From Paenibacillus sp. FSL R7-0345 (GTDB taxonomy: Bacteria; Bacillota; Bacilli; Paenibacillales; Paenibacillaceae): a stretch of 64,000 bases of DNA. The notes under the pieces are model-generated. The model was not told the DNA's origin. It saw nothing but the letters and a program-made list of their open reading frames with translations, and did no database searches. The stretch is from assembly GCF_038595055.1 (NCBI RefSeq), contig NZ_CP152002.1, positions 3,826,501 through 3,890,500 of the forward strand, given 5' to 3'. Made by a program: the position numbers and the translations under genes. This document shows positions 1 through 64,000 of this stretch, piece by piece; position 1 is the first letter of the stretch, and every line of letters begins with the position of its first letter.

Positions 1-618
1 GCAGCGCTGGCTGTTACCGGACGGGACCGCGTCTTCCTGCCTGTCCTGCTTGGTACCATTTTTTGCGTGTTGGGTTATGGGCATTTCAGCTCCACATTAG
101 CGCAATATCTGGCGATGAATACTCACTTTACGGACGGCGGTAAGGTCTTCTCTTACATGCTGTCGCTGAATGCAGTAACGGTGCTTGTCGTTCAATACCC
201 AATTGTCCGCACAGCAAGTAAATTTTCGCCTATCATGCCACTGATCCTTGGAAATATCTGCGTCGCGCTTAGCATGCTGCTGTTCGGCGCTGCCGGCGGT
301 ATCGCCCTCCTTATGGTCGGAGTGATTCTGTTCACCGTTGGTGAGGTGCTGCTGTTCACCATGATGGATATGCTGATCGACCGGATCGCCAAGCCGGAAT
401 GGAAAGGGACTTACTTCGGAACAATCGGGTTCAACGGGCTAGGCAGCGTAATGGCGCCTATTCTGGGAGGTATGCTGCTAGACCAGTTTGGCGCCTCCAG
501 CGGCCCAGCGGTGTTTGTGCCGCTGGCGCTGACAACAGCCCTCGGTCTGCCGTTCCTGATAACCGCCCATAAAAGGCTTAAAGCCAGAGAGCGGACTGAG
601 GCTGGAAGTTACAATTAA
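1..618 (+). CDS. MFS transporter, C-terminal half (cut by window start)
   Basis: The frame is open from base 1, so the gene begins before the window; 205 residues are visible. The visible part has about six hydrophobic segments typical of TM7-12 of a major facilitator superfamily drug/sugar exporter, with glycine-rich helices such as GTIGFNGLGSVMAPILGG near residues 140-157 and a basic cytoplasmic tail (HKRLKARE). The substrate cannot be told. A hairpin terminator follows 25 bases after the stop. MFS membership rests on overall helix pattern and glycine-rich segments; the N-terminal signature motif is outside the window. Confidence 0.8.
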   Translation, partial: AALAVTGRDRVFLPVLLGTIFCVLGYGHFSSTLAQYLAMNTHFTDGGKVFSYMLSLNAVTVLVVQYPIVRTASKFSPIMPLILGNICVALSMLLFGAAGGIALLMVGVILFTVGEVLLFTMMDMLIDRIAKPEWKGTYFGTIGFNGLGSVMAPILGGMLLDQFGASSGPAVFVPLALTTALGLPFLITAHKRLKARERTEAGSYN

Positions 619-642
619 CGCGATGATTTAAACAAAGCATAC

Positions 643-692
643 AAATAGCGGCAGGTCAGGACTTTGTGGTCCGTGTCTGCCGCTATTTATTT
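643..692 (+). terminator. Rho-independent terminator-like hairpin after MFS gene
   Basis: A 12-bp perfect stem (AAATAGCGGCAG at 643-654 pairs with 677-688), followed by a short T-rich stretch. It sits just after the MFS stop codon. The T-tract is weak. Confidence 0.6.
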
Positions 693-718
693 CTGCATTT
701 CGGGCTTATTCAATAGAT

Positions 719-746
719 AGTTAACATAATATTTAATATGTTACCC
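719..746 (-). repeat. dif-like 11-6-11 site A
   Basis: Read on the minus strand the site is GGGTAACATAT, then a TAAATA spacer, then TTATGTTAACT. The last arm differs by one base from the XerD-binding arm of E. coli dif (TTATGTTAAAT) and by one base from that of B. subtilis dif (TTATGTAAACT), as I recall those sequences. The site lies between the convergent MFS and WYL-regulator genes. Two near-identical copies lie at 3039-3066 (opposite orientation) and 4704-4731 (same orientation). I found no other copy by eye in the window. An AT-rich bidirectional terminator is the main alternative. Confidence 0.6.
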
Positions 747-775
747 AATCTAGAATTAGCTTTTTTAGTCACAAG

Positions 776-1738
776 TTAAAAGTACACTTTTTGCAAAAGT
801 ACAATCTTTTCCTTAATGTAGTCCCTCAGCATTGTTGGCTCGATAACCTCGATGTCCTCGGGCAGCTGCAGCACTTTTTCGCAGGCCTGTTCATAGCTGT
901 ACAGATTAACTGTAAGGATATGATCTCCTTGATCAACTGCCCTTTCTATTACCTCCAGCCGGTTTACGAACTGCGGATCAGGCCTTTTTAACTTGAGCCT
1001 CACAGGATAATACTCCTCAGCCCTGCGGCTTTGTTTAAACAGCTTTTTCTGGCTGCTCCAGTATCCCTCTAATGAAAACCCGTCAGGAATCGCATACGAG
1101 TCTTCAAGCAGCTCTACAGAGCTGATCCGCTCACATTTGAATGTCCGCACTTCACCCGCTTTTTCACAAAACGCCGCCAGATACCACGCCCCCTGCTTCA
1201 CTACCAGCCCGTACGGCTGCAGATTCCGCTCAGACCGCCCGCCGTCCACCTTACGGTATTCAATTCTGGCCTTACGCCCTTTCCAGAGCGCTGAACGGAG
1301 CAGCTCAACGTCAGGGAGCACAGCCGGTTCGTTCCACCACGGTGTCTCATCGAAATAAAAAACATTTTTAGCCTTGGTGATATCCTCCCGGTAGGCTGGC
1401 GGTAGCGTCTTTTCCAGTTTCAGCATGGCATTTTTGAGCTTCAAGGTAGACTCCTTCTGTCTGCCGTGATGAAATCCCAGACCCGTTAGATAAAGATGAA
1501 CCAATTCATCCCCGTTCAACTGCTTCAGATTGACGATATAGCCTTCCATAAGAGAAATTCCTCCGTTGGGTCCGGTCGCCGTTACGATTGGGATTCCCGC
1601 TTCCGCCAGCACATCAATGTCCCTGTAAATGGACCTGACTGAGGTCTCCAGAGCAGCTGCCAGCTCATTCGCTTTGATTCTCCCCCTGGATTCAATCAGG
1701 AGCATGATTGCAATTAACCGGTGCACACGCACAACCAT
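776..1738 (-). CDS. HTH/WYL-domain (YafY-type) transcriptional regulator
   Basis: A cytoplasmic DNA-binding regulator of about 320 residues, the usual length for YafY/YobV-type proteins. An N-terminal HTH_11 domain (about residues 2-60, with ELAAALETSVRSIYRDID as the recognition region) is followed by a WYL effector-binding domain (the literal WYL sits in KQGAWYLAAFCEK) and a C-terminal extension. I start at the ATG at 1738 because family members begin at this position (MVVRVHRLIAIMLL); an in-frame GTG lies 27 bases upstream. It is divergent from the oxidoreductase at 1825, with only 86 bases between them, so it probably controls that gene (inference). The ligand is unknown. Confidence 0.85.
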   Translation of the reverse strand: MVVRVHRLIAIMLLIESRGRIKANELAAALETSVRSIYRDIDVLAEAGIPIVTATGPNGGISLMEGYIVNLKQLNGDELVHLYLTGLGFHHGRQKESTLKLKNAMLKLEKTLPPAYREDITKAKNVFYFDETPWWNEPAVLPDVELLRSALWKGRKARIEYRKVDGGRSERNLQPYGLVVKQGAWYLAAFCEKAGEVRTFKCERISSVELLEDSYAIPDGFSLEGYWSSQKKLFKQSRRAEEYYPVRLKLKRPDPQFVNRLEVIERAVDQGDHILTVNLYSYEQACEKVLQLPEDIEVIEPTMLRDYIKEKIVLLQKVYF

Positions 1739-1791
1739 CCGCCTCTCCGCTTCAATTCTTGCCACTCTGTTGTCAACAATGGAGGTATATC

Positions 1792-1824
1792 ATGGAATAT
1801 ATCAGACAAAAGGAGCTGTTGTAA
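1792..1824 (+). CDS. Possible 10-codon leader peptide before the oxidoreductase
   Basis: An ATG with a strong GGAGGT site (1781-1786, spacing 5) opens a 10-residue frame, MEYIRQKELL. Its stop TAA ends at 1824, immediately followed by the ATG of the next gene at 1825. The downstream gene's own AAAGGAG site lies inside this mini-frame, so translation of the leader could affect access to it. Seen directly: RBS, start, stop and abutting ATG. That it is translated is inference. Confidence 0.35.
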   Translation: MEYIRQKELL

Positions 1825-2772
1825 ATGAACATTGGCATTTTAGGCACAGGCTTTGGCGCATATCACGCCAGTATTTTAGCAAAATCTGAGATGGCCGGCC
1901 GTATAGTCATCTTTGGGCGGAATGAAGCCAAGCTGTTAAAGCTGAAAGAAGAATCAGGAGTAGAAATCAGCACTTCGATTGATGATGTCATCCGCGATCC
2001 CGGCCTTGATATCATCGACATATGTCTGCCCTCACATTTACATAAACAATACACCCTGAAAGCGCTTGAGGCCGGAAAGCATGTATTCTGCGAGACACCG
2101 GTCTGCCTGTCTGCAGAAGACGCCCGAGCATTGAAACGTGCGGAAACACACTATGCCAAAAGAGTGCTGGTCAACCAGTTCATCAAATTTGATCCGGCGT
2201 ATCGTTATCTGTATGAGGCGGTGCAGCAGGAGAAATACGGCCGGCTCCTAAAGCTGAGCTTAGCCCGGGAAACCCCTCCCCTGTGGGGTAATTTGGGGCT
2301 TGATCAGATTGCCACTAGCCTGATGATTCATGAGCTGGATTTTGTAACCTGGCTACTGAAGGACGCGGCTCCAACCAGTGTCTGGGGCACCCGTGGTCCG
2401 CAAGACGGCCAGTCACTGGTTCAGGCAACCTTCAACACCCCGCAAGTGAATGTGCAGGTTACCGCAGCTTCTTTAATGCCGTCAGCCTATCCTTTTACAG
2501 TGAGCTATGAAGCATATTTCGAGCATGCCAAGCTTGAGTATTACGAAAAAGAGGATATGCATGGCGGCACGGATACCGCTCTCTATGAATACAGCCCTTC
2601 CGGCAGACAGGAGCTCAACCTGGATAAAACGAACGCTTACGAACAGAGCCTGCAGCACGCGCTGCAATGCTTCAAAAACAGCACAGAATCTGTACTCTCG
2701 CTCAATCAGGCGCTGCATGCCGTGATTACTTCTTTTGAGCTGAGAAAACGACTGACGGATTTGCTGCATTAG
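1825..2772 (+). CDS. Gfo/Idh/MocA family oxidoreductase
   Basis: A 315-residue NAD(P)-dependent dehydrogenase, probably acting on a sugar or inositol-like substrate. The N-terminal Rossmann fold begins at once (MNIGILGTGFGAYHASILA, a GxGxxG/A nucleotide-binding loop), and the family motif CETPVCLSAEDA, equivalent to the EKP region, follows near residue 90. The C-terminal alpha/beta domain carries the substrate pocket. The normal EKP lysine appears replaced (ETP), which is known in some family members but could alter activity. It is divergent from a WYL regulator and lies between dif-like sites A and B. The substrate is not predictable. Confidence 0.85.
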   Translation: MNIGILGTGFGAYHASILAKSEMAGRIVIFGRNEAKLLKLKEESGVEISTSIDDVIRDPGLDIIDICLPSHLHKQYTLKALEAGKHVFCETPVCLSAEDARALKRAETHYAKRVLVNQFIKFDPAYRYLYEAVQQEKYGRLLKLSLARETPPLWGNLGLDQIATSLMIHELDFVTWLLKDAAPTSVWGTRGPQDGQSLVQATFNTPQVNVQVTAASLMPSAYPFTVSYEAYFEHAKLEYYEKEDMHGGTDTALYEYSPSGRQELNLDKTNAYEQSLQHALQCFKNSTESVLSLNQALHAVITSFELRKRLTDLLH

Positions 2773-2826
2773 CCGCAGTTTCGTTTTCTTGTAAGGTATT
2801 GAATATCTGCTATTGTGTTTATGTTT

Positions 2827-2850
2827 GGGAGGGATTACCCCTCCTTTTTC
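2827..2850 (+). terminator. Terminator after the oxidoreductase gene
   Basis: A short GC stem (GGAGGG at 2828-2833 with CCCTCC at 2839-2844) is followed directly by TTTTT, 55 bases after the stop codon. Confidence 0.65.
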
Positions 2851-2927
2851 ATATTTATTTGTGATGTTGGTGCTCTAAAGTATGTTTTTGTACTTTGTAG
2901 CATGGAAGCGTGGTTTGAATGGTTTAT

Positions 2928-2954
2928 TATTGTGAATTTTTCATATGTTGAAAT
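2928..2954 (+). repeat. Shared 27-bp repeat, copy 1
   Basis: The 27 bases, beginning TATTGTGAATTTTTCATA, are identical at 9068-9094 in the same orientation; the flanks differ. Copy 2 covers the 3' end of mobB. No protein or known element is recognised. Confidence 0.6.
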
Positions 2955-3038
2955 AAAATAATCAAAGGCCAGAAATTGTCCTGGGTTATTTTTGATCATT
3001 TTGGTTAGAATGGTTGGTTTTTTTAGAAACGCGTAATG

Positions 3039-3066
3039 TGGTAACATATTAATTATTATGTTAACT
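3039..3066 (+). repeat. dif-like 11-6-11 site B
   Basis: On the plus strand the arms are TGGTAACATAT and TTATGTTAACT around a TAATTA spacer. In a 26-bp core, 25 bases match the reverse complement of site A; the difference is in the centre. It is oriented opposite to sites A and C and lies between the convergent oxidoreductase genes at 1825 and 3116. The right arm matches the conserved XerD arm of bacterial dif sites; the left arm is a near inverted copy. Confidence 0.6.
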
Positions 3067-3115
3067 TACGTTTGCTGATGGCTCCGTCTCCTTCCCCCCA
3101 TTTTACCGAATTCAA

Positions 3116-4012
3116 TTACAACGCCTCACTATCCTGTCCGTTCTCTCTTAAAAACTTCAATAAATCCGCTCTCAGCTGCCCGATCTCATTGTTGGCCCGG
3201 TTGGCATAATCCTCGAGCATCATATTCTTAACCATCCTCGTCCGCAGCCATAGCATAAAGAAAAGATCCGGCATTATGTTTGGAAGCTTAAGCACCATTT
3301 TTAGCACGGGTGATTCAATAGAAACGCCGGCTTTCTGTATTGCCCTTAGATATGTTTTTAAGGTAACTGTTATTTGGCGGGCTGTTTTCCTGGTACCGGG
3401 TGTTTTACGCTGTAAAAAGCTCAACAATGCAATGTCTGATACGGAATGTGTGATTAGATAGGCTTGCATATCTTTTTTAATGACATATGGAAGCTTCGCT
3501 GTTGTGAATATTTTTGCGAGGTTTTCTGTACGTTCTGTAACGGCACCATTAATTTCCCCGAATGCGGTTGCTCCTAGAAGCTTTGGCACGAACCTGGGAT
3601 GCAAGACTCCTTCTATAATCTGTCCGCCGAAGCCGGGAAAAGCGGGTAAAAGCCGTTTCCCAACGATATTCAGCCACGAGGAAAATCCCGTTGAATTACT
3701 GGTCATCGTAACTATGTTTTTGCTTTGATTATCTTTTAGCGCCAATAAGGCTGCTTCAGCCCGGTCATACCGGACAGTAACGAAAATAAAATCATATTCA
3801 TCGTCCTGTTCAAGCGTATCAATGACATGGACCTGTATCGATTGAACTCTGCCCTTTTGTACATATTGCAGGCCATTTTCACTTAAGAATCTAAATCTTT
3901 CAGATTGTGCGTACAGGCTAACGTCAAATCCGGCCTCAATGAGCTTCATTGCGTACATACTCCCGATTACCCCTGCGCCAAAAACTAAAATTCTAATTGG
4001 TTTTGCTGACAT
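3116..4012 (-). CDS. Ketopantoate reductase (PanE/ApbA)-family oxidoreductase
   Basis: A 298-residue NADP-dependent reductase-like protein. The N-terminal Rossmann loop is clear (IRILVFGAGVIGSMYAMKL), followed by the family layout of an all-helical C-terminal domain. The ATG at 4012 is chosen because GGAGGG sits 5 bases upstream; the frame extends further but without a ribosome binding site. It is divergent from a TetR-type regulator, and the pair sits between dif-like sites B and C. Homologues with a TetR neighbour are often not true PanE but related oxidoreductases of unknown substrate, so I do not assign panE. A well-formed promoter lies upstream (TTGATC, 17 bases, TATGAT). Confidence 0.8.
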   Translation of the reverse strand: MSAKPIRILVFGAGVIGSMYAMKLIEAGFDVSLYAQSERFRFLSENGLQYVQKGRVQSIQVHVIDTLEQDDEYDFIFVTVRYDRAEAALLALKDNQSKNIVTMTSNSTGFSSWLNIVGKRLLPAFPGFGGQIIEGVLHPRFVPKLLGATAFGEINGAVTERTENLAKIFTTAKLPYVIKKDMQAYLITHSVSDIALLSFLQRKTPGTRKTARQITVTLKTYLRAIQKAGVSIESPVLKMVLKLPNIMPDLFFMLWLRTRMVKNMMLEDYANRANNEIGQLRADLLKFLRENGQDSEAL

Positions 4013-4042
4013 CGAAACCCTCCTGCTTGTTATTTCTTGACT

Positions 4043-4123
4043 ATCCGACAACATGTTGTATGATGTGATCATAAAGCATTATTTTTCCTTGATCAACCAT
4101 CAATTTTTTATAATCTGTCGGAT
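4043..4123. promoter_or_regulatory. Divergent promoter/operator region between the ketopantoate-reductase-like gene and its TetR regulator
   Basis: Minus-strand promoter: TTGATC (4096-4091), 17-base spacer, TATGAT (4073-4068). The palindrome TTGATCAA (4089-4096) also supplies a plus-strand -35, with TAATCT at 4111-4116 as a possible -10. An 8-bp inverted repeat (ATCCGACA at 4043-4050, TGTCGGAT at 4116-4123) falls near both expected transcription starts, and a perfect 12-bp palindrome ACAACATGTTGT occupies 4048-4059. These are plausible TetR operators; binding is inference. Confidence 0.5.
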
Positions 4124-4152
4124 CATAATTCGTTCACCAGCAGGAGGATACC

Positions 4153-4704
4153 ATGAAAAAGCAACCCCAAATAACGGAGAAAACGAGACAAGTATTCATA
4201 GAAGTTTTTTGTGAGCTATACAGCCAAAAGCCGATTGAGAAAATTTCAGTTCAGGAAATAGCGAAAATTTCAGGATATAACCGCAGCACCTTTTATCAAT
4301 ATTTTACTGATCTTTACGATTTATTAGATTCTGTTGAGAATGACTTTTTAAATGAAATAAAAACCGAACTGGCCAATAAAGAGCTGTCCATGCACACCGT
4401 TCAAAATGCCCTCTATTGTCTGGATAAAAGAGAACATCTTCTGGTACTAAACGCCCTTTTAGGTGATTACGGAAGTGCACGTTTTTTAAAACGTTTGAAA
4501 AAAGACATCACTCCGGATCAATTAGCTATAAATGTCCCGCAGAACCATTCCTTAACGCCATATCTGATTGAGTTTTACCTGTCAACCTCCCTTTCTTTAT
4601 TTCGTCTTTGGCTCCAGCGTCAAAAGGATTTATCGACAGTAGACTTTTTCATGTTAGTAGAGAACCTGTATTCAAGCGGGATTACATCCTATACTAAAGA
4701 GTAA
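4153..4704 (+). CDS. TetR/AcrR family transcriptional regulator
   Basis: A 183-residue regulator of typical TetR length. The N-terminal HTH spans about residues 9-55, with KISVQEIAKISGYNRSTFYQ, the classic TetR helix-turn-helix ending in FYQYF. The C-terminal ligand domain is helical and divergent. An AGGAGG site precedes the ATG. Its neighbour, divergently transcribed across 140 bases with palindromic sites, is the ketopantoate-reductase-like gene, the likely target together with itself (inference). Base composition of this gene is visibly more AT-rich than the flanking housekeeping genes, consistent with acquisition. The stop codon overlaps dif-like site C by one base. Confidence 0.85.
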   Translation: MKKQPQITEKTRQVFIEVFCELYSQKPIEKISVQEIAKISGYNRSTFYQYFTDLYDLLDSVENDFLNEIKTELANKELSMHTVQNALYCLDKREHLLVLNALLGDYGSARFLKRLKKDITPDQLAINVPQNHSLTPYLIEFYLSTSLSLFRLWLQRQKDLSTVDFFMLVENLYSSGITSYTKE

Positions 4705-4731
4705 GTTAACATAACTATTAATATGTTAACC
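4704..4731 (-). repeat. dif-like 11-6-11 site C
   Basis: On the minus strand the arms are GGTTAACATAT and TTATGTTAACT around a TAATAG spacer. It spans the junction of two convergent genes, taking in the last base of the TetR stop codon and the stop codon of the AbrB-family gene. Arms match sites A and B; the six central bases differ at every site, as in known dif variants. Confidence 0.6.
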
Positions 4732-5829
4732 ACTTGCACTTGCCTCCCTCTTCTTCTCCCGGAAAATGAGCTTAAACAGCGGCGGAACGGCAAAAAAGAT
4801 AAAGAATGTCCGGAATAGCTGAAAACCGGCTACTGTCGGCAGATCCGCCCCTACCTCATGGGCAATCAGGCTCATCTGGTCCATTCCTCCAGGTGCAAGG
4901 CTTAACAGCGCAGTAGATAAGGATACCGCATCGAAATAAGCGAACAGCAGGCTCATCAAATAAGCTCCGCCGATCAGCACAACACCGCTTCCTACCGCCA
5001 GAGATAAGGTAACCAGCTTATTGTTCAGCTTGCGCGGATTGAGCAGCATTCCCACGAATATACCAATCATCAGCTGGGCGGCATTCAGCAGCAGGCCGGG
5101 AAGTGCAGGTCCGCTCAGTCCGCTGATCTGCAAAACTGAGGTTATAAGCGCCGGGCCAAGCAGATAGGCTGTCGGAAACTTCACCTTTTGACCGGCAATG
5201 GCACAGAACGTGCAGGCAGCAGCATAGATGAAAAAGTTAGGATATAAACCTGACCATGAGGATGAAACCTCTGTTATGAGAGGGGCAACTCCTGCTGCTC
5301 CTGAGGTTTGGCCAAAGGCAGGACTAAAAATCAGCAAGGGTACGCAAATAATGATCATCATCAGGCGGACTACCTGTATAACGGTTACAACGGTAAGATT
5401 AACGTCTTCTGTCTCCTCTGCCAGCATAACCATCTGCGTGAGGCCGCCGGGAATACTGCCGAGCAGGACTGTTTTATAGTTCATTCCGGATATTTTAGAT
5501 ACAATAGCAGCAATCCCTGCACAAAAAAGCAGCAGCAATCCTGTCATGAGCAGCATAGACGGGAGCTGGCCTGCCATTTCCTTCAGCGCAGGTGCGGTTA
5601 GCGAAAGACCGATAGTATAGCCGACGATGATCATACCGCTATTTCTGAGCGGGCCGGGCCAGGCGTAGTACTGCTTCCGCAGATTTGCACCAATCAGGGT
5701 TGCAATCATCGGACCAAGCAGCCAGGGAATCGGCAGACCCAGCAGCATAAATAGACCGCCGCCGGCGAGCGCAGTAGCCAGTGTGACCCCAAATTTGACC
5801 GGTACCGGGACAACATTAGAATCTTTCAT
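4726..5829 (-). CDS. AbrB family (AbrB duplication) membrane protein
   Basis: A 367-residue integral membrane protein of the AbrB/AimB family (unrelated to the transition-state regulator AbrB). It has two repeats, each with a GPM- or GPA-type re-entrant motif (PWLLGPMIATLIGANLR near residue 33; AYLLGPALITSVLQISG near residue 220), about 9-10 hydrophobic segments and the family phrase LGSIPGGLTQMV, echoed by LSLAPGGMDQMSLIAHE in the second half. Function is poorly established; membrane transport or ammonia-monooxygenase-like annotations are seen for relatives. Its 3' end lies inside dif-like site C. Confidence 0.85.
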   Translation of the reverse strand: MKDSNVVPVPVKFGVTLATALAGGGLFMLLGLPIPWLLGPMIATLIGANLRKQYYAWPGPLRNSGMIIVGYTIGLSLTAPALKEMAGQLPSMLLMTGLLLLFCAGIAAIVSKISGMNYKTVLLGSIPGGLTQMVMLAEETEDVNLTVVTVIQVVRLMMIIICVPLLIFSPAFGQTSGAAGVAPLITEVSSSWSGLYPNFFIYAAACTFCAIAGQKVKFPTAYLLGPALITSVLQISGLSGPALPGLLLNAAQLMIGIFVGMLLNPRKLNNKLVTLSLAVGSGVVLIGGAYLMSLLFAYFDAVSLSTALLSLAPGGMDQMSLIAHEVGADLPTVAGFQLFRTFFIFFAVPPLFKLIFREKKREASASG

Positions 5830-5886
5830 CTTTAACCCTCTTTTCCTGTCAGCCTGCTACTATGGGTTAGCCATTAAAGCCAGCAC

Positions 5887-5918
5887 AATTAAAAGCCTGC
5901 AGCCGGGGCTGACAGGCT
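5887..5918 (-). terminator. Terminator after the GNAT gene
   Basis: On the minus strand an interrupted stem (AGCCTG and CAGCC pairing with GGCTG and CAGGCT) is followed by TTTTAATT. Confidence 0.6.
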
Positions 5919-5947
5919 CTATTATCGAAGCAGGTAAGGCATGTCTG

Positions 5948-6457
5948 TTATTTTTTGACTCTGGCAGTATCGGCTGTACTGAAGTATTGACTGGGATTGC
6001 CCTGCCGCGAATTAAAGCGTTCTTTGAACTCCCCGTTCGTATATGCCCCGATTACCCTGTGCCAGAAATTACGGGCCGGTGTATTGGCGCGGATCTGTGA
6101 GACCTTCCAGTCTCCCGGGAACATATCGAACAGCCGGTGTGCTGCCCATGTACCTACTCCGCTGCGGCGGTACTTTTGCATTACGAAAAATTCCGTCATA
6201 TAAAACTGTCCTTCAGGGTCCCGCAGCAGACGGTCCACCAGCGCAAAACCGGCGATATTCCCGTCTGCTGTAAACACATAAGCAAATTTATTGGTGCCGC
6301 TGCTCCAGTAGGCTTCAAGGCCCGGATACGCCGGGAACTTCCCCTCACGGTCCACCTCTATCTCCAGATAGCGGGTAAAATCATAAAGATAAAACTGCAT
6401 CAGCCTGCTGATCATCTCTTTCTGCTCCTTGGGAACCAGCTCGATTCCAAGTTCCAT
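5948..6457 (-). CDS. GNAT family N-acetyltransferase
   Basis: A 169-residue cytoplasmic acetyltransferase-fold protein. The acetyl-CoA binding region is recognisable as FFVMQKYRRSGVGTWAAHRLF (motif A, Q/R-x-x-G-x-G/A type) near residues 95-115, preceded by a beta strand with IAGFALVDRLL. The substrate is unknown. I prefer the ATG at 6457 because AGAGGTG lies 5-6 bases upstream; a GTG at 6466 is an alternative. It is divergent from xerS. Confidence 0.8.
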   Translation of the reverse strand: MELGIELVPKEQKEMISRLMQFYLYDFTRYLEIEVDREGKFPAYPGLEAYWSSGTNKFAYVFTADGNIAGFALVDRLLRDPEGQFYMTEFFVMQKYRRSGVGTWAAHRLFDMFPGDWKVSQIRANTPARNFWHRVIGAYTNGEFKERFNSRQGNPSQYFSTADTARVKK

Positions 6458-6584
6458 TAGGCTCACCTCTGCGCTTCACGTTTTACTACACATCATATAA
6501 CTTTATGATAAAATAGACAAACGCCGGTATACATACAGCCTATTATTTCCTGTTTTAACGCATATTCAGAAAAAGGTGATCTCC

Positions 6585-7667
6585 TTGAGCATACAAAAAA
6601 ATAACGACCGCAAGCATCTGGATCAGCGTGTAGTCCACATGCCCTGGTTCGTCCAGCAATTTATTGATTTTAAGCGCCCGGATCTGTCCCCCTCTACCCT
6701 GCTGGAATATATCCGGGATTATGAATCTTTTTTCGGCTGGCTCCGGGCAGAGGGATTGTCCGCTGCTGACAGCAATGCAAACATCACCCTGCTTGAACTC
6801 GAAACCCTGCATATGGACAGTATCGTCGGATACCGGCTGTATCTCACAACCCGTGCCGAGAGTGCCAATTCCCGGGTAACAGTCTCCCGTAAGCTGTCCG
6901 CCCTGCGCTCCCTGTTCCATTATCTGAGCCAGATTGCCGAGGACGAGAACTTTTATCCGCTGCTGAAGCGCAACATTATGGCCAAAGTCGAAATTAAGCG
7001 CATTCATAAACCTAAAGACACAGCCGCCAAGCTGAAAGGTAAAATCCTTGAGGAAGAGGAGCTGCTGGAGTTCGTGGGCTACATTTATGAAGGGTATGGC
7101 CGTGACGTGGAGTCGAACAAGCAGGCTTATTATTCGTTTCAGCAGAACCGGGAACGGGATGCCTGTATCGCCAGTCTTATCCTGAACTCCGGCCTGCGGG
7201 TATCCGAGGTGGTCAATCTGAACATCGATGATCTGGACGTCAATAATAAGCTGCTCTACGTATACCGTAAAGGCAACAATGACGAAACCTTCAAAACCCC
7301 GGTCTACTTCCGTGAGCAGGCCAAGGATGATCTTGCACAATATTTAAGCCTGCGGCAGGCCCGTTATAAAACGCCCAAACGTGAAAAAGCTCTCTTCATC
7401 GCGCTGCCTAACGGCGCCCAGGAAGGCAAACGCATGACGAAACGGGCTATCCAGGAGATGATTATCAAATACGCCAAGCGTTTCGGCAAGCCTTACCTGA
7501 CTGTCCATAAGCTGCGCCACTCCTTCGCTACCGATTATTATCTGCAGAATGACATCTACAAGACAAAGGAGCAGCTTGGACATGCCTCAACGGAAACGAC
7601 TGAAGTATACGCCCACCTGACGGACAAAACGATGTCTGAAGCGATTGAACGGCGTCAGGATAGCTGA
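6585..7667 (+). CDS. xerS: Tyrosine recombinase XerS
   Basis: A 360-residue site-specific recombinase of the single-protein XerS type, longer than XerC/XerD (about 300). The N-terminal SAM-like core-binding domain spans about residues 15-130 and the catalytic domain 165-355. The full catalytic set is visible: Arg in SGLRVSEV, Lys in YRKGNN, HxxR in HKLRHSFATD, His in QLGHAS and the Tyr nucleophile in EVYAHL. In streptococci XerS resolves chromosome dimers at a difSL site beside its gene (established). The TTG start at 6585 follows AAGGTGA; a GTG at 6576 is possible. Three dif-like sites lie 1.9-5.9 kb upstream; whether XerS acts on them is open. Confidence 0.9.
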   Translation: MSIQKNNDRKHLDQRVVHMPWFVQQFIDFKRPDLSPSTLLEYIRDYESFFGWLRAEGLSAADSNANITLLELETLHMDSIVGYRLYLTTRAESANSRVTVSRKLSALRSLFHYLSQIAEDENFYPLLKRNIMAKVEIKRIHKPKDTAAKLKGKILEEEELLEFVGYIYEGYGRDVESNKQAYYSFQQNRERDACIASLILNSGLRVSEVVNLNIDDLDVNNKLLYVYRKGNNDETFKTPVYFREQAKDDLAQYLSLRQARYKTPKREKALFIALPNGAQEGKRMTKRAIQEMIIKYAKRFGKPYLTVHKLRHSFATDYYLQNDIYKTKEQLGHASTETTEVYAHLTDKTMSEAIERRQDS

Positions 7668-7727
7668 GGTTTCTTAAACTGCTAGTTTAGCATTATATAT
7701 TTTGTTCTACTGCTGGAGGGAATTTCG

Positions 7728-8609
7728 TTGTCTGATAAACAAGAATTTACAAGCTATTCTGCTGAAAATGGGCTTAAGAGTCTGCGGGCAGACTGTGAAC
7801 AATGCTTCGGGCTGTGCTGCGCCGCCCTGCCCTTTTCCCTGTCTTCCGACTTTGCAATGGATAAAGCAGCCGGACAGCCCTGCCACAACCTGCAGGAGAA
7901 TTTCCGCTGCGGGATTCATACCCGCCTGCGGGAGTCCGGGATGCGCGGCTGCACTGTCTATGATTGCTTCGGCGCAGGGCAAAAAGTATCCATGGTTACT
8001 TACGGCGGCGCCGACTGGCGTCAGGCTCCGGCCACAGCAACGCGGATGTTTGAGGTTTTTCCGGTCATGCGCCAGCTGCATGAATTGCTGTGGTACATTA
8101 CAGAGGCGCTTGGCTGGCCTGCCGCAGAGCCTGTCCATGCTGCTCTGGCAGCCGCACGGGACACGGCAGAGCAGCTGACGCTGCAGGAGCCTGATGCACT
8201 GCTGGAGCTCGATATACCTGCGCTGCGCCAGGAGGTAAATGAACTGCTGCTGCGGGCAAGCGAGCTTGTCAGACAGGCCGTGCGCAAGAGCCTGAAGCCG
8301 GCGCCGGCGCGCCAGAAAAACTACGGGCGCGGTGCCGATCTGATCGGCGCCCGGTTGAAAAAAGCCGATCTGCGTTGTGTCAGCCTGCGCGGTGCCTACC
8401 TGATCGCTGCCGATCTCAGCGGTGCTGATCTGCGCGGTGCGGACCTGATCGGTGCAGATTTCCGCGATACGAATATCTGCGGCGCCGATCTTTCGGCAAG
8501 CCTGTTTCTGACCCAGTTCCAGGTGAATGCCGCCAAAGGGGATGCGGCTACCAGGCTGCCGGGAACGCTGGTCCGTCCGGACCATTGGGCTGGTATGAAT
8601 GCACACTAG
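7728..8609 (+). CDS. Cys-rich N-terminal pentapeptide-repeat protein
   Basis: A 293-residue protein in three parts: a Cys-rich N-terminal domain (residues 18-85, with CEQCFGLCC, then single cysteines in QPCHN, FRCGI, GCTVYDCFG) that looks like a metal or Fe-S binding site; a helical middle (110-200); and a short right-handed beta-helix of pentapeptide repeats (about 205-262, A(D/N)LxG-type units such as GADLIGA, SGADLRGADLIGADF). TTG start with GGAGGG 7 bases upstream. Similar proteins are annotated only as pentapeptide repeat-containing proteins; function is unknown. It follows xerS by 60 bases on the same strand. Confidence 0.75.
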   Translation: MSDKQEFTSYSAENGLKSLRADCEQCFGLCCAALPFSLSSDFAMDKAAGQPCHNLQENFRCGIHTRLRESGMRGCTVYDCFGAGQKVSMVTYGGADWRQAPATATRMFEVFPVMRQLHELLWYITEALGWPAAEPVHAALAAARDTAEQLTLQEPDALLELDIPALRQEVNELLLRASELVRQAVRKSLKPAPARQKNYGRGADLIGARLKKADLRCVSLRGAYLIAADLSGADLRGADLIGADFRDTNICGADLSASLFLTQFQVNAAKGDAATRLPGTLVRPDHWAGMNAH

Positions 8610-8637
8610 CCCTCTAATTTACCAATAATAGCCATAT

Positions 8638-8997
8638 TTAACCCTGCTTATCGGCCAGCTCCACAATGATGCGGTCGCCCTTACTGGGCGGCTGGGAAGT
8701 AACCAGAAACTCAACATCTTTATCAGATTTATTTAACATCTGATGTGCAACGAGTGGCGGGACCTCTTTTCCCTCCTGAGCATTTAAAGTATATTCAACG
8801 CCGTCCACTTCCAGTGTAGCCGTCCCGGACAGTACAAAGAAAAACTGCCGGGACTGCTCGTGATAATGCCTTACTTCCGCTGTATCTGCCGGCATCCGCT
8901 CATGGATAATACTAAGCTGTTCCTCCTTTACTAAATGCCAGCCATCACACTGATCTCCCCATATATAGTGCTCTGCATTCTGTTTGCTGATGGTCAT
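8638..8997 (-). CDS. Small cupin-domain protein
   Basis: A 119-residue single-domain cupin. The two conserved cupin motifs are present: the first around RHYHEQSRQFFFVLSGTATL (His and Glu/Gln metal ligands), the second around VPPLVAHQMLNKS. Such proteins bind a metal and serve varied roles (isomerase, dioxygenase, sugar binding); none can be chosen here. It lies downstream of moeA-mobB on the same strand but is separated by about 80 bases that include the 27-bp repeat. Confidence 0.85.
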   Translation of the reverse strand: MTISKQNAEHYIWGDQCDGWHLVKEEQLSIIHERMPADTAEVRHYHEQSRQFFFVLSGTATLEVDGVEYTLNAQEGKEVPPLVAHQMLNKSDKDVEFLVTSQPPSKGDRIIVELADKQG

Positions 8998-9067
8998 TCG
9001 CAGAATCCTCCTTTGTCCAGGTGTTAAAACCGCTGCTAATCAGCAGCTTAGCGATTTGGCGCATTTC

Positions 9068-9094
9068 TATTGTGAATTTTTCATATGTTGAAAT
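9068..9094 (+). repeat. Shared 27-bp repeat, copy 2 (overlaps the mobB 3' end)
   Basis: Identical to 2928-2954. The mobB stop codon (9083-9081 on the minus strand) lies inside the repeat, so the last few codons of mobB are supplied by it, which suggests a later insertion or a site of rearrangement. Confidence 0.6.
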
Positions 9095-9722
9095 TTTGAA
9101 AATTAGAGCGTTGATTGTATAAAAATTCGGCCATGCCTGCGATCTCGTTGATTTCAAAAACCTGCGTTTGCTGCTGCGAAACTGCCGCAATTACATCAGG
9201 GATCATTTGTTCCCATGCGGCAACTGCGGCAATGTTACGGGTTTGCTGCAGTAATTCAAGATCCTCCTGTCTTCTGATCAGTACAATCTTCGGGTACGCT
9301 TCCTGCTTGAACCCTTCTACGAGGACGTAATCATAACTGGAAAAGACCGTTATCAGCTCTGATAAGCTGCTGCCCCGTTCCTCGATGACAGAGGTGCGGG
9401 CTGCGCTTGTAATGGCAACCGCCATTGCACCAGCCTGGCGCTGCTTCCACGTATCCGTCTCGGGATGGTCCATGTCATATTCATGTCCGTCATGCTTGAT
9501 GACGGCAACGCGCTCCCCTTTCTGCTTCAACAAGGGAATGAGCGCACAGACGAGTGATGTTTTGCCGCTGTTTTTATAGCCGACAATCTGGCAGACAGCC
9601 GGATTACCCGATTGGACTTGTGCTCCCCGGATACGCCGCTTGGAGCTCCGCTGTGGGCGCAGTTTCAGCTTCACCCTGCCGATATTGTTTTTTTGACTCC
9701 GCAACAGTAATCCCCCTCTCAT
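9081..9722 (-). CDS. mobB: Molybdopterin-guanine dinucleotide biosynthesis protein B
   Basis: A GTP-binding accessory protein for molybdenum cofactor maturation. The Walker A loop is clear (QIVGYKNSGKTSLVCAL near residue 45), followed by HDGHEYDMDHPETDTW, the typical MobB His/Asp-rich segment, and YVLVEGFKQEAYPKI. Length is 213, longer than usual (about 170) because of a basic N-terminal extension. The ATG at 9722 overlaps the moeA stop by ATGA; a TTG at 9704 behind GAGGGGGA is an alternative start. The C-terminal tail ends inside a 27-bp repeat shared with 2928-2954 and is probably not native. Confidence 0.88.
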   Translation of the reverse strand: MRGGLLLRSQKNNIGRVKLKLRPQRSSKRRIRGAQVQSGNPAVCQIVGYKNSGKTSLVCALIPLLKQKGERVAVIKHDGHEYDMDHPETDTWKQRQAGAMAVAITSAARTSVIEERGSSLSELITVFSSYDYVLVEGFKQEAYPKIVLIRRQEDLELLQQTRNIAAVAAWEQMIPDVIAAVSQQQTQVFEINEIAGMAEFLYNQRSNFQNFNI

Positions 9723-11005
9723 CCCTGCCCGCCAAACTCACCCGGCAGCTTCAGCACCTTTACCTTGTCCCCTGTCTTCATCCCCCGCACTTCAGGCGGA
9801 ACGACGATCAGACAGTCACTGTCCTTAATCGTTACCATGACGGACGACTCATCGATGCCTGCAGGATATGCATAAACAACCCCGTCACGGACCGCCAGTC
9901 TGGCGCGTACAAACCGGGTATAATTGTTCACTCTGGTATAATCTGATCCCATAAAGGCGGTCCATTCCGGCAGCAAAGTCTGCGTAGATCCCAGCATTAA
10001 TGAAATGACCGGACGGGCAAACAGATGGAACCCGACAAAGCTTGCACCAGGGTTGCCTGATAGTGCCAGCAGCAGCTTGCCACCCCGCACGGCAGCCGTA
10101 GTAACGCTCCCCGGACGCATCGTGACTTTATTGAACAGCATTTCCCCGCTTTTTTCCCGGACCAGATCGCCCATAATATCGTAATCACCAACAGAGACTC
10201 CTCCGGTTGTAATGACCAGATCATGGGTTTCCAGCGCCATCTGCACCCTGCTGCGGGCCAGCTCCAAGTCATCAGCAATCGCGCCGAGCATAACCGCCTC
10301 TCCTCCTGCTTCCCGGACCAGTGCTTCAAGCATCGGGGAATTACTGTTGCGGATTTTTCCGGGCTGCAGCGGTTCATCTACCTCCAGCAGCTCTGTCCCG
10401 GTTGCAAAAATAGCCACCTTCGGCCGCCGCTGCACCTTTACTACAGGAAAACCGAATGCGGCGAGCGCTGCAATATCCCCTGCAGCAATGGTGCGTCCTA
10501 CCGGCAGCACAGGATTGCCCTCTTTTAATTCAAAACCAAGGGGTGTAATATTGCTGCCCGGCTGCTGCGGCTTCCGGAGACCCACATAGGTTGTACCCTC
10601 CAATATTCTGGATTCTGTAATCTCAATCATTACCACCGTATCCGAGCCTTCAGGCAGCTGTGCTCCGGTCATAATCCGCGCAGCCGTGCCGGGTGTGATA
10701 GTTTTAGAGGATACTGCTCCGCACGGGATATTGTCTATAACCTCCAGCCATACCGGCTCCTCCGCATTACAGCCTGCCGTATCTGCAGCCCTCAGCGCAT
10801 ATCCGTCCATCCCGGAGCGGTTAAACGCCGGAAACGGATGCGGTGCATGGAGCGGCTCCGCCAGAACCCTTCCGCAGCATTGGCTGAGCGGCACCTCCTC
10901 GGTTCCGAGCAATTTGGCATGTTGCATAACCCGTGCCTGGGCTTCCTGTACCTGCAGCGCTTTACGCTGGAACTTCTGATCCGCACTATCCCGATGTCTG
11001 TCCAT
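9719..11005 (-). CDS. moeA: Molybdopterin molybdenumtransferase MoeA
   Basis: A 428-residue enzyme that inserts molybdate into adenylylated molybdopterin. Domain order is standard: an N-terminal MoeA linker with FPAFNRSGMDGYALRA, then the MoCF-binding domain with VAIFATGTELLEVDEP and LVITTGGVSVGDYD, and a C-terminal beta-barrel domain. It is translationally coupled to mobB (4-base overlap). No other cofactor genes (moaA-E, mog) are in the window, though the ThiF/MoeB-like gene at the right end could belong to the same pathway. Confidence 0.95.
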   Translation of the reverse strand: MDRHRDSADQKFQRKALQVQEAQARVMQHAKLLGTEEVPLSQCCGRVLAEPLHAPHPFPAFNRSGMDGYALRAADTAGCNAEEPVWLEVIDNIPCGAVSSKTITPGTAARIMTGAQLPEGSDTVVMIEITESRILEGTTYVGLRKPQQPGSNITPLGFELKEGNPVLPVGRTIAAGDIAALAAFGFPVVKVQRRPKVAIFATGTELLEVDEPLQPGKIRNSNSPMLEALVREAGGEAVMLGAIADDLELARSRVQMALETHDLVITTGGVSVGDYDIMGDLVREKSGEMLFNKVTMRPGSVTTAAVRGGKLLLALSGNPGASFVGFHLFARPVISLMLGSTQTLLPEWTAFMGSDYTRVNNYTRFVRARLAVRDGVVYAYPAGIDESSVMVTIKDSDCLIVVPPEVRGMKTGDKVKVLKLPGEFGGQG

Positions 11006-11098
11006 ATTTACCTCCGTTAACCGTGATGATTTACTTACACTATCTTAACATGGGGTAATCTAAAGTAAAATTTCCTGCCGTATTGGCACGAATAAACG

Positions 11099-11136
11099 CA
11101 AAAAAGGACACCCGTGCTGAGCCGCACAGGCATCCT
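11099..11136 (-). terminator. Terminator of the pspA-DUF350-DUF4178 operon
   Basis: A 13-bp stem (11105-11117 with 11124-11136, some G-U pairs) is followed on the minus strand by TTTTTT. It lies 80 bases after the DUF4178 stop. Confidence 0.75.
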
Positions 11137-11214
11137 GAACCTTCAAACTATTCCTTATCGAAAATGTCAGCTTTTCTTTCCCCTTGTAATGGTTCAAGGT
11201 TGGCACGGAAACTA

Positions 11215-11721
11215 TTAAGACGCGCGGATGACCCGTACATCGGCCGGGATGATCTTTTCCCCTTCATAGAGCATAAAACGCCCGTTCTGCCACTCCACCC
11301 GCAACAGCCGGTAATCATCAGACTGGTACTGCCAGACGTGCTGTGATCCTCCGTTCATATAAGGGGTCTGGCCCGTAATAGCCGCATAGCCTTCGTATTC
11401 TTCTTCCAGATAAAAGGTATAGCCGTCCAGTTCCAGCGTTGCCGGCACCTCAGCCGGATTGTCCAGACGCCCGTCGATCGGGTGATACAGCGCATATTGC
11501 AGCTGCTCCCGCTCTTCAACATGCAGATAAGCAATCCGGCTGCCGTCGCGCAGCGTCAATACGGCTGCATTCCGTCCGCTGGTCATCGTCCGGCCGGTTA
11601 CCTCATAGGTGACCAGAGAGACCTCACAGATATCGCCGGGTGTCAGATTCAGCATGCTTTTGGGCGCCTCCGGTACCGGAGGCTTGGAGAAGATGTTCCC
11701 GATTCTTTTCCAGATGCTCAC
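11215..11721 (-). CDS. DUF4178 domain protein
   Basis: A 168-residue soluble protein of the DUF4178 type. Most of it is one beta-rich domain (about residues 25-165) with LTPGDICEVSLVTYEVTGR at the start and WQYQSDDYRLLRVEWQNG near the end. The function is unknown, but the family commonly sits with PspA and DUF350 membrane proteins, exactly as here: pspA (12983) then DUF350 (12189) then this gene, all on the minus strand. A role in membrane stress or in a PspA-linked membrane complex is inferred from context only. Confidence 0.7.
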   Translation of the reverse strand: MSIWKRIGNIFSKPPVPEAPKSMLNLTPGDICEVSLVTYEVTGRTMTSGRNAAVLTLRDGSRIAYLHVEEREQLQYALYHPIDGRLDNPAEVPATLELDGYTFYLEEEYEGYAAITGQTPYMNGGSQHVWQYQSDDYRLLRVEWQNGRFMLYEGEKIIPADVRVIRAS

Positions 11722-11778
11722 AATCCATCATTCCTTTTGCAAAAGATAATAGTAAGCTCCATCATGTACACGTCCGCT

Positions 11779-12189
11779 TTATCCGCGGATAAATGCGGCA
11801 ATAATCAGAGCTCCGTTCACATGCAGAGATCCTGCCAGCAGACCGTAGCCTATTTTGCCGAGCCGGGTTCCATGATCGAGATCGATTTTGCCCCATTTGC
11901 CGAGCAGCAGCTCAACAGCTTTCTCCACAATAAACAGCAGCCAGAAGGAGACGATCGATACGACAAGTGCATCTCCAAGACTGCTGGATGCTGCAATGGA
12001 ACAGGACAGGATATAGCCCTGGGCCAACAGCTTAAGCAGGAAACGGGCGGTTACCGCCATATTGCCTGCCTTTAATTCCTCCAGATCGTTATAACGGGTA
12101 AACAGCGAATCTACGAACATCAGCGCAAACAGCAGTACTGCGCCGCTCACCGTCCATACAACCATGGACACCAGAGTATGGAAATCCAT
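11779..12189 (-). CDS. DUF350 family small membrane protein
   Basis: A 136-residue protein with four predicted membrane helices and the DUF350 signature segment YNDLEELKAGNMAVTARFLLKLLAQGYILSCSI, here quoted only to place it at residues 35-67; the key part is LKAGNMAVTARF. Start taken at the ATG at 12189, with a G-rich stretch upstream; an in-frame start at 12237 would add 16 residues. DUF350 proteins are often paired with PspA-like proteins. Inferred partner of PspA at the membrane; the molecular role is unknown. Confidence 0.75.
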   Translation of the reverse strand: MDFHTLVSMVVWTVSGAVLLFALMFVDSLFTRYNDLEELKAGNMAVTARFLLKLLAQGYILSCSIAASSSLGDALVVSIVSFWLLFIVEKAVELLLGKWGKIDLDHGTRLGKIGYGLLAGSLHVNGALIIAAFIRG

Positions 12190-12243
12190 TTCTTTAGCCC
12201 CCGTTTGTTCAGTTTGCCTGACCGGCACAGCAAGCATAGATAA

Positions 12244-12302
12244 GGCGAAGGAGAAACGTTTCTGTCTCTCCTCCGCCTGTCAGCACCGGCCGGAAACCGG
12301 TG
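12244..12302 (-). terminator. Two hairpins between pspA and the DUF350 gene
   Basis: An 11-bp stem with one mismatch (12244-12254 with 12267-12277) and a 6-bp stem (CACCGG at 12284-12289 with 12297-12302). No good T-tract follows, so they may be a partial terminator or RNA-stabilising structure that raises pspA over the downstream genes. Confidence 0.4.
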
Positions 12303-12314
12303 AACGCTGCTATA

Positions 12315-12983
12315 TTACTGCTTGTCGTACTGCTTCATCAGTGCTGCCAATTCGTCTTCAACAGCCTGGTCCTTGCCAAGCTTCTCGAATTCATCGTCCA
12401 GCGATTTGTTGCCCGAGCTCATTTCATTGCTGGCTTCAGCCTGTGCTTCAGCGGCGAGCATCTTCTCTTCCATCCGCTTAAGTCCGGCGGAAGCCGAGTC
12501 AGAGCTGAATCCGCTCATCGCTTTGTTGATTTCAGTCTGTGCCTTAGCCGCGTTATAGCGGGCAACAAGGGTCTCGCGTTTGTTCTTCATCTGGGTAAGC
12601 TGCTTTCGCATTTCATCCAGCTTGCCGCGCAGATTGTCCGCGGAGGCCTTGTTCTGGTCAAAGCTGGTCTTGTATTCAACCAGCTTGGCTTCAGCAGACT
12701 TCTTCTCTTCCAGTGCTCTGCGGGCCAGATCAACATTACCTGCCTGGGCTGCAGTATGAGCCTGCTGGTTACGCTTTGCTACAAGAGCTTCCTGCTCTTC
12801 ATACAGCTGCTTGAATTTCTTCTCGATGGCGATCTGGGCGGCAACCGCCTTCTCCGCATCTTCAAGATCCTCGGTCATATCACGGATATATTGGTCGGTC
12901 ATCTTAATCGGGTCTTCAGCCTTGTCAATAATGGCATTGACGTTGGACATGGTCAAATCACGCAATCTTTTAAAAATAGACAT
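12315..12983 (-). CDS. pspA: PspA/IM30 family protein
   Basis: A 222-residue phage-shock-protein-A family protein that coats stressed membranes as ESCRT-III-like oligomers (established for the family). It is almost entirely alpha-helical coiled coil, starts with the amphipathic helix MSIFKRLRDLTMSNVNAI, and has the family phrase DPIKMTDQYIRDMTEDL near residue 25. The C-terminal part is acidic and rich in Ala/Glu. GGAGG precedes the ATG. It is the first gene of the operon with DUF350 and DUF4178 genes. No LiaRS-type regulator is adjacent. Confidence 0.93.
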   Translation of the reverse strand: MSIFKRLRDLTMSNVNAIIDKAEDPIKMTDQYIRDMTEDLEDAEKAVAAQIAIEKKFKQLYEEQEALVAKRNQQAHTAAQAGNVDLARRALEEKKSAEAKLVEYKTSFDQNKASADNLRGKLDEMRKQLTQMKNKRETLVARYNAAKAQTEINKAMSGFSSDSASAGLKRMEEKMLAAEAQAEASNEMSSGNKSLDDEFEKLGKDQAVEDELAALMKQYDKQ

Positions 12984-13053
12984 GGTTCATTCCTCCAAAA
13001 TAAAAGTTAACTGCTCATTTGGTATCTTTTACGCAGGGAGTGCCGCTATCGTT

Positions 13054-13392
13054 TCATTTTTGTTGCGTTAAATATTGATCCACTTTATTATTTACAATTC
13101 TGACGACCTGCATGATACCTTCTTTACTCAGATTATCATAATGGATGCCCATTACAACTGTAACCGTCCTGTTCAATGCAGCAGCGGCTCTAAGCGCAAT
13201 ATTCTCGCTGATCGTATGCTCCTTATGATGGGGAACAGCCGCTGTCGCCGCTTTGACGGCTCCGCCGTCAACATACGCAGTGCTTGAGGCACCGATGTGG
13301 CGGACACCGCCGGTAATGAGCAGCAGCAGATCATTACCGACATCCGTTGCTGAAAGCTCAATATCTTCAAATTCCGCTTCTTCAAAAGACAA
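13054..13392 (-). CDS. Small protein resembling prenyl-flavin chaperone LpdD
   Basis: A 112-residue protein with no membrane segments. The central part, LLLLITGGVRHIGASS followed by AAVPHHKEHTISENIALRAA, resembles the LpdD-like / proteasome-assembly-chaperone-like fold seen as a chaperone of UbiD-type decarboxylases; this is a tentative recollection of the family, not a computed match. TTG start behind GGAGG (spacing 7). No ubiD or ubiX gene is in the window, so a decarboxylase link is not supported by context. It lies between pspA and pyrD on the same strand. Confidence 0.55.
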   Translation of the reverse strand: MSFEEAEFEDIELSATDVGNDLLLLITGGVRHIGASSTAYVDGGAVKAATAAVPHHKEHTISENIALRAAAALNRTVTVVMGIHYDNLSKEGIMQVVRIVNNKVDQYLTQQK

Positions 13393-13456
13393 ACGTATTC
13401 CTCCCTACCCTTATATTAACCCCAGTGCATACAGGTATCTCAGGCAGGAAGTAATT

Positions 13457-14401
13457 CTAGACGATTCCGCGGATCTCATCAAGAGAAGAAATATTCTCCT
13501 CCAGCATGAACTGGTGCAGCTCCTCAACCAGCGTGCTGCCGGCCCGCATGTTCATGAAGTTATAGGTTCCTACCTGGACCACCGTTGCGCCAGCCATAAT
13601 AAATTCAATGATATCCGTAGCGGAGGTAATTCCGCCCATGCCGATTACAGGTATTGAGACCCGGTGTGCAACCTGATGCACCATACGTAAGGCCACCGGC
13701 TTGATTGCAGGACCGGACAGGCCTGCATACAGATTATTAAATACGCTGCGGCGGCGGCGCACATCAATCTTCATACCGGAGATCGTATTGATCAACGATA
13801 CGGCGTCCGCTCCTTCCGCTTCACACATCTCCGCCATTTCGGCAATATCCTCGGCGTTCGGGGACAGCTTCACGGCCAGCGGCAGCCGGGTGGCAGCTCT
13901 CACTGCACGGACAACCTCCCTGGCGGCCGGTGTTTTGACCCCGAAGGCGATACCGCCCTCTTTGACGTTAGGGCAGGAAATGTTGAGCTCAATCATATCC
14001 ACAGCCTGTCTGCCCGCCTGTGCCCGCTGATCCGCGTCACGCTGGATCAGCTCAGCACCGAGCACATAGTCCGGCAGGGTGTTCCCGCCCAGGTTCACGA
14101 TCCGAGCCGTATCCAGCGTCTCCCAGTAAGGCAGCTCCTTATCCAGAAAAGCCTCTACACCCGGATTCTCAAGTCCCACACTGTTCAGCAGCCCGGAAGG
14201 CGTCTCATAGACGCGGATTCCAGGGTTCCCCGCTTTGGCCTGCAGGGTAAGACCTTTACCGGAGATTCCTCCAAGCATCGAGACATCATAGAGCTTGCCA
14301 TATTCTTTGCCGAAGCCAAAGGTGCCGGAAGCCATTACAACCGGGTTCTTGAAATGAACACCCGCGATTGTTGCTGTTGTATTAACCAAAGTATTAAGCA
14401 T
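13457..14401 (-). CDS. pyrD: Dihydroorotate dehydrogenase B, catalytic subunit
   Basis: A 314-residue FMN enzyme oxidising dihydroorotate to orotate in pyrimidine synthesis. TIM-barrel motifs are present: [39 protein letters not shown] (the catalytic-loop region of class 1B), and [14 protein letters not shown] for the FMN phosphate. The ATG at 14401 follows GAGGAGG and overlaps the end of pyrK by 8 bases, so the two subunits are translationally coupled. The class 1B assignment fits the adjacent electron-transfer subunit. Confidence 0.95.
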
Positions 14402-15116
14402 GGAAAACAACCTCCTCGGCAAGGAATACAGGACCGTCTGAACAGGCTTTACGCTGGCCGTCAACACACGACACGCTGCAGACCAGGCAAGCGCCGATTC
14501 CGCAGGCCATCCGGTTCTCCAGCGAGAGATATACATTAGGGCGTCTGCCGTCCACTCCCGCAGCAGCTCCCTTCATCTGTGCCGCCTGCAGCATCGGCTG
14601 CGGTCCGCAGACAAAAATATGGTCATACCTGTTAAAATCCACGCTGTCAAGAATGAGTCCGCCGACATCAACGGTAAGCTCCGCTGCAAGCGGCCGGAAA
14701 GCTTCTGTCCGGAAGGCTTCTCTGCTGAAGCCGAGATACACATCACTGCCAGGAAGCTGACGGGCGCAATAATATAGCGGTGCGATGCCGATTCCTCCGC
14801 CGATCAGTGCGATTCTCCCTTCCACCTCCGGGAAGCCGTTGCCGAAGGGTCCTTCCAGCTGAACCGGATCTCCCGGAGTCAGCTCCGCAAAAATCTCCGT
14901 TCCTTCACCAACTACATGATACAGAAATTCCACACCGTCATCGTTCACTTGATGTATGCTAAGCGGTCTGGACAGCAGCGGATAGGCTCCCCATGCCCGC
15001 AACATGTAGAATTGACCCATTGTACCGCCGTAATCCCCTTCCACCCGAAGGTGGTACACTCCATTAGCCAGCCGCTCGTTACTTATTACCGTCGCCACGT
15101 TATCAAGCTCCTTCAA
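14394..15116 (-). CDS. pyrK: Dihydroorotate dehydrogenase electron-transfer subunit
   Basis: A 240-residue iron-sulfur flavoprotein that passes electrons from PyrD to NAD+. It has an FAD-binding barrel ([10 protein letters not shown] near residue 55), an NAD domain ([20 protein letters not shown]) and a C-terminal [2Fe-2S] cluster motif [13 protein letters not shown] followed by a fourth Cys in KACSDGPVF. The usual rest of the pyr operon is not adjacent, so this pair is separated from pyrBCAFE or they lie beyond the window. Confidence 0.95.
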
Positions 15117-15184
15117 ATTTTATCTTATTAACCATGCCTTAGAAGGAGCTTAAAATCTGTGACATACTTCACAATATTAACGAT

Positions 15185-16225
15185 CTATTTTCTTTTCCAT
15201 ACACCGCGCTCATAAGGCACCGGCACATTGGCTTTATCCACACCTCCGAGGGCCCCTTCTGCATGCAGAGTCCAGTAAGGATCACTGAGCATTCCTCTGC
15301 CGACAGCTACCAGCTCTGCCTTTTTCTCCTCAATAACAGCCTGAGCTTCCTTATAATCATCCAGCCGGCCGACGGCGATTACCGGAATTTGAAGCCCGCT
15401 GCGGATATACTCCGCCAGTTTCACCTGATAGCCTGGTCCGGCATTAGGCACACCGCCAGAGCCAATCGGGCCTTCACCACCTGAGGAGACATGGAACATG
15501 TCCACACCGGCAGCCTTGTACCGGCGGCAGAACTCCAGTGCATAGGTTTCATCGTAACCGCCTGCTACATATTCCGTGGCCGATACCCGCATAATCAGCG
15601 GCATCTCCGGTGGAAGGACTTCTTTAACAGCCTGTACCACCTGCTCGCCGAACAGAAGCGGGTCTGCCCCGTATTCATCCTCTCTGATATTCGTCAGCGG
15701 CGAGTGGAACTGGTGTATCAGATAGCCGTGGGCACCATGAAGCTCAATCGTATCAAAACCGGCCTCTACTGCCCTTCTTGCCGCTTCACGGTAAGCACTG
15801 ATCATTTCAGCGATGCCTTCCGCGCTCAGTGCCTGCGGCGTTTTGGAACGTTCATCAAACGGAATAGCCGAGGGTGCGACAGGCGGATTGGCATCAAGCG
15901 CTTTGCGTCCCGCGTGTCCGAGCTGAATCGCAATTTTAGCACCGTAGGCATGTACAGCATCTGTTATTTTGCGGTAAGCCCCGATCTGTCCTTCTTCCCA
16001 TATTCCGGTATCTTTGTTGGTGATCCGCCCGTCAGGGTGTACGCCGCTCATCTCTACAATAATAAAGCCCGTACCGCCGACTGCCCGGCTCACATAATGT
16101 ACGAAATGCCAGTCATTCGGTATGCCGTCCTCCTGCACTACTGCATATTGGCACATCGGTGGCATGACGACCCTGTTCTTTAATACCAGCGCTTTTAACT
16201 CATATGGCGTGAACAAATCAGACAT
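15185..16225 (-). CDS. namA: NADPH dehydrogenase, old yellow enzyme family (YqjM/NamA type)
   Basis: A 346-residue FMN-dependent ene-reductase that reduces activated double bonds with NADPH. Diagnostic YqjM residues are visible: Cys in VVMPPMCQYAV near residue 25 (redox tuning), the paired histidines in HGAHGYLIHQFHSPLTN, and the barrel motif VDMFHVSSGG. It is a single-domain TIM barrel of normal family length. The monocistronic setting gives no clue to the natural substrate; B. subtilis YqjM responds to oxidative and electrophile stress. Confidence 0.93.
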   Translation of the reverse strand: MSDLFTPYELKALVLKNRVVMPPMCQYAVVQEDGIPNDWHFVHYVSRAVGGTGFIIVEMSGVHPDGRITNKDTGIWEEGQIGAYRKITDAVHAYGAKIAIQLGHAGRKALDANPPVAPSAIPFDERSKTPQALSAEGIAEMISAYREAARRAVEAGFDTIELHGAHGYLIHQFHSPLTNIREDEYGADPLLFGEQVVQAVKEVLPPEMPLIMRVSATEYVAGGYDETYALEFCRRYKAAGVDMFHVSSGGEGPIGSGGVPNAGPGYQVKLAEYIRSGLQIPVIAVGRLDDYKEAQAVIEEKKAELVAVGRGMLSDPYWTLHAEGALGGVDKANVPVPYERGVWKRK

Positions 16226-16415
16226 TTCCGTTCCCTTCTTTCCCTGAGCTCTATTATTTAACGGGCTAATCTCCCGGATAGGCTAAGTATACACGGATTT
16301 TTGACGGTGTTAAAATTTTGGGCACAGAACAGGATACCGGCATAAATCCGCCGCTGCCGGGGGATAACAAGAGAACCAATCATTGGCCAAGGATGGTTAT
16401 AAGGAGGTATTACGC

Positions 16416-17300
16416 ATGGAGCAACTGTTAAAAAAACGGAAATTATATGTACTGTTCTGTCTGATTCTAATCCTGCTGTTAGCTGCTGGTCAAAGTACTC
16501 CTGCACCGGCCGCTGCTTCCGGATCATTACATACACCCGTTTATGATCCTGAACAGCTGCAGGAATTGGACAGGGAAGCCGGACAGTCTGTTGCTGCAGG
16601 CTCTTCGCTTCAGGCGGCAGCCCGGCGCAGCAAACGGAACAAGGGGCTGACTCTCAGCCAGCTGATCCGGAAATATCCGGAGACGATCCTTGTACAGGGT
16701 CCGAGAACCCGGATGCTTGCACTGACCTTTGATGATGTGCCTGACCCGCGGTTTACGCCGCAGCTGCTGGATGTTCTCCGCAAATATCACGTTAAGGCCA
16801 CCTTCTTTGTGGTCGGCAGCAGAGCTGAAAAGCACCCCGAGCTTGTAGCCCGGATCATCCGTGAAGGCCATGTTATCGGTAACCACTCCTACAACCATCC
16901 GGAGTTCGGCAAGCTGGGTATGAATGAATTCCGTATCCAGATTATCCGCACTGAAAATATAATCTCCGCGCTGGCCGGCTACAAGCCACGGCTGATCCGC
17001 CCGCCCTACGGGGATATCAGCGAGCCCCAGTTAAAATGGGCCAAGGTGCACGGCTACAAACTGGTCAACTGGAATGTTGATTCACTGGACTGGCGGGGGC
17101 TGTCCAAAGCCCAGGTCAGAAATAATATTGTAGCGCATGCCGGCAAAGGGGCTATCATTCTGCAGCACGGCGGCGGCGGTAAAGGCAGCAACCTGCAGGG
17201 AACGATTCAGGCACTGCCTGAAGTGATTACAATCATGCGCAAAAGAGGCTATACTTTTGTAACCGTACCTTATATGCTGCAGGTGTCCAAAAACAAATAA
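16416..17300 (+). CDS. Secreted polysaccharide deacetylase (NodB domain)
   Basis: A 294-residue exported carbohydrate esterase family 4 protein, likely acting on peptidoglycan or another cell-envelope amino sugar. A basic N-terminus and hydrophobic stretch (YVLFCLILILLLAAG) form a signal peptide or membrane anchor. The NodB domain (about residues 100-285) carries LALTFDDVPDPRF (motif 1, catalytic Asp and metal Asp), NHSYNHPEF (motif 2, metal His) and RPPYGDIS (motif 3). The ATG at 16416 follows AAGGAGG. A bidirectional terminator separates it from the convergent 3D-domain gene. Confidence 0.9.
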   Translation: MEQLLKKRKLYVLFCLILILLLAAGQSTPAPAAASGSLHTPVYDPEQLQELDREAGQSVAAGSSLQAAARRSKRNKGLTLSQLIRKYPETILVQGPRTRMLALTFDDVPDPRFTPQLLDVLRKYHVKATFFVVGSRAEKHPELVARIIREGHVIGNHSYNHPEFGKLGMNEFRIQIIRTENIISALAGYKPRLIRPPYGDISEPQLKWAKVHGYKLVNWNVDSLDWRGLSKAQVRNNIVAHAGKGAIILQHGGGGKGSNLQGTIQALPEVITIMRKRGYTFVTVPYMLQVSKNK

Positions 17301-17307
17301 TATAAAA

Positions 17308-17348
17308 AAAACGGATACCTTCCTAATATGTAGGACGGTATCCGTTTT
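17308..17348. terminator. Bidirectional terminator between deacetylase and 3D-domain genes
   Basis: A 12-bp perfect stem (17308-17319 with 17337-17348), extended by a short inner pairing, flanked by A- and T-runs, so it can act on both strands. Confidence 0.85.
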
Positions 17349-17385
17349 ATGCGGATAATCGTATGAAATTGTACTGTGAGTGATT

Positions 17386-18072
17386 CTAATCAATAATAAA
17401 CAGGTTTACATACTGGTAGCCGAACTCTGCAACCGAGCTTTGGCTGCCCGGAATAAAAATATCGATCCGGTTGCCTTTGATCGCGCTGCCTGTATCCGTT
17501 GCTGTAGCCAGGAAGGCCACCTTAGGCAGACCCGGATGGGAGTGGCCGGTTACGAGCACTTTGGTTCCCAGCGGGATAACACTTGGATCAACCGCGATGG
17601 TTCCAAGCTTCAGCGCATTGCCGAAATAGTCGACAGCGCCCCAATTCCCGTTCTCACTGGCTGCAGCAGAATATGCTGAAGCTTTGACCTGAATTACTTT
17701 TTCGTAGCTGAATTCTTTGCCCCACGCCTGTACGGTGTTTGTAGCAGCTTCGACATTCAGACTGGCTGTAATAATTGATGGCTGAGTAGCGGCTGCAGCG
17801 GTAACCGTTGTTTTCATCAGGGCAGCAGTCTTCGGCGCTGTAATACCCGGGATGGTCAGGCTAAGACCGGGATAAATATTCCCTGCTCCTACAGCCGGAT
17901 TGGCATTCATAATCTCATCCACGCTTATGCCATAATAGTTAGATAGAGTATAATAAGTTGTACTTGCTCCTGCAATATGTACGCTGTCTGCCTGAGCGGG
18001 CGCTGTATGCAGCATTGTGCTGATCCCCATTGCGGCAGCAAATAGTGTAATGGCTTTGAATCTGATCTTCAT
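17386..18072 (-). CDS. Exported LysM and 3D domain protein
   Basis: A 228-residue secreted cell-wall protein. It has a signal peptide (FKAITLFAAAMGISTML, cleavage near PAQA-DS), one LysM peptidoglycan-binding module (YYTLSNYYGISVDEIMNANP), a short linker, and a C-terminal 3D domain named for three aspartates, seen in TIAVDPSVIPLGT, TATDTGSAIKG and NRIDIFIP. Such domains are related to lytic transglycosylases such as MltA/RpfB and remodel peptidoglycan. The ATG at 18072 follows AAGGAGG. Upstream lies a 390-base region shared with ppk. Confidence 0.9.
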   Translation of the reverse strand: MKIRFKAITLFAAAMGISTMLHTAPAQADSVHIAGASTTYYTLSNYYGISVDEIMNANPAVGAGNIYPGLSLTIPGITAPKTAALMKTTVTAAAATQPSIITASLNVEAATNTVQAWGKEFSYEKVIQVKASAYSAAASENGNWGAVDYFGNALKLGTIAVDPSVIPLGTKVLVTGHSHPGLPKVAFLATATDTGSAIKGNRIDIFIPGSQSSVAEFGYQYVNLFIID

Positions 18073-18462
18073 GTGTGCCTCCTTCATTAGTGGGGTGTGC
18101 AGGAATTTCCCGTTCTCACACCGAAATAATTCTGGACTTATGTACCTTCTTGCCTGGCAGCTAAGTGCAGTGCTTTATTAAGCTTTGTTAACTGACAGTA
18201 TCGAATATATCACAATTTTGTAACCAATGCCTAAGAAAATGTTACCATTCTGTTAGGAATTCGTTTATTCCGCGCATTTGGAAGGTCATAAAAGTTACAT
18301 ATTGGTCAACCATTCGTGTCATTCCGGCAAAAGGACAAAAAATCCTGCAGCACATAGACAAAAATTTTACACAGAGTTAACATTTCTCGCTTTGGCAAAT
18401 AGTAGAATGATAACATATGTTCAAAAATTAGAAACTGAAGCATACTTGGAGGGGCAATCGAC
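18073..18462. other. Divergent control region between the 3D-domain gene and ppk
   Basis: 390 bases without a gene. The ppk-proximal half holds three direct TTNACA-like repeats (18355-18382) and a TAGAAT -10 candidate (18403-18408). The rest is AT-rich, with no riboswitch I can recognise; I looked for a c-di-AMP (ydaO) element ahead of the cell-wall gene and did not see its conserved core. Confidence 0.5.
18355..18382 (+). promoter_or_regulatory. Pho-box-like direct repeats upstream of ppk
   Basis: TAGACA (18355), TTTACA (18366) and TTAACA (18377) repeat with an exact 11-base period, five bases between units. PhoP of B. subtilis binds TT(A/C/T)A(C/T)A repeats spaced by about five bases (established). 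A TAGAAT -10 follows 20 bases later, which puts the box at about -60 to -33, the usual activating position. Binding is inference. Confidence 0.5.
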
Positions 18463-20577
18463 GTGACTACAGAAGACAAAAAAAATATCCATACCAGCCC
18501 TGCGACGGCTTACCTTAACCGTGATCTCAGCTGGATTGAATTCAACCGCCGAGTACTGCAGGAGGCGCAGGATCTGGAGAATCCGCTGATGGAGCGGGCC
18601 AAATTCCTGGCCATCGTGTCCAGTAACCTTGATGAATTCATCAGTGTGCGAGTGGCCGGAATCCAGGATCAGATCAGGGCAGGCTATACTAAAAAAGACT
18701 TTACCGGCTATACGCCATCCGGCTTATACAAACGTCTGATCAAACGTGTCACCAAAATTAACGCCGACCAGTACCGTGCCTTCCGCGACCTGTCCCGGAA
18801 CCTGCATAAGGAGGGCATTGTATTCGTCAATTATGAAGATCTCACCCATGCGCAGGAACAGTCAATTGAAGAATACTACCGTGACATTATCTTCCCTGTG
18901 CTTACACCGATGGCCGTTGACCAGAGCCGTCCGTTTCCGCTTGTGCACAGCCAGTTTATCTATCTGGCAGTCGTACTGACCCGTAAGAACACACAGGAAG
19001 AAGAACCCTATTTCGCTATTCTGCAAATTCCGTCCAACTTGCCGAGATGTATCCCGCTTCCCCACCGCTCCAACAGCAAGAAACGGCAGTTCGTATTCAT
19101 TGAGGATGTAATCCGCCATCATATCCAGACCCTGTTCAGCGGCTACGAGCCTGTGGCTGTCAACGAATTCCGCCTGACCCGCAACTCCGACCTGACAATT
19201 GATGAAGAAGGTGCGGAGGATCTGCTGGAGGAGATTGAAAAAGAGCTGCGTAAACGCCGCCGCGGCGTTCCTGCCCGCCTTGAAGTTCAAAAAGGAATTC
19301 ATCCTTATGCCCTTGAGCAACTGCAGGCTGAATTTGAACTGGAGGACTTCATGTTTGAAATTGACGGTCCGCTCGATCTCGGGTTCCTGCGCGGGTTTGC
19401 TAACAGTCTGAAGGGCTTTAACTATTTATATGAGGCGCCGATTGAACCGCAATATCCGGTGGAATTCGATGAGAATGAAGATTTCTTCGAGGTATTGCGC
19501 GAACGCGACGTGCTCGTATACCATCCTTATGAATCTTTTGACGCCATGGTTGATTTCATTACACAGGCTTCAGAGGATGAGTCCGTTATGGCTATCAAAA
19601 TGACCCTGTACCGCGTAAGCGGCAATTCCCCGCTGATTGCTGCACTTGCCCATGCTGCCGAGTCCGGCAAGCAGGTTACCGTCGTGGTTGAGCTGAAGGC
19701 GCGGTTTGACGAAGAGCGGAACATCGCCTGGGCGCGCAAGCTGGAGCAATCCGGCTGCCATGTGGTGTATGGTCTGGTAGGCCTCAAAACGCATGCCAAG
19801 GTTACGCTGATCGTCCGCCAGGAAGGCAACGAGCTGCGCCGTTACGTGCATGTCGGCACAGGCAACTACAATGACAGCACAGCCAAGGCCTATACGGACA
19901 TCAGTCTGTTCACGGCGAACGATGAAATCGGGCTGGACGCTTCCGAGCTGTTCAATCAGATGACCGGTTATTCGGCCAACTATAACTGGAATGCCTTTAT
20001 CGTTGCCCCGACCAATATGAGCCTGTCGCTGCAGAAGCTGATTCTGCGCGAAGCCGAGCATGCTGCTGCAGGACGGCCGGCACGGATCATTGCCAAGATG
20101 AACTCCCTGTCCAACCAGGAGGTCATCGACAGCCTGTACAGCGCAGCCCAGAGCGGGGTATCCATCGACCTGATCGTCCGCGGGGTCTGCTGCCTGCGTC
20201 CGGGAATAGAAGGGCTCAGCGAGCGGATTACAGTTCGCAGCATCGTTGACCGGTTTCTGGAGCACTCCCGGATTTATTATTTTGAAAACGGCGGGGAGCC
20301 GGAGGTGTATCTGTCAAGTGCTGACTGGATGACACGCAACCTGACCCGGCGGATTGAGCTGATGTGTCCGGTGAAGGACAACGTTACTAAAAAACAGCTT
20401 TTCAAAATACTCGATCTCACGCTTAACGACAACATGAAAGCCAGCTTCCTGCAGCCTAACGGATATTATGAGCGGCCGGACGACAAAAAGGCCCCATTCC
20501 GGAGCCAGTTCGCCGCTATGGATGTTATCCGTTGGAAAGGTAGCCGAGCTTTATCTTCACCGCCCAAGCATTCCTGA
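18463..20577 (+). CDS. ppk: Polyphosphate kinase 1
   Basis: A 704-residue enzyme that polymerises the gamma-phosphate of ATP into polyphosphate. Domain order is standard for PPK1: N-domain (RDLSWIEFNRRVL near residue 19), H-domain, and two phospholipase-D-like C-domains. The catalytic region includes LKTHAKVTLIVR and RRYVHVGTGNYND; the autophosphorylated histidine is in this area. The second C-domain has IDLIVRGVCCLRPG. GTG start with a GGAGG site. Its last 53 bases overlap the end of the convergent exopolyphosphatase gene. Likely phosphate-regulated (see upstream repeats). Confidence 0.96.
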   Translation: MTTEDKKNIHTSPATAYLNRDLSWIEFNRRVLQEAQDLENPLMERAKFLAIVSSNLDEFISVRVAGIQDQIRAGYTKKDFTGYTPSGLYKRLIKRVTKINADQYRAFRDLSRNLHKEGIVFVNYEDLTHAQEQSIEEYYRDIIFPVLTPMAVDQSRPFPLVHSQFIYLAVVLTRKNTQEEEPYFAILQIPSNLPRCIPLPHRSNSKKRQFVFIEDVIRHHIQTLFSGYEPVAVNEFRLTRNSDLTIDEEGAEDLLEEIEKELRKRRRGVPARLEVQKGIHPYALEQLQAEFELEDFMFEIDGPLDLGFLRGFANSLKGFNYLYEAPIEPQYPVEFDENEDFFEVLRERDVLVYHPYESFDAMVDFITQASEDESVMAIKMTLYRVSGNSPLIAALAHAAESGKQVTVVVELKARFDEERNIAWARKLEQSGCHVVYGLVGLKTHAKVTLIVRQEGNELRRYVHVGTGNYNDSTAKAYTDISLFTANDEIGLDASELFNQMTGYSANYNWNAFIVAPTNMSLSLQKLILREAEHAAAGRPARIIAKMNSLSNQEVIDSLYSAAQSGVSIDLIVRGVCCLRPGIEGLSERITVRSIVDRFLEHSRIYYFENGGEPEVYLSSADWMTRNLTRRIELMCPVKDNVTKKQLFKILDLTLNDNMKASFLQPNGYYERPDDKKAPFRSQFAAMDVIRWKGSRALSSPPKHS

Positions 20578-22054
20578 ATGCCTTCAGGGCGTTCTCAATG
20601 TCCTCTTGACCAATGAGCACGGTTGTAGTTCCCTGCAGCTCCAGATCCAGCGTTCCGCTGTGCAGACGGACGCTGAGATCACGGATGATGCCGATCTCGG
20701 TGCTGTCCAGCGCGATGCTCAGCTGTACAAGCGTGCCCAGCTTATGAATTAACTCTTCGTCGGAAGTCAGCAAAATGTCCTTGTGTGCCTGGGACAGTTT
20801 CTGCTTCCGGCTTTTTGTGCTGTAGGAAGCGATCAGGGCGCAGAGGATGAGCTGGCGGTGACTCAGTCCGCGGATCGGCGAATTCATCAGCCAGTAACGG
20901 GTGTGCCGCTTGGACTGATAATAATTGATGTTCGAGCCTGTACGGTGCAGCATGATTGAGACATAAATCAGCATCTCCTGCTCTGCCCTGTCCCCGCCCA
21001 GCTCAAAAGCGCTAAACAAACGCAGAGCCAGCTTATTGATATGATTCAGATGCTGCTTTGAGCTATGAATGTCAAACCGGATAATCGTGTCCAGGCTGAA
21101 TTCCAGCGCACTGTCACGCACCGGCTGCTCCGGCTTCAGGAGATCATGCAGCATCCCTTCACGCAGCCCTTCTCCGCTGATCACAGCCTGGCTTGCCTTG
21201 ATATAGTGGTACACCGTGTGGAAAATAATCACCCCGGAGACAATGATGTCAGCGCGGCTCTTTGACAGCCCGTCCATCTCTTTGCGCTTCTCGAAAGGCG
21301 TCGCCGGCAGGACTTCCATAAACCGGTTAATGGTTTCGCCGGACAAGGTATAGCCATGGGAATTCGGCAGTGAATAATCCCGGGTCTTCTGATCCAGCTT
21401 GCCAAGCGAGCGGAGGGTTCCGCCCAGTCCGTATAACGGCAGTCCTTCGCCTGTCCCCAGCCAGTCATGTTCAACCAGCCTGCCGGTCACATACGCCTGA
21501 AGTTTCCTGATCTGCTCGGCATTCCAGTTCCCGTTATGGCTGAACAGCAGATTCGTGTTGACCGCCCCGAACGGGAAAGAAATGCTGTGCTGATGACGGC
21601 GCCCGCGGAATAGCGTAACCTCCGTACTTCCGCCGCCGATATCAATGACAAAGCCGTCCTGGACATCAGTGGCATTGATCACACCCAAGAAGCCGAAATA
21701 AGCCTCCTGGTAGCCGCTGATAATTTCAATCGTAATAGAGGAAGCTGACGACAGATACTCTATAATCTCATTAGAGTTGGCAGCATTGCGGATTGCGGCT
21801 GTTGCCCCTGCACGGATTTTCTCCACACCAAAGGCGCTGCAGATCTCCTTGAACTGGCGCAGGACCGGAATAACCGTGTCCATGTCCTTCCGCTCCAGTC
21901 TGCCTTCCTTTGTAATCTTCTCGCTCAGGCGTGCAGAGTATTTGCACTCCTTGATAATTTTGTAGCCGCCTTCCCCGGTCGTATCATAGATAACGAGCCG
22001 GATGGAGTTGGAACCAATATCAATGATGCCAATCCGGCAAAGTTCTTCTCTCAT
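20525..22054 (-). CDS. ppx: Exopolyphosphatase (Ppx/GppA family)
   Basis: A 509-residue phosphohydrolase that removes terminal phosphates from polyphosphate (or pppGpp in GppA relatives). The ASKHA N-terminal half starts with RIGIIDIGSNSIRLVIYD and has the second phosphate loop FVIDIGGGSTEVTLF; the C-terminal half (from about residue 300) is a helical HD-like region, including SIMLHRTGSNINY. The ATG at 22054 follows AAGGAG at a long spacing of about 10; a start at 22114 would add 20 residues. It converges on and overlaps ppk by 53 bases, so synthesis and breakdown of polyphosphate are encoded tail to tail. Confidence 0.93.
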   Translation of the reverse strand: MREELCRIGIIDIGSNSIRLVIYDTTGEGGYKIIKECKYSARLSEKITKEGRLERKDMDTVIPVLRQFKEICSAFGVEKIRAGATAAIRNAANSNEIIEYLSSASSITIEIISGYQEAYFGFLGVINATDVQDGFVIDIGGGSTEVTLFRGRRHQHSISFPFGAVNTNLLFSHNGNWNAEQIRKLQAYVTGRLVEHDWLGTGEGLPLYGLGGTLRSLGKLDQKTRDYSLPNSHGYTLSGETINRFMEVLPATPFEKRKEMDGLSKSRADIIVSGVIIFHTVYHYIKASQAVISGEGLREGMLHDLLKPEQPVRDSALEFSLDTIIRFDIHSSKQHLNHINKLALRLFSAFELGGDRAEQEMLIYVSIMLHRTGSNINYYQSKRHTRYWLMNSPIRGLSHRQLILCALIASYSTKSRKQKLSQAHKDILLTSDEELIHKLGTLVQLSIALDSTEIGIIRDLSVRLHSGTLDLELQGTTTVLIGQEDIENALKAFRNAWAVKIKLGYLSNG

Positions 22055-22134
22055 CTGTATGTACTCCTTTTCAAGTTGATTGGCCATTTTATATACTATA
22101 TCATCAATTGTCATACCGCCAAAATAAATAAGAC

Positions 22135-22170
22135 AAAAAACGGCTCCCGGAAAATCCTCCAGGGGCCGTT
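22135..22170 (-). terminator. Terminator of the amino acid ABC transporter operon
   Basis: On the minus strand AACGGCCCCTGG pairs with CCGGGAGCCGTT and runs into TTTTT. It lies 13 bases after the ATPase stop codon. Confidence 0.8.
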
Positions 22171-22182
22171 ATTATAACTTTA

Positions 22183-22905
22183 TTACAGTACTTTGCTCAA
22201 GAAATCCTGGGTCCGGGCATGCTGCGGATTGCCGAATACCTCTGCCGGAGTCCCCTGCTCGACAATGTATCCGCCGTCCATAAACAGGATGCGGTCCCCT
22301 ACTTCACGGGCAAAGCCCATTTCATGGGTCACGATGACCATGGTCATCCCCTGTTCTGCCAGCTTCTTCATAACCTCGAGCACCTCACCGACCATTTCCG
22401 GGTCGAGCGCCGATGTAGGCTCATCGAACAGCATCACATGCGGCTGCATCGCCAGTGCACGGGCTATGGCAATGCGCTGCTTCTGTCCGCCGGACAGCTG
22501 GGCCGGATAAGCATTGCGTTTATCTTCAAGGCCTACGGTGCGCAGCAGATCGACGGCAATTTTCTCCGCTTCCGCAGATTGCTGCTTCTTCACCTTCAGC
22601 GGAGCCAGTGTAATATTCTGCAGCACCGACATATGCGGGAACAGATTGAACTGCTGGAATACCATACCCATTTTCTCACGGGTCTGGTTGATATCGTGCT
22701 TCTTATCCGTAATCGACTGGCCTTCAAAGGCGATCTCTCCGCCGGTAGGCTGCTCAAGCAGGTTCAGGCAGCGCAGGAAGGTGCTTTTGCCCGAGCCGCT
22801 GGGACCGATCACGACGACAACCTCCCCTTTCTTGATTTCCAGATCAATTCCCTTGAGAATTTCCAGCTTGCCGAAATGCTTCTGCAGATTCTTAACGGTG
22901 ATCAT
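22183..22905 (-). CDS. Polar amino acid ABC transporter, ATP-binding protein (GlnQ type)
   Basis: A 240-residue ATPase powering uptake of glutamine or another polar amino acid. All motifs are intact: Walker [11 protein letters not shown]-loop [11 protein letters not shown], signature [15 protein letters not shown], Walker [13 protein letters not shown] and the switch His in [10 protein letters not shown]. It overlaps the 3' end of the permease gene by 14 bases, and the three genes run binding protein, permease, ATPase. The exact substrate (glutamine, cystine, arginine) cannot be told. Confidence 0.93.
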
Positions 22906-23551
22906 CGGTGTTCAGCCTCCGTTCGAGTGTGCCCAGCAGCTTGGACAAGGTAAATGTCAGCACAAAATACATTATGGCAATGACCACCAGCGGTGTCAGG
23001 CCTTCATAGGTAATCGTTGTAATGGTTCTCGCCTGGAAGAGCAGATCCGCTACCCCGATCATAGAAACGATGGAGGACTCTTTGATGATTGTAATAAATT
23101 CGTTCCCGATCGCCGGAAGCACATTCTTGAGCGCTTGCGGAAGCACGATGTAACGCATGGTCATGCCCTGCTTCATCCCGAGTGAACGGGCCGCCTCTAC
23201 CTGGCCGCGGTCCACGCCCTGAATCCCGGCACGGAAGATTTCCGCCAGATAAGCCGAGCTGTTAATAGTCAGCGTGATCGCCCCTGACTGAATCGGTGTA
23301 AACTCCAGCCCAAATTCCGGCAAGCCGTAGTGAATCAGGAACAGCTGCACGAGCATCGGCGTACCGCGTAAGAATTCAACCCAGGCGGTTGCGATAAAAC
23401 GGAGGATTCTCCATTTGGACATGCGCAGCAGCGAGACAATGATCCCCAGCACAAAGCCGAAGAACACCCCGAGCACTGCCAGCAGCAATGTATACTTCAA
23501 ACCTGCAAAGAAAAAATTGCGGTATTCATAGGCCATATCAAAAATATTCAT
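22892..23551 (-). CDS. Polar amino acid ABC transporter, permease (HisM/GlnP type)
   Basis: A 219-residue inner-membrane permease with about five helices. It shows the family sequence [21 protein letters not shown] and the EAA loop [26 protein letters not shown], quoted to locate residues 115-140; the key part is [11 protein letters not shown]. The ATG at 23551 follows AGGAGG by 11 bases. It is separated from the upstream binding-protein gene by a terminator-like hairpin, which fits a higher level of binding protein than permease. Confidence 0.93.
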
Positions 23552-23582
23552 TTGACGGCAAAACCTCCTGTTCGTATCTTTT

Positions 23583-23622
23583 ATCAAAAAAATAGAAAAC
23601 AGCGTATTACCGCTATTTTCTA
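23583..23622 (-). terminator. Attenuating terminator between binding-protein and permease genes
   Basis: A 12-bp stem with one mismatch (23593-23604 with 23611-23622) followed on the minus strand by TTTTTTT. Partial termination here would give excess binding protein over permease and ATPase. Confidence 0.75.
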
Positions 23623-23706
23623 CTTAAAGAGCATTCATTACCCTGCAGCAGACTATACCGCAAACGGAGGATAGTGAGCACCGCAGAATGTATCTTTTGG
23701 CAAAAC

Positions 23707-24525
23707 TTATTCGCTCTCAGCAAGCTCGCTTGCTGCCGCTACGTACTCGTCGATCTTGCCTTCGGAGTTCAGGCGGGTCAAGGTAGTATTTACTTGGTTA
23801 AGCAGTTCTGTGTTACCCTTCTTCACGCCGATTACATAGCCGTCATCTTCAACTTCAGGCTTGGCATCAGTAATAACCAGACCTTCTACGTTCTTCACGA
23901 AGGATTTGGCAACCGGACCTTCCATAATAGAAGCATCAACACGGTTGGAGTTCAGCTGCAGGACGATTTCGGAAATTTTCCCGAGGGAGGTCAGCTGTGC
24001 GCCTTCGATGCCCTTGGCGATTTCTTCCTGGATGGAACCGGTCTGAACGCCGATTTTAACGTTTTTCAGGGAATCCATTGTAGCATATTTATCTTTATCA
24101 GCTTCACGTACAACTACAGCCTGTTCGGCTTTATAGTAGATGTCGGACAGATCGACAGCCTTTTTGCGTTCTTCGGTCGGGCTCAGGCCCGAAATTACGA
24201 TATCTACTCTGCCGCTGGACAGTTCGTTCAGCAGCGAGTCGAATGGCAGATCCTTGATCACAAGCTCAGCACCCATGTCAGCCGCGATATCCTTGGCGAT
24301 GTCAATATCAAAGCCTACGATTGTATCCTTACCGTCTACTACTTTATGGAATTCGTATGGCGGGAAGTCTGCACTGGTTCCCAGTGTCAAAGTCTTGGTA
24401 GCAGCAGCTCCGGTATTGCCTGCAGCGTTATCTGTTGAAGCAGCATTATCATTGTTATTGCCGCAGCCTGCCAGAAGACCAACTGCAAGCAGCATTCCTA
24501 GTGAAAGTTTACCCCATTTTTTCAT
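23707..24525 (-). CDS. Polar amino acid ABC transporter, substrate-binding lipoprotein
   Basis: A 272-residue extracellular lipoprotein. The signal peptide ends in the lipobox LLAGCGNN (Cys 21), followed by a Ser/Thr/Asn-rich linker and the two-lobed binding domain, with TLTLGTSADFPPYEFHKV at the start of lobe 1, the family arginine in SSGRVDIVISGLSPTEERKK, and VGFDIDIAKDIAADMGAEL. These match bacterial periplasmic family 3 binding proteins. A good promoter (TTGCAT, 17 bases, TATAAT) lies upstream at 24581-24609. First gene of the operon with the permease and ATPase. Confidence 0.93.
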   Translation of the reverse strand: MKKWGKLSLGMLLAVGLLAGCGNNNDNAASTDNAAGNTGAAATKTLTLGTSADFPPYEFHKVVDGKDTIVGFDIDIAKDIAADMGAELVIKDLPFDSLLNELSSGRVDIVISGLSPTEERKKAVDLSDIYYKAEQAVVVREADKDKYATMDSLKNVKIGVQTGSIQEEIAKGIEGAQLTSLGKISEIVLQLNSNRVDASIMEGPVAKSFVKNVEGLVITDAKPEVEDDGYVIGVKKGNTELLNQVNTTLTRLNSEGKIDEYVAAASELAESE

Positions 24526-24580
24526 CTGTATATCTCCCCTATTCTCTCATTTGTTATCTAAGTTGTGATGTGACCGATTT

Positions 24581-24609
24581 ATTATAAATCACTGCGCATG
24601 AATATGCAA
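24581..24609 (-). promoter_or_regulatory. Sigma-A-type promoter of the amino acid ABC operon
   Basis: On the minus strand TTGCAT (24609-24604), 17-base spacer, TATAAT (24586-24581), about 55 bases ahead of the start codon. Confidence 0.7.
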
Positions 24610-24797
24610 AGACATTTTTTATCATGAACAGCTATTTTGACAAGAAAACGCTATCAGTCTGGTGACGGATCAGGCGGTTTTGCACATTCCAGAAAAAGAG
24701 GGGTATACTACTACTATCTCCAGCCGTTCACAAAATAACCAGGCTGGTTCACAGCCTCACTCCGGGTGGTAATATTTACCGGAAGCTAACGGGCTGA

Positions 24798-25003
24798 GTT
24801 ATGCTCGCAAAACTGAGCGAATGCTTACGAAGCGAGTTTTGCACGATGTGTCTCAGGCGGGTTATGCTCGCAAAACTAAGCGAATGCTTACGAAGCGAGT
24901 TTTGCGCGATGTGTCTCAGGCGGGTTATGCTCGCAAAACTAAGCGAATGCTTACGAAGCGAGTTTTGCGCGATGTGTCTCAGGCGGGTTATGCTCGCAAA
25001 ACT
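24798..25003 (+). repeat. 63-bp tandem repeat array, three full units plus a partial
   Basis: Units start at 24798, 24861, 24924 and 24987 (the last only 17 bases), each beginning GTTATGCTCGCAAAACT. Units 2 and 3 look identical; unit 1 differs at two positions. Within each unit CGCAAAACT and AGTTTTGCG are inverted, with a small AAGC/GCTT pair inside. The period is 21 codons and the frame has no stop, so the array reads into the amylase gene, but an AGGAGG site after the array marks the real start. The array therefore forms the 5' leader of the amylase gene. Confidence 0.9.
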
Positions 25004-25019
25004 TTTAGGAGGTGCGATC

Positions 25020-26777
25020 ATGCTGCTGGAAGCTATGTACCATGTGCCCCGTGACAAGTGGGCCTATGCTTACGATACAAAAACTATACATCTGCGTGTA
25101 CGCACCAAACGGGACGATGTGGACTGTGTCACAGCCCTGACCGGGGACAAATATGACTGGGAGCATACCTTTTTTGAAATTCCGATGGAAAAGGCCGCTT
25201 CCGATGATAAATTCGATTACTGGGAGTGTGCTGTCAGGCCAAAATATAAACGGCTCAGCTACACCTTTCGTGTCAGTAAAGGCCCGGAAAATGTATATCT
25301 GCTGGACAACAGCATCCGTTCAGAATGTCCGCAGCCGCCGGCCCACTTCTATGAGTTTTCCTATATCCACCAGATTGACCTGTTTCAGGTCCCAAAATGG
25401 GCTAAAGATGCGGTGTTTTACCAGATTATGACTGAGCGCTTCGCCAATGGCGATCCCTCCAATGATCCGGAAGGAACTGAGGCCTGGGGCGGCAAGCCGG
25501 CGTTTCATAATTTTTTTGGCGGAGATTTGCAAGGTGTGCTGGAGCATCTGGATGATCTGCTGGAGCTGGGGATTAATGCCGTCTATTTTACCCCTTTGTT
25601 CGTCTCCCCTTCCAACCATAAATATGACATCGTTGATTATAAAAAAGTCGACCCGCATTTCGGGGACAATGAGCTTCTTAAGCAAGTCGTCGAAGAGTGC
25701 CACCGCCGCGGGATCCGTGTGATGCTCGACGCTGTATTCAACCACTGCAGTGACAAATTCCCGCCGTTTCAGGACGTGCTGGAAAAGGGTGAATATTCCC
25801 TTTACAAAGACTGGTTCCATATAAACTCCTTCCCTGCTGAGATTGTCGACGGTATTCCTACCTATGACACTTTCGGCTTTTTTGGCAATATGCCCAAGTT
25901 CAATACAGCTAACCGTGAGGTCAAAAACTACCTGCTGGAGGTAGCGGAATACTGGATCAAGGAGATTAAGGTGGACGGCTGGCGGCTGGACGTGGCCAAC
26001 GAGGTGGATCATCATTTCTGGCGTGATTTCCGCAAGGTGGTTAAAGCGGCCAATCCGGATGCATACATCGTAGGCGAAGTATGGAGCGATTCCCTGACCT
26101 GGCTGCTCGGCGACCAGTTCGATTCTGTCATGAATTACCCGTTCTCCGGCACCGTACTGGAGTTCTTTAACGGCGGCATGGATGGCATCACCTTCGGTCA
26201 CCGGATCGGCAGCCTGCTGATGCGTTATCCCCAGCAGACGAATGAGGTCGTGTTCAATCTGCTTGGCAGCCACGATACTCCCCGCCTGCTGACGGTGGTT
26301 GGTGAAGATAAACGGCGGCTGAAGCTGGCGGTTGTGTTTCTTTTTACCTTTATGGGGACGCCCTGCATTTATTACGGCGATGAGATCGGCTTAACCGGCC
26401 ATGAAGATCCTGACTGCCGCAAATGTATGGAGTGGGATAAGGCGAAGCAGGACCGGGAGCTGTATGATTTTTACCGGATGATGATTGCGCTGCGCAAGCA
26501 GCACAAAGCACTGCGTGAAGGCCGGTTCCGCATCCTCCAGGCATGTGAGAACGATCCCTGCATTGTGTACGAGCGCGCTGACGAGAAAATCCATTTTACC
26601 GTCTGGATGAACAACTCCCCCGTTTCCCGTACACTCAGCCATCCGATGGAGACGGACGACTGGCAGGATGCACTGACCGGCGAAAAAGTTGAACCCGAGG
26701 ATGGCATGATGCATATCTCACTTGACCCATATGGCTACCGGATTGTATGCAGAGATTTGGAGCAGTATCTGGTTTAA
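25020..26777 (+). CDS. GH13 alpha-glycosidase, neopullulanase/cyclomaltodextrinase type
   Basis: A 585-residue intracellular glucan hydrolase, the usual length for neopullulanase/maltogenic amylase enzymes. An N-terminal CBM34-like beta domain (residues 1-120) precedes the (beta/alpha)8 barrel with VFYQIMTERFANGDPSND, DAVFNHCSD, catalytic Asp in GWRLDVANEVDH, catalytic Glu in IVGEVWSDS and transition-state Asp in LLGSHDTPRL. No signal peptide is seen. The ATG at 25020 has AGGAGG 7 bases upstream; the frame runs further back only through the 63-bp repeats. It lies beside the glycogen genes, so maltodextrin or glycogen turnover is likely. Confidence 0.93.
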   Translation: MLLEAMYHVPRDKWAYAYDTKTIHLRVRTKRDDVDCVTALTGDKYDWEHTFFEIPMEKAASDDKFDYWECAVRPKYKRLSYTFRVSKGPENVYLLDNSIRSECPQPPAHFYEFSYIHQIDLFQVPKWAKDAVFYQIMTERFANGDPSNDPEGTEAWGGKPAFHNFFGGDLQGVLEHLDDLLELGINAVYFTPLFVSPSNHKYDIVDYKKVDPHFGDNELLKQVVEECHRRGIRVMLDAVFNHCSDKFPPFQDVLEKGEYSLYKDWFHINSFPAEIVDGIPTYDTFGFFGNMPKFNTANREVKNYLLEVAEYWIKEIKVDGWRLDVANEVDHHFWRDFRKVVKAANPDAYIVGEVWSDSLTWLLGDQFDSVMNYPFSGTVLEFFNGGMDGITFGHRIGSLLMRYPQQTNEVVFNLLGSHDTPRLLTVVGEDKRRLKLAVVFLFTFMGTPCIYYGDEIGLTGHEDPDCRKCMEWDKAKQDRELYDFYRMMIALRKQHKALREGRFRILQACENDPCIVYERADEKIHFTVWMNNSPVSRTLSHPMETDDWQDALTGEKVEPEDGMMHISLDPYGYRIVCRDLEQYLV

Positions 26778-26825
26778 AATCGCAATTCCATTATTGGATA
26801 GGTTATTTAATCGGGGGGATCGGCA

Positions 26826-27377
26826 GTGTCACAGTTCAGTGCAAACGATTTACATGAGCTATATCTGCAAAAAGGTCATCTGACGCAGGATGAGGCTTAC
26901 CACTGGTTCGATGTGCTGGAGACTGTGGAGATGGAGCAGATATGGGGCAAATGGTGCGGGAGCGAGCTCCCCTCCGGCCACCCCATGGATGGCCTGCTTC
27001 GCCTGACCCGCTGGTACGGCAAAGAATTCCTGGATGCCGAGACGGTCCACCCCCTGCTGTTCGAGACACGTAATGGCCGGCAGTTCGCGGCGAACCCCGG
27101 GCTGATTCCGCTAACCCTGCCCTTTCAGCTCATCCCGTGGCGGGTGGTTAGACCGCTCTTCGCATTGGTGTCACCGCTGATCAGGACCCGTTCAAGCAAA
27201 GCCCGGCTGCGGATGGTTGAGCACCGCGGGCGGGTCAGTGCTGCCATGGTCTATGACCAAAAGGCGATTATCGACCACTTCCGGCGGATTGACGAGGATA
27301 CACTGCTTGGCGTGATGGATTTTAAGAATCAGCATGAGCTGGGGTTCTTTTTTATTTTGCGGAGGGTGCAGGAGTAA
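26826..27377 (+). CDS. GXWXG/DUF4334 domain protein
   Basis: A 183-residue soluble protein. The N-terminal GXWXG motif is visible in EQIWGKWCGSELPSGHPMDG (residues 38-57), and the C-terminal half fits DUF4334, with LRMVEHRGRVSAAMVYDQKAI and the ending LLGVMDFKN. No enzymatic function is established. GTG start behind a GGGGGG-type site. It follows the amylase gene by 48 bases on the same strand, so the two may be co-transcribed; no functional link is known. Confidence 0.8.
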   Translation: MSQFSANDLHELYLQKGHLTQDEAYHWFDVLETVEMEQIWGKWCGSELPSGHPMDGLLRLTRWYGKEFLDAETVHPLLFETRNGRQFAANPGLIPLTLPFQLIPWRVVRPLFALVSPLIRTRSSKARLRMVEHRGRVSAAMVYDQKAIIDHFRRIDEDTLLGVMDFKNQHELGFFFILRRVQE

Positions 27378-27394
27378 GTAGTTGGTGGTGGCCG

Positions 27395-27510
27395 ACTGGT
27401 GAGGGTTGCGGCGGGTTGGTAGCTATAGGTAACTGGCTTGTGATGGTTATGGCGGGTTCGTGGCTGTTAGTAACTGGCTGGTGAGGGTTGCGGCGGTTGG
27501 TGGCTCGAAC
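27395..27510 (+). repeat. G-rich imperfect repeat, about 40 bp, three units
   Basis: Units beginning ACTGG start at 27395, 27432 and 27473; each holds a GGTGAGGGTTGCGGCGG-like or related sequence. The plus strand is strongly G-biased, with runs of GG/GGG that could form weak two-layer quadruplexes. It joins directly onto the 51-bp array. Confidence 0.55.
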
Positions 27511-27945
27511 AGGACATTTTTGCCCTTCATTACACCCATTTAACCGACCAGGCTGAAATCAAGGGCATTTTTGCCCTTCATTTCGCCCATTTCACCTTTT
27601 AGGCTGGAATCAAGGGCACTTATGCCCTTCATTTCGCCCATTTCACCGATCAGGCTGAAATGAAGGGCATTTGTGCCCTTCATTTCGCCCATTTCACCTT
27701 TTAGGCTGGAATCAAGGGCATTTGTGCCCTTCACTTCGCCCATTTCACCTTTTAGGCTGAAATCAAGGGCACTTATGCCTTTCATTTCGCTCATTTCACC
27801 GATCAGGCTGAAATCAAGGGCACTTATGCTCTTCATTTCGCTCATTTCACCGATCAGGCTGAAATCAAGGGCATTTTTGCCTTTCATTTTGCGCATTTCA
27901 CCGTTCAGGCTGAAATCAAGGGCATTTTTGCCTTTCATTTTGCCT
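27511..27945 (+). repeat. 51-bp tandem repeat array, about eight units
   Basis: Units beginning AGGCTG start at 27550, 27601, 27652, 27703, 27754, 27805, 27856 and 27907, an exact 51-base period, with a degenerate partial unit before the first. Each unit carries an inverted repeat, AAGGGCA then a 4-base loop then TGCCCTT, with variation mostly in the loop. There are no unique spacers, so it is not a CRISPR array. The 17-codon period leaves long open frames on both strands, but no ribosome binding site was found for them. Confidence 0.9.
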
Positions 27946-28200
27946 AGTCCAGTCTAAGCAAAAGCAATAATGGGATTTTGCCCATTAATTGTTCCCATCC
28001 CCTCCAGAAATCGCCGCCACTAATGGAACTCTTCCGCTTACTCACCCGCTCTCTCCCTCAAATCGCCGATATTAACAGGACTTATCCCTTTAATCCACCC
28101 GATTAAAGCAGTCAACCGCCTAAAAAGGATTACCCTCTTACTCCCTCACCCTCCCTCTATCACCTTTCTACTTTAATCTAGACACTTTAGCTTCTTTCAA
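27946..28200. other. Degenerate continuation of the repeat array
   Basis: About 255 bases with no gene. AAATCGCC recurs at 28008 and 28060 (52 bases apart), and the second block reads GGACTTATCCCTTTAATCC then ACCCGAT, resembling the 51-bp unit (GGCACTTATGCCCTT and CACCGAT). This suggests older decayed units rather than unrelated sequence. Confidence 0.4.
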
Positions 28201-28202
28201 AT

Positions 28203-28251
28203 AAAAAAACCAAAACACTCCGTAAAGTCTACGCTTTACGGAGTGTTTTGG
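28203..28251 (-). terminator. Strong terminator after glgA
   Basis: A perfect 18-bp stem (28210-28227 with 28234-28251) with a 6-base loop, followed on the minus strand by a T-run (28209-28203). Confidence 0.9.
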
Positions 28252-28285
28252 GGTATAGCCTTTTACATTTGCTAGCACGCTTCTT

Positions 28286-29710
28286 CTATTCACCAATGCT
28301 GTTATAAATATCAATATACTGCTGGGCGGAGACGTTCCAGCTGTAGTCGCCGGCGAAGGCGTTTTTGGTTACTTTTTTCCAGTGCTCCGGCTTGTGGTAG
28401 AGCGAAACGGCCCGGCGGAGGGTGTGCATCATATCATGGGCATTGAAATCCTTGAAGGTGAAGCCGTTCCCCTCTCCCGTCTCTTCATTGTAGGACTGGA
28501 CTGTGTCGTTCAGCCCGCCTGTCTCGCGTACTACCGGAATACTGCCATAGCGCAGAGCCAGTAGCTGGCTGATTCCGCATGGCTCGAATTTGGACGGCAT
28601 CAGGAAGATGTCGCTGGCCGCATAGATTTTGCGCGATAAAGCATCATTAAATAGAATCTGTGAAGACAGCTTGGTCGGATAACGCCATGCCGCTTCACGG
28701 AACCACCGCTCATACATCTCATCGCCTGTGCCGAGCAGGACAAACTGGATATCGTCATAATACAGAATCTCATCGAGCACCCGGGTCAGCAGATCAAGGC
28801 CTTTGGAATCTACAAGCCGGGTAACCATGGCCACCATTGGAATGTAAGGTGCGACCGGCAAGCCCAGCTCCTCTTGCAGACCAAGCTTGTTTTCCGCTTT
28901 TTTAGCCAGATTCGAACGGTATTTCGTAAAAATCTTATTGTCTGTATTAGGGTTATAGCTCTTCGTATCAATCCCGTTGACAATCCCGCTCAGGCTGTCC
29001 GCCCGGTGGTTCAGGAGTCCGTCAAGGCCATAGCCGTAATACGGCGTACGGATTTCTTCCGCATAAGTCGGACTGACCGTAGTGACATGATTGCTGTGGA
29101 CAATTCCGGCCTTCATATAATTCACATTGCCGTAATACTCCACGCTGTCAAAATAGCTGTGATCCAGATCCAGCAGCTCATTCAGCACCGAGTACGGGAA
29201 AACTCCCTGGTACAGCAGATTGTGGATCGTGAATACGGTACGCATACCGCTGTAGAACTCGTCATGACGGTAATGAGCCTTCAGCAGCAGCGGAATAACC
29301 GCAGCATGCCAGTCATGGCAGTGCAGCACATCCGGCTGGAAGCCGATGGCCGGAAGGCATTCCAGCACTGCTCTGTTATAGAAGGCAAACCGTTCGCCGT
29401 CATCCATATAACCATAAATGCCATCACGGCCGAAGTAGAATTCGTTGTCGATGAAATAGACCGGGATACCGTCATATACAAGCCGCTCAATTCCGCAATA
29501 TTGATTGCGCCAGCCGACCGGCACGTCTAATACAGCTACCGGTTCGAGCTGGGCAGTGTAGGCTTCAGGAATTCCTTTGTATTTTGGCAAAATAACCCTT
29601 ACATCCACCCCTGCCCCCTTCAGCGCTTTGGGTAGAGCTCCAATAACATCAGCCAGGCCTCCCGTTTTGATAAACGGATGGGCTTCAGCGGCAGCAAATA
29701 ATACTTTCAT
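28286..29710 (-). CDS. glgA: Glycogen synthase (ADP-glucose type)
   Basis: A 474-residue GT5 glucosyltransferase that extends alpha-1,4-glucan from ADP-glucose. The N-terminal ADP-glucose motif KTGGLADVIGALPKAL and the C-terminal catalytic region PSKFEPCGISQLLALRYG are both present, and TGGLNDTV closes the donor site. Length is normal. It follows glgB by 30 bases on the minus strand; glgC is divergent upstream. A strong terminator ends the unit. Confidence 0.96.
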   Translation of the reverse strand: MKVLFAAAEAHPFIKTGGLADVIGALPKALKGAGVDVRVILPKYKGIPEAYTAQLEPVAVLDVPVGWRNQYCGIERLVYDGIPVYFIDNEFYFGRDGIYGYMDDGERFAFYNRAVLECLPAIGFQPDVLHCHDWHAAVIPLLLKAHYRHDEFYSGMRTVFTIHNLLYQGVFPYSVLNELLDLDHSYFDSVEYYGNVNYMKAGIVHSNHVTTVSPTYAEEIRTPYYGYGLDGLLNHRADSLSGIVNGIDTKSYNPNTDNKIFTKYRSNLAKKAENKLGLQEELGLPVAPYIPMVAMVTRLVDSKGLDLLTRVLDEILYYDDIQFVLLGTGDEMYERWFREAAWRYPTKLSSQILFNDALSRKIYAASDIFLMPSKFEPCGISQLLALRYGSIPVVRETGGLNDTVQSYNEETGEGNGFTFKDFNAHDMMHTLRRAVSLYHKPEHWKKVTKNAFAGDYSWNVSAQQYIDIYNSIGE

Positions 29711-29740
29711 GCAGATTTCCCCCTTAAAAGTATGGATTCT

Positions 29741-31669
29741 CTATTCCACAACTGCTTTGGGCTTGCGTCCTGCCTTCTTTAGAACCAGAAAACTTAGCGG
29801 CGGGATCGTCAGTTCCAGGCTGTTTACCTGATTGTGCATTTCTTTCTTGGAACTCTTCAGCGGGCCGTTATGATAACCGGAACCTCCAAGCTCCACAGTC
29901 TCTGAGCTAAAAATTTCTTCATATGTGCCCGGGCGCGGAACCCCGATCCGGTAATTCTTCCGCTCCACCGGCTGAAAATTAATAATGATGATCAGTGTGT
30001 CAACCGGCTTTTTGCCTCTGCGGATATAGGACAACACGCTCTGGTGGTTATCGTCCGCGTAGATCCACTGGTAACCCTCCATGTCATGGTCAAGCTCCCA
30101 TAGCGCCTTCTCGGTTATATAGAGCTTGTTAAGCGCAGCAGTGTAGGCCAGCATCCTGCGGTGGGCCTCATAATCCATCAGCAGCCAGTCAAGCTGGTCC
30201 TGATCCTTCCACTCGATGAACTGTCCGAATTCACCGCCCATGAACAGCAGCTTTTTGCCGGGATGAGAGATCTGATAGCCCAGCAGCAGGCGTAAACCCG
30301 CAAATTTCTGCTCGTAGGAGCCGGGCATTTTGTTCAGCAGCGATTTCTTCCCGTGTACCACCTCATCATGGGATAAAGGCAGTGTATAATTCTCAGAATA
30401 GGCATAGGCAATCGGAAAGGTCAACAAATTGTGATGATAGGGGCGTCCCCCGAAATCATGTTCTATGTAACCTAAGGTGTCATTCATCCAGCCCATGTTC
30501 CATTTGTAATTAAAGCCGAGCCCGCCTTCGTGCGCAGGAGCAGTAACACCCGGCCAGGCGCTGGATTCCTCAGCCATCATCAGTGCTTTTGGATAATAGT
30601 GAAAAATCGTCTTATTCAGCTCCTGAATAAACCGGATCGCCTCCAGATTCTCCAGCCCGCCGTTAATGTTGCGTCTGTACTGGTGATTCTGCTTCTCGAA
30701 ATCGAGGCGCAGCATGCTTGTTACGGCATCGACGCGCATTCCGTCAATATGATAGACATCGTACCAGAAAAGCGCATTGGAAATAAGAAAGGAATGAATT
30801 TCCGGCTTGCTGAAATCAAAGGATAACGTGCCCCAGCCCGGCTTCTCGGCTAAAAGCGGATCGGCATATTCATACAGCGGAGAGCCGTCGAACATTCTGA
30901 GTCCGTGTGCGTCCTTGGCAAAATGCGCCGGAACCCAGTCCAGAATAACAGCGATGCCGGCCTGATGCAGCTGGTCAATCAGATACATCAGCTCTTGAGG
31001 TTCACCATAACGGCTGGTAGCAGCAAAATACCCCGTTCCCTGATAGCCCCATGATAAATCGTAAGGGTGCTCGGCGAGCGGCATAAACTCAACGTGTGTA
31101 TAGCTCATCTCTACCAGATAGGGGATCAGCAGATCGGCCATTTCTTTATAAGTGTAGAATTCACCGTCTTCCTTCTGCTTCCAGGTACCGAAATGCATTT
31201 CATAAATGTTCATAGGCCCGTTATAAGGGGCTTTGTTCTTGCGTCTCCACAGGTTGTCCCCCCACTGGTAGCCGCTGAGATCCGCCACAACTGATGCTGT
31301 CGCCGGTCTCACTTCTGCTTTAAAGGCAAACGGATCTGCCTTCAGGAAGCTTTCGCCGTCAGCTGAGATAATCCTGTATTTGTAAAAAGTTCCCGGCTCT
31401 ATTCCCGGAAAAAAACGACTCCAAAATCCCGAATCGGGTATCTTAATAAATGAGTCCGCTTCCTTTGTTCCATCCCAGCCGTTATGATCACCAGCCAGTC
31501 CTACATATGTCGCATGAGGAGCCCACACGGTAAAGCGTACGCCCTTCATTCCATCTTCAGCGGCAATGTGCGCGCCCAGCATCATATAGCTGCGATAATT
31601 CGTGCCCTCATGGAACAGATAGATATCTTCAGTTGACGGGAGGTTTACTGTTTTTTGGATGTCAGGCAA
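29741..31669 (-). CDS. glgB: 1,4-alpha-glucan branching enzyme
   Basis: A 642-residue GH13 transglycosylase that forms alpha-1,6 branches in glycogen. A CBM48 N-terminal domain (about residues 25-120) is followed by the barrel with DWVPAHFAKD, catalytic Asp in IDGMRVDAVTSML, catalytic Glu in MMAEESSAWPGV and Asp in LPLSHDEVVHGK. It is the first gene of a glgB-glgA unit, with only 30 bases to glgA. The two-gene unit is divergent from glgC; glgP and glgD are not present here. Confidence 0.96.
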   Translation of the reverse strand: MPDIQKTVNLPSTEDIYLFHEGTNYRSYMMLGAHIAAEDGMKGVRFTVWAPHATYVGLAGDHNGWDGTKEADSFIKIPDSGFWSRFFPGIEPGTFYKYRIISADGESFLKADPFAFKAEVRPATASVVADLSGYQWGDNLWRRKNKAPYNGPMNIYEMHFGTWKQKEDGEFYTYKEMADLLIPYLVEMSYTHVEFMPLAEHPYDLSWGYQGTGYFAATSRYGEPQELMYLIDQLHQAGIAVILDWVPAHFAKDAHGLRMFDGSPLYEYADPLLAEKPGWGTLSFDFSKPEIHSFLISNALFWYDVYHIDGMRVDAVTSMLRLDFEKQNHQYRRNINGGLENLEAIRFIQELNKTIFHYYPKALMMAEESSAWPGVTAPAHEGGLGFNYKWNMGWMNDTLGYIEHDFGGRPYHHNLLTFPIAYAYSENYTLPLSHDEVVHGKKSLLNKMPGSYEQKFAGLRLLLGYQISHPGKKLLFMGGEFGQFIEWKDQDQLDWLLMDYEAHRRMLAYTAALNKLYITEKALWELDHDMEGYQWIYADDNHQSVLSYIRRGKKPVDTLIIIINFQPVERKNYRIGVPRPGTYEEIFSSETVELGGSGYHNGPLKSSKKEMHNQVNSLELTIPPLSFLVLKKAGRKPKAVVE

Positions 31670-31828
31670 ATCATCACCACCTTATTGTATAGGATGCACC
31701 TATAACATTACCCGAATGTCCGGCGTTTGAAAATGCGTTTTTAAGGAAAAATTAGGTTTTTTCTGAACGAAGAAAATATAACTGTAATTTTTGCAGGAGT
31801 ACATCAATATATTTCACTTATGCCGTTT

Positions 31829-31838
31829 CAAGCGCTTG
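31829..31838. promoter_or_regulatory. cre-like palindrome ahead of glgC
   Basis: CAAGCGCTTG is a perfect 10-bp palindrome with the AAGCGCTT core of CcpA sites, but the outer bases differ from the cre consensus. A TATATT -10 candidate lies at 31848-31853. Carbon control of glgC would make sense, but the match is partial. Confidence 0.3.
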
Positions 31839-31887
31839 TGGGGAGTTTATATTACAAGCATTGACAAAAATTTGGGAGGGATAACAA

Positions 31888-33111
31888 ATGAGTAAAAAAG
31901 AATGTGTAGCCATGCTGCTGGCTGGCGGGGAAGGCCGCAGATTGGCCCCCTTAACCACCACGATGGCCAAACCTGCAGTCCCTTTCGGAGGACAGTATAG
32001 AATCATTGACTTTCCCCTCAGCAACTGTGTAAATTCAAGCATCGATACTGTAGGCGTACTGACACAGTACGAAGCTAATTCCTTACATCAGCATATAGGG
32101 TCAGGTGAGCCATGGGGGCTGCATTCCAAACCTGATCAGGGTGTCAGACTGCTGCCTTCTGGTGAGGACGGCCGGAGCACTTATACCGGGACAGCAGATG
32201 CCATCTATAAGAACATTGATTTTATCGACAGCCAGAATCCGGAGCATGTGCTGATTCTCTCGGCTGATCATATTTATCACATGGATTACCGCAAAATGCT
32301 GGATTATCATATCAGCAAATCGGCCAAAGCGACGATCTCGGTCATGGAGGTTCCATGGGATGAGGCGAGCCGCTTTGGCGTTATGAATGTTAATGAAGAA
32401 CTGAAGATTTCCGAGTTCGCCGAAAAGCCGAAGGCACCTAAGAGCAATCTGGCTTCCATGGGTATCTACCTGTTCGAATGGGCTTATCTGAAGGAGTATT
32501 TGCTGCGTGATGCTGCTGACTCCTCATCCAGCCATGATTTCGGCAAGGATGTAATCCCGGCGATGCTGGACAGCAACGACGATCTGTTCGCGTACCGTTT
32601 CCAAGGCTACTGGAGAGATGTAGGTACAGTTGACAGCCTTTGGGAAGCTCACATGGATTTGCTGCATGAAGATAACGGCTTCAAGCTGGATAACGCACAG
32701 TGGCCGATGTACAGCCGTGCACGGCGTGCTAAACCGGCAGCTGTTAAATCCCGTATACCGGTTCAGGCGGATGACTGCCTGGTGAACGAAACCTGCCTGC
32801 TGGAAGGCAGCCTGCAGCGTTCTGTTATCTTTGGCGGCGTGGAAATCGGTAAGCTCAGCCGGATTCATCAGAGTATCGTAATGCCTGGTGTACATATCGG
32901 CCGAGGTGTACTGATTGAGAATGCCATCATCGGCGAAGGTGCTGTGATTAAAGATGGCGCTGTGATCAAAGGCAGCCCTGACAACATCGTTGTTGTCGGC
33001 CCTAACGAGATTGTAGCCGCCAAGCCGGTTATTCGTACCCAGCCTTCACGCCTGCTGCAGGAGGTCTACGAGAAAACAGGCAGACTACGGGCCGAAGGAT
33101 TGCCGTCTTAA
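31888..33111 (+). CDS. glgC: Glucose-1-phosphate adenylyltransferase
   Basis: A 407-residue enzyme making ADP-glucose, the donor for GlgA. It shows the nucleotidyltransferase loop [42 protein letters not shown] and [10 protein letters not shown]; a C-terminal left-handed beta-helix follows (from about residue 290). A GGAGG site precedes the ATG. No glgD partner is adjacent, unlike B. subtilis glgBCDAP. It is divergent from glgBA and followed by a clear terminator. Confidence 0.96.
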
Positions 33112-33135
33112 GCCTTATCATCCAATTATAATATT

Positions 33136-33181
33136 AAAGGGCTGCAATACAGGTCAGATGACCGTATTGCAGCCCTTTTTG
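33136..33181 (+). terminator. Terminator after glgC
   Basis: A long stem (33136-33154 with 33159-33177, a few unpaired bases) ending in TTTTT. Confidence 0.88.
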
Positions 33182-33209
33182 CTATCTGCCGGAGATGATA
33201 GCCGTTCCG

Positions 33210-34655
33210 TCACAACTCGTAATCGTTCACGTCTTCTCTCGGCGGCGGTACAACCGCCGGCGGACGCTCATCGGTCAACGGCAGGATTACTGTTACTTGT
33301 GTGCCTTGGCCGAGCTCGCTGGCCATTTCCAGCTTACCGTGATGCAGCTCGACAATCTGCTGGGAAATCGCCAGTCCGAGGCCGGTTCCGCCGTTTAAGG
33401 CATCAACCTGGAAGAAGCGGTCCCGCACTCTGGACAGATGTGCTTCACTGATACCGATTCCGCTGTCCCTGACGATCACTGCCATTTCGGCCCCTGACAG
33501 ACGTTCTGCAGACAGAACGATGCTGGAATCCTCCGGGGAGAATTTGACGGCATTGTCTACAAGATTAAGGAACACCTGCTTGAGCCGGTTCGGATCCCCC
33601 TTGATGTAAATGCTGTCCTCACATTCGAGCACCAGATGAATCCGCTTCTTCTCTGCCTTGGCCCAGATATTCAGGATCGTCTCCTGCAGCACAACTTTGA
33701 TATCTGTCAGCACAACGGACAGCTTCATTTCATTTTGCTGCAGCTTGGAAAAGTCCAGGATCTCCTCCACCAGGCCGATCAGTCGGTCGCTTTCCTTCGA
33801 GATAATCCCCATCCCGAGCTTTGTCTCCTCCGGATCGTAACCGCCGGAAATCAGTGTCTCGCTCCAGCCTTTGATACTGGTCAGCGGAGTCCTTAGCTCA
33901 TGAGAGATTGAAGAAATGAAATCATCCTTGATCTGGTTGCTGCGGATAATCTCATCCGCCATATAATTCAGCGTAGTCGCCAGATCGCCGATTTCATATT
34001 TGTAATCCCCTTTGATCCGGGCGTTGAACCTGCCCTTCGCCATCTGGGCTGAGACGGCTGTAATATTATTCAGCGGCTTGACAATCGAATTCGCCAGACC
34101 AAAGCTGAACAGGACAACGATGACCATAACAGCCGCACCGATACCAATCGACGCCAGGGTAAGATTAAGCAGATCCTTATCAATCCGTTCCATTGAAGTG
34201 AGATAACGGATTACATATTTGTCCCGGCTGTTCACCTGAATCAGCTTGGAGACCGCCATGACACTTTCATTCGTTCCCGCCTGTCTGCCCACCCATTTGC
34301 CGATGCTTCCGCCGACAGCTTCCGGAACATCACTTGTAGTGATTGTCCGGTCTGGCTGAAATCCGGTGGAGCTGGTCAGGATATCCCCGCTGGTAGACAG
34401 CACTTCGAGCTCTGTATAATCCATGCTGAAGAAATCAAGCACCTTCTGCAGCTGGTTGGGCGAACGCTCGCCCGAGATTTCGTATTTCAGAAATTCCTCC
34501 GCCGTGCTGATATGGGTCGTAATCTTGCTGTACACACTGTCATAATAGTACGTCCGTATCGCCAGCAGGAAGATAACCTCTACGAGGAGAAGCGCCACAA
34601 AGACTACTAATATATAGTGCAGTACAATCTGTCTGCGCATCCCCTTCTTAATCAT
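33210..34655 (-). CDS. Two-component sensor histidine kinase
   Basis: A 481-residue membrane kinase: TM1 near residues 12-35, an extracellular sensor domain to about 160, TM2 about 165-190, HAMP (IVKPLNNITAVSAQMAKGRF), HisKA with the phosphorylated His in ISSISHELRTPLTSIKG, and HATPase with LKQVFLNLVDNAVKFS, VRDSGIGIS and GGTGLGLAIS. The ATG at 34655 overlaps the response regulator stop (ATGA), so they are co-translated. It is the last gene of a four-gene unit with the ABC ATPase and lipoprotein. The signal is unknown. Confidence 0.92.
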   Translation of the reverse strand: MIKKGMRRQIVLHYILVVFVALLLVEVIFLLAIRTYYYDSVYSKITTHISTAEEFLKYEISGERSPNQLQKVLDFFSMDYTELEVLSTSGDILTSSTGFQPDRTITTSDVPEAVGGSIGKWVGRQAGTNESVMAVSKLIQVNSRDKYVIRYLTSMERIDKDLLNLTLASIGIGAAVMVIVVLFSFGLANSIVKPLNNITAVSAQMAKGRFNARIKGDYKYEIGDLATTLNYMADEIIRSNQIKDDFISSISHELRTPLTSIKGWSETLISGGYDPEETKLGMGIISKESDRLIGLVEEILDFSKLQQNEMKLSVVLTDIKVVLQETILNIWAKAEKKRIHLVLECEDSIYIKGDPNRLKQVFLNLVDNAVKFSPEDSSIVLSAERLSGAEMAVIVRDSGIGISEAHLSRVRDRFFQVDALNGGTGLGLAISQQIVELHHGKLEMASELGQGTQVTVILPLTDERPPAVVPPPREDVNDYEL

Positions 34656-35350
34656 TGTCCCTGGCCTTTCCATTTATAGCCGTGCCCCCATACAGTCTGC
34701 AGATATTCGGGCTCCGACGGATTGTTTTCGATTTTTTGGCGCAGCCGGCGGATGTTCACATCGACGATCTTAGGATCGCCCATATACTCCTTGCCCCATA
34801 CATGATCCAGCAGGGAATCCCGGCTGAGCGGGGTATTTTCCTTCTCCAGGAAAAATTGCACCAGTGAAAATTCGGTCGGCGTCAGTTCGATCGCCTCCCC
34901 GCTGCGCTTGAACTGCTTGGAGATCAGATCCAGCGTAAACGGGCCGGAGTGGAAGGATACTTTGGCGGACTGCTCGCGGTGTACATTAACCCGGCGCAGC
35001 AGCGATTGAATACGTGCGATCAGCTCCGTCGGGCTGAACGGCTTGCTGACATGATCATCAGCACCTACGGACAGGGCATAAACCTTATCCTGTTCCTGCA
35101 CCTTGGCGGTCAGAAAGATAATCCCCAGCCGCTCATTCGTCTCACGGATGCGCCGGCATACCTCGAACCCGTCAATTCCCGGCACCATTACATCCAGCAG
35201 TGCAATATCGATATCAGGCACGGTGGTCAGCTTGTGCAGCGCTTCATTGCCGTCAGCCGCCTCCAGCACCTCGAATCCGTTACGCTTCAGGTTGATCACA
35301 ATAAAACTGCGGATGGATTCCTCATCCTCCAGTATCAGTACTTTACTCAT
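34652..35350 (-). CDS. OmpR-family response regulator
   Basis: A 232-residue DNA-binding regulator. The receiver domain has the acidic pair LEDEES, the phosphorylated Asp in IALLDVMVPGIDGFEV, Thr/Lys in FLTAKVQEQ and HVSKPFSP; the C-terminal winged helix is standard (ELTPTEFSLVQFFLEK, IVDVNIRRLRQKIE, VWGHGYKW). The ATG at 35350 follows AAGGAAGGG and lies 8 bases inside the lipoprotein gene's end; it overlaps the kinase gene by 4 bases. Targets are unknown, possibly its own operon. Confidence 0.93.
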   Translation of the reverse strand: MSKVLILEDEESIRSFIVINLKRNGFEVLEAADGNEALHKLTTVPDIDIALLDVMVPGIDGFEVCRRIRETNERLGIIFLTAKVQEQDKVYALSVGADDHVSKPFSPTELIARIQSLLRRVNVHREQSAKVSFHSGPFTLDLISKQFKRSGEAIELTPTEFSLVQFFLEKENTPLSRDSLLDHVWGKEYMGDPKIVDVNIRRLRQKIENNPSEPEYLQTVWGHGYKWKGQGQ

Positions 35351-36626
35351 CGATTCCCTTCCTTTCAATTGGAGCGGTTATTTTATCGTTGTCGCTCCCG
35401 CCCGTGCTCTGTACCAGTTCACCCCGGTAGCCGATGATTTTGTCCATATCCCGTCCAAGCACCTTCCAGCCGCTGCTCTTGACCCGGTCCCATTCCATCT
35501 GGGTGAAGAAGGTTACCTCGACCACCGTCTCCCCCGTATCTGACATGATGAATTTCAGCGATTTATCCTGTACGGATTTGGTATCCACCGTAATCTTTCC
35601 GTGCCATTCCGGCAAAAAATCAATCACGAAGCGGTCCGAGGAGTCACGGTACTTCTGCGCCGTAAAGCTCAGGCCGTCCTTCCCGTCCCATTTGTAATAG
35701 GAGGTGAAGTAGGGAATGGTTTCGGGGTCAAAATATTCCCAGCCGCTTGGCGCCTCCAGCATGCCAATTTCAATAATGCCGTCACCGTCAATGTCCTCGC
35801 TGACAATCTTCCGGTCCTTAAACGTATTGGCATCCCCCGGGATAACTACCCGCAGCTTGTTATTCTCCATTACAACTACAGTGGTATAGGCCGAGCGGGA
35901 ATCCACCGCCGCATCCAGGACAATACCTTCTTTATGCTCTGCTACTTTTCCTGAGACAATATTGTAATAATTATTAAAATACGGGTCCAGGTCATCCAGC
36001 TGGTCAAGCACCTTGAAGCCGTCGTCATACTGGTAGGTGGTTATTTTGTTCAGCTCATTGCGTTTAAAATACACCAGCGTCAGATCAGCGGTCCCGTCTT
36101 CATTCAGGTCATCCACCATATATTTGGTGTACGGCTGGGCCAGCAGCTCCTCCAGCTCGCCGCCGGAATAGGAGTAAACGACTACCCCCTTCTCTTCCCC
36201 GCGTGAATATCCGGTAATGATATCCAGCTTGCCGTCCCCGGTCACATCCCTCAGGTCAACGGATTCCAGCTGCGTTCCGTCACCGTCAAAGACGAGCTTC
36301 TTCACCCAGCCGTCCTCTGTTTTCTCCAGTATCATACCGTGGATCAGGACCGACTCGTTCTCTGTCAGATAAAAAACCAGCGTCTCCATCGTGCCGTCCT
36401 TATCAAAATCCTCAGTAAATATGGAGCTGTCCTCATCACCGGAAGGACGGATCAGCGAAGCACTGGCCGGCATCTGGGATTTGATAGCGGTCATAAGCGA
36501 GGCTTTGTCGGCGGTCAGCTCCGGAGACTTCATCTTCGAAACAGGATCGCTGATGAAGGTACAGCCCGACAGTACGGACAATGACAGGACAGCCGCCGTC
36601 AGACGTCTGGGAATACATAGATTCAA
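35343..36626 (-). CDS. Lipoprotein with VCBS/FG-GAP-like calcium-type repeats
   Basis: A 427-residue exported lipoprotein; the lipobox is LSVLSGCTF with Cys 22. Four DxDxDG-like loops recur (DFDKDGTME, DVTGDGKLD, DLNEDGTAD, DIDGDGIIE), as in VCBS/FG-GAP beta-propeller proteins, so it probably folds into a Ca-binding propeller on the outer membrane face. TTG start is likely. It follows an ABC ATPase gene by 38 bases and overlaps the response regulator gene by 8, so it is embedded in a signalling operon. Function unknown; it may sense or bind an extracellular ligand for the kinase (inference). Confidence 0.8.
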   Translation of the reverse strand: MNLCIPRRLTAAVLSLSVLSGCTFISDPVSKMKSPELTADKASLMTAIKSQMPASASLIRPSGDEDSSIFTEDFDKDGTMETLVFYLTENESVLIHGMILEKTEDGWVKKLVFDGDGTQLESVDLRDVTGDGKLDIITGYSRGEEKGVVVYSYSGGELEELLAQPYTKYMVDDLNEDGTADLTLVYFKRNELNKITTYQYDDGFKVLDQLDDLDPYFNNYYNIVSGKVAEHKEGIVLDAAVDSRSAYTTVVVMENNKLRVVIPGDANTFKDRKIVSEDIDGDGIIEIGMLEAPSGWEYFDPETIPYFTSYYKWDGKDGLSFTAQKYRDSSDRFVIDFLPEWHGKITVDTKSVQDKSLKFIMSDTGETVVEVTFFTQMEWDRVKSSGWKVLGRDMDKIIGYRGELVQSTGGSDNDKITAPIERKGIDE

Positions 36627-36664
36627 ACTTCATCACTCTTTCCTTGTTTCATAGCTCTACTCTG

Positions 36665-37390
36665 TTACAGGTTTATACGCTCCTGGGAAGTCAGGCGGCG
36701 TCCTCTTACATCATGCTTGATTCTGCCGTTTTCCAGCACCCACAGCCGCGTTGCATAACGTTCCGCCAGCTCGAGCGGAAGTACAGTAATTACAGTCAGT
36801 CCCGTTTCTTTGCAGAGTCTGCGCAGCGTCTCCAGGACACCCTCAGCTGTCCGCGGATCCAGGCCAGTTACCGGCTCGTCGGCCAATATCACCTTGGCTC
36901 CGTGTACAAGGGCACGGGCAATGGCTACACGCTGGCGCTCGCCCCCGCTGAGCTGGCTTGTCTTCAGCTTGGCCTTATCCAGCAGTCCGAGCGTATCCAG
37001 CTCGTCCATTGCCCCCATATAATCATCCTGACGGACCATCCCGGTCACCATCCGCCATAGCGGCGTCTGTGAAGCCTGGCCGATCAGTACATTCTTCAGT
37101 GCGGTACGGTTCGGGTTAAGCTCAGCATTCTGCTCCAGATAGGCCCATTCGCGGCGGATCTTGCGTCTGCCGGCGAGCGGGCTTTTCATAATATCGATCC
37201 CGTCCACCCGGAAGTTCCCTCTATCCCATTTCTCGCGCAGCGCCAGACAGCGAAGCAGCGTGGACTTGCCGCTTCCGCTTGCTCCCACCAGCACTACGAG
37301 CTCCCCCGGCTCTAATTGAAAACCGATATCCTGCAGAACGGGCATTTTGTCTTCTCCGACTGCTTTGGCTAGATGTTCAACTGTAATCAT
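36665..37390 (-). CDS. ABC transporter ATP-binding protein, no cognate permease nearby
   Basis: A 241-residue ABC ATPase. Walker A (VGASGSGKST), Q-loop (WAYLEQNAEL), signature (LSGGERQRVAIA) and Walker B (VILADEPVTGLD) are intact. The H-loop is not: where relatives have a histidine (NLH in PhnC, THE in MetN-type) this protein reads ITVLPLELAERYA, with Pro in that place. It resembles PhnC-type ATPases. No permease gene is adjacent; it is the first gene of the unit with the lipoprotein and two-component genes. It may energise a distant permease or act as a non-transport ATPase. Confidence 0.85.
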   Translation of the reverse strand: MITVEHLAKAVGEDKMPVLQDIGFQLEPGELVVLVGASGSGKSTLLRCLALREKWDRGNFRVDGIDIMKSPLAGRRKIRREWAYLEQNAELNPNRTALKNVLIGQASQTPLWRMVTGMVRQDDYMGAMDELDTLGLLDKAKLKTSQLSGGERQRVAIARALVHGAKVILADEPVTGLDPRTAEGVLETLRRLCKETGLTVITVLPLELAERYATRLWVLENGRIKHDVRGRRLTSQERINL

Positions 37391-37480
37391 AGTTCAGCCT
37401 CTCCCTGTTTTGGTCTCTATTCTATAGTGTACTCTGAAAGCGGGACCAATTACCATGCGTACATCTGTTCTTATCTTATC

Positions 37481-38656
37481 TCAATTCAGCTGCCGTGGCG
37501 AGAATAATAACCCGGTCAGGCCGAACAAAATATAGAAACCGCCCAGCAGCACGAATACGCCGTTGCCCCAGCCGAATTCCAGCAGCAGGCCGCCGATGCC
37601 CGGACCGATGATACTGCCTATACTAAAATGAAAAGAAGAAACCACATTGGCTGCAGGCAGCAGATTGCGCGGCAGAATGTCCGCCGCATAGCTGAGCCCC
37701 AGCGAGAAGAAAGAGCCGACAAGGCCCCCGGCTGCCAGCAGCAGGAGCAGTGTCAATCCAAAATGTCCGCCGGCAATAGGCAGCAGAGTAAAGGCCAGAC
37801 CGCCCGCGGTTCCGGCAAAAATCAGAATTTTTTTGCGCCCGAACCGGTCGCTCCACATACCCAGCGGCAGCTGGAGCAGCAGGCCGCCGATTCCGGCAAA
37901 CGGCAGCAGGGTGGCGATCTGGTCTGTAGTGAACCCTGAACGGAGCCCATACACCGGGAAATTGCTGTTCAGGCTTGCTTCCATGTATCCGTACAGCAGC
38001 GCCGGAATTAGCGCATACCAGGCCAGGCTGTAGCTGCGACCGAACCGGCGGGCCTGTCCCTCACTGTGTTCCACTTTATCAGGCCGGGAATTCGGCAATT
38101 TAAACAGAACCAGCATAAGGGCCAGCATAAACAATCCGGCCAGGATCAGAAAAGGAGCAGCCTCACCGAAGCGCAACAGGCTGATTCCGGCCGGGCCGAG
38201 GCTGAAGCCGAGTCCGTAGGACATCCCGTAGAGCGAGAGATTGCGTCCCCTGTGCTCTGCCGGAGCCATTAACAGCACCCAGAGCTGGGCTGCATAGTTG
38301 ATTGCCGAGTCTCCGATGCCGACAAGCAGGCGCAGGATGAACCACACCTTGATGCCGGGCAGCAGCGGGAACAACAGCAGGGTTACCAGGACGAGACTGA
38401 GTCCGGCGGCTATCAGTTTCTTGAAGCCGATGGCGCCAAGCACCCGTTCAGCAACGAGGGTCATAGCAAAGGAGCCGACGTAAAGGGCTGCGGCGTTTAA
38501 TCCGTTGAGCGACGAGGAAACGCCCTTTTGTTCAAGCAGGATCGAGAGCACCGGCAACAGCAGCCCCTGACTTAGCCCTGCGGCGATAATGACGGTAATA
38601 AGAATGAAATAGTTCAGCTTACTGTTGGATCGTGTAGATGAAAGCGGGTCTGACAC
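37481..38656 (-). CDS. MFS transporter
   Basis: A 391-residue, 12-helix major facilitator, probably an efflux pump or sugar-type exporter. The signature loop between TM2 and TM3 region and the second-half motif GMWSDRFGRKKILIFAG (about residues 250-265) are typical. The GTG start at 38656 follows AAGGAGG by 8 bases; an upstream in-frame ATG lacks a binding site. It is divergent from the ArsR-type regulator at 38800, which probably controls it (inference). The substrate is unknown. Confidence 0.88.
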   Translation of the reverse strand: MSDPLSSTRSNSKLNYFILITVIIAAGLSQGLLLPVLSILLEQKGVSSSLNGLNAAALYVGSFAMTLVAERVLGAIGFKKLIAAGLSLVLVTLLLFPLLPGIKVWFILRLLVGIGDSAINYAAQLWVLLMAPAEHRGRNLSLYGMSYGLGFSLGPAGISLLRFGEAAPFLILAGLFMLALMLVLFKLPNSRPDKVEHSEGQARRFGRSYSLAWYALIPALLYGYMEASLNSNFPVYGLRSGFTTDQIATLLPFAGIGGLLLQLPLGMWSDRFGRKKILIFAGTAGGLAFTLLPIAGGHFGLTLLLLLAAGGLVGSFFSLGLSYAADILPRNLLPAANVVSSFHFSIGSIIGPGIGGLLLEFGWGNGVFVLLGGFYILFGLTGLLFSPRQLN

Positions 38657-38799
38657 AGGTAAATCCTCCTTGAACGTTATCAGGTAAATACGGACATAAC
38701 TTGCCCCGGAAGGCAAACATGGAACATTATAGTGGACAACCTTCTTCAAAACAAGAGATAATATATAGAAGTGACCGATTTCCTGGGGGTGCAAGCTGC

Positions 38800-39723
38800 A
38801 TGACTTATGAACTCAAAATTGATGTCTCGCCTGTCTATGAGCTGATTGACAGTTTTATGTTATATGTTACACGAAAATGGATTTCCAACCTGGATATCGG
38901 CCCTGACTGGATCCGCGATATTGACGGCCGCATTCCTCCTCAGCAGGTAACCACCCTCCGGCAGGCCGCCGAATGGCCTTTTACCGATTATGATGTCCTG
39001 TACGTCTGGGCTTACCGCCGCCAGCCTGCATCGAAGGTGCTGCAATTCCTGAATGAACTGGAAACGCAGTCACTGGAAGAGTGCTTTGCCCAGACTGCGC
39101 CGCTGTTTCCGGATTTTACAATTTCAGAATGCGCACGGATCAAACGGGATTATCCCCCGCTCCTGAGGCTGTGGTACGAGCAGTATTTCCGCCATACCGA
39201 GCAGAAGCTGCTGCCGATCCTGATCGAGGACGCCTCCGAGAAAAAAATGCTGGAGAGCAAAATGGGCTCTGCAGCGCTGATTGAGTATGCTTCAGGCGGC
39301 GTAGTCATTGAGGATATTCCTGATCTGCAGACTGTGGTGCTGCTACCGACCATTCATAACCGGCCGATCAATATGTATTGCTTCTATAATACACTTATGA
39401 TTATCCAGTATCCTGTGGATGTCCCCTCCGACAATGAGGACGAGCCCCCTACTGTCCTGCTGCGCCTGACCAAAGCGCTGTCTGATCCGACCAGACTCCG
39501 GCTGCTCCGCTACGCTGCACATGAACCCAAAACGCTGTGGGAGCTGCAGTCTGTGCTCGGCCAGACCAGTGATACGATGATGCATCATCTGCTGATGCTG
39601 CGTGTCGCCGGCCTGCTGCGGGTTCATCTGGGCAGTGAAGGCGAAGGCAATGAACGCTACAGTGTCCGGCCGGACGGCGCATCCGATCTGCAGATGTTCC
39701 TTGAGTCTTATATTCGTTTATAA
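38800..39723 (+). CDS. ArsR-type winged-helix regulator with large N-terminal domain
   Basis: A 307-residue regulator. The C-terminal quarter (about residues 215-300) is an ArsR winged helix, with KALSDPTRLRLLRY (the typical DPTRL start), TLWELQSVLGQTSDTMMHHL as recognition helix region. The first 200 residues form a domain I do not recognise, perhaps ligand binding. No metal-binding cysteine motif of classic ArsR is seen, so it is not likely a metal sensor. The ATG at 38800 follows a GGGGG stretch. Divergent from the MFS gene across 143 bases. Confidence 0.75.
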   Translation: MTYELKIDVSPVYELIDSFMLYVTRKWISNLDIGPDWIRDIDGRIPPQQVTTLRQAAEWPFTDYDVLYVWAYRRQPASKVLQFLNELETQSLEECFAQTAPLFPDFTISECARIKRDYPPLLRLWYEQYFRHTEQKLLPILIEDASEKKMLESKMGSAALIEYASGGVVIEDIPDLQTVVLLPTIHNRPINMYCFYNTLMIIQYPVDVPSDNEDEPPTVLLRLTKALSDPTRLRLLRYAAHEPKTLWELQSVLGQTSDTMMHHLLMLRVAGLLRVHLGSEGEGNERYSVRPDGASDLQMFLESYIRL

Positions 39724-39778
39724 TAACTATATTCAGTCAGAGATTGCTGACTAACTTACAGGTTTAGGAGTGAGCGTT

Positions 39779-40531
39779 ATGAAATATTTGCCGCAACAAG
39801 TTATTTTTGATCTGGACGACACCCTGGTACACTGCAACAAATATTTTGACCTCATTCTGGGGCAGTACTTTGAGCTCATGTCCGATTGGTTCGGCGAATA
39901 TGGCCCGACAACCGGCGAATTCCGCAGCAAGCAGGTGGAGATTGATGTGGAAACAGTCAGCACCAGCGGACTGGCCAGCGACAATTTCCCGAAATCCCTG
40001 ATTGCTACCTATCACTTTTTCTGCGCTAAATATAACCGGGCTGCCGATCCTTATCATGAGCAGCAGCTGATGAAGCTCGGGCTGAGCGTCTATGACCAGG
40101 AGGTTGAGGCCTATCCGGGAATGGTGGAAACGCTCGACGCGCTCAAGCATGACGGGCACGACCTGTATTTGTATACAGGCGGAGACGATACTATCCAGCA
40201 GCGTAAAATTGAGCAGATGAAGCTCGATATTTATTTTGACGACCGGATCTTTATCCGCCAGCACAAAAACATTGAGTCACTTGAAAATATCCTCATGTCA
40301 TATCCGTTCGAACGCCAGCGCACCTGGATGATCGGCAATTCCCTGCGCACTGACGTGCTCCCGGCCTTGACTGCCGGCATTAACAGCATCTACCTGAAGC
40401 AGCAAAATGAATGGCTGTACAACCTGATTGAGCTTCAGCGGGAAATGCAGCAGTCGGTCATGACGATCTCCTCGATCAGTGAGGTTCCGCCGGTCATCCG
40501 TACGGCCTCCAAGCTGCAAAGCCACGGCTGA
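39779..40531 (+). CDS. HAD superfamily hydrolase
   Basis: A 250-residue phosphohydrolase-type protein. The catalytic aspartates are in VIFDLDDTLVHCN (residues 8-20), motif II is YTGGDD, and motif IV is WMIGNSLRTDVLPA with the metal Asp. A helical cap domain lies between residues 20 and 110. The substrate is unknown. The ATG at 39779 follows AGGAG by about 8 bases; a GTG at 39770 is an alternative. It follows the ArsR-type gene on the same strand. Confidence 0.88.
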   Translation: MKYLPQQVIFDLDDTLVHCNKYFDLILGQYFELMSDWFGEYGPTTGEFRSKQVEIDVETVSTSGLASDNFPKSLIATYHFFCAKYNRAADPYHEQQLMKLGLSVYDQEVEAYPGMVETLDALKHDGHDLYLYTGGDDTIQQRKIEQMKLDIYFDDRIFIRQHKNIESLENILMSYPFERQRTWMIGNSLRTDVLPALTAGINSIYLKQQNEWLYNLIELQREMQQSVMTISSISEVPPVIRTASKLQSHG

Positions 40532-40639
40532 TATCAGCTAATCCGGATAAGCCTCCTGTTACAAATGCCATAGGCATTTGACAGCCGCTGTGTTTATACT
40601 GTTTGAGAAGATTTTTCCATCTCAATCAGGAGGCTTAGA

Positions 40640-41401
40640 ATGAACAAGCAAGCAAGTCCTAACCGTACACAAAATAAGCAGTCTGTCCGGAAGAACACCG
40701 GCTCCCGTCTGCTGCCCATGCTGCTTGGTATCATCGCTGTTATTCTGGCAATTGTACTTATCTATGTCCTTACAGACGGCAACTCCAAAGAAGAAAATGC
40801 GCTTGAAGGGCTGCCTAATTACACGGATGTAAAAGGTACAATTACAGTTGACGGTCTGAAGTATGAGAAGCAGCCGCATCTGGGCAGTCCGGACGCCAAG
40901 GTCAAGGTGATCGAGTTCGCCGATTTCAAATGCCCGGCCTGCAAGAAATGGACCGAAGTTAATCTGGATACCTTCATCAAGGATTATGTGGACACCGGAA
41001 AAGCCGAGCTTTATTTCATGAACTTCGCCTTTATCGACCGTGACTCTTATCTCGCGGCCAGCGCCGGGGAAGCGATCTTTAAGCAGAGCAACGAGAAGTT
41101 CTGGGAATATGTCCATGAGCTGTACGCCAATCAGGGCGATGAGAGCACCATCTGGGCTACCCAGAAATTCATCCTTAACTTTGTCAAAGAGAACATTGAT
41201 GGCATTGATTATACCCGGTTCGAGCAGGATGTGAAGAATCACACCTACATGTATGACGTTAAGGAAGATTTCAAAATTGCCGGAGCGTACGGCGTTAACG
41301 GTACTCCCAAATTTATGGTGAACGGCGTCCTGCTGCCGGATTCCTCTTATGAGGGATTAACAGCCGCGATTGAGAGCAGCCTGGCGGAGACTGCGAAATA
41401 A
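40640..41401 (+). CDS. Membrane-anchored DsbA-like thiol-disulfide oxidoreductase
   Basis: A 253-residue protein, anchored by an N-terminal helix (residues 25-48, LLGIIAVILAIVLIYVL), with a thioredoxin-like DsbA domain outside. The active site is FADFKCPACKKW (CPAC) and the cis-proline loop is GVNGTPKFMVNG. It matches BdbD/DsbA-type oxidases, which form disulfides in secreted proteins. No bdbC-like DsbB partner is adjacent. AGGAGG precedes the ATG, and a good terminator follows. Confidence 0.9.
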   Translation: MNKQASPNRTQNKQSVRKNTGSRLLPMLLGIIAVILAIVLIYVLTDGNSKEENALEGLPNYTDVKGTITVDGLKYEKQPHLGSPDAKVKVIEFADFKCPACKKWTEVNLDTFIKDYVDTGKAELYFMNFAFIDRDSYLAASAGEAIFKQSNEKFWEYVHELYANQGDESTIWATQKFILNFVKENIDGIDYTRFEQDVKNHTYMYDVKEDFKIAGAYGVNGTPKFMVNGVLLPDSSYEGLTAAIESSLAETAK

Positions 41402-41422
41402 GCATAGGTTTGTGCAAAAGAG

Positions 41423-41475
41423 GAGGATGCAGCCTGCCGGGAGATCCCGCGGTCAGGCTGCATCCTCTTTTTTTT
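41423..41475 (+). terminator. Terminator between DsbA-like gene and topB
   Basis: A 14-bp perfect stem (GAGGATGCAGCCTG at 41423-41436 with 41454-41467) followed by TTTTTTTT. The A-rich left flank could also serve the convergent topB. Confidence 0.88.
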
Positions 41476-41484
41476 ACAACCAAG

Positions 41485-43785
41485 TTATTCTACGCTAAGC
41501 TGCCCCGTATCCATGTTAGCCAGCACCAGCTTGCCATCGAGCGGGGAACCGTCTTCGGCAGCCAGCTTCAGCTTGCCGGTCTTCCCCTTCTCGATCAGCG
41601 CCTTTACCTGAGTATCCGTCAGCGTGCGGCCATGGGTTTCCTTCCAGATGACAAACTTGCAGCCTTCTTTGTAATGAGAGCAGCCGTAGCCCTTGCGGCC
41701 CATGAAAATCGTGCCGCCGCAGCCCGGCCGCGGGCAGCCGCCGATAATCTTCGGCCCGCCGTCACCTTGCGCTGCCGGCTTCGCCGCTCTTGTTCCGGCC
41801 GGCTTGGCGCCAGCTCCGCCGTCTCCGGCACTGCTGCGCTTGCACGCTCCGGCAGCCGGCTTGACCGCGCTGTCCTTGGATGCTGCGCCGCTGCTCCGGC
41901 CTTTGGAGCCGGCCCGGACAGAAGGCGTCTCGCCTTCAAAGGAGGTTTTGGCTGCACGGGACTGCACCTTTACCTTGTCGACGATCATGGATGCGAAGCG
42001 TTTCACGTTCTCCATGAACTGCCCGTCTGCAGCCGTACCTCTGGCGATTTCATTGAGCCGCCGCTCCCATTGTCCGGTCATTTCCGGTGAGGTCAAGAGC
42101 TCGATGCCCGCTCCGCGGATCAGTTCAATCGCCGTCCGCCCCTTTTGGGTGATGGCAATCTTTTTCCCCTGCATTTCCACATAGCCAACATTTTTCAGCC
42201 GCTCTATCGTCGCTGCCCGGGTTGCCGGTGTTCCAAGCCCGGAATCCTTCATAGCATCGCGCAGCTCCTCGTCTTCAATCTGCTTGCCCGCGCTTTCCAT
42301 CGCTTTGAGCAGGGTGCCTTCGGTGTAATGCTTGGGCGGCTGCGTATCCTTCTCTTTTACCACAGCATCGCTGCACATTACTTCATCCGCAGGGGAGACA
42401 GAGAACGGCTCGTTCACCTCGATCTCCTCTTCCTCCTCATCATCCTTGCCTTTTCCTTTAGCCGGCTTGGCCTTGTCCTTCTTCTGATCGGCATAAATCA
42501 CCTTCCAGCCAAGACTCAGCAGCTCCTTAACCGTAGTCTTGAAGTTTTCGCCCTCAACCTCCGTTATCACGGTATGCACCTTATATTCGGCGGCCGGATA
42601 AAACTGCGACAGGAAACGGCGCACAATCAGATCATACAGCTTAGCTTCATCTGCACTCAGTCCCGACGCCTTGCGGTTGGTCGGCAGGATCGCATGGTGA
42701 TCTTCCACTTTGGACGGATTACAGACAAATTTATTGCCTTTATGGACTAGGCTGCGGTTAGCGCCTTTGACCAGCTCGTCGTAAGAAGTCCCTTGCAGCG
42801 CATTCAGCGTCTTGTGCATCTCCGGAATGTTTTGCTCGGTAACATAGTTGGAATTCGTGCGCGGATACGAGATAACCTTGTGCTTTTCATAGAGCGCCTG
42901 GGCAATGTCCAAGGTCTTTTTGGCAGAAAAAGCATATTTCCCGTTCGCTTCACGCTGCAGCAGCGTCAAATCGTACAGCTTGTTCGGGTACTCCTTCGTA
43001 TCCTTAACCTCATAGGAAGCAATCCGGCCGGGTTTGCCCTTGACCTTGGCAGCCAGTGCATCGGCCTTCTCCTTGTCAGTCAGGCGGTCGCCCTGCCACA
43101 TGCCTTTATAGACAACCTCATTTTGCGTAAAATGACCCTCGACCTCAAAAAACTTCAGCGACGAAAACGCCTCAATCGTCTTTTGGCGGTCATAGATCAG
43201 CGCAAGCACGGGCGTCTGCACCCGGCCAACGGACAGCAGCACATTATGCTTCGTTGTAAAAGCGCGTGAGCCGTTCATTCCGATCAGCCAGTCTGCTTCA
43301 CTGCGCGCTCTGGCCGCTTTGGTCAGATTCTCATACTCCGAGCCGTCCTTCAGCTCCTGGAAGCCTTTGCGGATCGTCTCCGGCGTCAGGTCGGAAATCC
43401 ACAGCCGCTTAACCGGCTGGCTAAGCTTAAGATGGCGCTGAATCAGTGAAAAAATATGCTGCCCCTCCCGCCCCGCGTCACAGGAATTCACCAGCAGGTC
43501 ACTGCGTTTAGCCAGTTCTCCAATCACTTTCAGCTGGTCAACAGTACGGGCATTCGGCACCAGCTTGAACTGGTCAGGAATAATCGGCAAATCGTTAATG
43601 TTCCACTTTTTGTATTTGTCATCATAAGCATCCGGTTCGGCGAGTCCGATCAGATGACCGATTGCCCAGGTGATGATGTACTGCTCCCCTTCTAAATAGG
43701 AGCGGTGATTTTTGGCCTTCGGTTCTATTGCGGCGGCGATATTCCGTCCCATGTCCGGTTTCTCCGCAATAATGAGTGTTTTCAA
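41485..43785 (-). CDS. topB: DNA topoisomerase III
   Basis: A 766-residue type IA topoisomerase that decatenates single-stranded DNA. The TOPRIM domain starts with TLIIAEKPDMGRNIAAA and has the NSCDAGREGQHIF metal site; the catalytic Tyr lies in KVISYPRTNSNYV. A lysine/acidic insertion (KAKPAKGKGKDDEEEEE) sits near residue 440, and the C-terminus has an Ala/Lys/Arg-rich linker and one four-cysteine zinc ribbon (CPRPGCGG then CSHYKEGC). The long basic linker is variable in relatives. Convergent with the DsbA-like gene. Confidence 0.95.
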   Translation of the reverse strand: MKTLIIAEKPDMGRNIAAAIEPKAKNHRSYLEGEQYIITWAIGHLIGLAEPDAYDDKYKKWNINDLPIIPDQFKLVPNARTVDQLKVIGELAKRSDLLVNSCDAGREGQHIFSLIQRHLKLSQPVKRLWISDLTPETIRKGFQELKDGSEYENLTKAARARSEADWLIGMNGSRAFTTKHNVLLSVGRVQTPVLALIYDRQKTIEAFSSLKFFEVEGHFTQNEVVYKGMWQGDRLTDKEKADALAAKVKGKPGRIASYEVKDTKEYPNKLYDLTLLQREANGKYAFSAKKTLDIAQALYEKHKVISYPRTNSNYVTEQNIPEMHKTLNALQGTSYDELVKGANRSLVHKGNKFVCNPSKVEDHHAILPTNRKASGLSADEAKLYDLIVRRFLSQFYPAAEYKVHTVITEVEGENFKTTVKELLSLGWKVIYADQKKDKAKPAKGKGKDDEEEEEIEVNEPFSVSPADEVMCSDAVVKEKDTQPPKHYTEGTLLKAMESAGKQIEDEELRDAMKDSGLGTPATRAATIERLKNVGYVEMQGKKIAITQKGRTAIELIRGAGIELLTSPEMTGQWERRLNEIARGTAADGQFMENVKRFASMIVDKVKVQSRAAKTSFEGETPSVRAGSKGRSSGAASKDSAVKPAAGACKRSSAGDGGAGAKPAGTRAAKPAAQGDGGPKIIGGCPRPGCGGTIFMGRKGYGCSHYKEGCKFVIWKETHGRTLTDTQVKALIEKGKTGKLKLAAEDGSPLDGKLVLANMDTGQLSVE

Positions 43786-43995
43786 AAATATCGCTCCTTA
43801 CCTTTCATTGTTCCAAAACACGTCCAGTTTATTATTATACCACTAAATAACCCGCATTTTCACGTATTGACCGGAAGTTTCACATCTGTTCTCTCTTCCG
43901 GAAAAATATACAGTTTAACACAGGAGCATCGTCCGGAAGTCCAAGAAAGTAAAACAAGCTTCTCATATATTATATGAAAGGAGGTGAAGTCTGAT

Positions 43996-44445
43996 ATGAC
44001 CATCCAGTTTGTTGATTTACGTATTTCGAATCAGGCGGCGTCCGATGCGACACCTGCAGTCATTCCTTTGGCGGCGACTCCGCTCGTCTTTGGTGATATC
44101 GGCATTCAGACCGCAGGTGTGCTGCCGGCTAACACCGGCAATGTCCGCGTCCTGCTGTCAGGCTATGTGAAAACAGAAAATAACCCGTTGTTTAACCAGA
44201 ATACACTACGGGTCCGCAGGAACGGAACCATTATCTTCACAACAACCTTCGGTGTTGCCATCAGCAGAGAGAATGAAGCATTTGGCTTCACGGCAGTTGA
44301 TAACCCACCAGCTGTTGATGTATTGGCCGGCCAGATTCAATATACGGCTGAAATTTTCACCCTGGCTGCAGTTACTGATCCTTTCAACAACGTGCAGGCC
44401 AGAAACTTCAGCGGAATTGCCTCAGCAGGCGATTTCTCCGGCTAA
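43996..44445 (+). CDS. Uncharacterised beta-rich protein (149 residues)
   Basis: I do not recognise this protein. It has no signal peptide, membrane helix, cysteine or obvious catalytic motif. The sequence is rich in Thr, Val, Asn and Phe with alternating polar and nonpolar residues (NVRVLLSGYVKTENNP, GTIIFTTTFGVAISREN), suggesting a beta-sandwich such as in spore-surface or exosporium proteins. AAAGGAGG lies 11 bases before the ATG at 43996. A CATATATTA at 43964-43972 fits the sigma-K -10 pattern CATANNNTA, but a -35 is not clear. A terminator follows. Confidence 0.65.
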   Translation: MTIQFVDLRISNQAASDATPAVIPLAATPLVFGDIGIQTAGVLPANTGNVRVLLSGYVKTENNPLFNQNTLRVRRNGTIIFTTTFGVAISRENEAFGFTAVDNPPAVDVLAGQIQYTAEIFTLAAVTDPFNNVQARNFSGIASAGDFSG

Positions 44446-44450
44446 ACGGC

Positions 44451-44489
44451 AATCCCCCGCCAATCAGCAAAATTGGCAGGGGATTTTTA
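44451..44489 (+). terminator. Terminator after the uncharacterised beta-rich gene
   Basis: A 14-bp stem with one mismatch (44451-44464 with 44472-44485) leading into TTTTT. Confidence 0.85.
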
Positions 44490-44493
44490 AATG

Positions 44494-44640
44494 TTAAGCT
44501 TTATTCAGCAGCTCTTCCGCCTCATTAATCTCTTCACGCAGCAGTCCAAGCATAAGATCATCGTAATACTGGCCGTTCATATAAATGCTTCTGCGGCGTA
44601 GGCCTTCCTGTACAAAGCCCAGCTTAAGGTGAAGTATTGG
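44494..44640 (-). pseudogene. Remnant of a GNAT acetyltransferase (C-terminal end only)
   Basis: Translated on the minus strand, this reads LKLGFVQEGLRRRSIYMNG and continues QYYDDLMLGLLREE to a stop at 44494. That is the typical C-terminal end of RimJ/RimL-type acetyltransferases (LGF-x-x-EG, then D-L-x-LLxxE). No N-terminal domain exists, since the proS stop codon lies 13 bases upstream and in the same frame. It is therefore a fragment, probably left by a deletion that brought proS next to it. Confidence 0.7.
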
Positions 44641-44652
44641 GCCGGGACTCCT

Positions 44653-46371
44653 TTATCTCTTTCCCCCCGCAACCCGTGAAACCGCCTCCGCGCTGGTGAT
44701 AACCTCCTTCGTACCACTCTTCCGGTCCCAGTACTCAACCTTATCTTCGCCAGCTGACTTGCCGACGACCAGCACGACCGGAATGCCGATCAATCCGGCG
44801 TCCTTGAATTTCACCCCTGCCCGTTCATCCCTATCATCCAGCAAAGAGCTGATACCTGCCCCGTTCAGTTCCGTATATAAGGATTCAGCCAGCAAGGCCT
44901 GCTCCTGATCCTTAACGGTCATTTGAAGAATGTGTACACGATATGGCGCGAGCTCCTCGGGCCAGAGCAGGCCTTCATCGTCATGGCTTTGTTCGGCGAC
45001 CGCTGCCAGCAGCCGGGAGACGCCAATGCCGTAACAGCCCATAATCATCGGTTTGTTTTGGCCGGAGGCATCCAGGTAGACTGCGCCGAGCTTCTCGCTG
45101 TACCTTGTACCCAGCTTAAAGATATGGCCGATCTCGATTCCTTTATGAAAATGGTACACGCCCTTTCCGCATTTTGGACAAGACTCGCCTTCGGCAGCAT
45201 TTCGGATATCCGCCACCTGCTCCAGCTGAAAATCACGCCCAGGCACTACATTGCGCAGATGGTAGTCTTTTTCCCCCGCGCCTGCAATCCCGCTTTTCAT
45301 AGCTGCTACAGTCTTGTCAATGATCAGCGGCAGCTGCAGGCCGACGGGTCCGACATATCCGCTCTCTACACCGGCAGCCTGCCTGACGGCTTCATAATCT
45401 GCGAGGGATACCCCGGCAACACCCGCCGCGGCCGCCAGCTTGAGCTCATTCACCTCATGATCCCCGCGGACCAGGACGGCAAAAAGATTACCCTCACCGC
45501 TATAAATCAACGTCTTGATAATGCGCTCTGGCGCAATCTGCTGCTGATCCTCCAGCTGGTCAATCGTCCGCAGCCCCGGTGTGTAGAATTTCACTACAGC
45601 CGGCTGGCTGGTCTGATCCTCGGCGGCATCGCTTAACATTCCCCCAGCCGCAGCTTCCTCCAGATTAGCAGCATAATCGCAGCTCGAGCACACAGCCAGT
45701 GTATCCTCACCAATATCCGCAAGCGCCATAAATTCGTGATTTCCGCCCTCACCGCCCATTGCCCCGGCATTTGCCTGAACTGCCTTGAAGTTCAGCCCGC
45801 AGCGGGCAAAGATCCGTCCATAAGCTGTGAACATCCGGCTGTAAACCGTGTCCAGCCCTTCCCAGCCTGTGTCAAAGGAATAAGCATCCTTCATCAGGAA
45901 CTCCCTGCCCCGCAGCAGGCCGGAGCGCGGACGGCGTTCATCGCGGAACTTGGTCTGAATCTGATACAGCGTAACAGGCAGCTTACGGTAGGAGCTGATC
46001 TCTCCCCGGACCAGCGCAGTGACCGCTTCTTCATGAGTCGGGCCGAGTACAAACTGGCGTTCATGGCGGTCCGTGAGGGTCATCAGATCCTTACCGTAAG
46101 GCTCGAATCGCCCCGACTCCTTCCACAGCTCAGCTGGCAGCAAAGATGGCAGCAGTACCTCCTGAGCTCCGGCGGCATCCATTTCCTCACGGACAATATG
46201 CTCAATATTGCGCAGCACCCGGCGGCCCAGCGGCAGATAGCTATATATTCCTGCAGCGAGCATACGGATATAGCCGGCACGCAGCAGCAGCTGGTGGCTT
46301 GCTGTCTCCGCATCCGCAGGGGCATCGCGAAGTGTGGTCAGTAAAATTTGGCTTTGGCGCATTGACGTCAT
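44653..46371 (-). CDS. proS: Prolyl-tRNA synthetase (bacterial type)
   Basis: A 572-residue class II synthetase with the bacterial ProS layout. The catalytic core starts with SHQLLLRAGYIRMLAAGIYSYLPLG and motif 2 is TKFRDERRPRSGLLRGREF, followed by the editing INS domain (about 230-390, ADYEAVRQAAGVESGYVGPVG) and the anticodon-binding domain at the C-terminus (from about 470). The T-box leader upstream places it under tRNA-Pro control. Downstream, its frame continues in phase into the GNAT remnant after the stop codon. Confidence 0.96.
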   Translation of the reverse strand: MTSMRQSQILLTTLRDAPADAETASHQLLLRAGYIRMLAAGIYSYLPLGRRVLRNIEHIVREEMDAAGAQEVLLPSLLPAELWKESGRFEPYGKDLMTLTDRHERQFVLGPTHEEAVTALVRGEISSYRKLPVTLYQIQTKFRDERRPRSGLLRGREFLMKDAYSFDTGWEGLDTVYSRMFTAYGRIFARCGLNFKAVQANAGAMGGEGGNHEFMALADIGEDTLAVCSSCDYAANLEEAAAGGMLSDAAEDQTSQPAVVKFYTPGLRTIDQLEDQQQIAPERIIKTLIYSGEGNLFAVLVRGDHEVNELKLAAAAGVAGVSLADYEAVRQAAGVESGYVGPVGLQLPLIIDKTVAAMKSGIAGAGEKDYHLRNVVPGRDFQLEQVADIRNAAEGESCPKCGKGVYHFHKGIEIGHIFKLGTRYSEKLGAVYLDASGQNKPMIMGCYGIGVSRLLAAVAEQSHDDEGLLWPEELAPYRVHILQMTVKDQEQALLAESLYTELNGAGISSLLDDRDERAGVKFKDAGLIGIPVVLVVGKSAGEDKVEYWDRKSGTKEVITSAEAVSRVAGGKR

Positions 46372-46392
46372 CTCCTCAGATTAGTTGAAACG

Positions 46393-46655
46393 CAAAAAAG
46401 ACGCATCCGTCAGGGACGAATGCATCGTGTTACCACCCTTTTTCAACCACCGGGCTTTTGCCTGGCAGTCCTCAATCCGGATAACGGCCGGTGCCGGCAG
46501 CAAACGAAGGCTTACCTCCATTGCTGCAGCTTTCAAGGCAGGGTGTGTTCCCGTCGCGGCTCGGAGGACCTTTCAGCCGGTGAATCCTCTCTCTGTTCTA
46601 GCGATATGTGGGTACGCAGATCCTTGGTCAACGCTGCTGCGTTATTGAATTGTTA
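46393..46655 (-). promoter_or_regulatory. T-box riboswitch leader of proS
   Basis: On the minus strand the conserved T-box AGGGTGGTAACACG (46439-46426) precedes a terminator stem (46423-46400) with a T-run. Upstream, AGAGAGAGG and GGCTGAAAGG fit the AG-bulge and distal loop of Stem I. Uncharged tRNA binding would allow read-through (established for T-boxes). I could not assign the Pro specifier codon with confidence; a CCC/CCT near GGGAACACACCCTGCC is a candidate. Confidence 0.85.
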
Positions 46656-46800
46656 TTTAATTTATACGAAATTCCATAATGCGTCAAGCCTGTCATAATA
46701 TTGCCACCAAATCAGCCTTTTTCTCTTAATCTGATGTAGGCTTATAGACGAATCTGCCCTTTTTGTAAATTAAATATTCATGAAAACTGAAGTTTCATAT

Positions 46801-46827
46801 GAAATTTTCCTGAAAATAAACCGAAAT
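46801..46827 (+). promoter_or_regulatory. Possible sigma-D promoter of the chemoreceptor gene
   Basis: GAAA (46801-46804), exactly 15 bases, then ACCGAAAT (46820-46827), against the sigma-D consensus TAAA-N15-GCCGATAT: 3 of 4 and 6 of 8 bases match. Chemoreceptor genes are usually sigma-D controlled. The upstream palindrome TTTCATATGAAA lies at about 46793-46804. Confidence 0.35.
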
Positions 46828-46907
46828 ATATGAATAGAGCATTTCATGAGGAAACTGCCATCCTGTCAGGGCCTCTATGCATATGCATTCAAGGGGGAGT
46901 CATAGCC

Positions 46908-48908
46908 ATGTTCACCAAATTCAAAAACGCAGCTCAAAATCTAACATCCCGTTCTCTGCAGCGGAAAATGCTCTTGATTTTTACCGTCATGCTTGTTATT
47001 CCGGTTGTGCTGGTAAGCTACTTTTCCTACAACAGCTCCAGCAGACAGCTAGAACTCAAAATGCAGGAGTCCATGCACACAAGTGTAGATTTGCTGGCTG
47101 CAGGGATTAACGAATCGGTTACTGCCGCCAAACAGAATGTCTCACAGCTAAGCCAGCAGCTGACTTCTGCCGATCTCGATAATAAAAATGCTTCCACCCG
47201 TACATTGATTGAATTGTTTATAAAAGAGCATCCTGAGCTCGAGCTTTTTGTCGGCGGGAACGAGAACGGAGCCTGGATGAAGGCGCCCGACCCCGGCCCC
47301 CAGGATTACGATCCCCGTACACGTGACTGGTATAGTGCTGCACTCGGCAATCCCGGTGAAGTTACCCTTACAGACCCGACAGTATCTTTAACCACCGGCA
47401 ATTATACGCTGTTCATTTCCGAAACACTCAAGGACGGCAATGGCGCCATTGCCACCACCTTTAATCTGAAGGCACTGAGTGACCGGATCAGCAGCAATAA
47501 GCTCGGTAAGGAGGGCTACTACTATGTTGTCGACCGCAATAATAAATTCGTATCCCATCCGGTGAAAAAAGCCGGGGAGGATATTGCCCCTTATGTCGCT
47601 GAGCTGCTGACAGAAGGGCAAGGGAATCTCGCCTACACCAATCCTGATACCGGGCTGGATATGAGCGGCTATTATACAACAGATCCTGTTACAGGCTTTA
47701 CTGTCGTTGGGGTCATCAAAACCAAAGAATTCTCAGACGCTTCGATGCCGGTATTGTATAACGGTTTAATTGTTCTGGGTTGCGCGCTGGTAATCGCACT
47801 CTTCCTGATGTATTTCGTTGTACGGGCGATCTCGCGTCCAATCACCAGGCTGAACCAGTCTGCCCGCCGTGTAAGCGAAGGCTATCTGAATGAGCAGATT
47901 ACGATAGACCGTGCCGATGAGATTGGAGAGCTGGCCAAGAACTATAATCTGATGGTGGAATCACTGCGGAATATCGTGACAGATATCTCGGAGACCTCCG
48001 GCCTGCTGGCCGCCTCCAGCGAGCAGCTGACCGCCACAACGGAAGAGAACGCCAAAGCCACCGCTTACGTGGCTGAGATGGTCCAGGATTCGTCTGCCGG
48101 AGCTGATACCCAGACAGCAGCTATGGTAGAGACATCCCGGGCAATGGAGGAAATGTCCGCCGGTATCACAAAAATTGCCGAGGCAGCTTCTTCTATCGTC
48201 AGCTCATCTGCAGATACTGAAGCAGACGTCTACAGCGGCAGCGAAAAAATCAGCCAGGTCAGCCGGCAGATGGATGCCATCCGCGAGTCTACGCACCTGT
48301 CCTCGGAGCTGATCGGCCAGTTAAACGGCCTGAATACCCAAGTGTCAGCAATGAGCAGTGCGATTGCCAATATTGCTGTACAGACCAATCTGCTGTCGCT
48401 GAATGCCGGAATTGAAGCTGCCCGCGCCGGCGAGCATGGCCGGGGCTTCGCGGTAGTGGCAACTGAAGTGCGGAAGCTGGCGGACCAGTCCAAGAACACT
48501 GCCGGTAATATTCAGGAGACGATTGAACAGATGACCGTCCTGATCGACCAGACCTATGAGGCCATCCATAACCGGGTATCGGCTGATGTGGATCTGGGGA
48601 TCAAAGTAACAGAAGAAGCGAAAGCGGCATTTGCGAATATTGAACAGTCCACAGCCAGAATCAATGGTCAGATCCATGATATTTCCGCCGTGACGGAGCA
48701 GATGTCCGCCGGAGCCGAGGAAGTGGCCGCCTCCGTCGTCGAGATCTCCAATATCGCACGGACCACCTCTGATGCGTTCCAGAGCGTAACCGCCGCGACC
48801 CAGGAGCAGCTTGCGTCCATGGACGAGATCACCGCTTCCTCCGGTGAGCTGTCCAAGATGGCCTCTGACCTGCAGGTGAAGATCGAACGTTTTAAGCTGG
48901 AGGAATAG
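46908..48908 (+). CDS. Methyl-accepting chemotaxis protein
   Basis: A 666-residue transmembrane chemoreceptor. TM1 lies near residues 20-42 and TM2 near 285-308 with a dCache-type extracellular sensor between ([20 protein letters not shown] is the Cache hallmark). HAMP follows ([21 protein letters not shown]), then the coiled-coil signalling domain with the conserved tip [20 protein letters not shown] and [16 protein letters not shown]. The ATG at 46908 follows AAGGGGGAG. The Cache domain suggests a small-molecule (often amino acid) ligand, but none can be named. Confidence 0.93.
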
Positions 48909-48943
48909 GCAGCCTGCCTATCCTACTCTGCATATATTAGATA

Positions 48944-48976
48944 GAGATGCCCTCCTATAACGGACTGGCATCTCTT
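48944..48976 (+). terminator. First hairpin after the chemoreceptor gene
   Basis: A 9-bp perfect stem (AGAGATGCC at 48944-48952 with 48968-48976) with a short T/A tail. It acts with the following hairpin. Confidence 0.6.
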
Positions 48977-48980
48977 AAAT

Positions 48981-49022
48981 AAAAGCCGCCCCCCCAGCAT
49001 TTGCTGGAAGGGCGGCTTTTAT
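48981..49022. terminator. Bidirectional terminator between chemoreceptor and gltD
   Basis: An 11-bp stem (AAAAGCCGCCC at 48982-48992 with 49011-49021) and inner CCAGC/GCTGG pairing; A- and T-rich flanks on each side. Confidence 0.85.
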
Positions 49023-49041
49023 ATGCTCTACATGATATAAA

Positions 49042-50529
49042 TTAGACGAGAACGGTCGATCCCATCAGATATCTGTCAACTTCACGGGCAGCTGCGCGGC
49101 CTTCGTTAATTGCCCAGACTACCAGGCTCTGTCCGCGGCGCATATCGCCTGCGGCAAAGACTTTATCCACATTGGTGTTAAACTTGCCATAGCGGGCCTT
49201 CACATTGCTGCGGCGGTCTGTTTCCAGGTTCATCTCCTCAATGATACCCTGCTCCGGTCCGTCAAAACCGATCGCAATCAGCGCCAGCTGAGCCGGATAG
49301 ACAGCTTCCGTACCCGGTACAGGCTGGTAAATTTTGCGGCCTGTCTCATCCACCATACGGCGGATTTGCACGGTGTGCACCTCCTTCAGGTTCCCCTCTT
49401 CATCACCGACGAACTTGGTCGTCATGATGGAGAATTCGCGCGGGTCATCCCCGAAGATCGCTTTGGCTTCCTGCTGTGCATAGTCAAGGGTGTAGACGTT
49501 CGGGAACTGCGGCCAAGGGTTAGCAATCGGGTCACGCTCGAGCGGCGCTTTGTCATGTGTCCCGAATTGGGTAATGCTATTGCAGCCATGGCGCAAAGAG
49601 GTCGCTACACAGTCGGAACCGGTATCCCCGCCGCCAAGTACAACAACATCTTTACCTGCTGCCGAGACAAAGTTGCCATCCTCCAGATTGGAGTTCAGGT
49701 AGCTCTTGATTGTGCCGGTCAGGTAATCCATCGCGTACATTACACCTTTCAGCTCACTGCCTTCAACATTAAACTGGCGTGCTTTGGTTGCCCCGCCGCA
49801 CAGTACAACAGCATCATATTCATCCACGAGCTGCTGAGTCGGAATATCCTTACCGATCTCGGTATTTACTACAAAGGTGATACCTTCAGCAGCCAGCAGA
49901 TCTACGCGGCGCTGAACGACGCGCTTATCAAGCTTCATTGTAGGAATACCATATGTCAACAAACCGCCGACGCGGTCACTGCGTTCGAATACAGTTACGG
50001 TATGTCCGGCTTTGTTCAGCTGCGCTGCAGCGGCAAGTCCGGCCGGTCCGGAGCCGACGATGGCCACTCTCTTGCCGGTGCGCTTCTCAGGCGGATTAGG
50101 AACTACCCAGCCTTCCTCAAAGCCTTTGTCCACGATGGCAAGCTCGATGGTCTTGATCGTAACCGGCTGGCCGATCAGGCCGACGGTACAGGAGCCTTCG
50201 CATGGTGCAGGACAGATGCTGCCTGTAAATTCCGGGAAGTTATTCGTCTTATGCAGACGCTCCAGCGCTTCCTTCCACAGACCGCGGTAAACCAGATTGT
50301 TCCATTCCGGAATCAGGTTGTGCACCGGGCAGCCAGATGTGCCGCCGGTCATATCAATGCCGGTATGGCAATAGGGGGTTCCGCAGTCCATGCAGCGCGC
50401 ACCCTGTGTGCGGAGCTCGTCCTCGGTAAGGTGATGATGGAATTCTTCCCAGTCTTTAATGCGCTGCTCAGGATCCCGGTCACCTGGGAGCTGCCGCTTA
50501 TACTCCATAAATCCAGTAGGTGTAGACAT
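49042..50529 (-). CDS. gltD: Glutamate synthase, small (beta) subunit
   Basis: A 495-residue NADPH-dependent iron-sulfur flavoprotein that supplies electrons to the large GOGAT subunit. The N-terminal Fe-S region has [12 protein letters not shown] and CPAPCEGSC, the FAD site is [17 protein letters not shown], and the NADPH site is [14 protein letters not shown]. The large subunit gene gltB (gltA) is not in the neighbourhood, so either it is elsewhere or this is a GltD-like stand-alone enzyme. The ATG at 50529 follows GGGGGAA. Confidence 0.93.
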
Positions 50530-50762
50530 CTTTACGTTTCCCCCATCCGTTCTCTTCGTGTTGATGTATAGTACATTGTAGCATACTGCGGCAGATTCGT
50601 GTCGATTCAGCGCAATGAAGTACCTGCACATTCTATACTATTTTTAAGTTTAGCAATTCTAATTTTAATTATAGTAGCATTCAATACTTTCGCACTGTAA
50701 TGGATTAATCTGCAGATTGTTTGTACTATTTCACATGATGTGTCAGAGAAAACGCTTTTTCG

Positions 50763-51254
50763 TTATTCCGTACGTTCATAAACATAAAGACGGTAATCGT
50801 AAGGGTTCTTTTCATCACGGATCCCTTGTACATTTGAAATCTCTTCCCATTCATCCCAGCGTACTTCAGGAAACTTTGTATCTCCGTCAAACTCTTTATT
50901 AATCCGGGTTACAAGCAGTTTGTCGGCATAAGGAAGCATCATCCGATAAATCTCAGACCCGCCGATTACCATCAGCTCATCCCCCTTACTCCCTTCCGCC
51001 AACGCTTCATTAAGCGTATGAATTACCTGGGCACCTTCTGCCTGAAAACCCGTATTACGAGTGATGACAATGCTTGTTCTTCCCTTAAGCGGCTTTCCTC
51101 CGAGCGATTCCCAGGTTTTGCGGCCCATCAGCATCCGTTTACCGAGAGTCTGCTCCTTAAAATAAGCGAAATCCCGCGGCAGATGCCATGGCATATCATT
51201 ATTCTTACCGATTACATCATTAGCGGCCATAGCCCAAATCATACTGATACTCAT
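50763..51254 (-). CDS. dfrA: Dihydrofolate reductase
   Basis: A 163-residue enzyme reducing dihydrofolate with NADPH. Typical elements are MIWAMAANDVIGKNNDMPWHLPRDF (quoted only to locate residues 4-28; the key part is GKNNDMPWHLP), the Asp/Phe active-site segment DFAYFKEQT, MGRKTWESLG and the second NADPH loop VIGGSEIYRMML. It follows thyA by 42 bases, so the two are probably co-transcribed, as usual in Firmicutes. Confidence 0.96.
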   Translation of the reverse strand: MSISMIWAMAANDVIGKNNDMPWHLPRDFAYFKEQTLGKRMLMGRKTWESLGGKPLKGRTSIVITRNTGFQAEGAQVIHTLNEALAEGSKGDELMVIGGSEIYRMMLPYADKLLVTRINKEFDGDTKFPEVRWDEWEEISNVQGIRDEKNPYDYRLYVYERTE

Positions 51255-51296
51255 ATTTATGCCCTCTTTTTCCCAGAATCATCAAATCCCAAAATA

Positions 51297-52091
51297 TTAA
51301 ATGGCAACCGGAGCTTTGATCCCCGGATGATAAACATACCCTTCAAATTCAAAGTCCTCAAAGGTGTAATCAAAAATACTGTCCGGCTTTCTGAGGATGT
51401 TCAGCTTAGGCAGCGGATGCGGCTCTCTGGACAGCTGGGTGGCCACCTGCTCCAGATGATTTGTATAAATGTGCACATCGCCTCCGGACCAGATGAAGTC
51501 ACCCACCTCGTAACCCGTCTGCTGGGCGACCATATGGGTAAGCAGGGCATAGCTTGCAATATTAAAAGGCAGGCCGAGGAACGTATCCACCGAGCGCATA
51601 GTCAGCATGCAGCTCAGCTTGCCATCAGCCACATAAAACTGGAATACAAAATGGCATGGCGGCAGCTTCATCTCCTCAATCTCGCCTACATTCCATGCGC
51701 TGACAATATGGCGGCGGGAATCCGGATTGTTTCTGATCGATTCGATGACTGCCGATATCTGGTCGATATGCCGTCCGTCCCTCGCTTCCCAGGTACGCCA
51801 CTGTGAGCCGTATACCGGCCCCAGCTCTCCGTTCTCATCGGCCCACTCATCCCAGATGGAGACACCGTTCTCTTTGAGGTAGGCAATATTAGTCTCTCCC
51901 TTTAAAAACCATAGGAGCTCATGTACAACGGATTTCAAATGTATGCGCTTGGTCGTAACCAGCGGAAAACCTTCAGACAGATCAAAACGCAGCTGACGCC
52001 CGAAAACAGACAGGGTGCCTGTTCCTGTGCGGTCGCCTTTTGCCGTGCCATGATCCAGTACATCTTGTAGCAAATCCAGATATTTACGCAA
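51297..52091 (-). CDS. thyA: Thymidylate synthase (ThyA)
   Basis: A 264-residue enzyme methylating dUMP to dTMP while oxidising methylene-tetrahydrofolate. The catalytic Cys is in [15 protein letters not shown], and [20 protein letters not shown] and [12 protein letters not shown] are family sequences. The dUMP arginine loop is present near residue 166 ([10 protein letters not shown] at the start). It lies immediately upstream of dfrA in the normal order. Full length. Confidence 0.97.
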
Positions 52092-52302
52092 AGGTTAAAA
52101 CACCTCTCCCTTTTTTTCTTATCCCAGTTTACCATGACCTGACTACGCTTGTAACTTCCAAAAGTGCAGAAAAAATAATTTCCTGTCGTTCGCCCGCCCT
52201 ACTCCGCACAGTGATTTCCTTAGCACGAAAATAGTGGGAGGACCGGGCTATATACCTGCTTACCGGTTCACTCCGTGGGCCTGGCTCCATCCGGTTCCGC
52301 TG

Positions 52303-53277
52303 CTATTCCCAGATTCTAAGCTCTACAGTGTCAGCATCGGCTGTAAGCCTGGCATAGCCTCCCACGGGAAAGGTAATCAGCGGCGAAGTATGGCCGAAGT
52401 TGACATCAGCGGCGACCGGCAGGTGCTGCAGCTCCTTTTTGCTCATGATGATTGTTTTCAGTATATCCCTGGTAATCCCTGATGCCCGCTGAAATCTGCC
52501 GATTACAAGCCCCCTGACCTGCTCAAAGTCCGGCTGATGTATCAGCGACTGGAGATCACGGTCAAAGGTTTCCGGCCCCGATTCAAAATCATCCTCAATA
52601 AACAAAATGGCATCCTTCAGGCTTGGCATATACTCCGTACCCTGCAACAGGTTAAGTGTGCACAGATTACCGCCGATAATTGTACCTTCTGCTGATCCGA
52701 AATTTATCGCATAAGGCCCTTCATTTGCTTCAAAGCTCCGGTTTTCCTGGTCAAGGAACCACGCATCATCACTCCACTGTGCCGAGGGCTGCACCAGGAT
52801 GGGTCCCTCCTCCATCATCATTTGGAGAAAATGCTGGACTGTATAATCATTCCCGTGCCGCATGGCCAAGGTAGAGAAATGAGGGCCTGAGTATGTAATC
52901 AGTCCGGTCTTCCGGTAAATCGCACCGCCGAGGGCTGTTATATCAGAGTACCCGCAAAGCCGTTTGGGGTTGTCTGCAATCAGCCTGTAATCGAGCTCCC
53001 GCAGCAGCTGGTTGCAGTTGTGGCCTCCCAGTGTGGTCAGAATCCCTTTAACCGCAGGATCGCCGAAAGCCTCATGAATATCCTCCACTCTGGAACGCAC
53101 AGAAGACGAGGAGAACTGATCCATATCATAAGCATGTGCTGCAAAAGAAACCTTGAAGCCGCGGCTCTCCAGCAGCCTTGTAGAAGCCTCTATCTGTTCC
53201 GGAGCGATAATGCCTAGACTGTTTGACGGAGAGATGATACGGATTTCGTCGCCTGCCTGTAGTTTAGGTGCCTTCAT
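52303..53277 (-). CDS. LD-carboxypeptidase (S66 family, MccF-like)
   Basis: A 324-residue serine peptidase-fold protein related to LdcA and MccF. The nucleophile Ser is in LCGYSDITALGG, the Glu in FIEDDFESGPETFDRD and the His in ADVNFGHTSPLITFPVGG. LdcA cleaves the terminal D-Ala of peptidoglycan tetrapeptides, whereas MccF relatives cleave antibiotic peptide-nucleotides; the sequence alone does not decide. No signal peptide. It stands alone, divergent or unlinked from thyA. Confidence 0.88.
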   Translation of the reverse strand: MKAPKLQAGDEIRIISPSNSLGIIAPEQIEASTRLLESRGFKVSFAAHAYDMDQFSSSSVRSRVEDIHEAFGDPAVKGILTTLGGHNCNQLLRELDYRLIADNPKRLCGYSDITALGGAIYRKTGLITYSGPHFSTLAMRHGNDYTVQHFLQMMMEEGPILVQPSAQWSDDAWFLDQENRSFEANEGPYAINFGSAEGTIIGGNLCTLNLLQGTEYMPSLKDAILFIEDDFESGPETFDRDLQSLIHQPDFEQVRGLVIGRFQRASGITRDILKTIIMSKKELQHLPVAADVNFGHTSPLITFPVGGYARLTADADTVELRIWE

Positions 53278-53309
53278 TGGTATGAACCCTCCCTTTTATC
53301 CGTTATGCC

Positions 53310-53357
53310 AAAAAAAAAGGACCCCCTCCGCCATTACCCTGACATTGGGAGTCCCTT
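53310..53357 (-). terminator. Terminator of the pdh operon
   Basis: On the minus strand AAGGGACTCCC pairs with a GGGGGTCCTT-like arm and is followed by TTTTTTTTT. It lies 37 bases after the lpdA stop. Confidence 0.75.
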
Positions 53358-53393
53358 CTATGATGATTCTGCCTCACAGCAGACGGTAATGTA

Positions 53394-54806
53394 TTATTTC
53401 ACTACGTGAATCGGATGACCTTCTACCAGTTCAGCCGCTTCCATGACGATTTCGCCAAGGGTTGGATGTGCGTGGATAGTCAGTGCGATATCTTCGAGCG
53501 TTGCGCCCATTTCGATCGCCAGACCCAGCTCGGCAATCAGGTTGGAAGCTTCCAGACCAACGATTTGCGCGCCCAGTACGAGGTTGTTCTCGCTGTTAGC
53601 CACAATCTTGATGAAGCCTTCCGGAGCGTTCAGGGATACTGCACGGCCGTTGCCTGCGAACGGGAACTTGCCGGCTTTTACCTTATAGCCTTTGTCTTTA
53701 GCTTCTTTCTCGGTCAAGCCTACGCTGGAGCATTCAGGATCTGTGAACACAACCGCAGGAATGACTTTGTAGTCTACTACGGATTTGTGGCCGGAGATCG
53801 CTTCAGCAGCAATCTTGCCTTCGTAGGAGGCTTTGTGTGCCAGAGCCAGACCAGGAACAATATCACCAATAGCGTAGATATTAGGGATGTTGGTGCGGCC
53901 CTGGTGGTCAACTTTGATCAGGCCGCGTTCGTCCAGCTCAACGCCGATCAGATCAAGACCCAGCTCACCGTCAGTGTTCGGACGGCGGCCTACAGTTACC
54001 AGCAGGTAATCTGCAGTGATTTCTTTGGTTTCGCCGCCTACAGAGTACTTCACGGTTACTTCCTTGTCATTCTGAACAGCACTTTCCGCTTTGGCATTGG
54101 TTACGATTTCGATGCCTGTCTTCGCCATGTTCTTGGCAACCAGACGGGTCATATCCTTATCGAAGCCTGGCAGAACAGTATCCAGACCCTCAATGATCGT
54201 TACTTTAGTGCCGAATTTGGAGTACATCTGACCAAGCTCAGCGCCGATGTAGCCGCCGCCGATTACGATCATGCTCTTCGGAATCTCTGGCAGATCCAGA
54301 GCTTCTGTCGAGGACAGGATGCGTCCGCCGAACGGGAATGGCTTCAGTTCAATCGGACGGGAACCAGTTGCGATGATGCAGTTATTGAACTTGTAACGCG
54401 GGGATTCATGGTCATTGAACAAACGGGCTTCGTTTGTGCTGATGAACATTGCTTCACCGCTGAATACTTCAATTTTATTGCCCTTCATCAGGCTGGTTAC
54501 GCCGGTAGTCATTCTCTTAACTACGCCGTTTTTGAATTCCTGGGTTTTGGCCCAGTCAACTTTTACGTTCTCGGCAGTAACACCGAAAACTTCGCCGTGC
54601 TGTGCAGCTTCAAAGCTGTGAGCTGCAGAGATCAGCGCTTTGGATGGAATACATCCGCGGTTCAGGCAGACACCGCCGAGTTCCGATTTATCTACGATAA
54701 GGACTTTCTGGCCGAGCTGGGCGGCACGAATTGCCGCCACATACCCGCCGGGACCTGCACCAATAACCAATGTGTCGATTTCGATTGAAGCGTCTCCGAC
54801 TACCAT
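53394..54806 (-). CDS. pdhD: Dihydrolipoamide dehydrogenase (E3)
   Basis: A 470-residue flavoprotein that reoxidises the lipoyl arms of pyruvate dehydrogenase. FAD loop GAGPGGYVAAIRAAQLG, redox disulfide GGVCLNRGCIPSKAL, NAD loop MIVIGGGYIGAELG and the C-terminal His-Glu pair IHAHPTLGEIVMEAAE are all intact. It is the last gene of pdhABCD, 3 bases after pdhC, followed by a terminator. Complete length. Confidence 0.97.
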   Translation of the reverse strand: MVVGDASIEIDTLVIGAGPGGYVAAIRAAQLGQKVLIVDKSELGGVCLNRGCIPSKALISAAHSFEAAQHGEVFGVTAENVKVDWAKTQEFKNGVVKRMTTGVTSLMKGNKIEVFSGEAMFISTNEARLFNDHESPRYKFNNCIIATGSRPIELKPFPFGGRILSSTEALDLPEIPKSMIVIGGGYIGAELGQMYSKFGTKVTIIEGLDTVLPGFDKDMTRLVAKNMAKTGIEIVTNAKAESAVQNDKEVTVKYSVGGETKEITADYLLVTVGRRPNTDGELGLDLIGVELDERGLIKVDHQGRTNIPNIYAIGDIVPGLALAHKASYEGKIAAEAISGHKSVVDYKVIPAVVFTDPECSSVGLTEKEAKDKGYKVKAGKFPFAGNGRAVSLNAPEGFIKIVANSENNLVLGAQIVGLEASNLIAELGLAIEMGATLEDIALTIHAHPTLGEIVMEAAELVEGHPIHVVK

Positions 54807-54809
54807 TTA

Positions 54810-56459
54810 TTACACCTCCATAACTAACATATCAGGATTTGCAAGCAGGGTCTTAATGTAATTCATGAAGTTCTGTGCAGTTGCACCGTCAATGATGCGG
54901 TGGTCAAAGCTCAGGGACAGGGCCATAACAGGAGCTGCTACGATTTCGCCGTTCTTCACTACCGGCTTCTCCGTGATGCGTCCGGTACCCAGAATCGCAA
55001 CTTCAGGGAAGTTGATAATCGGAGTAAAGAACATACCGCCGGCAGAGCCGATGTTGGAGATGGAGATCGTGCTGCCCTTCATTTCGTTTGCACTCAGCTT
55101 GCCGTCGCGTCCGCGCACAGCCAGATCTGTAATTGCACTTGCAATCATCCAGATGCTCTTACGGTCAGCATCCTTGATTACCGGAACGATCAGACCGTTG
55201 TCTGTATCTGTTGCGATACCGATGTTGTAGTATTTCTTGTAGACAATTTCATTGGTCGACTCGTCGATCATTGCGTTAAGCGTAGGGAACTGACGGGAAG
55301 CCGCAACCAGTGCTTTTACGATGAACGGAAGATAAGTTACCTTCACGCCCTTCTTCTCGGCAACAGGCTTCATGCGGGCACGGAAAGCTACAAGCTCGGT
55401 AACATCCACTTCGTCCATGATGGTAACATGCGGCGCTGTGTAAGCCGATTTAACCATAGCGTTGGAGATCGCTTTACGGATACCTTTAAATGGTACGCGT
55501 TCTTCATCAAGGCTAACATTGCCGGATGCAGCCGGTGCTGCCGCAGGCGCTTTAGCTTCTGCTTTTGCAGCAGCTGCTGCAGGTGCAGACGCCGCTGCTG
55601 GTGCTGCTGCAGCCGGAGCCGCGGAGCCGCCCTTCAGGAAGGCTGCAACATCGTCATGAGTGATCTTGCCGTTTTTGCCGCTGCCGTTCACTTTCGCAAG
55701 ATCAACACCTTGCTCACGTGCTGATTTGCGGACGCTAGGAGTAGCCAGAATGTCACGGTTAGGTGCCGGAGCTGCCTGCGCAGCCGCTGGTGCTGCTGCA
55801 GCTGCCTGTGCTGCCGGAGCTTCAGCGTGGCCGCCTTCCTGCTGTGGAACTTCGCCTTCTGCAGCGATAATAGCCACAACTTCGCCTACACGGCATACCT
55901 GTCCGTCTTTAACACGAACTTCAGTTACAGTACCGTTAACCGGGCAAGGTACTTCAACGACTGCCTTGTCGTTCTGTACTTCCATGATGATATCATCGTC
56001 AGTTACTTTATCGCCGACTTTGATGTGCATCTTAATGATTTCACCTTCATGCAGACCTTCGCCCAGCTCAGGGAAACGGTATTCAAAGTTAACCGCTCCG
56101 CCTGCGGAAGGAGCACTGGTTGCCGGGGAAGAAGTAGTATCTGCTCCGCCTTTAGCTGCGTCTGCTTCCTGGGAAGCCGCTTCTGCCGGATGGCCGCCTT
56201 CCTGCTCAGGAACATCGCCTTCTGCATCAATAATAGCTACAACTTCACCAACGCGGCACACCTGGCCGTCTTTAGTGAATACTTCAAGCACTGTGCCGTT
56301 AACCGGACAAGGAACCTCTACTACCGCCTTGTCATTCTGTACTTCCATTACGATATCGTCATCGGTTACTTTGTCGCCGGCTTTGATGTGCATTTTGATA
56401 ATTTCGCCTTCATGCAAACCTTCGCCCAGCTCAGGGAACCGGTACTCAAATTTTGCCAC
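54810..56459 (-). CDS. pdhC: Pyruvate dehydrogenase E2, dihydrolipoamide acetyltransferase with two lipoyl domains
   Basis: A 549-residue E2 core protein. Two lipoyl domains lie at about residues 2-80 and 120-205, each with the lipoylated Lys in QNDKAVVEV; they are very similar to each other. An Ala/Pro-rich linker leads to the E3/E1 binding domain (ATPSVRKSAREQGVDLA), a second linker and the catalytic domain, ending with DHRIIDGATAQNFMNYI. The usual B. subtilis E2 has one lipoyl domain, so the extra copy looks like an internal duplication. Start codon context is good. Confidence 0.96.
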   Translation of the reverse strand: MAKFEYRFPELGEGLHEGEIIKMHIKAGDKVTDDDIVMEVQNDKAVVEVPCPVNGTVLEVFTKDGQVCRVGEVVAIIDAEGDVPEQEGGHPAEAASQEADAAKGGADTTSSPATSAPSAGGAVNFEYRFPELGEGLHEGEIIKMHIKVGDKVTDDDIIMEVQNDKAVVEVPCPVNGTVTEVRVKDGQVCRVGEVVAIIAAEGEVPQQEGGHAEAPAAQAAAAAPAAAQAAPAPNRDILATPSVRKSAREQGVDLAKVNGSGKNGKITHDDVAAFLKGGSAAPAAAAPAAASAPAAAAAKAEAKAPAAAPAASGNVSLDEERVPFKGIRKAISNAMVKSAYTAPHVTIMDEVDVTELVAFRARMKPVAEKKGVKVTYLPFIVKALVAASRQFPTLNAMIDESTNEIVYKKYYNIGIATDTDNGLIVPVIKDADRKSIWMIASAITDLAVRGRDGKLSANEMKGSTISISNIGSAGGMFFTPIINFPEVAILGTGRITEKPVVKNGEIVAAPVMALSLSFDHRIIDGATAQNFMNYIKTLLANPDMLVMEV

Positions 56460-56571
56460 CTTGATAACCTCCTAAAAGTTTGTTAGTGCTTCGAAAGCAT
56501 AAGCTTAAGTTTAAGATATATTGCAGAAAAGGGTGCCGCCCTTGTAAAAGGACGGCAGGTTCAAACCTATC

Positions 56572-57549
56572 TTAGAATTCCAGAACTTTCTTCACGGCTG
56601 CTACTACGCGTGCCGGTGTAGGAATCCAGCTATCCTCGATTTGCGCGAATGGATAGACGGTATCCGGACCTGCTACACGAAGTACAGGCGCTTCAAGATG
56701 CAGAATCGCTTTTTCGTTGATTTGCGCGATAACTTCAGCAGCAACGCCGGAGCTCTTCTGCGCTTCCTGTACTACAATTGCACGGTTGGTTTTTTTCACG
56801 GAAGCTACAATGGTATCAATATCGATCGGGCTAACGGTCCGCAGATCGATAATTTCAGCCTTGATGCCTTCCTTCTCCAGCTGATCAGCCGCTTTGGTAG
56901 CAGTATGTACCATCAGACCGTAAGAAATGATGGTTACATCAGAACCTTCACGGACAACATTTGCTTTACCCAGTTCAACCGTGTATTCACCTTCAGGTAC
57001 TTCAGCGCGGAACGCATGGTACAGGTTAAGGTGCTCCATGAAGAATACAGGGTCATTATCGCGGATCGATGCGATCATCAGACCTTTTGCATCATAAGGG
57101 TTGGAAGGAATAACAACCTTGATCCCCGGGCTTTGTGCAATCAGACCCTCAAGGGAATCCGTGTGAAGCTCAGCAGCCTTAACGCCGCCGCCAAACGGTG
57201 TACGGAATACGACTGGAGCATTATATTTACCGCCGGAACGGTAACGCAGGCGTGCAGCCTGGATAACGATCTGGTCAAGAGCTTCATAGATGAAGCCGAC
57301 AAACTGGATTTCAGCGATTGGACGGAAGCCTTGTACCCCGAGACCAAACGCCAGACCGCCGATTGCGGACTCGGCAAGCGGTGTATCAAATACACGGTCT
57401 TCGCCAAATTCTTTCTGCAGTCCTTCAGTTACGCGGAAAACGCCGCCTACATTACCAACGTCTTCCCCAAAGATCATAACATTAGGGTCGCGATTCAGTT
57501 CAACGCGCAGTGCGTCACGAATTGCTTCTTTCATATTCATTTGTGCCAT
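56572..57549 (-). CDS. pdhB: Pyruvate dehydrogenase E1 beta subunit
   Basis: A 325-residue transketolase-like subunit of the E1 heterotetramer. The family start [41 protein letters not shown] and the C-terminal region [20 protein letters not shown] are present. It follows pdhA by 15 bases, and about 112 bases separate it from pdhC, without an evident terminator. Complete. Confidence 0.96.
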
Positions 57550-57564
57550 TGCCTGATATCCCCC

Positions 57565-58662
<1,098 letters not shown>

Positions 58663-58671
58663 TCAGTGGTA

Positions 58672-58787
58672 TCTGTTATAGAATTATTATACACCTGTTT
58701 TATATATTTCGTCAAAGAAATACGCATAAAATTTATGTTCTCATAAATTTTGTATGTATAACAGGAATTTGAATATCCTATAACAGA
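58672..58787 (-). promoter_or_regulatory. Promoter and repeated TATAACAG sites of the pdh operon
   Basis: Minus-strand promoter: TTGACG (58715-58710), 18-base spacer, TATAAT (58691-58686). A 10-bp inverted repeat (AAAATTTATG at 58728-58737, CATAAATTTT at 58742-58751) lies just upstream of the -35. TATAACAG or its complement occurs at 58757-58764 and 58779-58786 (22 bases apart, same orientation) and, inverted, at 58673-58680. These look like operator sites; the regulator is unknown. Confidence 0.6.
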
Positions 58788-58897
58788 TTTGTTTTTTTCA
58801 AGCACGTAAATGATTTTTCACACATTTGCTGCTTGGGTAATTTTAACGTAACCGCATGTGTAATGCAAAATTCGACAAGAAAGGCGACGATTCAGTC

Positions 58898-59629
58898 ATG
58901 AGCGAACCTGTTTTTCTGAAACGTACAATCGTTAAGCAAACCCTTTGGAGTGAACAGCTGCAGGAGGAACGAAAGCTCCGCATTTATCTTCCCCCGGGCT
59001 ACAATGAAGTACTCAGCTATCCGGTAATTTATTGCCAGGACGGTGAAGAATTTTTCAATTTCGGCCGGATCGCCACCCTCGCCGGACAGCTCATTATAGA
59101 AGAAGACATCGAACCGTTCATTATTGTAGGCGTCGAGGTGAACGTGGCCGTCCGGACGCAGGAGTATGCCCCCTTCGGCAGCCGGTTCAAGCAGTACCTT
59201 GCCTGCTTCGCCGAAGAAATTATTCCCTTCATTGAACATAATTATCCGGTCCGCCGCACTGCAGATCAGCGGATTATCGCCGGAGATTCGCTGGGCGGCA
59301 GTGTCTCCCTGCATCTCGCACTGGCCTACCCCGGATTGTTCAGCCGCGTGTTGAGCCTGTCCGGCGCTTATTATCCGGAATCCCGTGACCTGATTGCCCG
59401 GGAGGAGGATCTGTCCTGGCTTAACATCAATATGGTAGTGGGCCTGCAGGAAAATCATTATCAGACTGACACCGGCGTATACGACTTCGTCCAGATGAAC
59501 CGCGATACGAAGGCACTGCTTGAAGCACGCGGTGCTACCGTCTCCTACCGTGAGAAGGACGGCAAGCATCTTTGGGGATTTTGGCAAAAAGAGCTCCCAG
59601 AATCATTACTCTATTTTTTAACCCCATGA
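58898..59629 (+). CDS. Esterase D/enterochelin-esterase-like alpha/beta hydrolase
   Basis: A 243-residue alpha/beta hydrolase of the putative-esterase (PF00756-like) type. The nucleophile elbow is IAGDSLGGSVSLHLA, and the active-site His is probably in DGKHLWGFWQ near the C-terminus. No signal peptide. The ATG at 58898 follows GAAAGG; an in-frame start at 58856 would add 14 residues. Substrate unknown; in other bacteria such enzymes hydrolyse siderophores or short-chain esters. A terminator follows. Confidence 0.85.
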   Translation: MSEPVFLKRTIVKQTLWSEQLQEERKLRIYLPPGYNEVLSYPVIYCQDGEEFFNFGRIATLAGQLIIEEDIEPFIIVGVEVNVAVRTQEYAPFGSRFKQYLACFAEEIIPFIEHNYPVRRTADQRIIAGDSLGGSVSLHLALAYPGLFSRVLSLSGAYYPESRDLIAREEDLSWLNINMVVGLQENHYQTDTGVYDFVQMNRDTKALLEARGATVSYREKDGKHLWGFWQKELPESLLYFLTP

Positions 59630-59706
59630 AACAGCTTAAAATGACGAAACAGTGAACGAATTGCTGACTTATGTATAAATGGTGTTTGTTTGCGCTTCCA
59701 TCCTAA

Positions 59707-59737
59707 GACGGGCACACGGTGCCCGTCCTCTTTTTTT
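59707..59737 (+). terminator. Terminator after the esterase gene
   Basis: A 9-bp perfect stem (GACGGGCAC at 59707-59715, GTGCCCGTC at 59719-59727), then a run of seven T. Confidence 0.9.
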
Positions 59738-59782
59738 AAGGACGGTTACCGGTCGGGCTAAATATGCTCATACGTACTAATG

Positions 59783-60271
59783 CTACTCTACAGACTGCTG
59801 CAGCTTCTCTTGGACAATCCTGTCCAGCAGCACATCACAGCCCGCATCCATAAGATCATAGACCTGCTCGAAATTGCCGGTAAAATAAGGATCAGGCACC
59901 TCGCGCAGCTCCTCGTCCGGAAGCAGGTCCATAAAGAACAGCAGCTCCGCCTTATCCCCTCCGGGAAGCTTGCGGACATTTACCCCGTTCGAGTTATCCA
60001 TGCAGACGATATACTGAAAGCTGTCAAAATCACTGCTGTCCACTAGACGGGCAGTCATATCTGCATAACTGATCCCATACTGATCTAGAATACGCCGTGT
60101 CCCCTCATGGGGTACCTTACCGATATGCCAGTCACCTGTTCCCGCTGAATCCACCTTTACGGACTCCTGCAGGCCGCGCTGCGCTATTTTGCTGCGGAGA
60201 ACCGCTTCTGCCATTGGCGAACGGCATATATTGCCCAGACATACGAATAATACGTTTACGATTTCTCTCAC
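59783..60271 (-). CDS. Low-molecular-weight protein tyrosine phosphatase
   Basis: A 162-residue phosphatase with the P-loop VLFVCLGNICRSPMAEA (Cys and Arg of CX5R) at the N-terminus and the general acid Asp in EVPDPYFTGNFEQVYDL near residue 130. This is the LMW-PTP layout; in bacilli it acts on tyrosine kinases of the cell envelope or stress response (YfkJ/YwlE relatives), but the sequence does not decide the target. It stands between convergent esterase and divergent thiN genes. Confidence 0.93.
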   Translation of the reverse strand: MREIVNVLFVCLGNICRSPMAEAVLRSKIAQRGLQESVKVDSAGTGDWHIGKVPHEGTRRILDQYGISYADMTARLVDSSDFDSFQYIVCMDNSNGVNVRKLPGGDKAELLFFMDLLPDEELREVPDPYFTGNFEQVYDLMDAGCDVLLDRIVQEKLQQSVE

Positions 60272-60442
60272 CTCCCGGCAGACCTTTATTCTGTGCTCAC
60301 AGCCGCGGTATTCCTTCTATATAGAAGAAATCCGCTACATCCATTTTAGCGTTACCGGCTGTAATTGTACAACTTTTGGCATCTGCATTATACTTTGGGG
60401 AGGATGACAAGCTATAAACATCAATAGAGGAGGGAGATTCAT

Positions 60443-61084
60443 TTGCCATCCAAACGCGTTGTTATCTTTGCCGGAGGTGTGCTGTCTGAGGACTTTTTGC
60501 ACCATATAGATGAAGATGATTTTATTATCGGAGCGGACAGCGGCGCATTATTCCTGGTCAGCCACGGTATTACACCGGATATTGCCGTCGGAGATTTCGA
60601 TTCTGTCAGCCCCGAAGCGCTGGAACAGATTAAAGCAGGCAGCAAGGAGACAATCACCTGCGATCCTGTTGATAAAGACCTGACAGACAGTGAGCTGGCG
60701 CTTGATCTGGCCCTGAATATCCAGCCTGAATCCATCCTTATGATGGGAGTAACAGGTACGAGAATGGATCATACGCTGGCCAGCATCCAGATGATGACCA
60801 GAGCGCTGCATCGCCAGGTGAGCTGTTCCATAATGGATTGTCATAACTTTATCACGCTTACCGGATCTCAGTCGCTGGTTCATGAACAAGGCTTTACCTA
60901 TGTCTCCCTGCTTCCGCTGACTCCTGAGGTTACGGGTATCACACTGCAAGGCTTCCAGTATCCGCTGGATAATGCAACGCTTAAGCTGGGCCAGTCCCTG
61001 GCCGTCAGCAACCGCTTGCTGGACAAAACGGGTGTGGTTACCATTGAGAGCGGCCTGCTGCTCATTATTCAGAGCAAGGATTAA
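60443..61084 (+). CDS. thiN: Thiamine pyrophosphokinase
   Basis: A 213-residue enzyme transferring pyrophosphate from ATP to thiamine. The N-terminal catalytic domain shows VIFAGGVLSEDF, IGADSGALFLVSHGITPDIAVGDFDSV (quoted only to place residues 28-54; key residues are GADSGA and GDFDSV) and DKDLTDSELALD. The C-terminal beta-sandwich completes the fold. TTG start behind GGAGG. Usually adjacent to rpe/rsgA in relatives, but here it is alone with a terminator after it. Confidence 0.93.
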   Translation: MPSKRVVIFAGGVLSEDFLHHIDEDDFIIGADSGALFLVSHGITPDIAVGDFDSVSPEALEQIKAGSKETITCDPVDKDLTDSELALDLALNIQPESILMMGVTGTRMDHTLASIQMMTRALHRQVSCSIMDCHNFITLTGSQSLVHEQGFTYVSLLPLTPEVTGITLQGFQYPLDNATLKLGQSLAVSNRLLDKTGVVTIESGLLLIIQSKD

Positions 61085-61126
61085 TACATATCCGGAGACA
61101 TCGTTGTAACCTTTGTTTCAAAAACG

Positions 61127-61172
61127 AAAAACCGGGAATCTCCTTTATCCATAAGGGATTCTCGGTTTTTTT
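61127..61172 (+). terminator. Terminator after thiN
   Basis: A long stem (AAAAACCGGGAATC region paired with GGATTCTCGGTTTTT) ending in a T-run. Confidence 0.88.
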
Positions 61173-61360
61173 ATGCTTCTTCCGTCTTTAATTATTAATT
61201 TTTTGTAACTTTTAATGTTTTTTTAATATAACGCTTCCAATGCAGGCCAGGCTTGAATTCAAGACAGTTCTGGAAAAATATAGGCCGCCTATAAACTGCT
61301 ATACTACGAAACAGAGAACGAAACATACAAGAAAGATATAAACCTGGGAGGTATTACAAT

Positions 61361-61867
61361 TTGAAAAAACATCAATGGTTTAAACAAGCAGTTGTCGTGG
61401 GAATGTGCACTACAATCGGTCTGAGTACTCTGATGGCTACAGGAGCCGGCACAGCACCCGTTGCTGCTGCATCGGCGACAGCCTCTACCGGACAAAGCAT
61501 TATTAATTTGGGCAAAAAATACTTAGGCACACGTTATCAGTTCGGCGCATCTACGTCGACTACCAAATATTTTGACTGCTCTTCCTTCACTAAATATATC
61601 TTTGCAAAATACGGCGTAGACCTGCCGCGTACCTCTGTAGCCCAATCCAAGGTCGGAAAAGCGGTATCCAAAGCGGATCTGCGGGTCGGTGATCTGGTCT
61701 TCTTCTCCAGCGGCAGCCGGGCTAACGGCAAAAATGTTACACACGTAGCGGTATACGCCGGTGACGGCAAGATTCTGCACACCTATGGTTCACCGGGTGT
61801 AACAGTATCCAACCTGAATTCAGGCAACTGGAAAAAAACCTACCTGAAAGCACGCCGCGTGCTGTAG
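61361..61867 (+). CDS. Secreted NlpC/P60 endopeptidase
   Basis: A 168-residue exported peptidoglycan hydrolase (C40 family, gamma-D-Glu-diamino acid endopeptidase). A signal peptide (residues 1-36, VVVGMCTTIGLSTLMATGAG) is followed directly by the catalytic domain with Cys in YFDCSSFTKYIF, His in THVAVYAGDG and the third polar residue His in ILHTYG. No SH3 or LysM module, so it is a minimal single-domain enzyme. TTG start with GGGAGG upstream. Confidence 0.92.
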   Translation: MKKHQWFKQAVVVGMCTTIGLSTLMATGAGTAPVAAASATASTGQSIINLGKKYLGTRYQFGASTSTTKYFDCSSFTKYIFAKYGVDLPRTSVAQSKVGKAVSKADLRVGDLVFFSSGSRANGKNVTHVAVYAGDGKILHTYGSPGVTVSNLNSGNWKKTYLKARRVL

Positions 61868-61891
61868 CAGGTAAAGAATTCTCACCTGAGC

Positions 61892-62614
61892 TTATAAACC
61901 TGCAGGGCCGCCGTCCGGCGCCCTTAGCATATAGCCGGTGCCGCGCACCGTATGAATCAGCTTGTTCCGGTAGCCCTTGTCTACTTTAATGCGGATATGC
62001 CTGATATACACATCAACTACATTGGTGTCCGCATGAAAGTGGTATCCCCAGACATGCCGTAAAATCTCGTCCCGGGGACAGATTTCCCCCTGATGGGCAG
62101 CAAGATAATACAGCAGGTCAAACTCCTTGGGGGTCAGGCTGAGCCGGGCTCCGTCCCGGCTGACCAGTCTGCGGCTGGAATCCAGCATCAGGCCGTCAAT
62201 TTTGATGAACGATTCGAGTCCGCGGCGGCGTCCGGTGAGCCAGAGCAGGTTCATCACTCTGCACCTGAATTCCCCGGTATGCAGCGGGCTCTTCATATAT
62301 TCATTTCCGCCCGCTTCAAATACGGCAACTGTATCCTCGCTGCCCCCTTCCCCTGCGATTACCATCACCGGCATAAAGCTCCCCTGCGACCGGTACTCCG
62401 TAATGATGTCCCACCCCTGCCATACTCCGGCATCACTGGTTTCCGCAAGCAGCAGGACAGGCCGTATTCTGGTCAATAATAAGCGAAGATCCTCGGGATC
62501 TTCGCTTATTTCCGTTTGAAGCCCCAGTTCACTGAACAGTTCTTCGATCTGTTCACGATTCACGCCTTCAGCCTGAGACGTATCCCCCTTAAACCAAGCG
62601 ACTATTTCATTCAT
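61892..62614 (-). CDS. Orphan OmpR-type regulator with degenerate receiver
   Basis: A 240-residue regulator. The C-terminal winged helix is canonical (LSLTPKEFDLLYYLAAHQGE, TNVVDVYIRHIRIKVD, HTVRGTGYML). The N-terminal 120 residues resemble a receiver but lack its chemistry: the start EIVAWFKGD has no Asp-Asp pair, and the phosphorylation position reads VLLLAETSDAG instead of LLDxxxP; the Lys in NEYMKSPL remains. No kinase gene is adjacent. It probably works without phosphorylation. The ATG at 62614 follows GGGG; a start at 62629 is possible. Confidence 0.82.
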   Translation of the reverse strand: MNEIVAWFKGDTSQAEGVNREQIEELFSELGLQTEISEDPEDLRLLLTRIRPVLLLAETSDAGVWQGWDIITEYRSQGSFMPVMVIAGEGGSEDTVAVFEAGGNEYMKSPLHTGEFRCRVMNLLWLTGRRRGLESFIKIDGLMLDSSRRLVSRDGARLSLTPKEFDLLYYLAAHQGEICPRDEILRHVWGYHFHADTNVVDVYIRHIRIKVDKGYRNKLIHTVRGTGYMLRAPDGGPAGL

Positions 62615-62685
62615 TGAATTACCCCGCATCCATCAGCCTTGCAGAGCGGTCATACCGCCGCAGATAAGGCTTAGAATCCCCACAA

Positions 62686-62720
62686 AACAAAAAGACCATT
62701 CCGGTTAGAACGGTCTTTTG
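62686..62720 (-). terminator. Terminator after the Dabb-domain gene
   Basis: On the minus strand AAAAGACC pairs with GGTCTTTT and runs into TTTTTGTTTT. Confidence 0.8.
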
Positions 62721-62743
62721 CTTTTAACACCCTGCCGGGATTG

Positions 62744-63052
62744 CTATTTCCGGAGATCAATCTCCTGAAATTTCGCAACTTCCGTCTCCCAGCGCTCGCT
62801 TACAAAAGCCTGATGGTCAGGATGGTTATTATAGCTCTCATAGTCTTCCTGACTTGCAAACTCCATCGAGAAGCAAAAATCATATTCACATTTGCTGCTG
62901 ATCTGCTGCAAGGCTTCGAACTGGCGTACAACCGGAATTCCGCTAAGGATCTTTTCGCCATCCTGCAAAAAGGTTTGTGCTTCTTTAGAATCCGCCGGAT
63001 ATTTCAGTGTAAAAAGTGCCATATGTCTGATTGTTCCTGTTCCCATCATCAT
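62744..63052 (-). CDS. Dabb (stress-responsive alpha/beta-barrel) domain protein
   Basis: A 102-residue single-domain protein of the dimeric ferredoxin-like Dabb/EthD fold. The start IRHMALFTLKYPADSKEAQ and the His in NNHPDHQAFVSERW are characteristic. Such proteins are often stress-induced or act on small aromatic molecules; no function is certain. Three ATG codons in a row (63052, 63049, 63046) follow AGGGAGAG, so the exact start is open. It lies 12 bases after the adenylyltransferase gene on the same strand. Confidence 0.82.
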   Translation of the reverse strand: MMMGTGTIRHMALFTLKYPADSKEAQTFLQDGEKILSGIPVVRQFEALQQISSKCEYDFCFSMEFASQEDYESYNNHPDHQAFVSERWETEVAKFQEIDLRK

Positions 63053-63064
63053 CTCTCCCTTGTA

Positions 63065-64000
63065 TCAGCCAAAATACCGGTGATACACGCTGCGCGCTGC
63101 AGCAATATCACTGGTTCCATGAATCAATGCCCGCCCGTCGGCAAAAATCACCAGACGGTAAGGTTCCTCAGTAAACGAAACAAGGTACGGATTACTGTCT
63201 ACCTTTCCGGTGCCAAGCTTCGCAAGCCGTGCAGCCGTCTCCTGCAGATTAAGCTGCTGGCGGTGCGCCGGCCGGATCTGCACCGTGTCCCTGCCGCATA
63301 GTACATCGCTGCGCTCCGTGTTCGCGGCGCTCAGATAAGGGTAGACCGCATGATTGCCGCAGGACGGGCAATTTTCTTTTTTCGCTGCTTTGACGCCTAT
63401 TTCCTGGTGTTCATTGCGCCATACGTCAAAGCTCAGCAGCCTGCCGCGCAGCTGCTCACGCCGGCCGCCCAGCAGCTTGAGCGCCTCTGCGGTTGCATTG
63501 GCAGTCACAAGCTGAACCGCCTGCGGCAGAATGCCTGCGGTATCGCAGGTATCTCCGCCAAGAGGAACGGTTCCCAGCAGGCAATTCAGACACGGCGTCT
63601 CTCCCGGGAGAATCGTATAGGTTACCCCGTAGCTGCCCACACAGGCCCCGTATATCCAGGGAATGCCGTGTTTCTGGGCTATATCGTTGATAATCAGGCG
63701 GGTATCAAAATTATCAGTCCCGTCCATAATCAGATCCACCCCGGGCAGCAGGCTCTCCAGCTCTTCCGCACGCACATCCATGATGTGGGCTTCGATCATA
63801 ATCTCTGAATTAATCTGTTGCAGCCTGGCCTTGGCCGCTTCAGCTTTGGGTGTCCGCAGGCGGGCATCTTCTTCCGTGTAGAGCTGCTGCCGCTGAAGAT
63901 TGCTCCATTCCACGTAATCCCGGTCAGTCAGAATCAGCCGTCCGACGCCGCAGCGGGCCAGCGTTTCGGCAATACCGGTGCCCAGCGCACCTGTACCAAC
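63065..64000 (-). CDS. ThiF/MoeB family sulfur-carrier adenylyltransferase (5' end cut by window)
   Basis: Visible: 311 residues, open to the window end, so a short N-terminal part lies outside. It activates a ubiquitin-like sulfur carrier (ThiS or MoaD) with ATP. The GTGALGTGIAETLARCG nucleotide loop, EWSNLQRQQLYTE (Arg finger region), DGTDNFDTRLIIND, the Zn pairs PCLNCLLG and CPSCGN, and GGDTCDTAGILPQ with the possible catalytic Cys are present. The C-terminal tail after the second Zn pair (about 80 residues) suggests a MoeB/ThiF relative with extra domain. ThiF versus MoeB is undecided. Confidence 0.9.
   Translation of the reverse strand, partial: VGTGALGTGIAETLARCGVGRLILTDRDYVEWSNLQRQQLYTEEDARLRTPKAEAAKARLQQINSEIMIEAHIMDVRAEELESLLPGVDLIMDGTDNFDTRLIINDIAQKHGIPWIYGACVGSYGVTYTILPGETPCLNCLLGTVPLGGDTCDTAGILPQAVQLVTANATAEALKLLGGRREQLRGRLLSFDVWRNEHQEIGVKAAKKENCPSCGNHAVYPYLSAANTERSDVLCGRDTVQIRPAHRQQLNLQETAARLAKLGTGKVDSNPYLVSFTEEPYRLVIFADGRALIHGTSDIAAARSVYHRYFG

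Follow-up and report, generated by a model that had tools for sequence, protein, structure and literature searches.

A candidate lipoprotein–response regulator–histidine kinase signaling module of Bacilli and the ABC ATPase encoded upstream of it

Four adjoining genes in Paenibacillus sp. FSL R7-0345 encode an ABC ATPase (ABC), a lipoprotein (LP), a response regulator (RR) and a histidine kinase (HK). They are arranged head to tail on the minus strand of the 64,000-nucleotide stretch of DNA analyzed here (“the window”), and their arrangement raises the question of whether the four products form one system. An earlier note had proposed that they do, with the lipoprotein as a possible route by which an extracellular ligand or envelope state is sensed. 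Here, we describe gene order, spread, separability, motif states and covariation, all of which were computed. The unit is composite, with an LP–RR–HK core and a separate ABC. We favor, with a probability of about 0.64, the reading that LP, RR and HK make up a three-component signaling module of Bacilli, with HK tuned externally by LP; such a module would resemble MtrAB–LpqB without belonging to it.

Layout and regulatory elements

The four genes are tightly packed (Table 1). ABC and LP are separated by 38 bases (36627-36664), LP and RR overlap by 8 bases, and RR and HK overlap by 4 bases; the ORF coordinates match the adjacency, gap and overlaps of the earlier note exactly. In related genomes, ABC lies upstream of LP at all 58 clade loci examined, and the order ABC–LP–RR–HK on one strand is found at 57/57 loci where all four genes are visible. 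The remaining locus (L010) is on a contig that stops after LP; a fragmented MAG (L021) is counted despite its broken RR and HK ORFs.

Table 1. Coordinates of genes and sequence elements in the window.
Feature	Position	Strand	Description
ABC	36665..37390	-	241 aa; PhnC-like ABC ATPase without permease
LP	35343..36626	-	427 aa; TTG start; predicted beta-propeller lipoprotein with a small C-terminal part
RR	34652..35350	-	232 aa; OmpR/PhoB-type response regulator
HK	33210..34655	-	481 aa; extracytoplasmic sensor domain, HAMP, HisKA, HATPase_c
Promoter block before ABC	37425..37457	-	CATGGNAWTT-N8-TTTC-N4-TAMACTA; footprint, conserved in many relatives
Hairpin between HK and convergent glgC	33136..33178		probable shared terminator; −33.3 kcal/mol, z −8.33
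ABC H-loop region	36776..36796	-	TVITVLP; Pro replaces the switch His, following residue deleted
LP lipobox	36561..36572	-	LSGC (Cys22); direct reading
LP loop 1	36393..36410	-	DFDKDG, residues 73-78
LP loop 2	36231..36248	-	DVTGDG, residues 127-132
LP loop 3	36093..36110	-	DLNEDG, residues 173-178
LP loop 4	35778..35795	-	DIDGDG, residues 278-283

Upstream of ABC, the promoter block, scored as a 30-base motif, reaches a score of at least 10 at 19/25 non-redundant loci and is weak or missing at the other 6/25. Across the whole host genome, its only zero-mismatch match is the one before this operon. Allowing three mismatches adds two other places, compared with three for a reversed control pattern; because this is no more than the control, the block does not point to a regulon. 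Downstream of HK, none of 200 shuffles is as stable as the hairpin. On its glgC side the T-run reads TTTTT, whereas its HK side has just TTTAATATT; a consensus terminator scan does not list the hairpin. Together, the overlaps, the promoter block found before ABC in many relatives, the stable hairpin past HK and the kept gene order support co-transcription of the four genes as one operon, in line with the single transcript suggested earlier.

Separability of the ATPase and the trio

Outside the clade, the genes come apart. At 36/44 further Bacilli loci, including a paralogue in the host genome, LP–RR–HK (or RR–HK–LP) occurs without this ATPase: 24/24 at L022 and L109-L131, and 12/20 at L132-L151, where ABC matches are only distant (26-29%). 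At 10 of those 24 loci (L022, L109-L111, L116, L117, L128-L131), LP is closest to the host-genome paralogue and not to the window's LP; at L109-L111, LP is short. In the other direction, ABC lacks an adjoining trio in 17/17 family genomes, which were picked for weak or absent LP. Because each part occurs without the other, a four-part system that includes the ATPase is unsupported; the earlier expectation that the four genes stay together in relatives holds within the clade and fails beyond it. The LP family itself is widespread, with HMM matches (E ≤ 0.001) in 172/246 genomes of the order and 84/299 genomes of the class.

The ATPase matches Pfam ABC_tran (114 bits), and its best NCBIfam model is PhnC (TIGR02315), at 212.2 bits against a cut-off of 266.1. 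With a score below this cut-off and no PhnD or PhnE beside it, we rejected ABC as a phosphonate-import PhnC. Elsewhere in the host genome, a PhnE pair scores above its cut-off (5971144-5972706); the PhnC and PhnD of that operon were assigned by eye, and this PhnC retains the switch His that ABC has lost from its H-loop. The Walker A, LSGGERQ signature, Walker B and D-loop motifs of ABC are intact. Among 59 trio-linked copies (window included), the switch position is P in 53, H in 3 and Q in 3; the His is present in 13/17 ATPases unlinked to the trio. A partial PADLOC match to mads_3 (residues 138-223) was read as general ABC similarity.

The description of ABC as an ATPase without a permease was borne out, since no permease gene adjoins it in the window (ORFs 28286-42090 read; eight neighbors scanned). 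At six clade loci, another gene lies between ABC and LP, and none of these is a permease: the insert is a polysaccharide deacetylase at L078 (Pfam) and, by eye, at L079-L081, and a DUF3298/PdaC-type protein at L089 (Pfam) and, by eye, at L091.

Could all four products nevertheless work as one machine, with ABC either partnering HK in a nucleotide-dependent manner or belonging to a transporter sensed by HK, as in BceAB–BceRS? The constant position of ABC upstream of LP within the clade and the conserved promoter block before ABC (the region searched being that upstream of ABC) are consistent with this idea, as is an ABC–LP partial r of 0.46 (0/2000 permutations) under linear controls. However, this coefficient falls to 0.17 and 0.14 under quadratic controls, values reached by 98 and 115 of 1000 permutations, respectively, and we abandoned it. 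BceAB–BceRS modules place an ABC permease with a large extracellular domain beside a two-component system, and this type was rejected because no such permease is encoded among the ORFs and neighbors covered. The extracytoplasmic domain of HK, ~120 residues long, sets it apart from BceS-type kinases. Given these points, the inserts at six loci and the separate occurrence of both ABC and trio, we regard the single machine as very improbable.

A related reading is that ABC was recruited from transport into signaling, where it would work in the cytoplasm alongside the LP/kinase module in a nucleotide-dependent way and complete an undescribed four-part sensor. It draws on an ABC that has no permease, keeps its ATP-binding motifs and has lost the switch His in 53/59 trio-linked copies; we consider it improbable. 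ABC would instead be an older neighbor, permease-less and degenerate in its H-loop, that joined the trio in some lineages. Co-transcribed here, it would most likely be a passenger on the transcript with a role of its own, either separate or unrelated to transport. It is a clear-cut test case for the function of an ABC ATPase that lacks both permease and H-loop.

The lipoprotein, the kinase sensor and known systems

Residues G21 and C22 of LP are invariant in 25/25 aligned sequences (window included), and the lipobox suggests that LP is lipidated. In a Pfam scan up to E = 1, only FG-GAP_3 (PF13517; 28.9 bits against a gathering threshold of 26.9) and FG-GAP (PF01839; 24.5 against 22.1) were matched, each barely above threshold. 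With no VCBS model among these matches, FG-GAP describes LP better than “VCBS-like,” the label first given to it. The four DxDxDG-type loops reported earlier are present, at residues 73, 127, 173 and 278; shuffled LP sequences contain a mean of 0.21 such loops (D-x-[DNTS]-x-[DNS]-G), and four were reached in 0/2000 shuffles. When the pattern is relaxed slightly, at least four loops are found in 45 of 58 relatives and three in the other 13. The first aspartate of all four loops is invariant in the same 25 aligned sequences.

An AlphaFold model of LP (pLDDT 84) matches propeller proteins, with many tied at Z ~11-12; the matches are globally weak, with a TM-score by query of at most 0.35 among the matches listed. 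Because so many propellers tie, blade number and ligand class are unreadable from them. LpqB is not among the matches listed, which excludes nothing. Among solved structures, a sequence search retrieved only two marginal matches, a designed TIM barrel (E 0.00067) and a Toxin A chain (E 0.0098), which were taken as chance. The predicted propeller is probably metal-stabilized through its four loops.

Pfam identifies Response_reg and Trans_reg_C domains in RR, and HAMP, HisKA and HATPase_c in HK. The HK model (pTM 0.40) places an alpha/beta domain, PAS-like by eye, at residues ~68-154 between two membrane helices. Mean column identity of RR is 87% (20 aligned sequences). Where identity is ~50% for LP and the HK sensor domain, it is ~90% for RR; this contrast suggests a regulon that is fixed and probably important, behind a fast-changing sensor.

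With flanking-gene distances removed (37 non-redundant of 56 loci), LP distances correlate with those of the HK sensor domain (partial r 0.60, 0/2000 permutations) but not with those of the kinase core (partial r −0.08). Controlling for four genes, with squared terms added, leaves a sensor coefficient of 0.28 (1/1000; 29 of 46 loci), and with HAD and the HK core as quadratic controls, a neighboring HTH gene outside the system covaries with LP equally (0.30, 7/1000). Because of this drop and the equal value for the HTH gene, the covariation may partly reflect shared rate or linkage. Nonetheless, the covariation, together with retention of the trio without the ATPase, supports the inference of a signal running from lipoprotein to kinase, and hence the earlier suggestion of sensing through the lipoprotein. 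After export and lipidation at Cys22, LP would remain tethered to the outside of the membrane, where its propeller and C-terminal part may touch HK at that kinase's only extracytoplasmic domain. In response to an extracellular or envelope cue, LP would set the kinase/phosphatase balance of HK, which would phosphorylate RR, an OmpR-type regulator.

Similar arrangements are known from Actinobacteria. In the SigE–CseA–CseB–CseC system of Streptomyces, a lipoprotein is encoded with an RR and an HK, in an operon that begins with a sigma factor. There is no sigma factor in the LP–RR–HK operon, and CseA is, to our knowledge, not a propeller. In MtrA–MtrB–LpqB, the lipoprotein combines GerMN with propeller domains of the LpqB type. 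In LP, Pfam (E up to 1) matches FG-GAP repeats and neither of these domain types; LP is also mostly first in its operon, whereas lpqB lies downstream of mtrB, and it belongs to another phylum. The likeness consists of an OmpR-type RR, a HAMP kinase and a co-encoded propeller lipoprotein, with the propeller here predicted and lipidation deduced from the lipobox. Passages in two papers describe the co-encoded lipoprotein as a likely kinase modulator (PMC12338722) and LpqB as a beta-propeller domain protein that interacts with MtrAB (PMC13068155). Memberships in PhoPR/PnpS, WalRK and MtrAB, like that in PhnC, all failed curated cut-offs: HK and RR score 181.5 and 199.7 bits against equivalog cut-offs of 450 and 300 for MtrB and MtrA, 240.8 and 204.6 against 725 and 340 for WalK and YycF, and 236.9 and 207.2 against 400 and 296.2 for PnpS and PhoB of the phosphate two-component system.

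Within Bacilli, a passage of PMC13068155 (2026) describes a Parageobacillus thermoglucosidasius lipoprotein, AOT13_14265, with a predicted seven-bladed propeller and a likely operon with the two-component system AOT13_14255, and proposes a three-component system in which this lipoprotein and the kinase interact; the passage mentions no ATPase. As far as its description goes, AOT13_14265 possibly belongs to the same family as LP. LP–RR–HK is present at L144 and L145, in a class-level genus. The earlier view that this is not a described system therefore holds in part: we did not find the exact LP–RR–HK system in the open-access library searched, but the three-component kind is already established, and the same idea has been proposed in that passage for one Parageobacillus operon. 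Within our searches, the LP family, how widely it occurs and the degenerate state of the ATPase are new. If the favored reading is true, the family would be a Gram-positive counterpart of the actinobacterial MtrAB–LpqB idea with the accessory protein in front, and would offer, in harmless spore-formers, a tractable system in which to study how kinases are tuned by accessory lipoproteins, a question still open.

The lipoprotein as a possible output

Conserved linkage alone would also fit LP being a mere target of RR, i.e., a surface lipoprotein (e.g., carbohydrate- or wall-binding) that is controlled by an autoregulated two-component system and hence co-transcribed with it. LP is the first gene at 31/36 outside-clade trio loci, the other five being RR–HK–LP. 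One genome (L115) has four LP genes around a single RR–HK, as expected of a multiplied output, and at 8/20 class-level loci (L134, L140-L142, L146, L149-L151) an LP-family gene has no adjoining RR/HK of this kind. Propellers that bind or cleave sugars, e.g., PVL lectin and YesW, are among the fold matches, level with many unrelated propellers. However, LP beside RR–HK is commoner than LP without it (36/44), and LP divergence follows that of the HK sensor domain rather than that of the kinase core. We therefore consider the output reading unlikely, though a serious competitor to the tuning of HK by LP.

Upstream of LP, a direct repeat, TGTTAC-N5-TGTTAC (at least 10 of 12 positions, either strand), occurs in 16/38 regions, which also fits LP as an output; letter shuffles gave a mean of 1.0 and a maximum of 5 regions. 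Ten of the 16 loci (L118-L127) are neighbors from one family. Other spacings of 3, 4, 6 and 7 bases yielded 0, 3, 3 and 2 regions, and the repeat was not found in the remaining 22/38, the host-genome paralogue among them. RR probably binds this 11-base direct repeat before its own operon in several related lineages; WalR or PhoP could also bind a TGTTAC-type box. The promoter motif of the window's operon differs from the TGTTAC repeat. At L134, where LP has no adjoining RR/HK, the repeat is still present.

A conserved operon with a separable ATPase

The genes for a permease-less, PhnC-like ABC ATPase (ABC), a predicted propeller lipoprotein (LP), a response regulator (RR) and a histidine kinase (HK) form a real, conserved operon. 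The window containing it spans positions 3826501–3890500 of a single-contig genome of 7.0 Mb. The junctions are spaced as first described, with a 38-base gap between ABC and LP, an 8-base overlap of LP and RR, and a 4-base overlap of RR and HK. The nearest named relatives of LP are in Paenibacillus strains (96% identity).

Locations of the operon genes, associated elements and related loci
Feature	Position	Strand	Remarks
ABC	window 37390–36665	minus	first of four
LP	window 36626–35343	minus	TTG start codon; lipobox LSGC
RR	window 35350–34652	minus	OmpR-type
HK	window 34655–33210	minus	last of four
Hairpin	window 33136–33178		between HK and convergent glgC; z −8.33, very stable
Glycogen genes	window 28286–33111	glgA-glgB minus, glgC plus	flanking operon
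MFS and HTH_20 genes	window 37481–39723	divergent	MFS transporter; 340-aa protein with C-terminal HTH_20
Paralogous trio, same genome	L022:9508–13261 (G000 about 5958507–5962260)		without ABC
ABC–LP insert	L078:4904–5926, and L079–L081		polysaccharide deacetylase
ABC–LP insert	L089:5214–5822; L091:7375–8013		DUF3298/PdaC-domain protein
Multiple LP genes	L115:5033–12398		LP LP LP RR HK LP
TGTTAC-N5-TGTTAC	L118–L127, L129, L134, L138, L143		upstream of LP

The earlier note would be refuted by the four genes not being kept together in relatives. They are kept together within the clade carrying all four, but outside it ABC and the LP-RR-HK trio separate. The clade sample comprised 58 loci holding close relatives of LP: 18 lie on named contigs and 40 come from genomes hand-picked out of the 234 of 295 Paenibacillaceae genomes with an LP match; all 58 LPs are mutually distinct over the last 380 residues. 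Order and strand are identical in 57/57 loci where all four genes were seen. L010, where the contig ends after LP, is not among these; L021 comes from a fragmented metagenome-assembled genome, with ORFs broken yet ordered. Six loci (L078–L081, L089 and L091) have an ABC–LP spacer of 0.85–1.2 kb with an extra gene. These inserts, from two or more genera, are of cell-wall type.

Outside the clade, 17 family genomes were taken for their weak or unfound LP. All 17 (loci L092–L108) have ABC, with E-values from 1.7e-114 to 5.8e-97 against 6.6e-58 for the runner-up ATPase, and in 16 of them the same HAD gene lies nearby. LP matches occur in 11 of the 17, none at the ABC site, and RR at E ≤1e-60 in three, elsewhere in the genome. 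Genes downstream of trio-free ABC in the scanned loci are GNAT, DUF3298/PdaC, receiver-only or amino-acid permease-like. The trio likewise occurs without ABC: in the window's own genome, where the paralogous LP is 29% identical to the window LP over the first part; at all 23 loci from the family and order (L109–L131); and at 12 of 20 loci at the level of the class Bacilli, with LP lacking such an RR/HK at the other eight. The gene order is RR-HK-LP at L147 and L148 and at L109–L111, the latter with short LPs; L109–L111, L116, L117 and L128–L131 are closer to the own-genome paralogue. LP matches were found in 172/246 genomes of the order and 84/299 of the class.

Because ABC is kept without the trio and the trio without ABC, the conserved unit is LP-RR-HK, and ABC is a separately conserved gene preceding the trio in part of the family. 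The proposed four-gene system thus survives as an operon, but its core is the trio, to which the ATPase is a lineage-specific addition. We read this core as a three-component module, with a probability of about 0.64; the figure was set slightly lower because 10 of 24 order-level loci are nearer the paralogue and the LP fold scores are weak globally.

The ATPase retains intact Walker A, signature, Walker B and D-loop motifs. Among 59 trio-linked ABCs (window included), the Q-loop Gln is always retained. In 53 of them, Pro replaces the H-loop His and the residue after it is missing; three have Gln at this position and three have His. The 17 unlinked ABCs (L092–L108) have the H-loop His in 13 cases and a Q-loop Gln-to-Glu change in 14, such that just 5/76 ABCs have both residues. 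Since ABC is permease-less and one or other catalytic loop is altered, it is unlikely to drive ordinary import. A PhnE pair scores above cut-off elsewhere in the genome, beside genes that visual inspection suggests are PhnC and PhnD.

Some LP-family genes (L134, L141, L142, L146, L149–L151) have no adjacent two-component genes, and those of L149–L151 encode only 279–310 aa. At L115, from another family of the order, four LP genes surround one RR-HK pair, i.e., multiplied accessory proteins for a single kinase.

The lipoprotein and its kinase

LP has the four DxDxDG-type loops reported earlier, and their leading residues (Asp73, Asp127, Asp173 and Asp278) do not vary among 25 aligned LPs, window included; LP may bind calcium. 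Its FG-GAP repeats are barely above Pfam cut-offs. AlphaFold, given 25 sequences, predicts a predominantly beta structure with a small part at the C-terminus (mean pLDDT 84.3, pTM 0.74). Fold matches are tied at Z 11–12, with low global TM-scores (≤0.35 by query among the matches listed); we take their names to denote beta-propellers of many kinds. HK has one alpha/beta domain between two membrane helices (model pLDDT 73.6, pTM 0.40), followed by HAMP, HisKA and HATPase_c.

Across 37 non-redundant loci, mean identity is 91% for the RR receiver, 88% for the RR DNA-binding domain, 70% for the HK core, 67% for ABC, 51% for the LP propeller and 49% for the HK sensor; the flanking HAD and HTH genes have 63% and 54%. 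After removal of HAD and HTH distances, the correlation between distances for the LP propeller and those for the HK sensor is r = 0.60 (0/2000 permutations), as against −0.08 for LP and the HK core under this control. With HAD, HK core, HTH, MFS and squares as controls, the LP/HK-sensor value is 0.28 (1/1000), and ABC/LP is down to 0.14 (115/1000). An HTH/LP value of 0.30 (7/1000) under a quadratic HAD and HK-core control counts against contact. Overall, there is moderate support from covariation for LP contacting HK.

Both HK and RR fall below the curated cut-offs of all named systems compared (WalK, PnpS, MtrB, PhoB, YycF and MtrA). The trio resembles MtrAB-LpqB in architecture and proposed mechanism as described in two papers (PMC12338722; PMC13068155), but the curated RR/HK scores and LP domains oppose membership. 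Searches of an open-access library listed no paper on the LP-RR-HK family in Paenibacillus. To that extent the operon is not a described system, as had been suggested; however, an April 2026 paper has already suggested that a propeller lipoprotein of Parageobacillus acts with a two-component system as a three-component one (PMC13068155). That lipoprotein may belong to the LP family.

Probable promoter, upstream repeat and flanking genes

On the strand that carries ABC, an MFS gene stops 90 bases upstream of ABC, and the gap holds a block, CATGGNAWTT-N8-TTTC-N4-TAMACTA, that is conserved between species. The 30-base motif scores at least 10 in 19/25 non-redundant loci, and the block has a single zero-mismatch occurrence genome-wide. 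Because the block is conserved and has no second exact match in the genome, and no MFS match was found in 8/58 related loci, a promoter dedicated to the four genes is most likely. At the other end, the hairpin beyond HK has a T-run that is good toward glgC and poor toward HK; it is absent from the consensus scan output.

Outside the clade, LP upstream regions at 38 loci, some of them with LP alone and the others with the trio, were searched for TGTTAC-N5-TGTTAC at ≥10/12 matches on either strand. This 11-base direct repeat is present in 16 regions and was not found in the remaining 22; letter-shuffling gave a mean of 1.0 (maximum 5), and other spacings gave 0–3. The 16 loci are not independent, ten being L118–L127, and L134 has the repeat yet LP alone. 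TGTTAC-type boxes resemble those of WalR and PhoP, which leaves the repeat as a candidate RR box for possible autoregulation and RR as a candidate binder.

DUF3298/PdaC genes also follow ABC in some other genera. With the cell-wall-type genes between ABC and LP in two genera, this gives no more than a hint that the envelope is the theme of the operon.

Among the flanking genes, glgC adjoins HK in many relatives and in several is at least 1 kb off or was not seen. The 5′ ends of the MFS and HTH_20 genes overlap in the long-ORF call, and in many relatives the HAD gene and a topoisomerase-like gene are kept alongside both.
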